Source of the DNA: a virus
Length of the DNA stretch: 43,244 nt
Reading direction: 5' to 3' (one strand)
Virus record (IMG/VR): IMGVR_UViG_3300009448_000014
Location: 1-43,244 of that record
Shown: piece by piece, positions 1 to 43,244 of the stretch
How the letters are laid out: each line of letters begins with the position of its first letter
Position numbering within the stretch: the first letter of the stretch is position 1
Made by a program: the position numbers and the translations under genes
Notes under the pieces: generated by a model
Databases searched by the model: none
What the model saw: only the letters and a program-made list of their open reading frames with translations
Told to the model about the DNA's origin: nothing

Positions 1-197
1 AATAAACAATAAACAATAAACAATAAACAAGTTTAAGATTGTATATAAAAGACAGAAATCAATTATAGATAAAAATATGCAATTAAAAGATCAAAAAAAG
101 TATTTTAAATGTATTATTAATAGTAGTTAAATTAATAGGCATAAGGTATAATAAAATAGACTAAAAATAGAATAGAAAAAAATAGAATAGAAAAAAA
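1..197. other. AT-rich leader with AATAAAC tandem repeat
   Basis: No credible gene was found here. The window opens with at least four perfect tandem copies of the heptamer AATAAAC (bases 1-28), possibly continuing upstream of the window. A TATAAT box lies at 147-152 with only a poor -35 (TAGTTA, 124-129) at 17 bp spacing, so a weak promoter for the genes from 198 onward is possible but unproven. Two near-identical copies of AAAATAGAATAGAAAA lie just before the first start codon. Confidence 0.5.
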
Positions 198-518
198 GTG
201 ATTAAATTAATTAGAACATTTATTAATTTATATAAAGTAATCAAGTTGACAAAGGAAGGAGATTTAATAATTGAGTATAACAAATCAACGATAAAATTCA
301 AGAAAGGAGGAGATTTAATAATTAATGCAGGAAGACACACAATACACAAAAGAGAGTTATTTTTTGATGGATGTGACAGTAAATTTATAGAAGAAGCAAT
401 AAAAGAAAATAGTAAGAGTAAAAAAGACTTAGAAAAGTTTGTAATGAGAAGTAATAGAGCAAGTGAATTCACATGTAGAGAAGAAGAAAATAGGGTAAAA
501 AAGAATGATGGCAACTAG
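198..518 (+). CDS. Small beta-repeat protein, possible spike-associated
   Basis: A 106-aa protein starting at GTG 198; no useful Shine-Dalgarno sequence is visible. I do not recognise the family. Residues about 18-48 contain two similar beta-type segments, GDLIIEYN and GDLIINAG, each preceded by basic residues. They are encoded over a perfect 15-bp direct repeat (258-272 and 309-323). Short alternating repeats of this kind resemble the beta-prism/beta-helix stalks of tail spikes. The reading frame overlaps the PAAR-like gene by 14 bp, so the two are probably co-translated. A spike or spike-assembly role is inference from context. The C-terminal half is charged and probably helical. Confidence 0.6.
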   Translation: MIKLIRTFINLYKVIKLTKEGDLIIEYNKSTIKFKKGGDLIINAGRHTIHKRELFFDGCDSKFIEEAIKENSKSKKDLEKFVMRSNRASEFTCREEENRVKKNDGN

Positions 519-762
519 AATGGGAGATTTTGTATTATTTACGTGTGCTAACAACCCAACGCCAGGACCGTTCATAGAAGGAAGTTTCAACACATTCACA
601 AATAATAGACCACAAGTAAGAATGAGAGACAGGGCGTTACCGGGGCCGTCGTTGAAAGGATCGAGTAAAAGATTCACAAATAATTTACCTACAACAAGGA
701 TAATAGATCCTGTGTTATGCGGACAAACAATAGAAGGAAGTTTCAACACATTTATATATTAA
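505..762 (+). CDS. PAAR-like tail spike tip protein
   Basis: An 85-aa protein. PAAR-type proteins form the sharp cone capping the central spike of contractile tails and type VI secretion systems, and pierce the outer membrane. The sequence is built of three repeats: PGPFIEGSFNTFTNN, PGPSLKGSSKRFTNN and GQTIEGSFNTFIY. These match the Pro-Gly...Gly-Ser...Asn rhythm of PAAR and PAAR-like (DUF4150-type) proteins, whose members are usually about 90-100 aa. The start could be ATG 505 or 508. The gene overlaps the preceding frame by 14 bp and ends one base before the next start. Classical PAAR zinc ligands (three His and one Cys) are not evident; only two Cys are present, so this is a divergent version. 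Confidence 0.68.
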   Translation: MMATRMGDFVLFTCANNPTPGPFIEGSFNTFTNNRPQVRMRDRALPGPSLKGSSKRFTNNLPTTRIIDPVLCGQTIEGSFNTFIY

Positions 763-763
763 G

Positions 764-1861
764 ATGGTATTTTTCGATAAATTCAAGGAAGAATGTTACG
801 AAGTAGATAATCAAGAATTAGAAATAGGGCCAACGACAGTCAGTGAAATAAAAGAAAGATATAGTGAATTAGGGGTTATAAAAGTTTGGACATTAGGAGA
901 ACAGACAGCAAATAGGGAAGGACAAATAATCAGTAGAACATATCGTAAATTAAATTTCAGTAGTAATGCGCTTGATTTTGATTTAGTAGATGCGGGGTAT
1001 ACAGACAATGAGAGATATAAAGGGAGATATTATTGGAGAGTACTACATGAATTTAAAGAAACAGAATATTATTCGTCACATGAAGTTGAATTTAAAAATT
1101 TCAAGATTTGGGAAAAATCCATAAATGAATTCCAAATGGAGATCACGTATGACAATTTACCTACAAAGTACATTAATGAAAACAATATAGAAATAGAAAG
1201 TATATTTAATTGGGAAAGAGAAATTACTAAAGATAATTTTATAGGAGGAATATGTCCTAACGGAGTAATAGAAGCGGAGTTAAATGAAACAGGACCGAGT
1301 ATATGGAAAGAAACAGGAAATGAGATAGAGCCAATAATAATAGATAATGTTCCGAGTGTGTTTACAGAATGTTATAGATATAATTCGGTACCAACCCCGT
1401 TTTTCTTAGTACTAGATGCGGGTAAAAGTTTAGGGGCGACGTTTAGTAATATTTCGTTAGCGCCGACTACGGTATATATTTCTAAAAATAGAACATTAAT
1501 AGAAGGAGAATATAATATAAGCGAAGGATTAGGAACAGTTACAAATCCGCATAAAATGAGTAATAGATATTTAATTATTAAATGGGATAATGCAGAAAGA
1601 GAAACATTAACAAAGTTAACAATTACGTTTAGAGGAAATGAAATATATAGAAGTTTTCTACCGTTATTGAGAGATAATGAACCAGAATGTCCTGAACATT
1701 TAGATATAACGCCTTACTTAGCGCATGTAGGATTAAACACGCCTACTAGATATAAGCCGCCGGGTGAATATAATTTTCCCGATAATTTTTGGAATGATAT
1801 TGATAATATAGAAATAACAAATTATGCAGAAAGAATCACAATTAATCCATCTATTATCTAA
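764..1861 (+). CDS. Unknown protein, probable tail/baseplate component
   Basis: A 365-aa protein with no family I recognise. It is soluble-looking and rich in beta-prone stretches and aromatics, with no signal peptide or membrane segment. It follows the PAAR-like gene with almost no spacing and overlaps the next gene by 38 bp, so it belongs to the same transcription unit. The position directly after the spike tip suggests a baseplate wedge, fibre attachment or other tail protein. This is inference from synteny only. The C-terminal region, from about residue 300, is rich in Pro, Asn and Tyr. Confidence 0.6.
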   Translation: MVFFDKFKEECYEVDNQELEIGPTTVSEIKERYSELGVIKVWTLGEQTANREGQIISRTYRKLNFSSNALDFDLVDAGYTDNERYKGRYYWRVLHEFKETEYYSSHEVEFKNFKIWEKSINEFQMEITYDNLPTKYINENNIEIESIFNWEREITKDNFIGGICPNGVIEAELNETGPSIWKETGNEIEPIIIDNVPSVFTECYRYNSVPTPFFLVLDAGKSLGATFSNISLAPTTVYISKNRTLIEGEYNISEGLGTVTNPHKMSNRYLIIKWDNAERETLTKLTITFRGNEIYRSFLPLLRDNEPECPEHLDITPYLAHVGLNTPTRYKPPGEYNFPDNFWNDIDNIEITNYAERITINPSII

Positions 1862-2111
1862 AGAACCGTTAATTTTAGAGCTACCCCCGTTAATTAAACT
1901 TAAAATAGAACAACGTAGTACAGAATTAAATTTAACTCCTGCCAATTACATAATTTTTTTAATAGAAAATTATGATGGCAACACTTTAGAAGTATTAACT
2001 AGTTTTAGATACAATTTAATACAAAAAGTTAAAAAAGGGATTAATATAATACATATAAGAGAATTAATAAAACTAAAAGAGTACTTAGAAGTAATACTAG
2101 CAAAATTATGA
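1824..2111 (+). CDS. Hypothetical small helical protein
   Basis: A 95-aa protein of unrecognised family. It is mostly helical and Leu/Ile-rich, with a basic C-terminal half. Its start lies inside the end of the preceding gene (38-bp overlap), it is the only Met in the frame, and the stop overlaps the next gene's start by 4 bp (ATGA), which indicates translational coupling. No function can be assigned. Confidence 0.6.
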   Translation: MQKESQLIHLLSKEPLILELPPLIKLKIEQRSTELNLTPANYIIFLIENYDGNTLEVLTSFRYNLIQKVKKGINIIHIRELIKLKEYLEVILAKL

Positions 2112-2359
2112 AATACGTAGGATTTATAACTGTAGAAAATTGCAGTAATCAAAAAGAATTTGAAGATATTAGTTATGTAATATTAGAAGAAGTAGCTAAT
2201 ACTGATTTAATTATTATAGAAAATAATGAATCATATTTTGTATTAAAATTTCTTTGTGAAGAATTCGAAGAAATACAAGAATTAAGTTCTCTTATTGCTT
2301 ATCTCTTAACTGGGGAACATATTAGTAAATTTAGTATTACAGTTAATTACAATGAATAA
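2108..2359 (+). CDS. Hypothetical small acidic protein
   Basis: An 83-aa acidic protein of unrecognised family, with alternating beta and helix-prone segments. It starts at the ATGA overlap with the gene before and overlaps the next gene by 8 bp. It appears to be one of three consecutive coupled small genes closing this operon. Confidence 0.6.
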   Translation: MKYVGFITVENCSNQKEFEDISYVILEEVANTDLIIIENNESYFVLKFLCEEFEEIQELSSLIAYLLTGEHISKFSITVNYNE

Positions 2360-2648
2360 ATTAGAAAAATACATATTAGTATATAATATTACAGCATTAC
2401 CAAATATATTATTTGCAAATATAACAAAAGGAAGTGAGCCATTATCATTTAATTCTGAATTATTTATATTGCCGTCAGAAATAAAAGATATACCAATTGA
2501 GTTAAGAATATGTTTATTTAATGAAGAAGGAAATATAGAAGAAATGTCGAGTAGTATATTACCGCATTCGGCCAAAATAATATGTCAAACAGCAGAATTA
2601 AGTGGATTAAGAATAGTAAAAAAATTAATAGATAAATTAGGCAAGTAG
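2352..2648 (+). CDS. Hypothetical small protein, last gene of the left operon
   Basis: A 98-aa protein of unrecognised family. It runs tail-to-tail into the giant minus-strand gene, overlapping its final 12 bp. No terminator fits between the two convergent genes, so transcripts from both sides must run into each other's coding sequence or end by another mechanism. Confidence 0.58.
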   Translation: MNKLEKYILVYNITALPNILFANITKGSEPLSFNSELFILPSEIKDIPIELRICLFNEEGNIEEMSSSILPHSAKIICQTAELSGLRIVKKLIDKLGK

Positions 2649-5600
2649 ATTAAAAGAGAGAGAACCATCAGAAGAAGGTTCAAGATCGACATCTTCTTGC
2701 AAATCAGCAATAGTAGAATAATCATCAGGATTATAAGTAGAAGTAGTCAAGACTAAATAGTCAGAGACATGCCCTTCACTGTTATCGGTTTCGGCATCAA
2801 AGTCTTGATAGGCGGCTTCTTGTTGTCTACGGCGACTAATAGATTCATTAACAGCAGAAACAGCTTGAACAGCAGGCAAAAAAGATTGAATAGTATCACT
2901 TAAACTAGCACTCATACTTTCAACACCGCGCATTAATAAACCTGAAATTAAAGTAGAAGAAACTGCACTAATAATACTAGCGCCTATATTACCAGCTAAT
3001 TGTTGACCAGCTTGGTATTTTTTCATATCTAAAGCATTAAGAGAGGGAGCATGTTTAACACCTAAACCATGTTCTGCAATATTTTTACTAAGCCAAGGAG
3101 TTAAAGAAGTATTAAGAACAGCAGCAGTGGTTTCTTGGATAGCAACTTGAGCAATGGCTTGGCCAATATTTTCATCACCATTACGAGAGAGAGCATTTTT
3201 AAATTTAAAGATACCACCTAAAGCAGAAGCGTTCAAAAGACGTTTTTTATATTGAGAGGGATCGAGTTGAGTACTTTCGATAGTACCTGTACGAGCATAT
3301 TGAAAAGAAGTAAACATAGCGCCGCCAAATTGCATTAGTTCATCGGAATCAACACTAGATTCGCTAATAACACTACCGAGAGCGGTTAAGGCAAAAGGAA
3401 TAAATAAATCAAGAGTATTAGAGCCCGAAGTAGAGCTTAGCTGATCAATAGCACTTGTATTTATTTTATTCATAAAAGAACTTCGATTCATAACTGTTTG
3501 AGTTTTACCATGTCGAGATCTACTAACTGCATATTTTTGTGAGTCAGATTCTTGTCTAATTTTGATTTGAGCACTGACTTTTTTCTTCATTTGAGATCGG
3601 TAGTAATTATCAGTTTTTTGATTATGACTAGCATTACCTTTATTAGGTAGATACTGTTTCATTAAAGAATCAAACTGATCCTCATTACCGGCAGCACTAC
3701 GTAAAAATTCTTCACCTAAAGCAACACCAGCTTCAATTTGTTGACCTGTCAAAGTATGAGAACCAGCAGAATCAAGGGCATCTATAAATCCATTACTTAA
3801 TTTACCTTGTAAAGAACCTTCAATATCATCTAATTCTAGAGTAGAGTTAGCGATCAGACGTGCATTAATTTCTTTAAATTGTCGAGCTTCTTCACTAGTA
3901 GAACGAGTAAAGCCACTTTCATTAGAAGTGTCTGTGCCTAACATTGTTTGATAAAGTAATTTAGTGAGATAAGTACTTTTTTGTTGAGGAGTCATCTCAG
4001 TAAATTTTAATTTAATAATGTTACCGTCAGATTTTTTAACTACTTCGACTACATTATCTGTAGCATCTAATAAATGTGCTACAACTCCTTTATACATTCC
4101 TGAAAATATTTCTTGTCCTTGACTATCTAATTTATTTTGAGAGGCTAACTGAGCCATTGTAGTTAACACTTCACTACCAATACTTTCATTAATAGTCTTA
4201 GAAGTTTCTGCGCTAGGTAATTGTCCATTCAACATAGTTCGAGCAATATCTTTACGCATTAAATTCATAACAGTAAACTGTTCCATTTTTTGCCCATCGG
4301 GCCCAAACAATCCTTCTACTTGTTTTTTAGATTGTTCGTGATGAATATCAAACATCAAAGTATATTCTTCTGAACTGATATTTAATTTTTTAGAAACTTG
4401 ATTTAGTTTATCTTTATAGGTTTGAGCAATAGTACCATCATCATTATAAATAGCACTTTCTTCTATTCCTAGATGAGAACCTAAAGCATTTTTATGTTGT
4501 CTATTAGAGTCAAAGGAAGCAGTAGAATGTTCTGATTCAATAATTCCATATTTTTCTTGAATATATTTACCTGCTTCATCAGATTGACTAATAATACCGT
4601 CTTGTGTAACAGAACGAGGACTATTTGTAATAGTATGATGACCTAATTTAGTAGCTAATTGTGCTTTATGATCTCTAGCAAATCCTTTAAGTATTTCATG
4701 TCTACCATCAACAGCCACAGCATCCATTCTAAAAGAAGTAACTAGGTTAGAAATATTTTTAGCTGTGATATTCCTAGCAACTTTTAACAAAGCAGAACTT
4801 TCGTCAGTAATAGAAGTAGTATCTTGTAAGTTAGATTTTTCTTGTGAGGTTAAATCCATACTTTCGGAGTAATGATTTAACATTTGTTTATTATGTTCTA
4901 GACTGCCAAATCTACTTTCAAATTCATTTTTAGATAAGCCACCTCTTCTTCCTTCATTTGTTAAATAATCTAAATCTATTAAAGATTTTAGACCAGGGCC
5001 TGGGCCCAAATTACTAGCCATTTGTGCAATAATTTTATCTCTATTAGTTATTAAATCTTTTTTAACTTGTAGATCACCTTCAATATCATCGTGAGCACTA
5101 ATTTGAATAGAAAGTCTATCATATTCGTCAGAAGCTTCTTGCAGTCTTCCCATTAACTTTCCATCATTATCTTTTAATTTAATACTATCTCGTAATAACT
5201 GATGAATATTTTTCATAAAGCCTTGTGTACCCTCAGATTTAAGTAAAGCTTTTTGTGTTGTTTTAATATATTCAGCAAAAGATTCGTAACTTATTTTTCG
5301 TAATTGTTCTTCTACAGCTTTTTTAAATTCAGGAGTACCTTTTTGTAATCCTGAACTAGCGACTTGGGCTTCTATTTCAAGAACTTTATTTGTGTCTCCT
5401 TCGAGTTGCTTTTGGAATTCAGTTTTAGTAGATTTATGTAGTTCACTTTCGGTATCTAGCATTTGGCGACCATAAGTAATAATAGGAGCATCTTGGAAAG
5501 TAGTGCCTATTATTGTATTATAAGTTTTACCTAAAACTTCGCCACCAGCTTTTCCTAAAGTTTTAAGAGTCATATCAAAAGTTCCTTCTGTTAAAGTCAT

Positions 5601-8600
5601 TCCTACACCTTGACCCATAAATTTAGAAAGAGTGGAATCACCTGTAACATCTGCATAAATATTACCTCCAATCCATTCATTCATAAACGCTCTTTTGTTA
5701 AACTCTTTTTGTTTATCTTCGGCTTTTTGTAAATTTTGTAGATTATGTAACCCAGCAGCTTTATTCATTTCTTGCTGCAAAATATTAAATTGTTCTAAAT
5801 AAGCAATATAATTACTATCTGAAGAATCTTTTAAATTAGTAACAAATTGTTTTTGTTCGGGGGTAAGATTGTCTACATTATTAAGTAAAGTATTTACTCT
5901 ACCTTTTAACATATGGACAGAAGGACTTTCAGCAGAAATTTTTCCTTCAGAAGATTTAATCAAATTAACAGGATCAACTAATTCTTCTAAGAAAACTCCT
6001 TTTCTAAAAACATCTGGTTGAGATTTATAACCTAACAATGTGTCGAGGCTATTCATAATACCTAAGATTTTGCCTTGATTAGAAGCAACACCTTCCATTA
6101 AGTTATATCCTTTTTCTAATAAAGCACTAAGAGCGTCAGCATCATAAGTTTTAACACTATTAAATCCTTTTTCTGCAACTCCGTCCTCATCCAAGATTAA
6201 TTTACCTTTATTGTCATACATTAATTCATCTTGAGATACAAAGAATCTTTCATCAATTCCCATGTAATTAGCAACTTGTTTACGAGCTCTAGATTGAAAT
6301 GATTTATGCCCGTCACTTAATTGTTGATCTAAATCTCGTTTAGTTTTATTAAACTCTTCGGTGTCAGATAATAACAATTGTTCTTTTTCAGCACGTGTTG
6401 TTTTTAATTCATCTAAGCGGGCTTCTAATTTTTCTTTTTGTTTTAACTGTTTGGAATTAGAAGGATCTAATGATGCAATTAACTCTTGGTATTTATTTGT
6501 TTCAGAATTTAAATTATCAATCATTAATTTATGTTGATCCATTTTACCCTTATAACTCCGCCTAGCTTGCTGAATGTTTTGAATTTGATGAAATACAACA
6601 GTATAAGGATCTCCATCAAAGTCTCCTCCACCTAAGGTGACTACCCCTAATGAAGCCATCATTGTAGCTGTTTGTCCTCGTTCAGTAGAATAAAGCATTT
6701 TATCTGAACTTCCAATTTCTTTATTATCAGACAACATTGCCGAATATTGATTAAGAGCAGCAACACCTTGCATAACTCTATAAGTATGAATGCGAGGATC
6801 TGTTTCTCCTGGAGGAGGAGATCTAAATACTTCAGCTAAATGAATATTAGCTTTATCTACCTCCGCAATTTTCATATCTATATCCTCAAATATTTGTCTA
6901 ATATCTTGTGGAGAGGGGTTTAGTTGTGACATTATTTGAGCTTTTTTATTACGTAAAAAGTCAACTACTTCTTTATTAAGAGAAGTATATTCTGAAGTAG
7001 CCGTATTAATTTTATGACGAACTGCATCTGAAATTACAAGATTTCCTTCTATATCTTTTTGAGTAGTATGTACTTCTCTTTCTACAGAGAATTTATCCAT
7101 TTCTTGTAGTTTTTTTTCATACATTTCAATAGTCGTATCTATTTGTTGTACAACATATTGAGAACCAACTAAGTTAGATTCTTTAGTAAAGCCCAAAGAG
7201 CGTAATTCAGAAAAAAGAGAAGCAATAGTTTTCATATGCTGACCTACTAAGCCGCCACTTTCGTCTATTGATTTATTAGTAAATAAAGCGCTAGGAGGGA
7301 GATTAGATTGTTTTTGGCTTAAACCTACAAAAGTTGCAGAGCCCTGTTTATCTTCAAAACTATTTAACAAAAATTCAACTTTATTTATTTCTTTTCGACG
7401 AGTATTTAAATCTTGTACAACTTGAGCAGAAAGAGGTTCTAAATTAGCTTGATGTCCTATTAATAATAATTCAGTTAACATTACATCATAATTTAATGCT
7501 TGTGCGTGATAAATATATCTATCTGCTTCTGTAGGTAAACGTAAAGAATTTTTGCTATCTTTATTAGATAAACTGCTCCCAGTTTCAAAATTTAAACTTG
7601 CGAGGGAGTAAGCATTGTCTCTTTTAAGTTTAATTTGTTCTTTTAAAGTATCAAAAGCTTTTTGTTTTTCTTCTTGAGGTAGTGTAACTACTTCAACAAA
7701 GTTTATTATTTGATTTTTAACTTTTAAAGCTTCTTTTTTCATATTTTTAAAATCAACTTCAAGAGCTATAGAAATACCTTGAGCTTCTGCTGCTTTTTGA
7801 CGTCTATAAAAATTAGTTAAATTAGTATTAAGAGTTTTTGTATTTGGGTCGTTATCTAGTTGTTGTAATTCTTGTATTTTTAAGTTAGATTGTCGTATTA
7901 ATTCAAAACGTTCTGAATTTTCTTTTATACCCGCTTCATCTAATTTTGTTTGAGATAAAGCAATACTTCCAAAAGGAACTAACAAATTACCAATACCTGT
8001 TGCAGTAAAACCTTGATATTTATTTTTACCTGCAAAAGCTTCTTGTGTAAAAGAATTTGCGGATGTTTTTGCAAGTTCTAAAGGCATCATACGTGCACTA
8101 TCCATAAGAGAAGCCATGGATTTATATTCTTCAGTACTTAAAATAATTGCTCTATTCTCTCTAGAGGCTATCCTTACTTTTTCAAATGCAGTATTGGCTA
8201 CTGTGCCTGGAACAAATATAGCTGACAAATTGGTATAGTGTTTTAATACAAAGTCTGTAAATTCTCCATAAGTAGTACTCAAAACGGCCATTTCTTGTGA
8301 ACTAGGGAGAATAGTAGAAATTAAACCTTTGCCGGAAGTTCTGGTAACAATTTCTCCATTTTGCATTTCAAAATCTAAGTCAGGAACACTAAAAAACATT
8401 TGGCTATTTTTTACGTTATTTAATAAAGTTTCGGCAGTAGCTACTCCTTTTGACTTAGAAGGGTCTGCTTGATATCTAGCATTTTCTTGTGACATCATAT
8501 TAGTCAATTCATTTAATTGATGTAATGCAAACTTATCTCCGCCTAATAGCAAGTATTGATCTAAAAGACGAGCTTTTTCTAAGTCACTAGCACCTACGTG

Positions 8601-11600
8601 AAACTTATCAATAAATTTCGTGACTTGTTTATAACTTATTGAATCAATATCTTCTAAATTTTCTAGTTTAGTAAAATCATCGATATCTCTTTTAGTTTGA
8701 AAAGATTCCCAATCATAATCACCTTTAAGTAATGCTTTATTTATAGCTTTATATTGTTTAACAAAATGATCAGTAGTAACACCAGATACTCCTTTTTGAT
8801 AAAAACCTAAGAATTTTTGTTTATTAAAAGAAGTAAATAAATAATCATTATCTGAACTTGTTAAATCAGCAGCTTGTTTTTCGCCAAATTGTGATTTAGC
8901 CATACTATCATAGAATACTAAACCACTAGTAGTACCAGTAACCATAGCAGTAATGCTTCCAATTGTATGTTGAATACTACTTAATTTACCTTCTTTTTGA
9001 TACTTTTGAATATCTCCTAAAAAAGGAGTTATTAAGTGTTGAGCTTCATGTCGTCCTACAGACTGAGTACTAGTAGGATCTTTAGAAGAAGAAAATACAA
9101 TATCTGTAAATACTGCAATAGTAGCGACACTAGAGTTCACACCACTTAAAAATTGCATAATATCATCTGTATCTTCATTTTTCAAATCTTTGTTACTACC
9201 AATTAAAGTTAATAAAATATCTTTAACTTTATCATTATCAAAATCGACATCAGAAGGTATACGCAATTTACTACCTTGACTAGTAACTTGATGCATTAAA
9301 TCCACAGCAGTTGTTATTAATGCAGCCTGCTGATCTGCTTTATTATTAAAGTTAATACCGCCTATTGCATTTGCTCTTTTTGAAACAGGATCTAACATAC
9401 CTCTTTTAACTAAATTTAGCAAATGGGCACTTTCTGCAGTATCCCCCGCCAAAACTTTTTCTAAAGAAGTACTTGAAATTGCATTAAGTGCGCCTAAACT
9501 AAGAGAATTAAATCCAACTTGATTTCCAATTTTAGAATAGAGTAAATCTCCTGTAATTTCTTCGCGGCTTCTTCCTTCTCTTAATGTTTTATTATTAAAT
9601 ATTTCATCAACTCTACCCCCTAAAGTTCTAGTAGTTTCTAAAGCTACTCGTTGATAATGACTACCAAATTCACCTTTAATCATTTCATTAATTAAAGATC
9701 TTTTTAAATTAGTAATACTACTTTGTTGGGAAGGGTCTTTATTTTCTAGTAAAAAATCTGTGCCAAAATTAACAAGAAGAGCTGCTACTAATTTTTTAGC
9801 ATTATCTTGAACAATATGTTTTTCTGTATTAAATAATCCTTCTAATATAAAATTAGATTGTATACCTTGAGCATTCTGTTCTTGAGCTCTTAATATTGTG
9901 GCGCCATGTGACCAGAAAAAAGACTTAAAATTATTAGCATTATACAAACCATGAATACTAGAAGATAAAGGAGCATATCCAGTTCTACCGTCTTGTAATG
10001 TTACTCTTTGAGTTTCATCTCTAAAGTCTAAATAAGATTTTAAAGAACCTTTTATTTCTCCTTTATTGTAGGATTCTAATATTTGCTGCTCAATATTTTC
10101 AAACACATTCATTTCTTTATGTACTAAAGAATTATTTTGTATTTGAGCATATTTAATCCTACCTGCAAAAACAGCAACTGCTTTAATTAAAGCACCACTA
10201 TCTGTTCCTTCTACACGTCTACCTGAAGCAGAATTTATTGCTTCTATTCTATCAAAAGTAACTAAGTATTCATTATTAGCAAAATTGCCTGCTCGATTTT
10301 TAACGCCATAAATATAATCAATAGAATTTTCACCTTTACGTCCATAAGTAGAAATAGTAGAAGAACCTAGTCCCGGTGTGCCTACTTCTGAAAATCCAGT
10401 CCGATCTACTACATTTTTTATAGCCTGAACATTTCTACTATCATCTACTTGTCCTATTATTTGCCACTCACCTTCTACTTTTCTTTTATGTACAAAACTT
10501 CCTGTATCTTTATCTTCAACAATAATATCGTCTGCTTGTAATAATACTTCTATGCCTCCTGCTCCTATTAAAGAACTTTTTATACTTTTTTGTTGAGTAT
10601 TATACTGCCCTTCTTTTATTCCTAACGTATATACTCCTTCTTTTTCTCTATCGATCGCTGATAAACTTTTATCATAAATATCTAACCCTTTTTCTCTTAA
10701 TTCTTTATATTTCTCTTTAGAAGTATAAACTGTGCCATATAAAGGGTTATTAAGAGAAGTATCATTATAAGTACCACTTAATTGAATTAAAGCAATGCTG
10801 TATTTCATATGATCATTGCCAGCAATCATTTTGCCTAAACCTTTATTAGTTAGACCTGCTTTCAAGACTTCAACTCTAAGTAATTCATCTAAAACATTTT
10901 GATCTAATTGTCCTTCTTCAATTAAATCGCCCATAGCGTCTTGTAATCTATTTTTTGTGGCAGTAATAAAATTAACTTGTTCTTGATTTAAAACAGATTT
11001 AATTCGTCCAGAAAAAACAGCACCTAAACCTGCTACTTTACTATTAAAAGCTTTAGCCCCAATTATTTTTAAATCATCAATCTGGCTATCTATTTTTAAA
11101 ACTTTAGAAGAATCTTCTCCATATAAAGAAATTAAATTATCTCTTTTATTAAGTAAAGCCTCTACTTTACTTTTAGAAGCGGCTAAAAGAGGTTGTCTAT
11201 ATTGTTGTAAATAACTATCAGATAAATCAGTTAAACTTTCTCCTCTTTCTAACGCCATTTGTGCGTCAATGCTAAAAGAATACATAGGTCTAGAACCCAT
11301 TGCATTTTTAATACGTTGAGGTAATTGAGAAAGTTTTTTCTGAGAACCTGTATAAAAGCTAAGCCTAATAGTGTCTTTTCTAGCGTCACTATCTAACGAA
11401 CCAAATTCAGAAGCAACGCTTTCTAAATAATTTTGTCGAGCAGTACTAAGAGCAGTAGGATCAGAACTAGAAGCAATCATTACTTGTCTCATTGCTTCAA
11501 ATATTTCTTTTTGGTTTGCGCCTATTTCTAAGTCTCCTTGTTGGTTCTTAATAATAAAATCATCTCTAACTAAAGTAGTTCCTATACCTATAGAAGACAT

Positions 11601-14600
11601 TAATCTTAAATTAGCGGCATCTCCCAAATCTCGAGCTTCACTCTGTAACATTAAAGAATCTAAATCACTAGAATTTTTAGATAAAGAAGTAGATTTACTA
11701 GCAATACTTCTATATAAAATATCGTGTATATCTGTTAAAGGATTATATTCTAAAGGTTTAAATCTAGCGTAAGCTTTTAAATTATGTAAAGAATTATTAT
11801 TTTCATCTAGATCCAACATTAATTCACTAGTACGTATATCGGCACTACTATTACCAACACCCATTAACAAAGTTTTATAAAATCCTTGTTGACCTCCATA
11901 CGTCCTTTCATCTTTTGTTTGTAAAAAAGACCCAAATAATAAAGTTTGAAATTTGTTAAATGCTTCTTTTTTAGAAGAGGCATTAGAATCTTTATATGCA
12001 GTTTTAACAATCATATTAGCTAATTGAGGAGATTGTTTAGCTAATTCATATACATCATTTATATAAGTATGTACGTCATCTTCTGACATAGTATTATTTC
12101 CTTTTAAATGATGAAACCAAGTATTATTTAAATTCTTTAAAGATTCCGCTACACTATTTTTTTGTTTTCTATCTTCTAGAAGATTTAGACTATTATATAA
12201 ATCAGAATCCATAGTATTTTCTTTACTACGTGTGTGTCTATTTATAGTTTCATTTAAATCTTGAAGAGAAATTAAATTTAAATTATCTTGTATTTGTTTC
12301 ATAGATGAAATTATATTAGAACCACTGTCTCTACTTTCATCTATTTGTGTAGAGTACCCTGTTAAAGAAATAGCGACATAATCTAATAACAATTTTTGAA
12401 CTGATTCTCTATTAAAACTTCCATTAGAAAGACTATTATCAAATATCTTCATACTGGACTTAGTGCCAAATCTACTAAGAGCTTCTCCCATTAAAGTAGC
12501 AAATAATTGAGGAACTAGATCTAAAGAACTCATATGAGCACTTTGTCCACTTTTTAAAGTCACTCTACCTTTATTTAAATCGGTTTCAGCATCATCTTCA
12601 TAATTACGGCGACCTAAAACAGAAATACTATTTCCACTATCATTAGTAAATAACCCGTTACCCACTATTCTATTTTTATCTACAAAATAAACAAAGCCAG
12701 GAATATCTTTGCTACTACTTTCATTAAATAAAGCTTTTTCTGAAGAAGGTCCCGATAAAACACTTAATTCAAAATTCAATTTAGGTAAATTAGACGAAGG
12801 CGACATAAACTCAGTAGATTTCATTACTTTATTCATATCAATAGATACGTTAATAGAAGTTAAGCCACTTCCACTTTTATCTCCATATCTTTCTATAACA
12901 CTAAAAACATCAGAAGATAACCCTAACTGAGTTCTCATTGTTTCTAATCTTTTCTTTAATACCATTAAATCTTTTGTATTAACATTGTCTTGCCAAATAG
13001 GCGCGTTATTAAAAGATTTAAGTTGAGGATTAATAATAGAACTACGTGCTAATTGATTCCAAGTAGTAGAAAAATGTTGTTGAGCTAGCATTAATTCATG
13101 AGTTTCTTCTTCTTGATTTAATGCCCACTCATTTACAGAATTAGATAGCATATTGTTAACTGTCGCAAACTCAGGAGAAACACTTAAGTTATCAGAAGAT
13201 CTTCTACTTAAATTAGTATTAATATCTCCTCGACCTAACATAATACCAAACTCTGTATTAGTTAAATTTCCATCTCCTTCTAAATATTGTCCATTTTTCC
13301 CAGAACCTATTCCTAAAGAATATAAACCCATATTAGAAGAACCTTGGTAGTAACTAATAAGGGTAGGATCTTCTTTTGTTGCATCATATTGGTATAGTGC
13401 TGCACCTTTAGCATGTTGTCTAGGAACGTTAGCACTTTCAATATTCCCACTAGCTATTCCAATTATTTGTTTGAGATCACTGTCGTCAAAACCACTTTTT
13501 TTAGTAAAGCCTAACCTTCTTAATTCTTTAAACATAATATTAAGAGAAGTATCGTACTCTTTACTATCTTTAGAAGCAGAAGGTTTAAATAAATCAAACC
13601 CAGCCATTATTGATAAACTTTGCCCATATTTTTCAAAATTAGATACAAGTTTTTGATTTTTTGCTATATCAGTATTTTTAACTTTTTCATTAATCTTTTC
13701 AAGTAAAGGATTCATTACTTGTTCTCTATAATTTTTAGCATCAACTACTACGTTTGCTTTATCTGCTATTAACAAATCAAATAATTTATTTTGTTGAATT
13801 TGATATTGTTCCGTTTGTTTATCTTTCTTAGAATAAGGAGTTCCTATTTCTTCTCCCATTTCTCCTTTTAATTGTTTTGCAAATGTATTAGAACCTAACT
13901 GAAGCATAAAAGCTTGATCTAATAACATAAACATATGTAAAGAACTAGTACTTTTAAAGTTAACTTTTTGAAATGAGTGAGAAGTATTAAAAGTAGTATT
14001 ATGTGCAAATTCTAGAGTATTACTTAAATGCTGATAAATATCACCAGCAAAACCTAGCTGAGCACCTAATTTATTATTAAGAATAGGAGTAGAAGTATTA
14101 CCTTGTGTTCGATTAAATTCTGACAAAGCGGCGTATTCTTTTTCTTGATCAACACTATCTACTATTTGTCTATATAATAAAGACTGAGTAACTTGGTTAT
14201 TATAAACTTGATTTAGGCCGGCTTGTCCTAAAGAAACAAAGTTACCTCGTGCTTGTTGTAACTCAGTATTATCTTTAAAAGTATTAGTAACAAATCGCAT
14301 AGTTTCAAAATTAGAGCCTGCTTGATTAATACTAGAACCTACAGGAGCTGTTAAGTTTTGAGTACCAAATGCAGCAATATTGTCTGTTAAGTAGATCTTA
14401 GGGTGAAACTTTTTATCTCTAAATTGAATATTTAAATTTACATATTTTCCTATTTCTTCTTTAGCAACGCCTAAGCCTACCAACATATCTTCGACATCAT
14501 GTTTAACTTCTTGAAGTTTCATAGCTTCAATTAAGTTAGGGCCTAAGATACCGTAGTTAGTCATACCTACTGCATATCTTCCGTCTGTGTTTTGTTTTTT

Positions 14601-15776
14601 ATCTACATTTCTTTGTCGAGGATAAGCTAACGTCATATCTATTTCTAGAGGAGCGCCGCCTCCTTGTAATACACTGTTTAAAACATGACGTTGTATTTTA
14701 TCACTTAAAGCTGCACTAATAGTTTCATTTTGGAATTGAAAACTTGTTATAGAAATTCTACCGCCGGTTAAAGCTCCGTTAGAATCCCGAGTGCCTGCAG
14801 AATTTATTAAGTCAACAAATTCGGCTACACCAGCTTTATTAACATAACCGCCTTCAGGACTAACAGAAGTACTAGACCTATTACTTAAATTATTATTTAA
14901 AAGATTTAAAGCTGTATTAGTAGTTTCTAAATCAAAAGAAGTTCTTTCACTTAAAGCTTGTGCTATTACAATGGGGTGATCTTCTCCTCCTTTTAAATCT
15001 ACTTGTCTAGCAAAAGCACTACCTTCTTGCATAACTTTTCTAATGGTAGACCTAGCACTTTTTAAACCACTACCTGTCATTGACATTTGATCAATCATAG
15101 AATTTCCATGAAACCTACCAAATTCAACGTCAATTCTATCCACTATTTCTGTTTGATCATAGATACTTTTATTAACAACGTTATCTAAAACTTTTTCAGT
15201 AACTGTTCTATTATCATTAGTAGGATCAGACATAGCTAATCTAGTTTTATTACTTAAACTTTCACCGCCATCTTCATATTGACCAAAAACATTATCATAT
15301 ATAACTCTAGAACCAAAATAGTCCTCATCATCTTGTACAAATCCATTAGTAAAAGATCTAAATGCGCCTGTTGCCCCACTAGAATAAGAAGTATTAAAAT
15401 CTTGATACATACCTTTACGTTGCACTGTAGAGTTTGCAACAGTCTGTCCTAGGCTAGTTTTGTATGCTCTATTTTGTAATTTTTGTTGAATAGTGCTACT
15501 AGTATCAAATCTTTTATCAATGGATTGTCTTTCATTTTCTACTGCCGCGTTAAATTCATCTCGTAATTCAACAACACTAGTTTCTAAAGCAGAAGCAAAT
15601 TGATCTTTAGTAAAAACAGTAGACTTACCCTCAACTTCTGTTGATGAAAAATCATCAATTAGATTTAACATTGTATTAAATCTAACAGCATTGCCAAGAG
15701 CACTCCGAGAATACTGATCAGTATTTAAAGAATTTTTTATAGCATCTATTCTATTATTAGCGCCTTCTCTTGACAT
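2637..15776 (-). CDS. Giant 4379-aa protein: PLD-like domain plus RNA-polymerase-like DFDGD motif (candidate virion RNAP)
   Basis: One uninterrupted frame of 4379 codons, roughly 480 kDa. Seen: (a) near the N-terminus, H458-x-K460-x4-D465 followed by GTQN (471-474), a phospholipase-D-superfamily HKD half-site. It is preceded from about residue 335 by alternating beta/alpha sequence of the PLD-like type. (b) VFRSPPPGE (R2985) followed by GGGDFDGDPYTVVF (D3052, D3054, D3056) and then QQARR. This parallels the beta' RNA polymerase region with the RxP element and NADFDGD metal-binding loop. (c) An HEAQH (HExxH) at 2243-2247. (d) Hydrophobic helices near the C-terminus. The long charged segment after DFDGD is coiled-coil-like. 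Known: single-chain two-barrel RNAPs with DFDGD occur in crAss-like phages (virion gp66) and Bacillus SPbeta YonO. Inferred: a virion-packaged, co-injected polymerase. I could not identify the partner barrel with its catalytic lysines. A tape-measure or other giant ejection protein remains possible. ATG 15776 has no clear Shine-Dalgarno sequence. Confidence 0.68.
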   Translation of the reverse strand: MSREGANNRIDAIKNSLNTDQYSRSALGNAVRFNTMLNLIDDFSSTEVEGKSTVFTKDQFASALETSVVELRDEFNAAVENERQSIDKRFDTSSTIQQKLQNRAYKTSLGQTVANSTVQRKGMYQDFNTSYSSGATGAFRSFTNGFVQDDEDYFGSRVIYDNVFGQYEDGGESLSNKTRLAMSDPTNDNRTVTEKVLDNVVNKSIYDQTEIVDRIDVEFGRFHGNSMIDQMSMTGSGLKSARSTIRKVMQEGSAFARQVDLKGGEDHPIVIAQALSERTSFDLETTNTALNLLNNNLSNRSSTSVSPEGGYVNKAGVAEFVDLINSAGTRDSNGALTGGRISITSFQFQNETISAALSDKIQRHVLNSVLQGGGAPLEIDMTLAYPRQRNVDKKQNTDGRYAVGMTNYGILGPNLIEAMKLQEVKHDVEDMLVGLGVAKEEIGKYVNLNIQFRDKKFHPKIYLTDNIAAFGTQNLTAPVGSSINQAGSNFETMRFVTNTFKDNTELQQARGNFVSLGQAGLNQVYNNQVTQSLLYRQIVDSVDQEKEYAALSEFNRTQGNTSTPILNNKLGAQLGFAGDIYQHLSNTLEFAHNTTFNTSHSFQKVNFKSTSSLHMFMLLDQAFMLQLGSNTFAKQLKGEMGEEIGTPYSKKDKQTEQYQIQQNKLFDLLIADKANVVVDAKNYREQVMNPLLEKINEKVKNTDIAKNQKLVSNFEKYGQSLSIMAGFDLFKPSASKDSKEYDTSLNIMFKELRRLGFTKKSGFDDSDLKQIIGIASGNIESANVPRQHAKGAALYQYDATKEDPTLISYYQGSSNMGLYSLGIGSGKNGQYLEGDGNLTNTEFGIMLGRGDINTNLSRRSSDNLSVSPEFATVNNMLSNSVNEWALNQEEETHELMLAQQHFSTTWNQLARSSIINPQLKSFNNAPIWQDNVNTKDLMVLKKRLETMRTQLGLSSDVFSVIERYGDKSGSGLTSINVSIDMNKVMKSTEFMSPSSNLPKLNFELSVLSGPSSEKALFNESSSKDIPGFVYFVDKNRIVGNGLFTNDSGNSISVLGRRNYEDDAETDLNKGRVTLKSGQSAHMSSLDLVPQLFATLMGEALSRFGTKSSMKIFDNSLSNGSFNRESVQKLLLDYVAISLTGYSTQIDESRDSGSNIISSMKQIQDNLNLISLQDLNETINRHTRSKENTMDSDLYNSLNLLEDRKQKNSVAESLKNLNNTWFHHLKGNNTMSEDDVHTYINDVYELAKQSPQLANMIVKTAYKDSNASSKKEAFNKFQTLLFGSFLQTKDERTYGGQQGFYKTLLMGVGNSSADIRTSELMLDLDENNNSLHNLKAYARFKPLEYNPLTDIHDILYRSIASKSTSLSKNSSDLDSLMLQSEARDLGDAANLRLMSSIGIGTTLVRDDFIIKNQQGDLEIGANQKEIFEAMRQVMIASSSDPTALSTARQNYLESVASEFGSLDSDARKDTIRLSFYTGSQKKLSQLPQRIKNAMGSRPMYSFSIDAQMALERGESLTDLSDSYLQQYRQPLLAASKSKVEALLNKRDNLISLYGEDSSKVLKIDSQIDDLKIIGAKAFNSKVAGLGAVFSGRIKSVLNQEQVNFITATKNRLQDAMGDLIEEGQLDQNVLDELLRVEVLKAGLTNKGLGKMIAGNDHMKYSIALIQLSGTYNDTSLNNPLYGTVYTSKEKYKELREKGLDIYDKSLSAIDREKEGVYTLGIKEGQYNTQQKSIKSSLIGAGGIEVLLQADDIIVEDKDTGSFVHKRKVEGEWQIIGQVDDSRNVQAIKNVVDRTGFSEVGTPGLGSSTISTYGRKGENSIDYIYGVKNRAGNFANNEYLVTFDRIEAINSASGRRVEGTDSGALIKAVAVFAGRIKYAQIQNNSLVHKEMNVFENIEQQILESYNKGEIKGSLKSYLDFRDETQRVTLQDGRTGYAPLSSSIHGLYNANNFKSFFWSHGATILRAQEQNAQGIQSNFILEGLFNTEKHIVQDNAKKLVAALLVNFGTDFLLENKDPSQQSSITNLKRSLINEMIKGEFGSHYQRVALETTRTLGGRVDEIFNNKTLREGRSREEITGDLLYSKIGNQVGFNSLSLGALNAISSTSLEKVLAGDTAESAHLLNLVKRGMLDPVSKRANAIGGINFNNKADQQAALITTAVDLMHQVTSQGSKLRIPSDVDFDNDKVKDILLTLIGSNKDLKNEDTDDIMQFLSGVNSSVATIAVFTDIVFSSSKDPTSTQSVGRHEAQHLITPFLGDIQKYQKEGKLSSIQHTIGSITAMVTGTTSGLVFYDSMAKSQFGEKQAADLTSSDNDYLFTSFNKQKFLGFYQKGVSGVTTDHFVKQYKAINKALLKGDYDWESFQTKRDIDDFTKLENLEDIDSISYKQVTKFIDKFHVGASDLEKARLLDQYLLLGGDKFALHQLNELTNMMSQENARYQADPSKSKGVATAETLLNNVKNSQMFFSVPDLDFEMQNGEIVTRTSGKGLISTILPSSQEMAVLSTTYGEFTDFVLKHYTNLSAIFVPGTVANTAFEKVRIASRENRAIILSTEEYKSMASLMDSARMMPLELAKTSANSFTQEAFAGKNKYQGFTATGIGNLLVPFGSIALSQTKLDEAGIKENSERFELIRQSNLKIQELQQLDNDPNTKTLNTNLTNFYRRQKAAEAQGISIALEVDFKNMKKEALKVKNQIINFVEVVTLPQEEKQKAFDTLKEQIKLKRDNAYSLASLNFETGSSLSNKDSKNSLRLPTEADRYIYHAQALNYDVMLTELLLIGHQANLEPLSAQVVQDLNTRRKEINKVEFLLNSFEDKQGSATFVGLSQKQSNLPPSALFTNKSIDESGGLVGQHMKTIASLFSELRSLGFTKESNLVGSQYVVQQIDTTIEMYEKKLQEMDKFSVEREVHTTQKDIEGNLVISDAVRHKINTATSEYTSLNKEVVDFLRNKKAQIMSQLNPSPQDIRQIFEDIDMKIAEVDKANIHLAEVFRSPPPGETDPRIHTYRVMQGVAALNQYSAMLSDNKEIGSSDKMLYSTERGQTATMMASLGVVTLGGGDFDGDPYTVVFHQIQNIQQARRSYKGKMDQHKLMIDNLNSETNKYQELIASLDPSNSKQLKQKEKLEARLDELKTTRAEKEQLLLSDTEEFNKTKRDLDQQLSDGHKSFQSRARKQVANYMGIDERFFVSQDELMYDNKGKLILDEDGVAEKGFNSVKTYDADALSALLEKGYNLMEGVASNQGKILGIMNSLDTLLGYKSQPDVFRKGVFLEELVDPVNLIKSSEGKISAESPSVHMLKGRVNTLLNNVDNLTPEQKQFVTNLKDSSDSNYIAYLEQFNILQQEMNKAAGLHNLQNLQKAEDKQKEFNKRAFMNEWIGGNIYADVTGDSTLSKFMGQGVGMTLTEGTFDMTLKTLGKAGGEVLGKTYNTIIGTTFQDAPIITYGRQMLDTESELHKSTKTEFQKQLEGDTNKVLEIEAQVASSGLQKGTPEFKKAVEEQLRKISYESFAEYIKTTQKALLKSEGTQGFMKNIHQLLRDSIKLKDNDGKLMGRLQEASDEYDRLSIQISAHDDIEGDLQVKKDLITNRDKIIAQMASNLGPGPGLKSLIDLDYLTNEGRRGGLSKNEFESRFGSLEHNKQMLNHYSESMDLTSQEKSNLQDTTSITDESSALLKVARNITAKNISNLVTSFRMDAVAVDGRHEILKGFARDHKAQLATKLGHHTITNSPRSVTQDGIISQSDEAGKYIQEKYGIIESEHSTASFDSNRQHKNALGSHLGIEESAIYNDDGTIAQTYKDKLNQVSKKLNISSEEYTLMFDIHHEQSKKQVEGLFGPDGQKMEQFTVMNLMRKDIARTMLNGQLPSAETSKTINESIGSEVLTTMAQLASQNKLDSQGQEIFSGMYKGVVAHLLDATDNVVEVVKKSDGNIIKLKFTEMTPQQKSTYLTKLLYQTMLGTDTSNESGFTRSTSEEARQFKEINARLIANSTLELDDIEGSLQGKLSNGFIDALDSAGSHTLTGQQIEAGVALGEEFLRSAAGNEDQFDSLMKQYLPNKGNASHNQKTDNYYRSQMKKKVSAQIKIRQESDSQKYAVSRSRHGKTQTVMNRSSFMNKINTSAIDQLSSTSGSNTLDLFIPFALTALGSVISESSVDSDELMQFGGAMFTSFQYARTGTIESTQLDPSQYKKRLLNASALGGIFKFKNALSRNGDENIGQAIAQVAIQETTAAVLNTSLTPWLSKNIAEHGLGVKHAPSLNALDMKKYQAGQQLAGNIGASIISAVSSTLISGLLMRGVESMSASLSDTIQSFLPAVQAVSAVNESISRRRQQEAAYQDFDAETDNSEGHVSDYLVLTTSTYNPDDYSTIADLQEDVDLEPSSDGSLSFNLLA
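6609..6623 (-). other. DFDGD motif, candidate RNAP catalytic metal-binding loop
   Basis: Codons for residues 3052-3056 of the giant protein. The flanking sequence GVVTLGGG before and PYTVVF after has the strand-loop-strand character of a double-psi beta-barrel. In cellular beta' subunits the three Asp of NADFDGD hold the catalytic magnesium. Chance occurrence or a calcium-binding DxDxD loop cannot be fully excluded. Confidence 0.65.
14355..14405 (-). other. PLD-superfamily HKD-type motif
   Basis: Residues 458-474 of the giant protein read HPKIYLTDNIAAFGTQN, giving H-x-K-x4-D then G-T-x-N. This is the phosphodiesterase signature of the PLD superfamily (Nuc-type nucleases, PLD-like domains of helicases and restriction enzymes). 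Only one copy was seen, so activity would require a dimer or a diverged second half. Confidence 0.68.
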
Positions 15777-15876
15777 ATGTAATCTTATATAGTGTAATAT
15801 ATAAATATAGTATACCTATATTTTAATTAATAAAAGAAGTGATACTATAAGCAAAATAATTATTTATAAAAAACAT
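15777..15876. promoter_or_regulatory. Divergent promoter region between giant gene and head operon
   Basis: A 100-bp AT-rich gap between divergent ATGs, so it should hold start sites for both the giant gene and the head module. On the minus strand a TATACT box lies at 15814-15809, about 33 bases upstream of the giant ATG, with only a poor -35. On the plus strand a TATAAG-like box is near 15845. Neither matches consensus well, so phage-specific or middle/late promoters are possible. Confidence 0.35.
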
Positions 15877-16233
15877 ATGTTTAGTTGTAAGTTACCTAGT
15901 GGAATTGACATCTCAGTAAATCCGCCTTCTTTTCAGGATAGAATGGAAGCTGTAAAAGAATTTAGATCTGTTAAAGACGAGGTAGGATATACAGTAGAAG
16001 AATTAATGGCTGCAAAATGTATTGTAGCTGTTAATGGTAATGTAGTAGATACAAGAATGATGTTAGACCCTGTTCTTTTAGTTGCTGAATGGCCTAATGC
16101 TGATGTTCAATATTATATTGAATGGTTTATGACTTTATTTTTCCTTGATGATAAAATCCGAGATAAAGCAACAAACGAAGCAAAAAAGATAATGATTGCG
16201 CAACAAACAGACAAAGTTTCCTTGAAGAAATAA
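15877..16233 (+). CDS. Tail assembly chaperone-like protein (short product of frameshift pair)
   Basis: A 118-aa protein. It carries a conserved-looking core (EELMAAKCIVAVNG, then a proline-free DVQYYIEWFMTLFFLDD helix) that reminds me of the short tail assembly chaperones that coat the tape measure during tail assembly. Codons 103-104 form the heptamer A AAA AAG (16182-16188), the same slippery site used by E. coli dnaX. The -1 frame is open from 16167 through the stop of the next gene at 16706. Unshifted ribosomes make this protein; shifted ones make a longer fusion. Family assignment is moderate because it sits beside the portal rather than after the tail tube. Confidence 0.6.
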   Translation: MFSCKLPSGIDISVNPPSFQDRMEAVKEFRSVKDEVGYTVEELMAAKCIVAVNGNVVDTRMMLDPVLLVAEWPNADVQYYIEWFMTLFFLDDKIRDKATNEAKKIMIAQQTDKVSLKK

Positions 16234-16706
16234 GTTGTCATAATTTAGAATTAATGCACATGAGGAGTATTTCATATATTGTTCATGGGCAATCTAAATT
16301 TTACGCACAGAATGTAAGCTTAATTCCTTTATATAATAAAATATTCGTAGATAACCGTGCTAAAACAAAACCAGAAGGATTTGAAGGACGGAATTGTAGT
16401 TTGGATCCAGACTTATTTATCTATAGAAATAATTGGATTGAATATAATGCCCAGGCTTTATGTTCTGCATATGAGTTAGATAACTTTATTTCTATGAATG
16501 GAGGTATAGCTAATTTAACTAATACTGAGTGGATGACTATGGATTTGTTTTTAAGAGAAGCTTATAAGTTAGCTTACAATAAGTACGCTAAAGATGAAAA
16601 CCAAAAACAACATAGAATGCAAGCAGATTTAGAACAAAAAATGGAAGCATCTAAAGAGTATAAAAGCCCTTTCAGCGGTATAACAAAACCTACATTCATA
16701 AATTAA
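15877..16706 (+). CDS. Predicted -1 frameshift fusion, tail assembly chaperone G/GT type
   Basis: Joining codon 104 (AAG ending at 16188) to the -1 frame (next codon GAT at 16188-16190) gives an uninterrupted 276-aa fusion ending at 16706. Lambda gpG/gpGT and equivalents in most long-tailed phages are made this way at a fixed ratio. Here the slippery heptamer, the overlap of open frames and the gene order within the pair fit that scheme. I did not find a strong stem-loop just downstream. The alternative is independent initiation of the second gene at 16254. Confidence 0.6.
16254..16706 (+). CDS. Downstream partner of the frameshift pair
   Basis: A 150-aa frame beginning at ATG 16254, but the same frame is open back to 16167, 67 bp inside the preceding gene. 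No Shine-Dalgarno sequence precedes the ATG, which favours expression mainly as the C-terminal part of the fusion. The sequence has aromatic-rich segments followed by a charged, Gln/Lys-rich helix (about residues 105-140) and no recognised domain. It ends 14 bp before the portal gene. Confidence 0.55.
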   Translation: MHMRSISYIVHGQSKFYAQNVSLIPLYNKIFVDNRAKTKPEGFEGRNCSLDPDLFIYRNNWIEYNAQALCSAYELDNFISMNGGIANLTNTEWMTMDLFLREAYKLAYNKYAKDENQKQHRMQADLEQKMEASKEYKSPFSGITKPTFIN

Positions 16707-16720
16707 TTATATAAAGAGAT

Positions 16721-18337
16721 ATGCCTGATAGTAATTTTTTAGATGAAGCAGCTAGTTCAATAAAAACTCAGCCATACGAAAAAGTAAACTTAGTAGAAAA
16801 ACCCTTGGGAGCTTCTGCAATAAAACAGCGTCCTGCTCAATATGGTCAAGTTGGGTTGGCTACATCTTATGTTTCTACAGGTGAAAACTTTATACCTTTA
16901 AGAAAACCTCATTATTATCAATTAGCAGCTTGGGATCGTGCAAGACTAAAAGAACCAATCATTAAAAATGGTATGGAAAAATTAGTCTTGTATATCTGTG
17001 CCAAAATAGGGGATTATCATCACCCAAATAGCATGATTGAAGATTTTGTTAATGCTAATATTGACGGTCATATTAAAAGATGGATTCAAGAAATAAGTAA
17101 AAGTGCTTATTGGTCTGGATTTGGAGTATCAGAAGTACTATGGAAAAAGAAAGCAGGACCTAATTTAATTAGACAAATTTGGATTGAAGATTTAGTTAGT
17201 TATCATCCAACTCAAGTGCAGTTTAAATTAGATGACTATAGTAGATTAAGCCATGGTAATTCTACAAGTTCTTCTGAATTAAAAAGTGGTATTTGGGTTC
17301 CTGCTCCTAGTATACTAAAATCTCGTAAAATGGATAAAAATTTTACAGGGGGAATGGTAAGGTTAGAAAAGTCTAAAGTATTTCATGTGGCTTTTTTTGG
17401 TAGTAGTAATAATCCATGGGGAGAGTCTCAATTAAATTCTGTAGTAGATTATCATTTATTTAAAGAAGCTTTTAGAGACATGATGGCAGTTGCTTTAGAT
17501 AGATATGGAACTCCTTTATTATATGCAATTGTACCTCCTCAAATAACTAATGAAGTAATTACAGAAGAAGACGGTACAGTAAGAAATAAACAATATAGAG
17601 AAAGTGTAACAGAAGCTCTTCAGGATGTAAGAGGTAATCAAGGTATTGTGTTAGAACAATTAAGTAAAGATTACCCTGTTCAAATAGGAACATTAACTAC
17701 TGGTAATAATTTTGCAGATGCATTTGATCAAGCAATTAAATTATGTGATGCCAATATGATGATTGGTATGGGTATTCCTAATTTAATTATGAGAGATGAA
17801 AATGGTGGTTTAGGTAGTGGTAGTAGTGCCGATAGACAAGTGGAAATGTTTAATTTATTAGTTGGACAATATTTTAATCAAGTTACTACTGCTTTTACTA
17901 ACCAAATAATTAATCAATTAATTTCTTATAATTTTGATCCATATACCGTAAAAGATATTCATAAAAATGGTGTTATTTCTGAAATTCCTTTAAGACCTAC
18001 AGAAATAGAAACACTTGTTAATTCTTTTAAAGATTTAACAAAACTTGGATATATGAATGCAGGATCTCAAGAAGATTATAACTATGTTAGATCTATGCTT
18101 AATTTACCTCATAAAGAAGTAGATGAATATGCTAAAGATATAAACAAAGTAATAACACAACAAACTTCTCAGCAAGTTGCTAAAGATAATGTTCAAATTA
18201 AAAGGGAAGGAATTGCATCAAAAGAAAGAATGAATAAACTAAAACTTACAAGTACTAAAAAAACAAACGCACAATCAATTAACACTAATACATTAGTTCC
18301 TACGATTCTCTCTAAAGAAAGGAGTACTCCTAAGTAA
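16721..18337 (+). CDS. Portal protein, Mu gp29 / DUF935-like
   Basis: A 538-aa protein. The portal forms the dodecameric ring at the head vertex through which DNA is packaged and ejected. Diagnostic stretches are a helical segment ending in YWSGFGVSEVLWKKK (about residues 128-142), then FFGSSNNPWGESQLNSVV and a helical LFKEAFRDMMAVALDRYGTP segment. These match the 'close to host DNA ring, go down one side' pattern of Mu-type (DUF935) portals. The length is typical. The Gln/Lys-rich C-terminus from about 470 is probably disordered. The gene begins the core head block, with fibre-like genes and the protease following. An AAAGAGAT element just precedes the ATG. Confidence 0.8.
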   Translation: MPDSNFLDEAASSIKTQPYEKVNLVEKPLGASAIKQRPAQYGQVGLATSYVSTGENFIPLRKPHYYQLAAWDRARLKEPIIKNGMEKLVLYICAKIGDYHHPNSMIEDFVNANIDGHIKRWIQEISKSAYWSGFGVSEVLWKKKAGPNLIRQIWIEDLVSYHPTQVQFKLDDYSRLSHGNSTSSSELKSGIWVPAPSILKSRKMDKNFTGGMVRLEKSKVFHVAFFGSSNNPWGESQLNSVVDYHLFKEAFRDMMAVALDRYGTPLLYAIVPPQITNEVITEEDGTVRNKQYRESVTEALQDVRGNQGIVLEQLSKDYPVQIGTLTTGNNFADAFDQAIKLCDANMMIGMGIPNLIMRDENGGLGSGSSADRQVEMFNLLVGQYFNQVTTAFTNQIINQLISYNFDPYTVKDIHKNGVISEIPLRPTEIETLVNSFKDLTKLGYMNAGSQEDYNYVRSMLNLPHKEVDEYAKDINKVITQQTSQQVAKDNVQIKREGIASKERMNKLKLTSTKKTNAQSINTNTLVPTILSKERSTPK

Positions 18338-18338
18338 C

Positions 18339-19217
18339 ATGGTTCAACATAATGCAATAAGTCAAGCAGAAATACATACTTTAGCTAATTGGACCTTTCC
18401 AAATGCTACAGCAAGAAATAATGCAAGTGTAACTAGTACTGATTTATATAAATTAGCGTTTGAAATTTCTACAGGAAGTTTCTATTTTTTGTTAAATACT
18501 ACTCCCACTTGGGTTAAGTTATTAACTTCTGGTGATAGCACTACTCCTTTAGGTTTAGCTGGAGGGGACCTAGCAGGAAATTATCCTAATCCTACTGTAA
18601 TTAATGATAGTCATTCTCATACACCTGGGATTAGTGTTCCTTTATACCCAACTACGTTACCTCCTACAGGAACAGCCGGAGGAGATTTAATAGGTACATA
18701 TCCTAACCCTACTTTAAAAAATATAGGGGTAACTGCGGGGTCTTATAATAGAGCTACTGTTAGTGTTGATAATAAAGGAAGAGTAACAGCAATTAGTGCT
18801 AATACAGATCCTCCTCTAGCAGGAACGTCTTTTCCTGGTTTTAATAATGTAACTTTAACAGGAACAGCTCAAGCCCCTACTACTATTTATGAAGATAATT
18901 CAAATAAAATAGCAACAACTAAATATGTTACTCAAGGACAAATAATTAAACAAGAACTACCTTTAGGAGAAAGTTTAACTATCAACGAAGATAGTCAAAA
19001 AGTTATTGAGGATAGCTATACTGTTAAAGGTAGTTTAACTATTAAAGGTAGTTTAATTATTAATGGAAGTAGCAATGTTGTTGATATTGTCGAGCCTAAT
19101 TTTCATTCAGAAAATGCCCGCTCTTTGTATATACCTAAAGATTATTTTAAAATTGTGTGTAGTGGTTATACAGTACATTCTTCAATTACAATAGAAGGCA
19201 CATTACAAATTATTTAA
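18339..19217 (+). CDS. Fibre-like structural protein with GGDLxGxYPNPT repeats
   Basis: A 292-aa protein. It contains two copies of the phage fibre repeat GGDLxGxYPNPT (around residues 73-87 and 111-125), followed by a TVSVDNKGRVTAIS segment commonly seen in tail and neck fibres. The C-terminal part has TVKGSLTIKGSLIINGS beta repeats suggesting a beta-helix or trimeric shaft. It lies 1 base after the portal stop, inside the head module. This argues for a head or neck fibre rather than a tail-tip fibre, but the location is the only basis for that. It probably makes a trimer. Confidence 0.65.
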   Translation: MVQHNAISQAEIHTLANWTFPNATARNNASVTSTDLYKLAFEISTGSFYFLLNTTPTWVKLLTSGDSTTPLGLAGGDLAGNYPNPTVINDSHSHTPGISVPLYPTTLPPTGTAGGDLIGTYPNPTLKNIGVTAGSYNRATVSVDNKGRVTAISANTDPPLAGTSFPGFNNVTLTGTAQAPTTIYEDNSNKIATTKYVTQGQIIKQELPLGESLTINEDSQKVIEDSYTVKGSLTIKGSLIINGSSNVVDIVEPNFHSENARSLYIPKDYFKIVCSGYTVHSSITIEGTLQII

Positions 19218-19233
19218 AAAATATTATAAAACT

Positions 19234-20658
19234 ATGGCAGAACTTAATCTCGTAGTTGGCGGAACTCCTCCAGCTCCTTCAATAAATCAAATTAAAATAT
19301 ATCCTAAAACAGATAAACGACTGTATATGCAAGATGATACTGGAGTTGAAGTTAAATTATTAACTAATGAAACTACTCTATCTAGTCTCACAGTACAAGC
19401 TCCTTTATTAACAACTGGCACAAGTACTCCTACTTTATCGGTGGCAAATGTAACAACTACGGCTAATGGTATAATGTTGGCCACTGATAAAGTAAAACTA
19501 AATAGTGCTTCAAATACTAATTCTGCTAATACCTTAGTAAATAGAGATAGTACAGGTAATTTTAGTGCTAATGAAATTACCGCTACTTTATTTAATGGTC
19601 CTTCTTCTACAACCCTAACAATTCCTGCTCTCTCTGGCGCTATTACTTCTACAGGTAATTCTAATTTAACTACTTTATCTAATGGGGTAATTATAAATAC
19701 AAACATTGCAAATACAGCAGCAATTGCAATGAGTAAATTAGCAATTAATCCTACATTAAGAGCAAATCATACAGGGGTACAAGAAGCAAGTACTCTTATT
19801 AATTTAGGGGTAGAAGTAGAAACGTATTTATCTAATGAAGCACCTATTAATGATGGAATGATTAGTGCAGGAGCTCAGATAGCTCTAAATAAATTAGCAG
19901 TTAATCCACTACAACGTAATAATCATACTGGAAGTCAGACCGCTTCTACAATTTCAGATTTTAATGTAGAAGTTGATTTAGCAGTAGGAGATTATTTAGT
20001 TAGTAACCCTATTACTAATGATGAAATTAGTACAACAGCCGCTATTTCTTTAAATAAATTAGCAGTCAACCCTGTTGTGCGTAGTAATCATACTGGAACA
20101 CAATTAGCATCAACTATTTCTAACTTTTCTAGTGCAGTAGCAGCTTCTTTAACCGCAGGAGATGGCGTAACCGTAAGTCCTACAGGAGAAATAAATGTAG
20201 TAGGAACTTTAAATAAAATAGTAGTAGACAGTAATGGTGTAGATATTGATACTAACTATGTAGGCCAATCTTCTATTAATACTCTTGGTTCTATAACTAA
20301 TGGGATTTGGAATGGAACTTTAATTGCCACTAGTTTTGGAGGAACAGGTGCTTCTACTCCAGGAGGAGGTGCTAATAAATTAGTAGCAGTTACTAATATA
20401 TCTAGTTCAGTAAGTTTAAATAATAATGACGGAGTAGCCCTTGTTAATGCAAGTGCAGGAGTAAGAACAATAACTTTGCCTGCTTCAACTACTCTATATA
20501 AATTTACTATTAAAAAAACAGATAGTTCTGCTAATGCGGTAATTATTAACGCAGGGGCAGGTAATCTAATAGAAGGTGTTTCTAGTAAAACATTAGCAGC
20601 GCAATACGATACTATTAGATTAGTGTCTGATGGAACTACAAACTGGTATATTATTTAA
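19234..20658 (+). CDS. Fibre-like protein with tandem NHTGxQxAST repeats
   Basis: A 474-aa, Ala/Thr/Asn-rich protein. The middle holds three tandem units of about 70 aa, each containing SKLAINP or NKLAVNP, then xNHTGxQxASTI. The C-terminal 70 aa (ending in YDTIRLVSDGTTNWYII) resemble the compact tip domains at the ends of phage fibres. Together with the preceding gene it forms a two-gene fibre set between portal and protease. Trimeric fibre on the head/neck, possibly for host adsorption, is inference. It converges on the SWIM gene with an 8-bp overlap. Confidence 0.65.
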   Translation: MAELNLVVGGTPPAPSINQIKIYPKTDKRLYMQDDTGVEVKLLTNETTLSSLTVQAPLLTTGTSTPTLSVANVTTTANGIMLATDKVKLNSASNTNSANTLVNRDSTGNFSANEITATLFNGPSSTTLTIPALSGAITSTGNSNLTTLSNGVIINTNIANTAAIAMSKLAINPTLRANHTGVQEASTLINLGVEVETYLSNEAPINDGMISAGAQIALNKLAVNPLQRNNHTGSQTASTISDFNVEVDLAVGDYLVSNPITNDEISTTAAISLNKLAVNPVVRSNHTGTQLASTISNFSSAVAASLTAGDGVTVSPTGEINVVGTLNKIVVDSNGVDIDTNYVGQSSINTLGSITNGIWNGTLIATSFGGTGASTPGGGANKLVAVTNISSSVSLNNNDGVALVNASAGVRTITLPASTTLYKFTIKKTDSSANAVIINAGAGNLIEGVSSKTLAAQYDTIRLVSDGTTNWYII

Positions 20659-21115
20659 TATTTTGTAGTTTCCAATTATTAATTCGAGCTCTTTGTTCCA
20701 ATAATCCTTCTTTAAATAAAAGATGTTTACACATTTTAGAAGGATTATTAAGGTAAGCTCTACAAGTACATTCATTATTTATTAAGGAATAAACTTCTTC
20801 GCCACCTACACACAAAAAACCTCCTTCAATAGGAATTAATAAATAACCCATAAGTAGCATTTCACTAACAACTAATGATCTAAAAAATTGCTGAACTCCT
20901 CCATGATTTATAACATAAGAAGTAATATCTTGTTTATACATTTTAGATTTTGTATCTTCAGAAACTTCTATAACAAAATAAATCTTCTCTTTTAAGTCAT
21001 CTGTAATTAATTGAGTATTAATAACTTTTTTATATTGTTTGGTGGCTAAAAATTTATTAGCCAACATTATTTCTAAATTAAACATATTTCGCCTATTAAT
21101 TTGAAGTATAGCCAT
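20651..21115 (-). CDS. SWIM zinc-finger protein of unknown role
   Basis: A 154-aa protein encoded against the direction of the surrounding head genes. The C-terminal part carries C116-x-C118-x10-C129-x-H131, the CxCxnCxH signature of SWIM domains, which bind DNA or protein in transposases, helicases and kinases. The N-terminal 110 residues are not recognised. The start at 21115 directly abuts a TATAAT sequence (21121-21116), so translation may instead begin at Met11 if that box is the promoter. A lone SWIM protein in a virion module is unusual. A regulatory or nucleic-acid-binding role is plausible but unproven. Confidence 0.65.
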   Translation of the reverse strand: MAILQINRRNMFNLEIMLANKFLATKQYKKVINTQLITDDLKEKIYFVIEVSEDTKSKMYKQDITSYVINHGGVQQFFRSLVVSEMLLMGYLLIPIEGGFLCVGGEEVYSLINNECTCRAYLNNPSKMCKHLLFKEGLLEQRARINNWKLQNIK

Positions 21116-21150
21116 ATTATAATAAATTTAACAAATAGAAAAAAATCTAA

Positions 21151-22746
21151 ATGAATAATAAAAATAAAGGAGTTTTTCTTCAAGAATTTTACGGAGTGGA
21201 AAAGATTCCCGCGTTAAAAACTAAAGAAGGAACTCCTACTAAATTTGCACAAGCTGCTAAATATTGGGGAGAATCTATTCCTACTACTAAAGAAGAAGTG
21301 GCACAATTAGTTAAATTGGGAATATCGTTGCAAAACGATGTTATTGTTTCAGAAGAAACACTAATAGTTGAAGAAACAAAAGTAGACAATAAATTAAGTA
21401 GTTCCTGGTATTCGGGAACTCAAGAACTTTCTACTCTAACTTCTAATTTAATAAAAGTTCCCTTTGTTAAAAAAGGATCATGGAAACATGATGTATATGG
21501 AAAAGTAGAATTTACTGATAAAGATATTACTGAATTAGTTCAAAACTATAAAAATAATGTAACAGGATTTACACCTTATTTAACATTAGGACATTTAGAT
21601 GAAGAACTAAACTCTACTGATAGTCATCGTAAAAGAGGGAATCTACAAGATATTGTAGTCGAAGGAGATACTACCTTTGGTATTTTTAAAGTAAGCAATG
21701 AAGTTTATGCTAGGGTAAAAAAGGGAGAATATGAATATTCTTCTGGAGAATTCCATCGTAAATTTAAAGATAAAAATAGTGGAAAAGAAGTGGGCACAAC
21801 TGTATTAAGAGTTGCTTTAACTAATTCACCGTTTTTACCTTTTGGTGCAGATAAAGTACAAACACTTTCTAATGAATTAGAAGGTTGCCCAGAAACTAAA
21901 GAGAATTATGTGTTTTTATTATCATTAGATACATCTAATTCTGATAATAAATCTAAAGATAATGATGATACTAAACAATTAGTAGAAGAGTTATCCCCGG
22001 TGGAGAAAGAAAATACTTCTAATATTCCACTAAATACAGATAAACCTCACTTTAAAGAAAATATTACAGTTAATAATAAAAGTACTATGTCAATAGAAAA
22101 TAATGTAACTAAATCTGAAGTAGAAACTTTAGAAGTTAGTAAAGAAGTAGTAAATCCTCCTGCTAAATTAGATATTACAGAAACTGACTCCAAAGAGTCT
22201 GTAAAAACAGTTGTTCAAGAAGATCAAAAAGTAAATCAAAATGACGCTATTCTTTCTAATCTAACTGCACAGTTTCAAAAAGTACAAGAGGTGTATTCTA
22301 AGCAATTAGAAGCTGCTAACGCAACAATAGACGCTCTTACTGGGAAAGTAGATATTCTTACTGACAAATTAGTTGGTCAAGAAAAAGTTACTCAAGCTTT
22401 TTCAAATTCAATGAGCCAAGCTCAAGAAAACGCAGTAATACAAAATTTACAAAATAATGGAGTATTGCCTACAAATATTCAAAGATTTTTAACACTAAAA
22501 AATGCATTTCAAAATGCAGAAAATAAAAATGTTGTTAAATTTTCTGTAAGTGTCGGTGAAGAAGTTAAAGAAGTTGAAAAAAATGTAATTGATGCTGTTG
22601 CAGAATTATTAATTGCAGCTTCTAATCAAACACCTTTAGTTGAGCAACAATTAGGTGTAAGTGCTGGCCGTAGAACAGGTGGGTTTGACTTTAGTTCTAT
22701 TATTGAAAAAAATCAAGCGGCTGCTAAAAAACTAAATAGTAAATAA
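21151..22746 (+). CDS. Prohead protease / scaffold, Mu gpI-like
   Basis: A 531-aa protein. Residues about 110-255 match Mu-like protease I: KKGSWKHDVYGKVEFT, GHLDEE, then YEYSSGEFHRKF and the signature LRVALTNSPFLPFGADKV. This family matures the prohead by cleaving scaffold and itself. Residues about 255-370 are low-complexity, acidic and Lys-rich. About 370-440 form a coiled coil typical of scaffolds, ending in a basic Gly-Gly-Phe-Asp tail. A protease-scaffold fusion fits the single-gene arrangement. An in-frame ATG at 22087 (Met313) would give a scaffold-only product like Mu's nested Z gene, but no ribosome-binding site supports it. It lies just before the capsid gene. Confidence 0.75.
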   Translation: MNNKNKGVFLQEFYGVEKIPALKTKEGTPTKFAQAAKYWGESIPTTKEEVAQLVKLGISLQNDVIVSEETLIVEETKVDNKLSSSWYSGTQELSTLTSNLIKVPFVKKGSWKHDVYGKVEFTDKDITELVQNYKNNVTGFTPYLTLGHLDEELNSTDSHRKRGNLQDIVVEGDTTFGIFKVSNEVYARVKKGEYEYSSGEFHRKFKDKNSGKEVGTTVLRVALTNSPFLPFGADKVQTLSNELEGCPETKENYVFLLSLDTSNSDNKSKDNDDTKQLVEELSPVEKENTSNIPLNTDKPHFKENITVNNKSTMSIENNVTKSEVETLEVSKEVVNPPAKLDITETDSKESVKTVVQEDQKVNQNDAILSNLTAQFQKVQEVYSKQLEAANATIDALTGKVDILTDKLVGQEKVTQAFSNSMSQAQENAVIQNLQNNGVLPTNIQRFLTLKNAFQNAENKNVVKFSVSVGEEVKEVEKNVIDAVAELLIAASNQTPLVEQQLGVSAGRRTGGFDFSSIIEKNQAAAKKLNSK

Positions 22747-22786
22747 TTATTGTCACATCTTTTAAAATAAACAAATTGTATTAATT

Positions 22787-24088
22787 ATGAATAACGGAAT
22801 TCAATACCCAGCTTTTAATTATGATGGTAATATTACTCCTTATGCTATTACCGGCAATACTGAAAATCCTGGAGAACCTTCTTTAACTGAATTAGCCAAA
22901 TCTTTTCAGCCTGTTGTTGGTCAAACAAGTTTATCTGAAGTATTTCCTGATGAAAATATTGGTGAACGCCATGTATATATTCAACAAGAAATGAGCACAG
23001 TAGATACTATCTTTCCTTTAGTACGTTTTGGTGAGCCAGATGTAATTCTAGGTCAAAATTATGGTACTACTAGAGCTTTTACAGTTCAACCTTTGTACAT
23101 TAGACGTTCTAGTGCAGTTTCTTATGGTGAAATTAACAGTAAAGTTAAGCCAGGTACTATGAATGATAAATGGGCTCCTGAAGAGCAAATTGCTCAGGTA
23201 GTCGAAGGTATGGTTCGTGAGCATAACTTAACTTGGGATGTTTGGCGAGCTTCTATGTTACTAGGAGGCATTAACTATACCGATCCTCGTAGCGGTATTG
23301 GAGCTTCTGTTAATGCTCAAATTCCTGCTCGTAATTTCTTTAAATATAATGTAGTAAGTGGTTATCGTGGTCGTCCTGAAGCTCAATTATTCAGAACTCT
23401 AAGTGATTTTAATGATCCTGCTGCTGCCAGTGTTGGTGTTCCTTGGACTCACCCTGATGCTGATATTGTTAATTCAGTAGCGCGCCTTTTACGTTGGTTT
23501 AAAGAAACTAATAAAGGTATGATTACTCGCATGTATATGGCGCCAGAATTAAAAGAAATCTTGTTGATGAGTAATCAAGTTAGATTAGTTACTGGCGGTT
23601 TATTAGGTGTTCCTGGTAAATCTAATAGTCGTATTCTTCCTAATGAAGAGATTGTTGGCTCAGATCAACTAAGTTTGAGTGGTTATAGTTTAGGCTTAGG
23701 TGCAGACGGTCTTAATGCAATTGCCGGCGTTCCTATCTACACAGTAGAAACTACTTATAAAGATCCTACCGATGGTATTAATAAAAGAGTTTGGCCCAAA
23801 AATAAAGTTGTATTTGTTTCTGATAAAACCTCTAACGGCGAAAGTATTCAAGTAGGTCGTACTCAATTCTGTGTATCTGAAGAAAGTGGGGGTAGACCTG
23901 GTATTTGGACTCGTAAACAAACTGAAACTCAAATTCCTGCTGCACCTGGTATGCATATTCAAATGGGTAACGCTGGTATGCCTTATCTCCGATATCCTTA
24001 TATGGTTGCCCATATGACTGTTTGTGAAACTCAGGATATTAATAATAGATTAGGTGTTTTAGGTGATATAAACTTTGGCCAATTTTAA
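22787..24088 (+). CDS. Major capsid protein
   Basis: A 433-aa protein expected to form the icosahedral shell by the HK97 fold. Support comes from position right after the protease/scaffold, length, and sequence character. There is an N-terminal arm (residues 1-60), then a compact alpha/beta region with NKGMITRMYMAPELKEIL and a receptor-like GMHIQMGNAGMPYLRYPY near the C-terminus. It has no signal or membrane segment. Codon use is enriched in GGT and CGT compared with the tail genes, as expected of the most abundant protein. A stem-loop lies just after the stop. Family assignment rests mainly on synteny, since I cannot pin a specific capsid family. Confidence 0.75.
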   Translation: MNNGIQYPAFNYDGNITPYAITGNTENPGEPSLTELAKSFQPVVGQTSLSEVFPDENIGERHVYIQQEMSTVDTIFPLVRFGEPDVILGQNYGTTRAFTVQPLYIRRSSAVSYGEINSKVKPGTMNDKWAPEEQIAQVVEGMVREHNLTWDVWRASMLLGGINYTDPRSGIGASVNAQIPARNFFKYNVVSGYRGRPEAQLFRTLSDFNDPAAASVGVPWTHPDADIVNSVARLLRWFKETNKGMITRMYMAPELKEILLMSNQVRLVTGGLLGVPGKSNSRILPNEEIVGSDQLSLSGYSLGLGADGLNAIAGVPIYTVETTYKDPTDGINKRVWPKNKVVFVSDKTSNGESIQVGRTQFCVSEESGGRPGIWTRKQTETQIPAAPGMHIQMGNAGMPYLRYPYMVAHMTVCETQDINNRLGVLGDINFGQF

Positions 24089-24111
24089 GTAGTTAATTTA
24101 AACTATATTAA

Positions 24112-24142
24112 AGCTGGACACAAAATATAAAAAAGTCCAGCT
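24112..24142 (+). terminator. Stem-loop after capsid gene
   Basis: A perfect 8-bp inverted repeat, AGCTGGAC (24112-24119) and GTCCAGCT (24135-24142), with a 15-nt AT loop, 23 bp after the capsid stop. There is no U-run after it, so it is more likely an RNA-processing or mRNA-stabilising hairpin, or a partial attenuator, than a full intrinsic terminator. Confidence 0.5.
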
Positions 24143-24195
24143 ACAATTTAAAACTAAGAAACAATTATTAAATCAAAAATAGACAATAAATAACT

Positions 24196-25353
24196 ATGCT
24201 TAATTCAAATCAAATTCTTGCAGGTGCGCGTACCAAAGGTGGTATTCAAACTTATGTTAACGGGGATTATTCTTCTATTCCTACTGTTTCTGTAGCAGGA
24301 AGTACTTTTACTTTTACAGGTGGTGTTGAATTTGACGGCCAAGGTTTTGACTTAGCCTCGTATCCTTTTGTGGCAACTTCATTATCTACTTTATTGGTAG
24401 ATGGTAACTATGTTCTTAGTGCAGTACCTTCCTATGTAGAACCTATAGATAGAACCGCAGCGGAAACTTTAGGTCTAAATTATTATGTAGAACAAAATGC
24501 AGCACAAGAAAGTTTAGTTCATTATTTCTTACCATCAGCTCTAGAATCTTCTGTTAATGCAGCAGGTGGTTTTAATAGTCTTTATAAATTAATGGCTATG
24601 GGTGCAGCTTCTGGTGCTGAAATTCAACTAGTAAATTCTTATTCAGATGCTCTTGAAAAAATAGCTGATCCTCGTTTTGTAGGTAAACTCTTTTCTCCTT
24701 CAGGAGTAGGTTATGTTCTTACTAGAGTATATCCACAAAATAATTCATCACGTAATGATGCTTTAGTTGGTTTAACTAATGCACAAATTGAATTGTTTAA
24801 AGCTACTCAAGGATATATTGCAGCAGAACGTAAAATATTCCCTAAAGCTAATGTCTATATTACTGGAAATAATGGCGGCGTACTAGCTAAAATACAAAGA
24901 GCATTTGCTTACTCTTCTTTAGCTAATGCTAATGCTGATGTGAATGCAATTGAAATTAAATTAGATTATGCTGCAGGCAATACTTTATCTGCTCCTGTTG
25001 ATTTAAATGATGTTGTAATTTTGGCTGCTAACTATAGTCATGTAGCAGTATTTGAATATTATCAACCTACTTATATGTCTAAAGGACACGAAGGAACTAA
25101 TCCTGGTGTTTATGATGTATATACAAAAGAAGATAGTAATGTACTAGGTAGATTGAATCCTTTATATCAAGCTCGTGATCTTGAAGTAGCTCGTGTAAGT
25201 GCTGGCAGAGGAATGCCTCTAAATGCAGTAACTAAATATGGTTATCCTCTTCCTTTAGCTAAATTTAATTTAGCAGGAGGCGTTTATAGTGCAGCTACCG
25301 TTTATACCCCTGGTGCTATTCTACCTTCTGGCGGCATAGGTCCTACTCCTTAA
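24196..25353 (+). CDS. Structural protein downstream of the capsid gene
   Basis: A 385-aa protein not assigned to a family. It is Ala/Gly/Ser/Tyr-rich without Cys, with beta-rich segments at both ends and helices in the middle (about residues 100-235). Its codon use resembles that of the capsid gene (frequent GGT and CGT), suggesting high expression. The position directly after the capsid gene suggests a second abundant head protein such as a decoration or minor capsid protein. It has no signal peptide. This is inference from context and codon use. Confidence 0.6.
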   Translation: MLNSNQILAGARTKGGIQTYVNGDYSSIPTVSVAGSTFTFTGGVEFDGQGFDLASYPFVATSLSTLLVDGNYVLSAVPSYVEPIDRTAAETLGLNYYVEQNAAQESLVHYFLPSALESSVNAAGGFNSLYKLMAMGAASGAEIQLVNSYSDALEKIADPRFVGKLFSPSGVGYVLTRVYPQNNSSRNDALVGLTNAQIELFKATQGYIAAERKIFPKANVYITGNNGGVLAKIQRAFAYSSLANANADVNAIEIKLDYAAGNTLSAPVDLNDVVILAANYSHVAVFEYYQPTYMSKGHEGTNPGVYDVYTKEDSNVLGRLNPLYQARDLEVARVSAGRGMPLNAVTKYGYPLPLAKFNLAGGVYSAATVYTPGAILPSGGIGPTP

Positions 25354-25393
25354 GTTAATGTATAATAAAGAAAATTAACAATAAGAGAGATCA

Positions 25394-26062
25394 ATGATTA
25401 GAATTCAAATAACCAGTCCTTTTACATACGAGTATTTTAATGGCGATGCTAAATTACTTAAACGTCATTATTTAACAGCAGGCAATTATTATCATCTCGA
25501 TGAAGAAAAAGACAAGGAAGAAATTAGATTTATTCTCTCTCCTAACTTTATTTTTAAGAACTATATTTATGTAAATCTTGAAACTGTTTCTCAAGATTTA
25601 CAAAATGAGCTAAATCTTGAGAATGGTTTTTATGAGGATACTTCAGTACCTGATGATGAGTATATTCCCACACTTCTACAAAATAATAGATTTATTGATG
25701 CTTCTGAATCCTACATCCATGATGATTTAAATTCAGATCCTTCTTTAACAGTAGAACCCACCCCTAATATTTTTGATCAAACATTTCAAAATGTGGACGA
25801 AGTAAATGTGGAAGTAAAACTTAAAGAAACAGAAGTATTAGGGGCTGAAAATACTCCAGATCTTATTCCTTTAGAACAATTTTCAGAAGAAGTAGAAGAA
25901 GTAAAATCTTACTTTAATGAAGAAAAAAATGCTCGTAAATCTGTGCTAGACGATTTACATTATTCTAAAGTAAAAGAAATTGCTGAATTATATAAAATAG
26001 AATATACATCTAAAAAAGCGGCTATTGACCTTATTCTTACTTTAGAATTTATTGACGATTAA
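25394..26062 (+). CDS. Head protein with C-terminal SAP/HeH-like domain
   Basis: A 222-aa protein. Residues 1-65 are a compact beta-rich region; 75-175 are acidic and probably disordered. The last 40 residues (VLDDLHYSKVKEIAELYKI then a Lys-rich turn and helix) look like the helix-extension-helix fold of SAP, HeH and Rho-N domains, often found in head-completion or capsid-associated proteins that contact DNA. A GAGAGA stretch precedes the start. A role at the head-neck interface is inferred from its place between capsid and neck genes. Confidence 0.55.
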   Translation: MIRIQITSPFTYEYFNGDAKLLKRHYLTAGNYYHLDEEKDKEEIRFILSPNFIFKNYIYVNLETVSQDLQNELNLENGFYEDTSVPDDEYIPTLLQNNRFIDASESYIHDDLNSDPSLTVEPTPNIFDQTFQNVDEVNVEVKLKETEVLGAENTPDLIPLEQFSEEVEEVKSYFNEEKNARKSVLDDLHYSKVKEIAELYKIEYTSKKAAIDLILTLEFIDD

Positions 26063-26091
26063 AAATTTAATATATTACATAACATAATTAA

Positions 26092-28317
26092 ATGCTTACT
26101 TACGAAGCTATAGAACAAATTGCTAATATAGTAGCTCCTTTAGGTACTTTTACTACTGTGGAAGCAGAACCTGAATTTGCTAAAAAAGTTAGATCTGGCG
26201 CAGTAATACTTAAAGCAAATAATCCTATTAGTTATGAAGATATACGTAGGGCTGCTGCAGGATTTTATTACCGGGTAGCTCTACGTATTGCAGCAGCAAA
26301 ATTTCCCTCTATTATTACTCTAGTAAAAAATACTGACGGAAGTGAAACATTAAATTCTGATCTAGAAACTAAAAAATGGCAATGGGTTGAGAATGATATA
26401 GTAGCTATGTTAACTCCAGGAGGAACTGCTAATTCTTCTGCATTAACAGAAACTAGATTAGGTGCTTTTAGTGGCGGTATTGAATTTGCTGTAGCTAATT
26501 TAGTTTCAGCTCATTTAATAAGAAATATTCCTTTAAATAGTAGTAGTCTCAAATTTGTAGATATTGCTAATAATTTAGAAGCACAAGCAAATGAAGATAT
26601 TGAACGTATTATTAAAATTAGTGACACTGGTAGTTCTTCTTCTTCATTAAATGGAGACTCTTCTGCTTCTACTAAAAATAATGCAGTTTTATGTATTGCT
26701 CATAGTCTAGATTCAAATACAATTCTAGAATCTTCTTTTAATACTCCTGATATTAATTCTACTCCTGCTACTTATTTAAATATAGTTTCTTTAGAAAATG
26801 TAGAAACTGTAAATACTTTGACAGTAAATTTGGATGAAGTAGGTATATGTTATTTTTATATGACAGGACAATCTATTCATGCAGATCAGAATTTAATAAC
26901 AAATAAAAATTATCTTGATGTAGCTGGGTCACCTCAAAATAGTGGTTCTGTTAGTTATAAAATAGAAAAAGCTTTTTCTTTAATAGGTGCTTCTGATAAT
27001 CCTTCTACTTTAAATATAGATGAATTAATTACTATCCTAGCTGATGAAATTAATAGTGAAACATTAGAAGTAGTTGGTAGTAAAGTTGCTAATATTTTAA
27101 CAGCGCCTCAAAGAGGAAAGCCTAAATTTGAAAATCAAACCATAATTAAACAAGAACTTTACCCTAATACTCTTTCTTTAAAAAATAGAAAAGCTTACTT
27201 TAATCTATATCACAGAATAAATAAACTAAATTTTGATGTTAGACGCTATTCTAATTTAGTAACTACAGAAGTTTTAACTATTGCTTTTTATACAGTACCT
27301 CTTGCTGACTGGAATAATTATCTTCTTAATCCTACTCTTTTATCTTTAAGGACTTTAAGAAGTAGTTCTTTGTTAGGAATAAACGGATTAATATTTGGTT
27401 CCGCTAATTCTTATTCTGACTTAGGAAATAAAGTTCCTTATTCTGCTTTATTAAGTGTTGAAAAAGGTACCGCTACTGCTGTTTCTATTACTGCTGATAA
27501 AGTAGGAGGAAGTTCTGATTCTGTAAATAATGTATCTAATTCAGATGCAAGTAATATTATTGATACTTTTTATTTTGCTTGTACAAATCCGGCAACTTCT
27601 AATCCTTTTATAGAAAATTTAGTGTTAAGAGTAAGTAGTGCTACTTATTCTATGGCGACTCCTTTAGATATTATAGTTGACTTAACAATTGTTCCTTTTA
27701 CAGATCCTAATCTTATAGACAATTTATCCATAGGAGAACAAGTTGCTAATAGAGTAGTAGACGCAATTTATGAATATACTCGTGTTTCTAATCTAAATTC
27801 TAATTTAGATAGTTCAAATATATTAGGAATATTATTGGGAGATTATCAAAAAGTAACTACTATTATTAATACATCTACAAATAGTGCGGTAGAAGTTCCT
27901 TTAGAAGAATATATAGACGATGCCTCTCAACCTAATTTTACAGGAATTCAAAACAATAATTCTTATATAAAAGATAATATTGCAGGCAGAGTGCAAATAG
28001 TTGCTTTTAGATATAAAGATAATGAATATCGTCTTGTTGTAGATTTAATTAGTGTTCCTTCTAATTTATGGGTAGGTACTGGTAACTTTATATTAAGAAA
28101 AACACAATGGGCCGAAGGAAGAAAACGCTCTATTACCGTAGAAACAAAAGTATTAACTTCTACTAATTCAAATATGGAAACTAAATCACAAGAACTTAAT
28201 TCTGTAAAAGCAAGTGTAAGTAAAATAGAAGCTTCTAAATCAAAATTATTACAATCAGTATTTGATAAACGTGATTTTTTATTAAATGGTCACACAGGAT
28301 CTACACATAAATGGTAA
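26092..28317 (+). CDS. Large unknown head/neck structural protein
   Basis: A 741-aa protein of unrecognised family, without Cys clusters, signal or membrane segments. The first 160 residues are helical and Ala-rich and resemble head-tail adaptor proteins in character. The rest is Asn/Ser/Thr-rich beta sequence, with a charged coiled-coil-like stretch near the C-terminus (about 690-725). It overlaps the next gene by 7 bp. Placement between capsid and sheath suggests a neck, adaptor or collar protein. The fusion of an adaptor-like N-terminus to a long beta region is my reading, not a domain match. Confidence 0.55.
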   Translation: MLTYEAIEQIANIVAPLGTFTTVEAEPEFAKKVRSGAVILKANNPISYEDIRRAAAGFYYRVALRIAAAKFPSIITLVKNTDGSETLNSDLETKKWQWVENDIVAMLTPGGTANSSALTETRLGAFSGGIEFAVANLVSAHLIRNIPLNSSSLKFVDIANNLEAQANEDIERIIKISDTGSSSSSLNGDSSASTKNNAVLCIAHSLDSNTILESSFNTPDINSTPATYLNIVSLENVETVNTLTVNLDEVGICYFYMTGQSIHADQNLITNKNYLDVAGSPQNSGSVSYKIEKAFSLIGASDNPSTLNIDELITILADEINSETLEVVGSKVANILTAPQRGKPKFENQTIIKQELYPNTLSLKNRKAYFNLYHRINKLNFDVRRYSNLVTTEVLTIAFYTVPLADWNNYLLNPTLLSLRTLRSSSLLGINGLIFGSANSYSDLGNKVPYSALLSVEKGTATAVSITADKVGGSSDSVNNVSNSDASNIIDTFYFACTNPATSNPFIENLVLRVSSATYSMATPLDIIVDLTIVPFTDPNLIDNLSIGEQVANRVVDAIYEYTRVSNLNSNLDSSNILGILLGDYQKVTTIINTSTNSAVEVPLEEYIDDASQPNFTGIQNNNSYIKDNIAGRVQIVAFRYKDNEYRLVVDLISVPSNLWVGTGNFILRKTQWAEGRKRSITVETKVLTSTNSNMETKSQELNSVKASVSKIEASKSKLLQSVFDKRDFLLNGHTGSTHKW

Positions 28318-29006
28318 TTCCTAATTTAATATTACCTGCCCCTACTCTAAATACTTTAACCACAGGTTTAGTAAAATATTTAGCAAACCATCCTTTAATT
28401 ATTAATACTACTATCTGCCATCCTATTACTAAAGAACAAGTTTTTATCTCAAAATATAGATCTTATGATGGTTATGTACTAGAAACAGGGTTAGTTTGTA
28501 GTGTTTTTGCAGATTCTCCTAAACCTGCGGCAATTTTTGAAATATATGATTTAGGAGAACAAGGGCTAGATAATGCTGTTTTTTTTATTAATGTTAAATA
28601 TTCTTTTAATGAAGTTATTTTAGGCAATATAGAAAAAGATCCAAATATAATCGAAGTACCTGCCTGGAGTCAGTATGGAATTAGAGAAAGTTTGCTCACA
28701 TCCAACACTAAACGAAATGTTATTTTAGAAATAAATCCAGGTATTCAAATAATTCAAGAATATCTTTCACTAACAAAATATATACTAGACGATGCTATGA
28801 GTCATAATGATTTTCCTGTAAAAGTAAAATCATTACAAATGCAAAGTCAGTCAGTTAAAACAAAAAGATGGGATGAAGACGACACAATTTATTTTCAAGA
28901 AGGGCAAGCACTAATTAGATTTGATGCTTATATACCCAGAGGCTGGAGAGATAAATTAAATCCGTTATACCTTTCACAAACAAATATTAACCCAACTATT
29001 AATTAA
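28311..29006 (+). CDS. Probable neck / tail-terminator protein
   Basis: A 231-aa mixed alpha/beta protein, overlapping the previous gene by 7 bp and 10 bp ahead of the sheath. Its size and its place immediately before the tail sheath match the tail-completion/neck proteins of myoviruses (T4 gp15-like role), which cap the tail for joining to the head. I see no specific motif. The C-terminal part has a long helix (about 145-165) followed by beta sequence ending in RGWRDKLNPLYL. Confidence 0.5.
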   Translation: MVIPNLILPAPTLNTLTTGLVKYLANHPLIINTTICHPITKEQVFISKYRSYDGYVLETGLVCSVFADSPKPAAIFEIYDLGEQGLDNAVFFINVKYSFNEVILGNIEKDPNIIEVPAWSQYGIRESLLTSNTKRNVILEINPGIQIIQEYLSLTKYILDDAMSHNDFPVKVKSLQMQSQSVKTKRWDEDDTIYFQEGQALIRFDAYIPRGWRDKLNPLYLSQTNINPTIN

Positions 29007-29016
29007 TTAATAAATT

Positions 29017-31647
29017 ATGCTTATTCCACAAATTAATTTTATTGAAGCCAGTGTAGGGTCTTCTCCAGTATCAGCTAACATTAGAAATAGAATTGGAATT
29101 GTTGGCCAATTTAGTAGAGGTCTTGCTAATAGATTTGCTTTTGTTGATGGCTTTTCTCAATTTTCAAAGTTGTATGGTTCTGATAACACAACAGGTTCTT
29201 TGGGATTTCAAGCTGCTTGGGATCAAGGTGCTAGAGATTTTGGCATTATTAGAGTATTAGGTCGTAGTAAGCCTGCACAAGGTCAAATTGTATTTGGCGG
29301 TACTGCTCAAATTGAAAATAATATTGATTTTAGAATCTCAGGCATGGGCGTCCCTAGTGCAGATCCAAAAAGTTTTTTCCGTAATGAAATAACTGTAAAT
29401 GGTAATTACTTGGGATCTGAATCTGGTCGCTATGTTTTTATAACCTCTGCTGTAAATAATACTACTGGTATCACTAGTTTTAAATATAAATTTATTCCTT
29501 TTTCTACTGAACGAAATCCCGATAAAGCAATTAAATTAGTAACTTCGACTGTGTTAGCAGGTATTACTACTGCTCCTGATGTTGTTCCTGGTCAAGGTCT
29601 TTTTACTCTAGATACTAATTTACTGGGCGGCAATCCTTTAACAGTTATTGCAATTGAACAAGGCTTTAATGTGGTATTTGGCGATTCTGGTGAAGATTTG
29701 ATCTTTAATAAAACTAATCAAGTATTTACAATTAGAGCTGAAGTCTGGAACTATAATATTCCTGTAAATGTAAACGATAGCGCAGTACAATTAGCTAATT
29801 CTTTTGTTAATATTTTATCCGGCGCAGATCCTCTCGGTTCAGTAGATAGTCAATTAGATTACGTTCCTGCAAATACAAGTGTCTATACTAGTACTGTTGA
29901 TTTTTATCTTGATAATGATCTTATTCCAGGGTCTATTGGTAATAAATATTTCTATAATTTTGATCTCGATACTCCTGATGGAAGTTTTAAAATAGCTTGT
30001 TTTTATCTTCATTCTACTAATCCTGGTGTATTGTTATCTCGTGACCCCGATGCTGCAAATTTAGTAGTAGGCGATACTGTACTTGTTCCCGCTACTTCTA
30101 CCTTTATTATTCCTAGTGGTAGTACCGTAGCTAGTATCTCTGGTGCAGGTACAGGTCTTAGTCCGTATATCATTACTTTGAATAACACTGTTTCTACTCC
30201 TGGTAACGTTGATATTGGCTATGGTATTCGCCAAAATTTAATCTTTGATGATACTAGTGTAGTAGGCGGTCTTAGTTTAAGTAGCTACCAAACTTATGAT
30301 AGTTTTCAAAATGGACAAGACGGTCCTCGTAGAGCTATTACTAACTTATTTAGTTTTACTGGAACTAGATTAATAGAAGTTCAAGCCGTCAGCGAAGGTC
30401 AATGGGGTAACAATGTTAGATTGGATATTGATCCTCAACCCGGCGGCGGATGGCGCTGTATTGTTAAAGATCTCGAAGGTGTTTCTTTTAATCCTCCTAT
30501 TACTGATGAGTTTTATAGTGTAGATTTAACTCAACAAAATGCAGTGGATGCTCTTGGTGAAATTGAAGTCTTTAAATCTTCTAATTTGATTCGAGCTTTC
30601 TTTATTCCTAAAGTTCTCGATCCTTCTGGTTTTGATGTTTCTTTATTAGCAGAAGTTCCTGCAAGATTAGCTCCTTCTTTGTCTGTTACCTTAGTTTCTG
30701 ATGAAGAAGATACAGCACACGTAAAATACTTTGGTCCCTCTAAATTAAATAATATTTCTTTAGAAACCGGGTATGATGGTCCTGTTTTAGTAGAAGATGA
30801 TTATGTTTCTGCTATAGAAAATTTTAATGGTCAACAAGTTCATATCTTAATAGCTCCTGGTCTTGATACAAATTCTCCTCAAGCTCAAGCTCAACTTGTT
30901 ACTGTTGCTCAAGCAGGTACTGAAATCGATGGTTTGAAAATTGCAGTTTTAAATACTCGTCCTAATCTAAAACCAGAAGCTGCTAAATTTGAAGCTATTA
31001 ATTTTAATACTTCTAGAGCAATTATGGTCACTGGTTGGACTACTTATGGTGGACAAGTCACTAACTCTGATTTTGCAGTTTCTCCTGATGCTTTTTATGC
31101 AGGTATGTTAGCTACTATTGCTTATCATATTAGTCCTGCCGCTAAAACTAGTGCAGGTCCTGTTTTTAACATTACTAATGTCGATACTAGATCTTATAAC
31201 TCTAATCAATCTCTTCAACTTTATACTGATGCTAGATTAGAAGTATTACGTTCTGATATTAATTTGGGCGGCTTTTTCTTCTTAAACGGTAGAACTACTT
31301 CTTCTAATACTGCTTGGGATAAAGTGGTCATTAGACGCACCTATGATGTCATTAGACAAGATCTTTATCAATCTCTTCAACCTTATCAATCAGAGCCCCA
31401 TACTAAATTACTACGAAGACAAGTAGAAACTTCTGTTAATGCTTACTTCCAAACTATGTTACGTAATGGTAGAATTGCTAATGCTCTCCCTGCTCTTTGC
31501 AACGATAGTAATAATCCCGCAGAAAATTATATTAATGGTAATTTAAACGTCTCTATTGGCTTTTTACCCCTCTATTCCGCAGATTATATTAATGTAACTA
31601 TTACTCGTAATACTGACGGTGGTCTTCAATTAGGTGATGATATTTAA
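29017..31647 (+). CDS. Contractile tail sheath protein
   Basis: An 876-aa protein. The sheath surrounds the tube and contracts to drive it through the envelope. The N-terminus (IPQINFIEASVG...GIVGQFSRG...LYGSD...AAWDQGARDFGIIRVLG) is the standard opening of phage sheath subunits. The C-terminal 150 residues (AWDKVVIRRTYDVIRQDLYQ, then ALPALCNDSNNP) form the conserved contact domain. At 876 aa it is longer than most sheaths (about 400-700), with extra beta-rich insertions in the middle (about 170-420), likely exposed on the tail surface. A strong terminator follows. Codon use is biased toward GGT and CGT. Confidence 0.9.
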   Translation: MLIPQINFIEASVGSSPVSANIRNRIGIVGQFSRGLANRFAFVDGFSQFSKLYGSDNTTGSLGFQAAWDQGARDFGIIRVLGRSKPAQGQIVFGGTAQIENNIDFRISGMGVPSADPKSFFRNEITVNGNYLGSESGRYVFITSAVNNTTGITSFKYKFIPFSTERNPDKAIKLVTSTVLAGITTAPDVVPGQGLFTLDTNLLGGNPLTVIAIEQGFNVVFGDSGEDLIFNKTNQVFTIRAEVWNYNIPVNVNDSAVQLANSFVNILSGADPLGSVDSQLDYVPANTSVYTSTVDFYLDNDLIPGSIGNKYFYNFDLDTPDGSFKIACFYLHSTNPGVLLSRDPDAANLVVGDTVLVPATSTFIIPSGSTVASISGAGTGLSPYIITLNNTVSTPGNVDIGYGIRQNLIFDDTSVVGGLSLSSYQTYDSFQNGQDGPRRAITNLFSFTGTRLIEVQAVSEGQWGNNVRLDIDPQPGGGWRCIVKDLEGVSFNPPITDEFYSVDLTQQNAVDALGEIEVFKSSNLIRAFFIPKVLDPSGFDVSLLAEVPARLAPSLSVTLVSDEEDTAHVKYFGPSKLNNISLETGYDGPVLVEDDYVSAIENFNGQQVHILIAPGLDTNSPQAQAQLVTVAQAGTEIDGLKIAVLNTRPNLKPEAAKFEAINFNTSRAIMVTGWTTYGGQVTNSDFAVSPDAFYAGMLATIAYHISPAAKTSAGPVFNITNVDTRSYNSNQSLQLYTDARLEVLRSDINLGGFFFLNGRTTSSNTAWDKVVIRRTYDVIRQDLYQSLQPYQSEPHTKLLRRQVETSVNAYFQTMLRNGRIANALPALCNDSNNPAENYINGNLNVSIGFLPLYSADYINVTITRNTDGGLQLGDDI

Positions 31648-31670
31648 AACAAAAAACTTATCTTAATTAC

Positions 31671-31705
31671 AAAACCTTGTTAATTTAATTACCAAGGTTT
31701 TTTTT
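31671..31705 (+). terminator. Rho-independent terminator after the sheath
   Basis: AAAACCTTG (31671-31679) pairs with CAAGGTTTT (31693-31701) across a 13-nt loop, followed by further T residues. It closes the head-sheath operon. The A-run on the other side means it could also stop minus-strand transcription leaving the homing endonuclease gene, so it may be bidirectional. Confidence 0.82.
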
Positions 31706-31747
31706 ATTTAATTTTTTCGAGCTATTAAACATTAATGTCAAAGTATA

Positions 31748-32539
31748 TTAACTATTTAAGATTTCTAAATATTTAGAATAGTTACGTTCGAGACGTAAGC
31801 CTTCACTATCTTTATATAATTCGTGCAATATTTTCAATAATCCATGTTTATATATAGTTATACGATAAAGAGTCCTAGAGGTATAGTGTAGAGAAGTTAT
31901 GTTAAAGGCATTAGCGCCATATAAAAGTTTTAAATTATCATTAAAATCAGATAAAAACTGATAACAACTAGAAGTAAAACTAAGTTCATATTTATATTTA
32001 TGTTTATTAATAAATAAACAACCATCGCCATCCAAAAAACCACGTATAAAATGGGAATTATTAAAAAAATCTAACCACATTTCATTACCAGTTTTATTTA
32101 AACATAAGCCTTTATTAACTAAATAAGCATAAGCATATTTATATTGCCAAGTGAGGGAAACAGTGTTTTGTCCTGTCTTTTTATTTATATAATATTTAAT
32201 ATTATTTTTAATACATAATTCTTTTTTTATAATTTGTAAAATTTGTACATCTTGTTTTAGAATATTGCAGCGTAACTGAACGTGAGGAGAAACGGAACTA
32301 TCTGCGACTAAAAAGCCTAAACTATACAATTCACCGTTGGTTAAAGTATGATTTTCTTTTAGTAAAAAAGGTAGTAATTTAGATTCATTAAAGATAGTTT
32401 CACCTTGGCGCATAGCTCCAATAATAGTCTGAGTGCCACAAATACAACATTTTATTTTTTGTCTTTTATGGGATGCAATACCATTTTTAATATATAAAGA
32501 ATAGCCACAATTTAAACACCAAACGTTATCAATATACAT
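31748..32539 (-). CDS. LAGLIDADG homing endonuclease with N-terminal zinc ribbon
   Basis: A 263-aa protein. Two LAGLIDADG-type motifs are visible: LYSLGFLVADS (71-81, acid D80) and FIRGFLDGDG (164-173, acid D172), spaced as in single-chain two-motif enzymes. The N-terminus has C8-x2-C11 and C31-x2-C34, a zinc ribbon that may help bind DNA. Such enzymes cut a defined site and spread their own gene. Here the gene is free-standing, on the strand opposite to sheath and tube, and sits in the intergenic space between them. Both catalytic acids are present, so it looks intact. Confidence 0.87.
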   Translation of the reverse strand: MYIDNVWCLNCGYSLYIKNGIASHKRQKIKCCICGTQTIIGAMRQGETIFNESKLLPFLLKENHTLTNGELYSLGFLVADSSVSPHVQLRCNILKQDVQILQIIKKELCIKNNIKYYINKKTGQNTVSLTWQYKYAYAYLVNKGLCLNKTGNEMWLDFFNNSHFIRGFLDGDGCLFINKHKYKYELSFTSSCYQFLSDFNDNLKLLYGANAFNITSLHYTSRTLYRITIYKHGLLKILHELYKDSEGLRLERNYSKYLEILNS

Positions 32540-32674
32540 ACATATATTTATTTATTTTTTTTATTTTTCACCAGATATATCGTAATAAAAGTCAAAGGGT
32601 GTAATATAAGCATATATTAAAAGAATAAAATTGATAAAGTATAAAAGTTAACAAGTTAAAAAAAGAGAAAAGTA
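32540..32674. promoter_or_regulatory. Probable promoter region upstream of the tail tube
   Basis: A 135-bp gap between divergent genes, after the sheath terminator, so the tube gene needs its own start of transcription here. Several AT-rich -10-like boxes are present (for example TATATT at 32613-32618) but no good -35. A purine-rich AAAAAAAGAGAAAAG run just before ATG 32675 is the best candidate ribosome-binding site. Confidence 0.35.
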
Positions 32675-33400
32675 ATGGCATTAGACATGTATGGGGCCCC
32701 GGTAAACAATGCGGGGATTGATCCGTTACAAGGATTTGATTTTGAATGTTGGGCACAAGATACGCACACAGGACAAGTTGCGTTTTTCGGAAGATTTCAA
32801 TCGTTAACAGTATCAATTAGAGATGCAACAGAAACGTATCTAGAATTAGGACAAAGAATTCCAATTTATTTAAATGGAGAAATTCAAATTGCGTGGGTAC
32901 TAGAACAAGGATTAGTAGACATGGCATTTATTGTTAAAACATTTGGGATTGAAAATATTAGAAGAGATCAAGTAATTGCGAGAGGTCCTAGATTTCATAT
33001 TGGATTTGATGCGAATGCCTCTGATAAAGTATCTACTGAAAGTCAAGCAGTTTCGCCTACTAAAGCGTCGCTTCAAAGTAATAATGCATTGAGAGCTACG
33101 GGAGCAGATTCTAGAGTAAATAGTCTATTTAATCCTAATTTATATAAAGGTAAAAATGCGGCATACAACGAACCTCAAAATCATGGTAGATATGAAATGA
33201 TGAGATGTAAAGTTGACTCTGTGTCCTTAGGTGTAATGCCTGGTAGAAGAGTAGCAGCAGTTAGATGGGAAGGAGTATCAGAAGGAATTACGTATCATTT
33301 AGACAGTATTCAGACATTTAAAAATAATACTAATATAGATAATTCTGCAAGTGGAGTTACTGAAAGAATTAATTCTAATACATCAGGAATAGCACGTTAA
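32675..33400 (+). CDS. Tail tube protein
   Basis: A 241-aa protein forming the inner tube inside the sheath. Evidence is the place immediately downstream of the sheath, the length, and the sequence FQSLTVSIRDATETYLELGQ followed by PIYLNGEIQIAWVLEQG, a beta pattern typical of tube subunits. The N-terminus (FDFECWAQDTHTG) is compact. About residues 110-160 are polar and flexible. The gene is monocistronic-looking, with a terminator 42 bp after the stop. Its Arg codons are nearly all AGA, unlike the CGT-using capsid gene. Confidence 0.72.
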   Translation: MALDMYGAPVNNAGIDPLQGFDFECWAQDTHTGQVAFFGRFQSLTVSIRDATETYLELGQRIPIYLNGEIQIAWVLEQGLVDMAFIVKTFGIENIRRDQVIARGPRFHIGFDANASDKVSTESQAVSPTKASLQSNNALRATGADSRVNSLFNPNLYKGKNAAYNEPQNHGRYEMMRCKVDSVSLGVMPGRRVAAVRWEGVSEGITYHLDSIQTFKNNTNIDNSASGVTERINSNTSGIAR

Positions 33401-33441
33401 AAAGTTCTTATCCTATTTAATATAATATTTAATATTGATAT

Positions 33442-33471
33442 AATGATTGAGTATTTCTCAATCATTTTTTT
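33442..33471 (+). terminator. Rho-independent terminator after the tube gene
   Basis: AATGATTGAG (33442-33451) and CTCAATCATT (33457-33466) form a perfect 10-bp stem with a 5-nt loop, followed by an unbroken run of seven Ts. It separates the tube from the hub gene, allowing different expression levels. Confidence 0.88.
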
Positions 33472-33482
33472 ATTTATAATTT

Positions 33483-35462
33483 ATGAGAACTTTTTCAATA
33501 GCAGAACCGTACCCTGCGGCAGTAATAACATTAGCGACGCCCGAATCTAATAGACAAGAAGTTTTATTTCAAACTAGATATGATGTTCAAGGATTTAATT
33601 TAATACAAAAAAATGTAGATATTGCCCAAGGATTTGAAACAGAAGAAGAAAAAAGAAAACAAATAAAAGACGGCATTAATAATTGTACTAAACTAACTTG
33701 GGCGATTAAATCTTTAAGCGTGTCTTTATACAGAGATTGGAGTACAAGTACTGCGAGGGTAGTATTAACATGTAATTTACCATCAGTGAATAGTCCTCTG
33801 CCGTTATTACCAAAAGTAGATCAATTTAGAGGAGGAACATATCCTTACTTAACATGTGAAGATGAAATTAGAATATACGCAGGGTATATTGACAGTCCTA
33901 CTACAGCTATAACAGTAGAAATGCTAGACGAAGTACCGTTTCCGTTAGTAAATGATGATGGAACAGTTATGGAGGATTTAGTGCAACCTGATTTAGTAAG
34001 AGGAAAACTAATTCCTATATTTTGGGGTTTTATCGATAAAATAGATTTTGACGGTAGTGCTAATGGAAGTGGAATGCAAGTAATTATTTCTGCTAGAGAT
34101 AGAGGAAGAATTATGTCAGATACTACGATGATTTCTATTCCCTCGTTATCAGGTGTATTTAGTAATACAGGGTCTAAAGTATTACCTAACGGAGCTTTAC
34201 ACTCTATAATTAGTGATGTAGCAAAAACAGTAAATGGATTTCAATTAAATATTGCAGAGAGTGATGTAGAAGATAATATATGTTGGAAAAGAATATTAAC
34301 TCCTGAGCTTAAAGTAAGTAGATTAAGTAATAGTGAAGAAGTTGCTAGTGAAATAGAAAAAGCAGCTTCTTTTTGTGAGTTTTATTCAGCATATAATATT
34401 TCATCAACACAAAGAACATCTTCATTAATAAATGCAGTAACAACTGATCCTACTATTTTTTGTAGACGAGCTGCATTTAAAATAATGGATTATAAATCTA
34501 GACCTAGATTTCACATGTGGTTAAATAGACCCCCATTAGCAAAAGAAGGAGGAACTGCTCAATGGCAAATTTTAGATAAATCTCCTATGCAAATAATTAA
34601 ATGGATTGCTATTAAAGAAGAACGTCCTCTTGATTTTTATACTTCGCATGTTAATGGAGATTTTTGTTTAGTTCCAAGAGTTTTAGATGTTTCAGGGTTT
34701 AAAGATGAAGTTAGAAACTATAGAACTTATTTTTTTAGAGATTATCCTAGGGAGTGCGCCCCTCCTTGTCCTAGCCAATTAATATTAACTTTACGTTCTT
34801 TTACAAATACAGTAGGAACTTTTAACAGATTTACTGTTGTAGATAATAGTAGTACTAGTGGAAGTGGTCTTTCTATCTTAGAGAGTGTAACGTTAACAAT
34901 AGATCGATTACCGTTTTTACTACAAAATAGAACTGTAACACCTCCGTGTAAAACTAAATTAATTTATGATGGGGGACTTTCTACTTATGGAAAAAATAAT
35001 GCGTATGGAGGCGCGCTTATTGTTGCTATGTCTGTTTCTTCCCAAATATCTAGAGATGTGTCTGCTGTAGAATTTTCTATTTTAGGTGATCCTACCTTTT
35101 TCCCTAGTGAAGCTGTTCGTGTATTTAATACATTTTTACATGATGAAGGATTTATTACTCAATCAGGACGTTATATAGATATGTTAGATAAAGAAATTGC
35201 TTACGATAAATTTCAAAATACTTATAAAGATCAACCCGCAGCAGGAGCAAGATTTGAAGGTAGTATTTCAGTTATGAAATCTGCACCTGAAGATAATGAA
35301 ACTATTCAAAGAGTAAGTGAAGTAGGTACTACTATTACTAATAAAAATAAACTTAATCTTCCTGTATATAAATGTCGAAGTATTGCTCATACAATAAGTT
35401 GTGTAGGCAATAATTCAGGATTTCAAACTAAGATCCTTGCTTCGTTAGATCTAAATAACTAA
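33483..35462 (+). CDS. Baseplate hub protein (gp27 / gpD-like)
   Basis: A 659-aa protein. The hub is the trimeric ring that joins tube to spike. A characteristic stretch, CEDEIRIYAGYI (about 124-135) followed by LIPIFWGFIDKIDFDGS and MQVIISARDRG (about 176-210), matches the 'gyxxxlfxGxIdxi ... ixaxDxa' pattern of late-control-D/gp27-type hubs. The rest, including an insertion around 270-420, is not recognised. It is followed on the opposite strand by a small gene whose stop overlaps by 4 bp. Distance to the spike gene at 36984 shows that the tail module has been interrupted. Confidence 0.7.
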   Translation: MRTFSIAEPYPAAVITLATPESNRQEVLFQTRYDVQGFNLIQKNVDIAQGFETEEEKRKQIKDGINNCTKLTWAIKSLSVSLYRDWSTSTARVVLTCNLPSVNSPLPLLPKVDQFRGGTYPYLTCEDEIRIYAGYIDSPTTAITVEMLDEVPFPLVNDDGTVMEDLVQPDLVRGKLIPIFWGFIDKIDFDGSANGSGMQVIISARDRGRIMSDTTMISIPSLSGVFSNTGSKVLPNGALHSIISDVAKTVNGFQLNIAESDVEDNICWKRILTPELKVSRLSNSEEVASEIEKAASFCEFYSAYNISSTQRTSSLINAVTTDPTIFCRRAAFKIMDYKSRPRFHMWLNRPPLAKEGGTAQWQILDKSPMQIIKWIAIKEERPLDFYTSHVNGDFCLVPRVLDVSGFKDEVRNYRTYFFRDYPRECAPPCPSQLILTLRSFTNTVGTFNRFTVVDNSSTSGSGLSILESVTLTIDRLPFLLQNRTVTPPCKTKLIYDGGLSTYGKNNAYGGALIVAMSVSSQISRDVSAVEFSILGDPTFFPSEAVRVFNTFLHDEGFITQSGRYIDMLDKEIAYDKFQNTYKDQPAAGARFEGSISVMKSAPEDNETIQRVSEVGTTITNKNKLNLPVYKCRSIAHTISCVGNNSGFQTKILASLDLNN

Positions 35463-35692
35463 TTATTTATTCTATTTAAAATATTTTGTTGTGTAGATTC
35501 AAAATATTTTAAATCTGTAATAGATACAGAATAATCCCAATTAACCTGTCCTTGATTATTTAATCTTATCGCTTCGATATATTTATCCCAATTTGCATCA
35601 ATGAAAGAATTAATACGCTTTATTTTTTTATAGGTACTTGAAGGGTATTTTTCTTTTATTAGCTTTAATTGTTTTTCATTATAGATAATCAT
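35459..35692 (-). CDS. Hypothetical small protein downstream of HTH gene
   Basis: A 77-aa basic-acidic helical protein of unrecognised family. It lies 40 bp downstream of the two-HTH gene on the same strand and is probably its operon partner. A purine-rich AAGGGAT element (minus strand) precedes the ATG by about 11 bases. Confidence 0.55.
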   Translation of the reverse strand: MIIYNEKQLKLIKEKYPSSTYKKIKRINSFIDANWDKYIEAIRLNNQGQVNWDYSVSITDLKYFESTQQNILNRINN

Positions 35693-35732
35693 TTAATTTA
35701 ATCCCTTATTTTATCTTTTTCCCACAAAGTAC

Positions 35733-36581
35733 TTATATAATACCAGCACTACTATTATAAGAAAGCTTTTTAATCTTTAACGTATATATAGGAGAACACA
35801 TATAGAAATTAGTATATCTTTCGTAAAATACACTATTTACTAAAATATACTTAGCCCTACTGTTATTAGTCCATTCTTCTTTATCTAAAAAAGATAAGCG
35901 GGCGGCTTCTGCTTGAGTATAAGTCCGTTTAACAAATTGTTGGACTTTAATAGTATTTTTTAATCTTTTGTTGATAGTTTTAATATTTCTATCTAAGACA
36001 TTTGCAATAGTTTGCTGAGATGCGCCATAAGGGGCATAGTGATTTGTGTCTATGAAAATACGATTATTTAACTGTTTAATGCCTTGGGTATTATCAGACA
36101 CAAAAGATAAATCTTTCACAATTAATTGATTCGCACTCATTAAACGTTGGTTTTTATTTTTACTATTTCTTGCCAAATATCTAGACTTATTTTGTATAGA
36201 CATAGCCATAATCTCCGTAGCTGTCACTCTTTTGGTATAAAACTGCTTAATATCTTCCCAATTACAGAAAGAAGAAGTTATCAGGTTTTTTATACCTAAG
36301 GTCAATGCCACTTGCTTTAAAGATTTGTAGTAAAAACTATATATTAAAACACCTTGTTTATTTTTGTTTTTACAAACTTTAATAAACAAAGTTGATTTCA
36401 TATAACGATAAATAGTTGATTTGGTATATCCTGTAATAGTTAATAATTCAGTAAAAGTAAGACTTACCTTTCCACTGCCGTTTATATCTATAGCGCGCAT
36501 TAAATGCCATAGAGCAGAGGCCTGATCCGACTCAAGAATTATTGGATATATTTTAATCTCAACTTTTTCTATATTCATCAT
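35733..36581 (-). CDS. Two-HTH DNA-binding protein, possible replication initiator or regulator
   Basis: A 282-aa basic protein. There is one helix-turn-helix near the N-terminus (about residues 22-62, including LTFTELLTITGYTKSTIYRYM, a winged-HTH-like turn) and another in the C-terminal third (about 185-215, GASQQTIANVLDRNIKTINKRL). A two-domain arrangement like this is seen in plasmid Rep initiators and in phage regulators, and I cannot tell which this is. It lies on the minus strand, divergent from the ribbon-helix-helix gene with a shared 154-bp regulatory gap. A TATAAT box on the minus strand (36593-36588) is only a few bases upstream of the ATG, suggesting a near-leaderless transcript or a later start (Met2). 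Confidence 0.65.
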   Translation of the reverse strand: MMNIEKVEIKIYPIILESDQASALWHLMRAIDINGSGKVSLTFTELLTITGYTKSTIYRYMKSTLFIKVCKNKNKQGVLIYSFYYKSLKQVALTLGIKNLITSSFCNWEDIKQFYTKRVTATEIMAMSIQNKSRYLARNSKNKNQRLMSANQLIVKDLSFVSDNTQGIKQLNNRIFIDTNHYAPYGASQQTIANVLDRNIKTINKRLKNTIKVQQFVKRTYTQAEAARLSFLDKEEWTNNSRAKYILVNSVFYERYTNFYMCSPIYTLKIKKLSYNSSAGII

Positions 36582-36647
36582 ATAACCATTATAGCGTATA
36601 ACTATTATTTTAAAAAACCCAAAATTCTTCCTTGGTGGTTCAGTTAA

Positions 36648-36659
36648 AAATAATTATTT
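36648..36659. promoter_or_regulatory. Perfect 12-bp palindrome, candidate operator
   Basis: AAATAATTATTT is a perfect palindrome 7 bp upstream of the -35 box of the ribbon-helix-helix gene promoter, within the divergent gap. It is a plausible operator for either flanking DNA-binding protein, but palindromes are common in such AT-rich DNA. Confidence 0.35.
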
Positions 36660-36666
36660 AATCCAC

Positions 36667-36695
36667 TTGACAATTTCTTTTTTTCTTTTTATAAT
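36667..36695 (+). promoter_or_regulatory. Consensus sigma-70 promoter for the RHH gene
   Basis: TTGACA (36667-36672), a 17-bp spacer and TATAAT (36690-36695) match the sigma-70 consensus exactly. It is the only full-consensus promoter I found in the window. Transcription should start near 36702, giving a leader of about 34 nt before ATG 36736. Confidence 0.88.
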
Positions 36696-36735
36696 AGTAA
36701 TACAAACAATTAAAAATCAAATATAATTAAATACA

Positions 36736-36909
36736 ATGAGTACATCAAGTAAATACACAAAATTAATATCACTAAGAGTAATAGAGGAAAATCTAGAAGA
36801 ATTAAAAAAAATAGCGTCAGCGAGACAAACATCAGTAGCGTCTATAATTAGGTTAGCAATTTTTGTATATATAGAAGAAACAAAAGAAAAAGAGCTGAGG
36901 AATAAATAG
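36736..36909 (+). CDS. Ribbon-helix-helix (CopG/Arc-type) repressor-like protein
   Basis: A 57-aa protein, short but clear. Residues 9-15 (KLISLRV) form the DNA-contacting beta strand, followed by helix 1 (EENLEELKKIASARQ) and helix 2 (SVASIIRLAIFVYIEE), the layout of CopG/Arc dimers. Such proteins repress plasmid replication genes, toxin-antitoxin operons or phage promoters. It is preceded by a consensus promoter with a nearby palindrome and followed by its own strong terminator, so it is a self-contained unit. It might autoregulate or control the divergent two-HTH gene. No toxin partner is seen next to it. Confidence 0.85.
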   Translation: MSTSSKYTKLISLRVIEENLEELKKIASARQTSVASIIRLAIFVYIEETKEKELRNK

Positions 36910-36928
36910 CCTATTTATAGTAAACTTT

Positions 36929-36965
36929 ACTTACTGTATAATGTAGAATACAGTAAGTTTTTTTT
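36929..36965 (+). terminator. Strong Rho-independent terminator after the RHH gene
   Basis: ACTTACTGTA (36929-36938) and TACAGTAAGT (36949-36958) form a perfect 10-bp stem with a 10-nt loop, followed by eight consecutive Ts. It isolates the RHH gene from the tail operon that begins 18 bp later. Confidence 0.9.
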
Positions 36966-36983
36966 ATATATAAAGAGTTAAAA

Positions 36984-38699
36984 ATGAGTTTATTTGATAA
37001 TCCTAATGACATGCAATGGCAAAGTCAAATAAATAACTTTAGACGTAGTAGTAATGAAACATTAATAGGAAAGATTGTGGATGAGCATGGGGATGGAAAT
37101 TATCGTGATAATATGTTTCAAAAATATACTGTAGAGTTATTAGGATGGGGCCAAAAACTTTATAATTGCAAAGTTAAAATTGATAGTGCGGGGTATAACG
37201 GAACAGGAGATTATAGAACATTTAAAGAGGGAGACGGAGTATTAATTCAATGTAAAGAAGGTCAACTAGACGATGCAATAATTATAGGAAGTCATAGATT
37301 AAATGGAGACCTTAAACAATTAGAACAAGAAGGACAAGGACAAAAGTTTGGGGAACATTATACAGGAGCTAAAGGAAAAATTGCAGCATCGTCGCCGCCG
37401 TCACTTCATCCAGGTAGAGTAACTAAAGTAGAAGGAAATGTTTTTATTGGGGGAATAAATAATGCTAGAACATCATTTGAAGATCCGGCTCAAATAGGAT
37501 CAGAAAAAGATTGTTTAGATAAACAGCCTATTCCAGGAACATATAAAGCAATTACTAAAGAAGGAGTAGATGTTAATTACTCTTATGGAGGAACATTACA
37601 TATGACGGATGGTAATTATGTAGTGCTTTCATCAGGTACGCGACAAAATAAATGTACTAAATATTTAGAACAAGCCTCACGTCATAATAAAATTGCAAGT
37701 TACTTAGAAGGATTATCTACATTTGTTTCTAGTGAATATAGAAAAGGGGCTCAATTATCTACATTTTTAGATAGTGAAGAAGATTTAAATTTAGACACAA
37801 AAACAAACACTAATTTTTCAATAACAAATGAAACAAATTTAGTAGATTCAGTAACAGGTAAACCTTTTAATTCAACTAATACTATAAATAAAGAAGTTGA
37901 TGAAAGTAGAAAAAGTACTAATGTTGTAGATAAACTACAAGATACAGATGAAGTAGAAAAGCCAGAATCTGAGCAAGAAACTAAATTTGCAATTAAAGCA
38001 ACAGATAATAGTTATAGAGCTACTAAGCATAAACAATTAGCATTAATTGCTAAAAGTCAAGCAGAAGAGTGCAATACTACTAGTGCAGCGTTTCAATATT
38101 CTTCCGCAATAGTAGGTGCTATTACAGGTACGGCAGCTCCTGCGCAAACATCGGTAGCGCCTGCACAAAAAGTAGGCCATGTAGATCCTAATAATTATTC
38201 TAGTAGAAACACATCTAATCCAAAGCCGCCAGTAGAGTTTGTAGGATGTCATGCTAATAATTATTCTAAAGAAACACATGTTTTAAAATATTTAGTGATG
38301 CATCATTCTGTAGAAAATATGGAAAAAACTATAGAGCTTTTCAATGATCCTACTAGAAAAGCATCTGCACATTATGGAGTAGATAAAGATGGAAAAATAC
38401 TTCAATTTGTAAAAGACCTTGAAAAAGCTTATCACGTAGGGGGACAAAATACAGGCAAAATTGGTATAGAAATAATTGCTACTGAACCTAATCAAGGTAT
38501 GTCAAAAGAACAAGAAGAAAGTTTAATTAAATTAAGTAGGTTTATTGTTTCTACTTATAAAATCGCATTAACTAATGTAAAAGGACATAATGTATTTAAT
38601 CCACCTACCCCTACTAATAAAGGTACAGAGTGTCCTACGTGGGTATTTCCTACTCAAGCTAAATTAGAAGAATGGGCTAATAAATATTTAAAAGTTTAA
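36984..38699 (+). CDS. Tail spike (gp5/gpV-like) with C-terminal amidase domain
   Basis: A 571-aa protein. The N-terminal 110 residues look like the OB-fold of gp5/gpV spikes (IGKIVDEHGDGNYRDNMFQKY, FKEGDGVLIQC, DDAIIIGSH). A polar linker region (about 230-410) follows. From about 435 there is an N-acetylmuramoyl-L-alanine amidase-2 domain: MHHS (H440), HYGVDKDGKI, AYHVGG, IGIEI, GH (H535) and ECP (C550). H440, H535 and C550 give the expected His-His-Cys zinc set, so it should be active. The spike would cut the peptide-glycan bond of the wall during injection. It opens a tightly packed operon running to the window end. Confidence 0.82.
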   Translation: MSLFDNPNDMQWQSQINNFRRSSNETLIGKIVDEHGDGNYRDNMFQKYTVELLGWGQKLYNCKVKIDSAGYNGTGDYRTFKEGDGVLIQCKEGQLDDAIIIGSHRLNGDLKQLEQEGQGQKFGEHYTGAKGKIAASSPPSLHPGRVTKVEGNVFIGGINNARTSFEDPAQIGSEKDCLDKQPIPGTYKAITKEGVDVNYSYGGTLHMTDGNYVVLSSGTRQNKCTKYLEQASRHNKIASYLEGLSTFVSSEYRKGAQLSTFLDSEEDLNLDTKTNTNFSITNETNLVDSVTGKPFNSTNTINKEVDESRKSTNVVDKLQDTDEVEKPESEQETKFAIKATDNSYRATKHKQLALIAKSQAEECNTTSAAFQYSSAIVGAITGTAAPAQTSVAPAQKVGHVDPNNYSSRNTSNPKPPVEFVGCHANNYSKETHVLKYLVMHHSVENMEKTIELFNDPTRKASAHYGVDKDGKILQFVKDLEKAYHVGGQNTGKIGIEIIATEPNQGMSKEQEESLIKLSRFIVSTYKIALTNVKGHNVFNPPTPTNKGTECPTWVFPTQAKLEEWANKYLKV

Positions 38700-38702
38700 A
38701 TT

Positions 38703-39209
38703 ATGACATTTCCACTATTAGTAGTTATACATGAAACATTAATTTCAGCAGAAGAGAGCATTTTATTACATGGAGATGCTAAATATTATGCAAGCTACCA
38801 CGCTCTTATACATAGGAATGGATTAATTACTTATTTAACCCCTTCAGATTGTAAAGCTTACGCGGCGGCTAATTCTACATTTACAACTCCTTATGGAGAA
38901 ATACAACATGTAGAAAATTCTGTAGATGATTTTGCGTATCATATTGCACTAGAAACTCCGTTTGATGGTATTAAAAATAAAGTTAGAGAATACCACATTG
39001 GATACACAAAAGAACAATATACTTCTCTTGCTTGGTTAACTGCGTATACAGGAGTAGGTAGTCAAAGAATTGTAACTCACGGAGAAATACAAACTCCTGT
39101 AAAAATAGAACCAAGATGTTTTAATTTTGATTTTTTTTATCTTGAGTATTTAAAATATCAAAAATCAATTAATCAAACTTTAGAGGTTGGAATAGTAAAT
39201 AATGGCTAA
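38703..39209 (+). CDS. Cyanobacterial-type N-acetylmuramoyl-L-alanine amidase-like protein
   Basis: A 168-aa single-domain protein. It follows a peptidoglycan-amidase family I know mainly from cyanobacteria: LVVIHET near the N-terminus, SYHALIHRNGLITYL, AAANSTF, AYHIALETP, then YTKEQYTSLAWLTAYTGV, RIVTHGEI and a closing EPRCFNFDFF. The zinc-type His of IHE and THGE are present. The position usually Asp before Pro-Arg is Glu here. It lies 3 bp after the spike gene and overlaps the next by 8 bp. It could be a lysis enzyme or a second virion-associated wall hydrolase. Confidence 0.8.
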   Translation: MTFPLLVVIHETLISAEESILLHGDAKYYASYHALIHRNGLITYLTPSDCKAYAAANSTFTTPYGEIQHVENSVDDFAYHIALETPFDGIKNKVREYHIGYTKEQYTSLAWLTAYTGVGSQRIVTHGEIQTPVKIEPRCFNFDFFYLEYLKYQKSINQTLEVGIVNNG

Positions 39210-40488
39210 CGGAAAAATTGATATAAGTCCAGCAGAATGTATAAAACTTTTAGTAAAAACTGCTTTAGAAGAAGGTGTGACAGATCACGGACAAATAGCC
39301 AATATATTAGGACAATGTGAACATGAAACAGGAGCTTGGATTTGGAATCAAGAAATTGCTGCAAATTTAGGTAAAACGTGTCTTAGTTATGTAAAAGGAG
39401 GATGTCAATATTATGGTAGGGGGTTTATACAAATTACTCATAATTATAATTATAAAGATATGGGTAACTTATTAGGTCAAAATTTTCTCAATAATCCTTC
39501 TTTAGTATTAGAATCTAATACTTCTGCTAAAATTGCGGTGGTGGGAATGCGAGACGGACTATTTACTAAAAATGGAAAAACTTTAAAAGATTATTGCAAT
39601 AATGGTCAAAATGATTTTTTTAATGCTAGACGATTAGTTAATGGATTAGATCAAGCATCTAAAATAGAAAGATTATCAAGAAAATGGCTACCTTACATAG
39701 GAAATTTAATTAACGGGGCCGAGCCAGATCCGAATGCACTTCCTACTAGAAATGGAAATAATGGAGGGGCAGCTAGTGTAGGAACAAATAATACTAATTT
39801 TTTAAATAAATTTGATTCAGGAGGATCAAACGACGGAATTACTTCAGTTTCTATGGGAAGTTGTTCCGAAATATTTCCTATAGAATTTTCTCTTAAAGAA
39901 GCGTTACATTATGCAGGTTGTTTTTCAAGGCAAATAGGAAATGCAATGGGAGGTAATTCTAATTTAGGATATTCTGCAAATGGAATGCAAGTTAATGGAG
40001 CATCTAATTATAATATTGCAGATTTTAATCCAACTGTGCCTATATGTGATGGATGTTTAGGTTATCCTTTTGATCATGCAGTAGTAATAACTTCTCCTTT
40101 TTGTAAAAGACGTGTAAAAGGAGGTCGTGTATATTATCATAGTGGCACTGATTTTGACGAAGTAGAAGGAGCAGAAGTAATAGCGGTAGCAGATGGTACA
40201 GTAGTCACCCCTTTAGTTACTGGGGGTTATAATCCTGGATTAGTAGATATTGTGCATGAACAATTAGGAAATTTATTAAGTAGAAGTGCCCATATAATTC
40301 CTTCAGTACAGCCTGGTACTAAAGTTAAAAAAGGGGATGTTATAGGTAAGTTAGGGCCTTATGGAAATAACGCTGCGCATTTACATTTAGAATTACGTAA
40401 AGATAAAGGAGCAGGAGGTAGTGCTTATTCTGAACAAGAATGCAAAACTAAATTTCTAGATCCAGGTTTATTTTGTAAGAGGATATAA
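39202..40488 (+). CDS. GH19 lysozyme/chitinase-like plus M23 endopeptidase, two-domain wall hydrolase
   Basis: A 428-aa protein. Residues about 10-165 form a glycoside hydrolase 19-type domain: QCEHETGAW (catalytic E42 of HETG) and YYGRGFIQITHNYNY. A Gly/Asn-rich linker (about 175-215) follows. From about 285 there is an M23 metallo-endopeptidase: YYHSGTDFD (H313, D317), VIAVADG, KKGDVIGKLG and HLHLE (H393, H395). The zinc set is complete. One protein thus cuts both the glycan strand and the peptide cross-links. There is no signal peptide, so it either needs a holin or is part of the tail. It overlaps the previous gene by 8 bp. Confidence 0.85.
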   Translation: MANGKIDISPAECIKLLVKTALEEGVTDHGQIANILGQCEHETGAWIWNQEIAANLGKTCLSYVKGGCQYYGRGFIQITHNYNYKDMGNLLGQNFLNNPSLVLESNTSAKIAVVGMRDGLFTKNGKTLKDYCNNGQNDFFNARRLVNGLDQASKIERLSRKWLPYIGNLINGAEPDPNALPTRNGNNGGAASVGTNNTNFLNKFDSGGSNDGITSVSMGSCSEIFPIEFSLKEALHYAGCFSRQIGNAMGGNSNLGYSANGMQVNGASNYNIADFNPTVPICDGCLGYPFDHAVVITSPFCKRRVKGGRVYYHSGTDFDEVEGAEVIAVADGTVVTPLVTGGYNPGLVDIVHEQLGNLLSRSAHIIPSVQPGTKVKKGDVIGKLGPYGNNAAHLHLELRKDKGAGGSAYSEQECKTKFLDPGLFCKRI

Positions 40489-40489
40489 A

Positions 40490-41152
40490 ATGTTAGGGTA
40501 CATACCAGATAAACGAGATTATTTTAAAGGAAATTTAATTGATTATTATTTAAAAAAAGGAGTTTCTTTCAGCGGAGGAACTCAATTACATTATGAATAT
40601 TTTAAAGAAATACTACAATATTCCATTATAAATAATACAACTCAAAGGGCTCTTCATGATATTAGAGCTGGGATATTTACTTTACATTTATTCCCTTTTA
40701 AAATAAAAACATTACTTTCTATTGCTTTTTATAACTATGAAACTAGTTTATTAAAAGAATTTAAAGATTGCAGTTTGAGTAAGGATAATATCTTATTACC
40801 TAGTATGCAACTTCAATTCAACAATATTATTACTGGGGAATATTTAGCCCCTGAATTTTTAAACTTAGTAGATGAAGTTGCCTTAAAATATACTTCGTTT
40901 GATGTTCTTAAACAATATCTTAATATTCAATTTAATAGTACTTTAGATAATCTACTATTAGAAAATATAAAAGAAATATTAGAATTATATAATACTAGTC
41001 TTTTAGCTCAAAATGATTATTTAACTTTAATTATAAATAATGATAGATTAAAAGCAATTGTAGTCACTTCAAAAACATTAAAATACAAACAACAAAGTAT
41101 TACTTACTTAACTGAAGCTTTAACAAAATGGCATCAAACTTCAAACATCTAG
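40490..41152 (+). CDS. Unknown tail/baseplate-operon protein
   Basis: A 220-aa protein of unrecognised family, Leu/Ile/Asn-rich and mostly helical with no clear membrane segment. It starts 1 bp after the hydrolase stop with AAGAGGA about 7 bases upstream, one of the best ribosome-binding sites in the window. It overlaps the next gene by 25 bp. A baseplate or tail role is suggested only by operon membership. Confidence 0.55.
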   Translation: MLGYIPDKRDYFKGNLIDYYLKKGVSFSGGTQLHYEYFKEILQYSIINNTTQRALHDIRAGIFTLHLFPFKIKTLLSIAFYNYETSLLKEFKDCSLSKDNILLPSMQLQFNNIITGEYLAPEFLNLVDEVALKYTSFDVLKQYLNIQFNSTLDNLLLENIKEILELYNTSLLAQNDYLTLIINNDRLKAIVVTSKTLKYKQQSITYLTEALTKWHQTSNI

Positions 41153-42480
41153 AATATTTACCTTTAGACGAAGACAATTTAATTATTAATGATAATCCTA
41201 CAAGTAATTTAAAAAGTAAATCTTGTTTAAATTTAGGGTTTGTTGCGCTTAATGCTCTTACACGTTCCCTTAATATAACTACTATTAATAAAAATTCTTT
41301 TAACACTGGAACTACTTTTTTAGATTTATCTTATATATTAGAAAATTTACTTATTACTACTTTAAATATTAATTGTATATCTAATCCTTCTAATACACAA
41401 TTAACGAATCATTATAGGAACTATTCTTCAAAGATAAATAACAATAAAATATTACCAAGTTTTAGTTATTGTCAAAATTTAACATTTACTAATTTTAAAA
41501 CGTGGGCAGGATTTTATGGAACACTGTCGTATTACATTAATTTACTAGAAGAATATAAAGAGTATTTAACTCCTTCAGAAGTAATACATGAAGCATATAC
41601 AAGTTTATTTGAATACAGCAAAAATGTAGCGTATAATGCTTTTTTAAACAAAAATACAAATGATTACAAATTAATTTCAGAATTTTATAGAGAAGGATTA
41701 GAGTTAGGAAAAAAAGAAGAAAAAGAAACAGATAAAGCAATATATAATTTATCAATCAATATTATATTAGCGAGTCCTTTCGTAAAAGAAATATTTAATG
41801 AATTAAAATTCTATGAAAAATGGTTGTTTGAAGTTTTAGAATGGAAAGCAGAGGAAGAAAGAAATAAAAATAAAGAACTATTTATTATTGATAATCCTTC
41901 TACAAATGAACAACGTGCAATTAATACTTTATTAAAAGTAGCTAAATCAATATATGAATTAGGATTTGGAGCGGGGGGATTTTCCAACTTAGCTGCGTCA
42001 TTTATACGCCAAGAATATTCTTCTAATTTAGATTCGTTAATGAATGTATTAGCAATAGAAAGAACTGAAAGTACATATGTAGATTTAGAATTTGAAGTAA
42101 AAACACCGACAGAAATCCTAGTAGTAAAGTTTTTAGATAATGTATCTAAATTTAGGACTTCATATGATTTTAAAAAAGCTTCTAATATTATTTTAGAAAC
42201 GTTTTGTCTTCCGGGAGGATACGCATTACTACTAGTTTCGTTATCTAATATGTTATTTAATAGAGCTTACATTTTGTGTTATCGAAATATTAATAATAAT
42301 TCAGATTTATTAAGTTCAGATGTTTACAAGAGAATACGATACTTATTAGGGCTAGGATGTATTTTATTAATAAAAAGCGGGTTACCGCATGCACAAATTA
42401 TTGCTTCAAACACTTTAAAAACTTTTAAAATATATTTAACAGATATAAATCCTAATAACTTAACAGACAGTGCAATATAA
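41128..42480 (+). CDS. Unknown protein, probable baseplate component
   Basis: A 450-aa protein with no recognised family. It is Asn/Leu/Tyr-rich with several long helices, including a charged one at about 185-205. A short hydrophobic region around 360-375 (GGYALLLVSLSNMLF) could be a buried helix rather than a membrane span. It overlaps the preceding gene by 25 bp and shares one base (TAATG) with the next. Its place in the spike/hydrolase operon points to the baseplate, but nothing more can be said. Confidence 0.55.
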   Translation: MASNFKHLEYLPLDEDNLIINDNPTSNLKSKSCLNLGFVALNALTRSLNITTINKNSFNTGTTFLDLSYILENLLITTLNINCISNPSNTQLTNHYRNYSSKINNNKILPSFSYCQNLTFTNFKTWAGFYGTLSYYINLLEEYKEYLTPSEVIHEAYTSLFEYSKNVAYNAFLNKNTNDYKLISEFYREGLELGKKEEKETDKAIYNLSINIILASPFVKEIFNELKFYEKWLFEVLEWKAEEERNKNKELFIIDNPSTNEQRAINTLLKVAKSIYELGFGAGGFSNLAASFIRQEYSSNLDSLMNVLAIERTESTYVDLEFEVKTPTEILVVKFLDNVSKFRTSYDFKKASNIILETFCLPGGYALLLVSLSNMLFNRAYILCYRNINNNSDLLSSDVYKRIRYLLGLGCILLIKSGLPHAQIIASNTLKTFKIYLTDINPNNLTDSAI

Positions 42481-43244
42481 TGAGTACTTTAATTTCTGCA
42501 GATGATTTTTTAAAATCAAAAGACTATTCCATTTCACAAAATACAGAACTAGATACATTCAATACAAAAGATTTAGAAGATTTTTCTAATGTAAATATTA
42601 AATCTATTAAATTTGTAGAAAGTGAGGCATTGGATGCATTAATGGAAGCGTCGGCTATATCAGATAAAACAGATACCCCCTCTACTCCGTCGTTTCAACC
42701 GTTAAATGAAGCGGGAGTATTAACTTCAGGAGAAGCTTTAAATAAATCTGTAATAGGTGCTTTATCTAATAACGCAGCAGGTATTCAAGAAAATGCCATG
42801 GAGTTTTTAGGTAAAACAGCCAAATTTGCAGAAGATACTAAATTTGATCTTACTAGTGAAAGTTTAGAAAGGATGAAAGAAGCGCAAGAAATTCTAGCTA
42901 CAGGAGTAAGAAGTTTAGCAAACGGAGCAGAGTATGCAAATAGTGGAATTAGATTTGCAGGGGCTAGTATTCAATTAGCGGGCAATAATATTTCTATGGG
43001 ATCTGACACTGCGGTACACACTACTGCCCCTATTATTAGTACTGTAGCGGATGTAGATAATAGACAATCGCGTAGTCTTCAAGAGACAACTAATCAAAAA
43101 ACTACTATAGCCAAAACTGCGTTTACTCAAATAGAAGGATTACAAAGTGTAATAACAGGTAATTCTATAAAAACAGTTGCGGAAGCAAACATAACAGTAT
43201 CCAATACTTCGTCTACTACTGCAATAGAAAAAGCAGTTACCAAC
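42480..43244 (+). CDS. Partial helical structural protein cut by the window edge
   Basis: The frame opens at ATG 42480, overlapping the previous stop by one base, and stays open to the last base (255 codons seen), so it is at least 255 aa. It begins with a polar acidic region (1-75), then a long Ala/Ser/Glu-rich helical region with many alternating small residues (about 80-250). It has no signal peptide or recognised motif. The helical, small-residue character is compatible with a tape measure or coiled-coil tail protein. That is inference, since the rest is outside the window. Confidence 0.6.
   Translation, partial: MSTLISADDFLKSKDYSISQNTELDTFNTKDLEDFSNVNIKSIKFVESEALDALMEASAISDKTDTPSTPSFQPLNEAGVLTSGEALNKSVIGALSNNAAGIQENAMEFLGKTAKFAEDTKFDLTSESLERMKEAQEILATGVRSLANGAEYANSGIRFAGASIQLAGNNISMGSDTAVHTTAPIISTVADVDNRQSRSLQETTNQKTTIAKTAFTQIEGLQSVITGNSIKTVAEANITVSNTSSTTAIEKAVTN

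Follow-up and report, generated by a model that had tools for sequence, protein, structure and literature searches.

The 43,244-nt stretch of viral DNA analysed here (the window) encodes, on its minus strand at 2637-15776, an intact and open 4,379-aa reading frame whose product is probably a single-chain two-barrel DNA-dependent RNA polymerase (RNAP) carried in the phage particle; we infer both its activity and its packaging from the features described below. The proposed chain would begin with a PLD-type phosphodiesterase domain, continue with an RNAP core and end in a pair of hydrophobic segments. Within the core, a first barrel (DPBB-A, with R1854 and K1865) would precede a second (DPBB-B, with a metal site formed by D3052/D3054/D3056) and a bridge/trigger-like block. 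A first-pass annotation had reported the giant frame and its DFDGD motif, leaving the strand unstated, and had read the product as a single-chain two-barrel RNAP of a contractile-tailed cyanophage. Conservation of the Asp triad and of the preceding RxP motif, together with an in-register alignment to the virion RNAP gp96 of phage P23-45, supports that core reading, and nothing in our data contradicts it.

The gene is a homologue of Ma-LMM01 gp080 (YP_851094.1), as judged from the open frame, a match to phrog_31006 (E 1.6e-44) and tblastn matches to Fukuivirus and a Microcoleus phage. gp080 resembles the giant protein in gene place and domain order; it differs in being 3,562 aa long, the same length as the 3,562-position phrog_31006 family, and is annotated as a hypothetical protein, with a UniProt entry that names a PLD domain only. 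Among 50,697 phage records, tblastn matched only Fukuivirus genomes and Microcoleus phage My-WqHQDG, and three scans of IMG/VR supplied further members. A scan with one giant protein alone found no viral relatives, and none turned up in one scan of contigs from bacterial and archaeal genomes. The relatives form an unnamed family of giant phage proteins (complete ORFs of 3,058-4,790 aa, gp080 included). We aligned 17 of them over their full length; they are ∼ 20-30% identical overall and share 110 near-invariant columns spread over the whole chain. On one contig (L015:2652-10633) the giant gene lies in two frames, which may reflect a real break or an assembly error.

Plus-strand neighbours of the giant gene encode portal, major head protein, tail sheath, baseplate and lysis proteins, and several of them match Ma-LMM01 families. 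The window is therefore a 43-kb stretch from a cyanophage with a contractile tail and kinship to Fukuivirus, which bears out the earlier assignment to a contractile-tailed phage, apparently of cyanobacteria. An AT-rich intergenic stretch (15777-15876) separates the giant gene from a divergent operon of two small genes and the portal gene (15877-18337, plus strand; portal phrog_113, E 5e-32). The same two small genes and portal adjoin the giant gene in nearly all relatives for which flanking sequence is available; most have the divergent arrangement, whereas the Microcoleus type has a co-directional one, in which the giant gene is inverted with respect to the portal operon yet remains adjacent to it (L003:1-7869 versus L002:7701-18389). 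Because the inverted gene stays beside the operon, selection seems to act on linkage and not on a shared divergent promoter.

The motif DFDGD (residues 3052-3056; 6609-6623, minus strand) and the upstream RSPPPG (residues 2985-2990; 6807-6824, minus strand) both fall within the candidate DPBB-B (residues ∼ 2975-3070; 6567-6854, minus strand). GGGDFDGDPYTVVF, FRSPPPGE and IQQAR were all found at the positions first reported for them. D-x-D-G-D is present in 17/17 of these distant members, with only its second residue varying (F/Y/W), and D3052/D3054/D3056 is accordingly our candidate Mg2+ triad; the automatic alignment mis-registers one member (L034) at the motif, but its ORF does contain DFDGD. 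The R of RxP and the following G are kept in nearly all members (RxPxxG). Since the triad is universal and RxP..G near-invariant in proteins of ∼ 20-30% identity, DFDGD is not a chance match. Of the Ma-LMM01 ORFs that encode 150 aa or more, just two, gp080 and gp064, contain G-D-x-D-G-D. The layout from RxP to the triad, likened in the first-pass annotation to a β′-type barrel, is shared with the crystallised virion RNAPs gp66 (YRIPNQG...GSDFDID) and P23-45 gp96 (FRNPVMG...GVDFDGD) (PMC10770324). An 81-column profile of this block aligned in register with residues 736-791 of the crystallised DPBB-B of gp96, from RxP through DFDGD, at a weak pairwise E of 0.011 (hhalign). The best local match of the profile in both gp96 and RpoC was their catalytic motif. 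In a set of 85 non-family ORFs the two true RNAPs scored highest, with a small margin over the next. Direct profile scores for DPBB-B are weak by themselves. Against crAss-like gp66, hhalign reached at most the motif (E 0.3 or worse) and gave no RNAP-core profile similarity; PDB sequences searched with profiles of DPBB-B and of DPBB-A returned nothing or coiled-coil noise. AlphaFold produced no confident barrel around DFDGD, and the model there (pLDDT < 50) is too poor to interpret, so it counts neither way. Downstream of the candidate barrel, residues 3381-3611 (4944-5636, minus strand; LGKxYN and QxxRDxIKxK) form a strictly conserved block with invariant G, Y, N and Q, R, D, K, K columns. 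No confident model of this region was obtained; from its conservation and place we regard it as a candidate bridge-helix/trigger-loop region.

The other barrel had been missing from the first-pass annotation. We now propose a candidate at residues ∼ 1650-1965 (9882-10829, minus strand), although no profile match accompanies it. It contains a basic pair, R1854 and K1865 (10182-10217, minus strand), and both residues are invariant in 17/17 members. In Ma-LMM01 gp080 the pair corresponds to R1497 and K1506, and the candidate triad to D2537/D2539/D2541. By eye, the segment around the pair (family GGGRRVE...L.KGV..F) resembles the E. coli β-subunit stretch GDKMAGRHGNKGVIS, which we take to be the stretch around the catalytic lysines. 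Further upstream, KxxQxPQRxKNxxG (residues 1481-1494; 11295-11336, minus strand), in which K, Q, QR and N are conserved in 16/16 of the members that cover it, is a candidate RNAP core element. A model of Ma-LMM01-like residues 1000-2199 is β-rich in the candidate DPBB-A region. All 19 listed VIA-align matches that reached model residues < 740 were to RNAP β/RPB2-type (second-largest) chains, as identified from chain lengths and the usual chain naming of the entries. They came from bacteria, archaea, Pol II, III and IV and vaccinia, with 170-288 aligned residues and Z scores of only 3.7-4.5, values that can arise by chance; the RNAP entries of the PDB are one family, and the 19 matches are not 19 independent votes. 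The remaining 31 listed matches fell on helical bundles elsewhere in the model. We conclude that the structural matches lend moderate support to placing the missing DPBB-A at residues ∼ 1650-1965. Foldseek searches with the DPBB-A model gave no significant match in the PDB and, in a viral library, only Ma-LMM01 gp080 itself below E 0.001. When DPBB-A was compared with RpoB, gp66 and gp96 by hhalign, no match was in register, and Pfam scans of the giant protein, gp080 and the DPBB-A members gave no match to an RNAP family.

The N-terminal part of the chain (residues ∼ 300-850; 13227-14879, minus strand) is a PLD-type phosphodiesterase domain, identified from a 13-member alignment, Pfam and PDB profile matches to PLD enzymes. 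It carries the two HxK motifs with (G/S)xN that characterize the PLD superfamily. In motif 1 (HPKIYLTD...GTQN, residues 458-474; 14355-14405, minus strand) H, K and N are invariant in the 13 aligned members and D nearly so; in motif 2 (HAK...GSSN, residues 788-815; 13332-13415, minus strand) H, K, S and N are invariant in the same members, and Asp is absent at the canonical spacing. Pfam PLDc_2 matched 9 of the 13 (best 4.9e-8), and the best PDB profile matches were to a virion nicking-joining enzyme (E 0.002) and, more weakly, to PLD3/PLD4 exonucleases. Two distant members (L032 and L034) have no recognisable PLD part and keep DxDGD. The domain may act on nucleic acid or on phospholipid. As far as we could find, a PLD-RNAP fusion is unreported for RNAPs. 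It is this domain, overlooked in the first-pass annotation, that makes the architecture unusual, and not the size of the protein, which had been proposed as new: P23-45 gp96, a tape-measure-fused virion RNAP, is larger at 5,002 aa (PMC10770324).

Three features point to ejection of the protein from the virion: near-absence of cysteine, the hydrophobic C-terminal pair and the linkage to the portal gene. The giant protein of the window contains no cysteine and the 17 members together only 4 in 66,338 residues, compared with 0.9% in other proteins of the window and 0.5% in other Ma-LMM01 proteins. Known virion RNAPs are similar (N4, 0 in 3,500; gp96, 0 in 5,002; gp66, 2 in 2,180), although other P23-45 proteins are also cysteine-low (0.19%), which makes the comparison with gp96 less telling. 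Ma-LMM01 encodes a second giant without cysteine, gp120 (L065:27619-36315; ∼ 2,800-2,900 aa), which may be a tape measure or some other protein that is ejected. Because gp120 shares the trait, absence of cysteine may be typical of proteins that are ejected or belong to the tail tube, and not of RNAPs as such. The hydrophobic segments (residues 4124-4142, 3351-3407; and residues 4264-4282, 2931-2987; both minus strand) recur in most members at ∼ 93-95% and ∼ 96-98% of the way along the chain and are rare at other places, the first keeping its relative place in nearly all. We suggest that the protein would sit near the portal in the particle and be threaded with the DNA into the cyanobacterium, where its C-terminus would associate it with the membrane and the polymerase would transcribe the first phage genes while the DNA enters.

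Ma-LMM01 gp064, a protein encoded outside the 43,244-nt window (L066:43811-48832, minus strand, with relatives in L087-L095; 1,673 aa, 24 cysteines, annotated hypothetical), is probably a second two-barrel RNAP, as suggested by its motifs and profile alignments. It contains VPVILMHPDCPMVRMLGVKEGQVIGIQRTPMG...NPLLWQAANEGDADGD (RTPMG ... GDADGD). Similar proteins are encoded in all nine listed Fukuivirus records and in the Microcoleus phage. Of 16 family contigs, mostly fragments themselves, 6 carry a gp064-like ORF, among them the contig of the nearest relative of the phage studied here; those read on family contigs keep R-x-P and GDxDGD. With a gp064-like profile, 80 columns aligned in register to the crystallised gp96 DPBB-B (E 1.1e-4), and NP...GDxDGD was the stretch that aligned to the giant family (E 1.7e-4). 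gp064 itself matched no Pfam family and no PDB sequence. These alignments support, but do not prove, the RNAP reading of the giant protein. gp064 adjoins the early cluster of Ma-LMM01, gp054-gp063 (PMC5780444), and would serve as a non-virion RNAP for later genes alongside the host enzyme. Between gp064 and gp063-gp054 lie six and a half identical 42-bp GC-rich tandem repeats (L066:43271-43551). We searched for a shared early-promoter motif in Ma-LMM01 and found none. The promoters of all classes are reported to be SigA-like, with no phage-specific motif (PMC5780444); this counts against the proposed phage RNAP and argues for the host RNAP doing at least part of the work.

Several other explanations were weighed against a virion-borne RNAP. 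A two-barrel RNAP could be made in the infected cell and left unpackaged, to transcribe middle or late genes. YonO, a single-chain two-barrel enzyme for late phage genes, is a precedent (PMC5467207), and a location beside structural genes is no proof of packaging. This reading is nevertheless unlikely, given that the giant family is nearly free of cysteine like the N4 and P23-45 virion RNAPs, that the protein has its C-terminal hydrophobic pair, and that the separate, cysteine-rich DxDGD protein gp064 better fits a non-virion role. Slightly less probable still is a degenerate, RNAP-derived ejection or tail-module protein, no longer active as a polymerase, whose action would depend on the PLD domain and the membrane segments. 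The conserved PLD motifs and the weak RNAP similarity at the sequence level would suit such a protein; the triad and the R/K pair, however, are the most strictly conserved sites in chains that elsewhere fall to ∼ 20-30% identity, and the two distant members that lack a recognisable PLD domain keep DxDGD.

It is quite improbable that DxDGD is no RNAP site at all and instead belongs, e.g., to a calcium loop, or has arisen by chance in a large structural protein. DxDGD is also found in EF-hand-type calcium loops, and the region around DFDGD gave no barrel model. The motif, however, occurs once per protein in nearly all members and is kept in all, and the best local matches of the block profile in gp96 and RpoC are catalytic. 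The EF-hand reading itself was rejected for the absence of the loop-ending Glu (DFDGDPYTVVFH) and for the context, with RxP before the motif and a hydrophobic strand after it. Least probable, and very much so, is a different two-barrel polymerase such as a PolD-like DNA polymerase or an RNA-templated enzyme. PolD and eukaryotic RdRPs do share the two-barrel active site (PMC10770324, PMC7824862), but the structural matches of the upstream region are to RNAP β/RPB2 chains, and Ma-LMM01 already has an annotated DNA polymerase; the absence of PolD and other two-barrel chains from those matches is not evidence.

The RNAP reading of the giant protein invites comparison with several known enzymes. 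No T7-type polymerase domain was found by Pfam in the giant protein of the window or in gp080. The virion RNAP of N4 has a T7-type catalytic fold, not a two-barrel one, and differs in this from the candidate two-barrel core proposed here. It is alike in being giant (3,500 aa; PMC12633501), encoded in a structural module, devoid of cysteine and ejected with the DNA, as the giant protein would be. P23-45 gp96 is likewise a giant chain; it has DFDGD with RxP upstream, has no cysteine, is encoded in the structural module, and belongs to a phage with a second, separate non-virion RNAP, gp64 (PMC10770324). The gp080/gp064 pair would closely parallel this pair of virion and non-virion enzymes. P23-45, however, is a siphophage, its RNAP lies at the tape-measure N-terminus with a metallopeptidase domain and no PLD, and only ∼ 80 residues, the RxP-DFDGD block, can be aligned with the giant family. 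The crAss-like φ14:2 gp66 (2,180 aa; Drobysheva 2021, as described in PMC10770324) is likewise a single-chain virion RNAP with RxP followed by GDxDxD and few cysteines; according to that description it belongs to a podophage and has the motif DFDID, and our profiles showed no similarity beyond the motif. YonO of Bacillus prophage SP-β (∼ 100 kDa, transcribing late genes; PMC5467207) holds both barrels in one chain, as predicted for the giant protein, and is likened to it by description and not by sequence.

Two lineages, crAss-like phages (gp66) and one group of Thermus siphophages (gp96), are already known to have giant two-barrel virion RNAPs (PMC10770324). What is new here is the family, the tail type and hosts, the PLD fusion and the pairing of candidate polymerases. 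Among the open-access papers searched we found none that names gp080 a polymerase; one Microcystis phage of this kind is stated to lack an RNA polymerase (PMC9927357), and it is an open question how such phages, with no sigma factor of their own, control their three temporal classes of expression (PMC5780444). We see an even chance that Ma-LMM01-like phages transcribe partly with two two-barrel RNAPs of their own, a PLD-fused, virion-ejected enzyme of 3,000-4,800 aa and a non-virion enzyme of the gp064 type, in which the PLD domain would target host DNA or membrane as the phage enters and the RNAP joined to it would meanwhile begin early transcription. If so, the view that these phages depend on host RNAP alone would be overturned. 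A broad candidate family of giant two-barrel RNAPs, fused to a PLD domain and accompanied by a probable second RNAP, would be added in contractile-tailed cyanophages, including culturable phages of bloom-forming Microcystis. Near-absence of cysteine may also be a cheap signature for other ejected giant proteins.

Two further reading frames of the window are unusual. An ORF on the opposite strand between the tail sheath gene and the next tail gene (31748-32539, minus strand) has a Cys-rich N-terminus and GFLDGDGCL, and is perhaps a homing endonuclease. The protein encoded at 36984-38699 combines an N-terminal part that is baseplate-like with a C-terminal part that is amidase-like.
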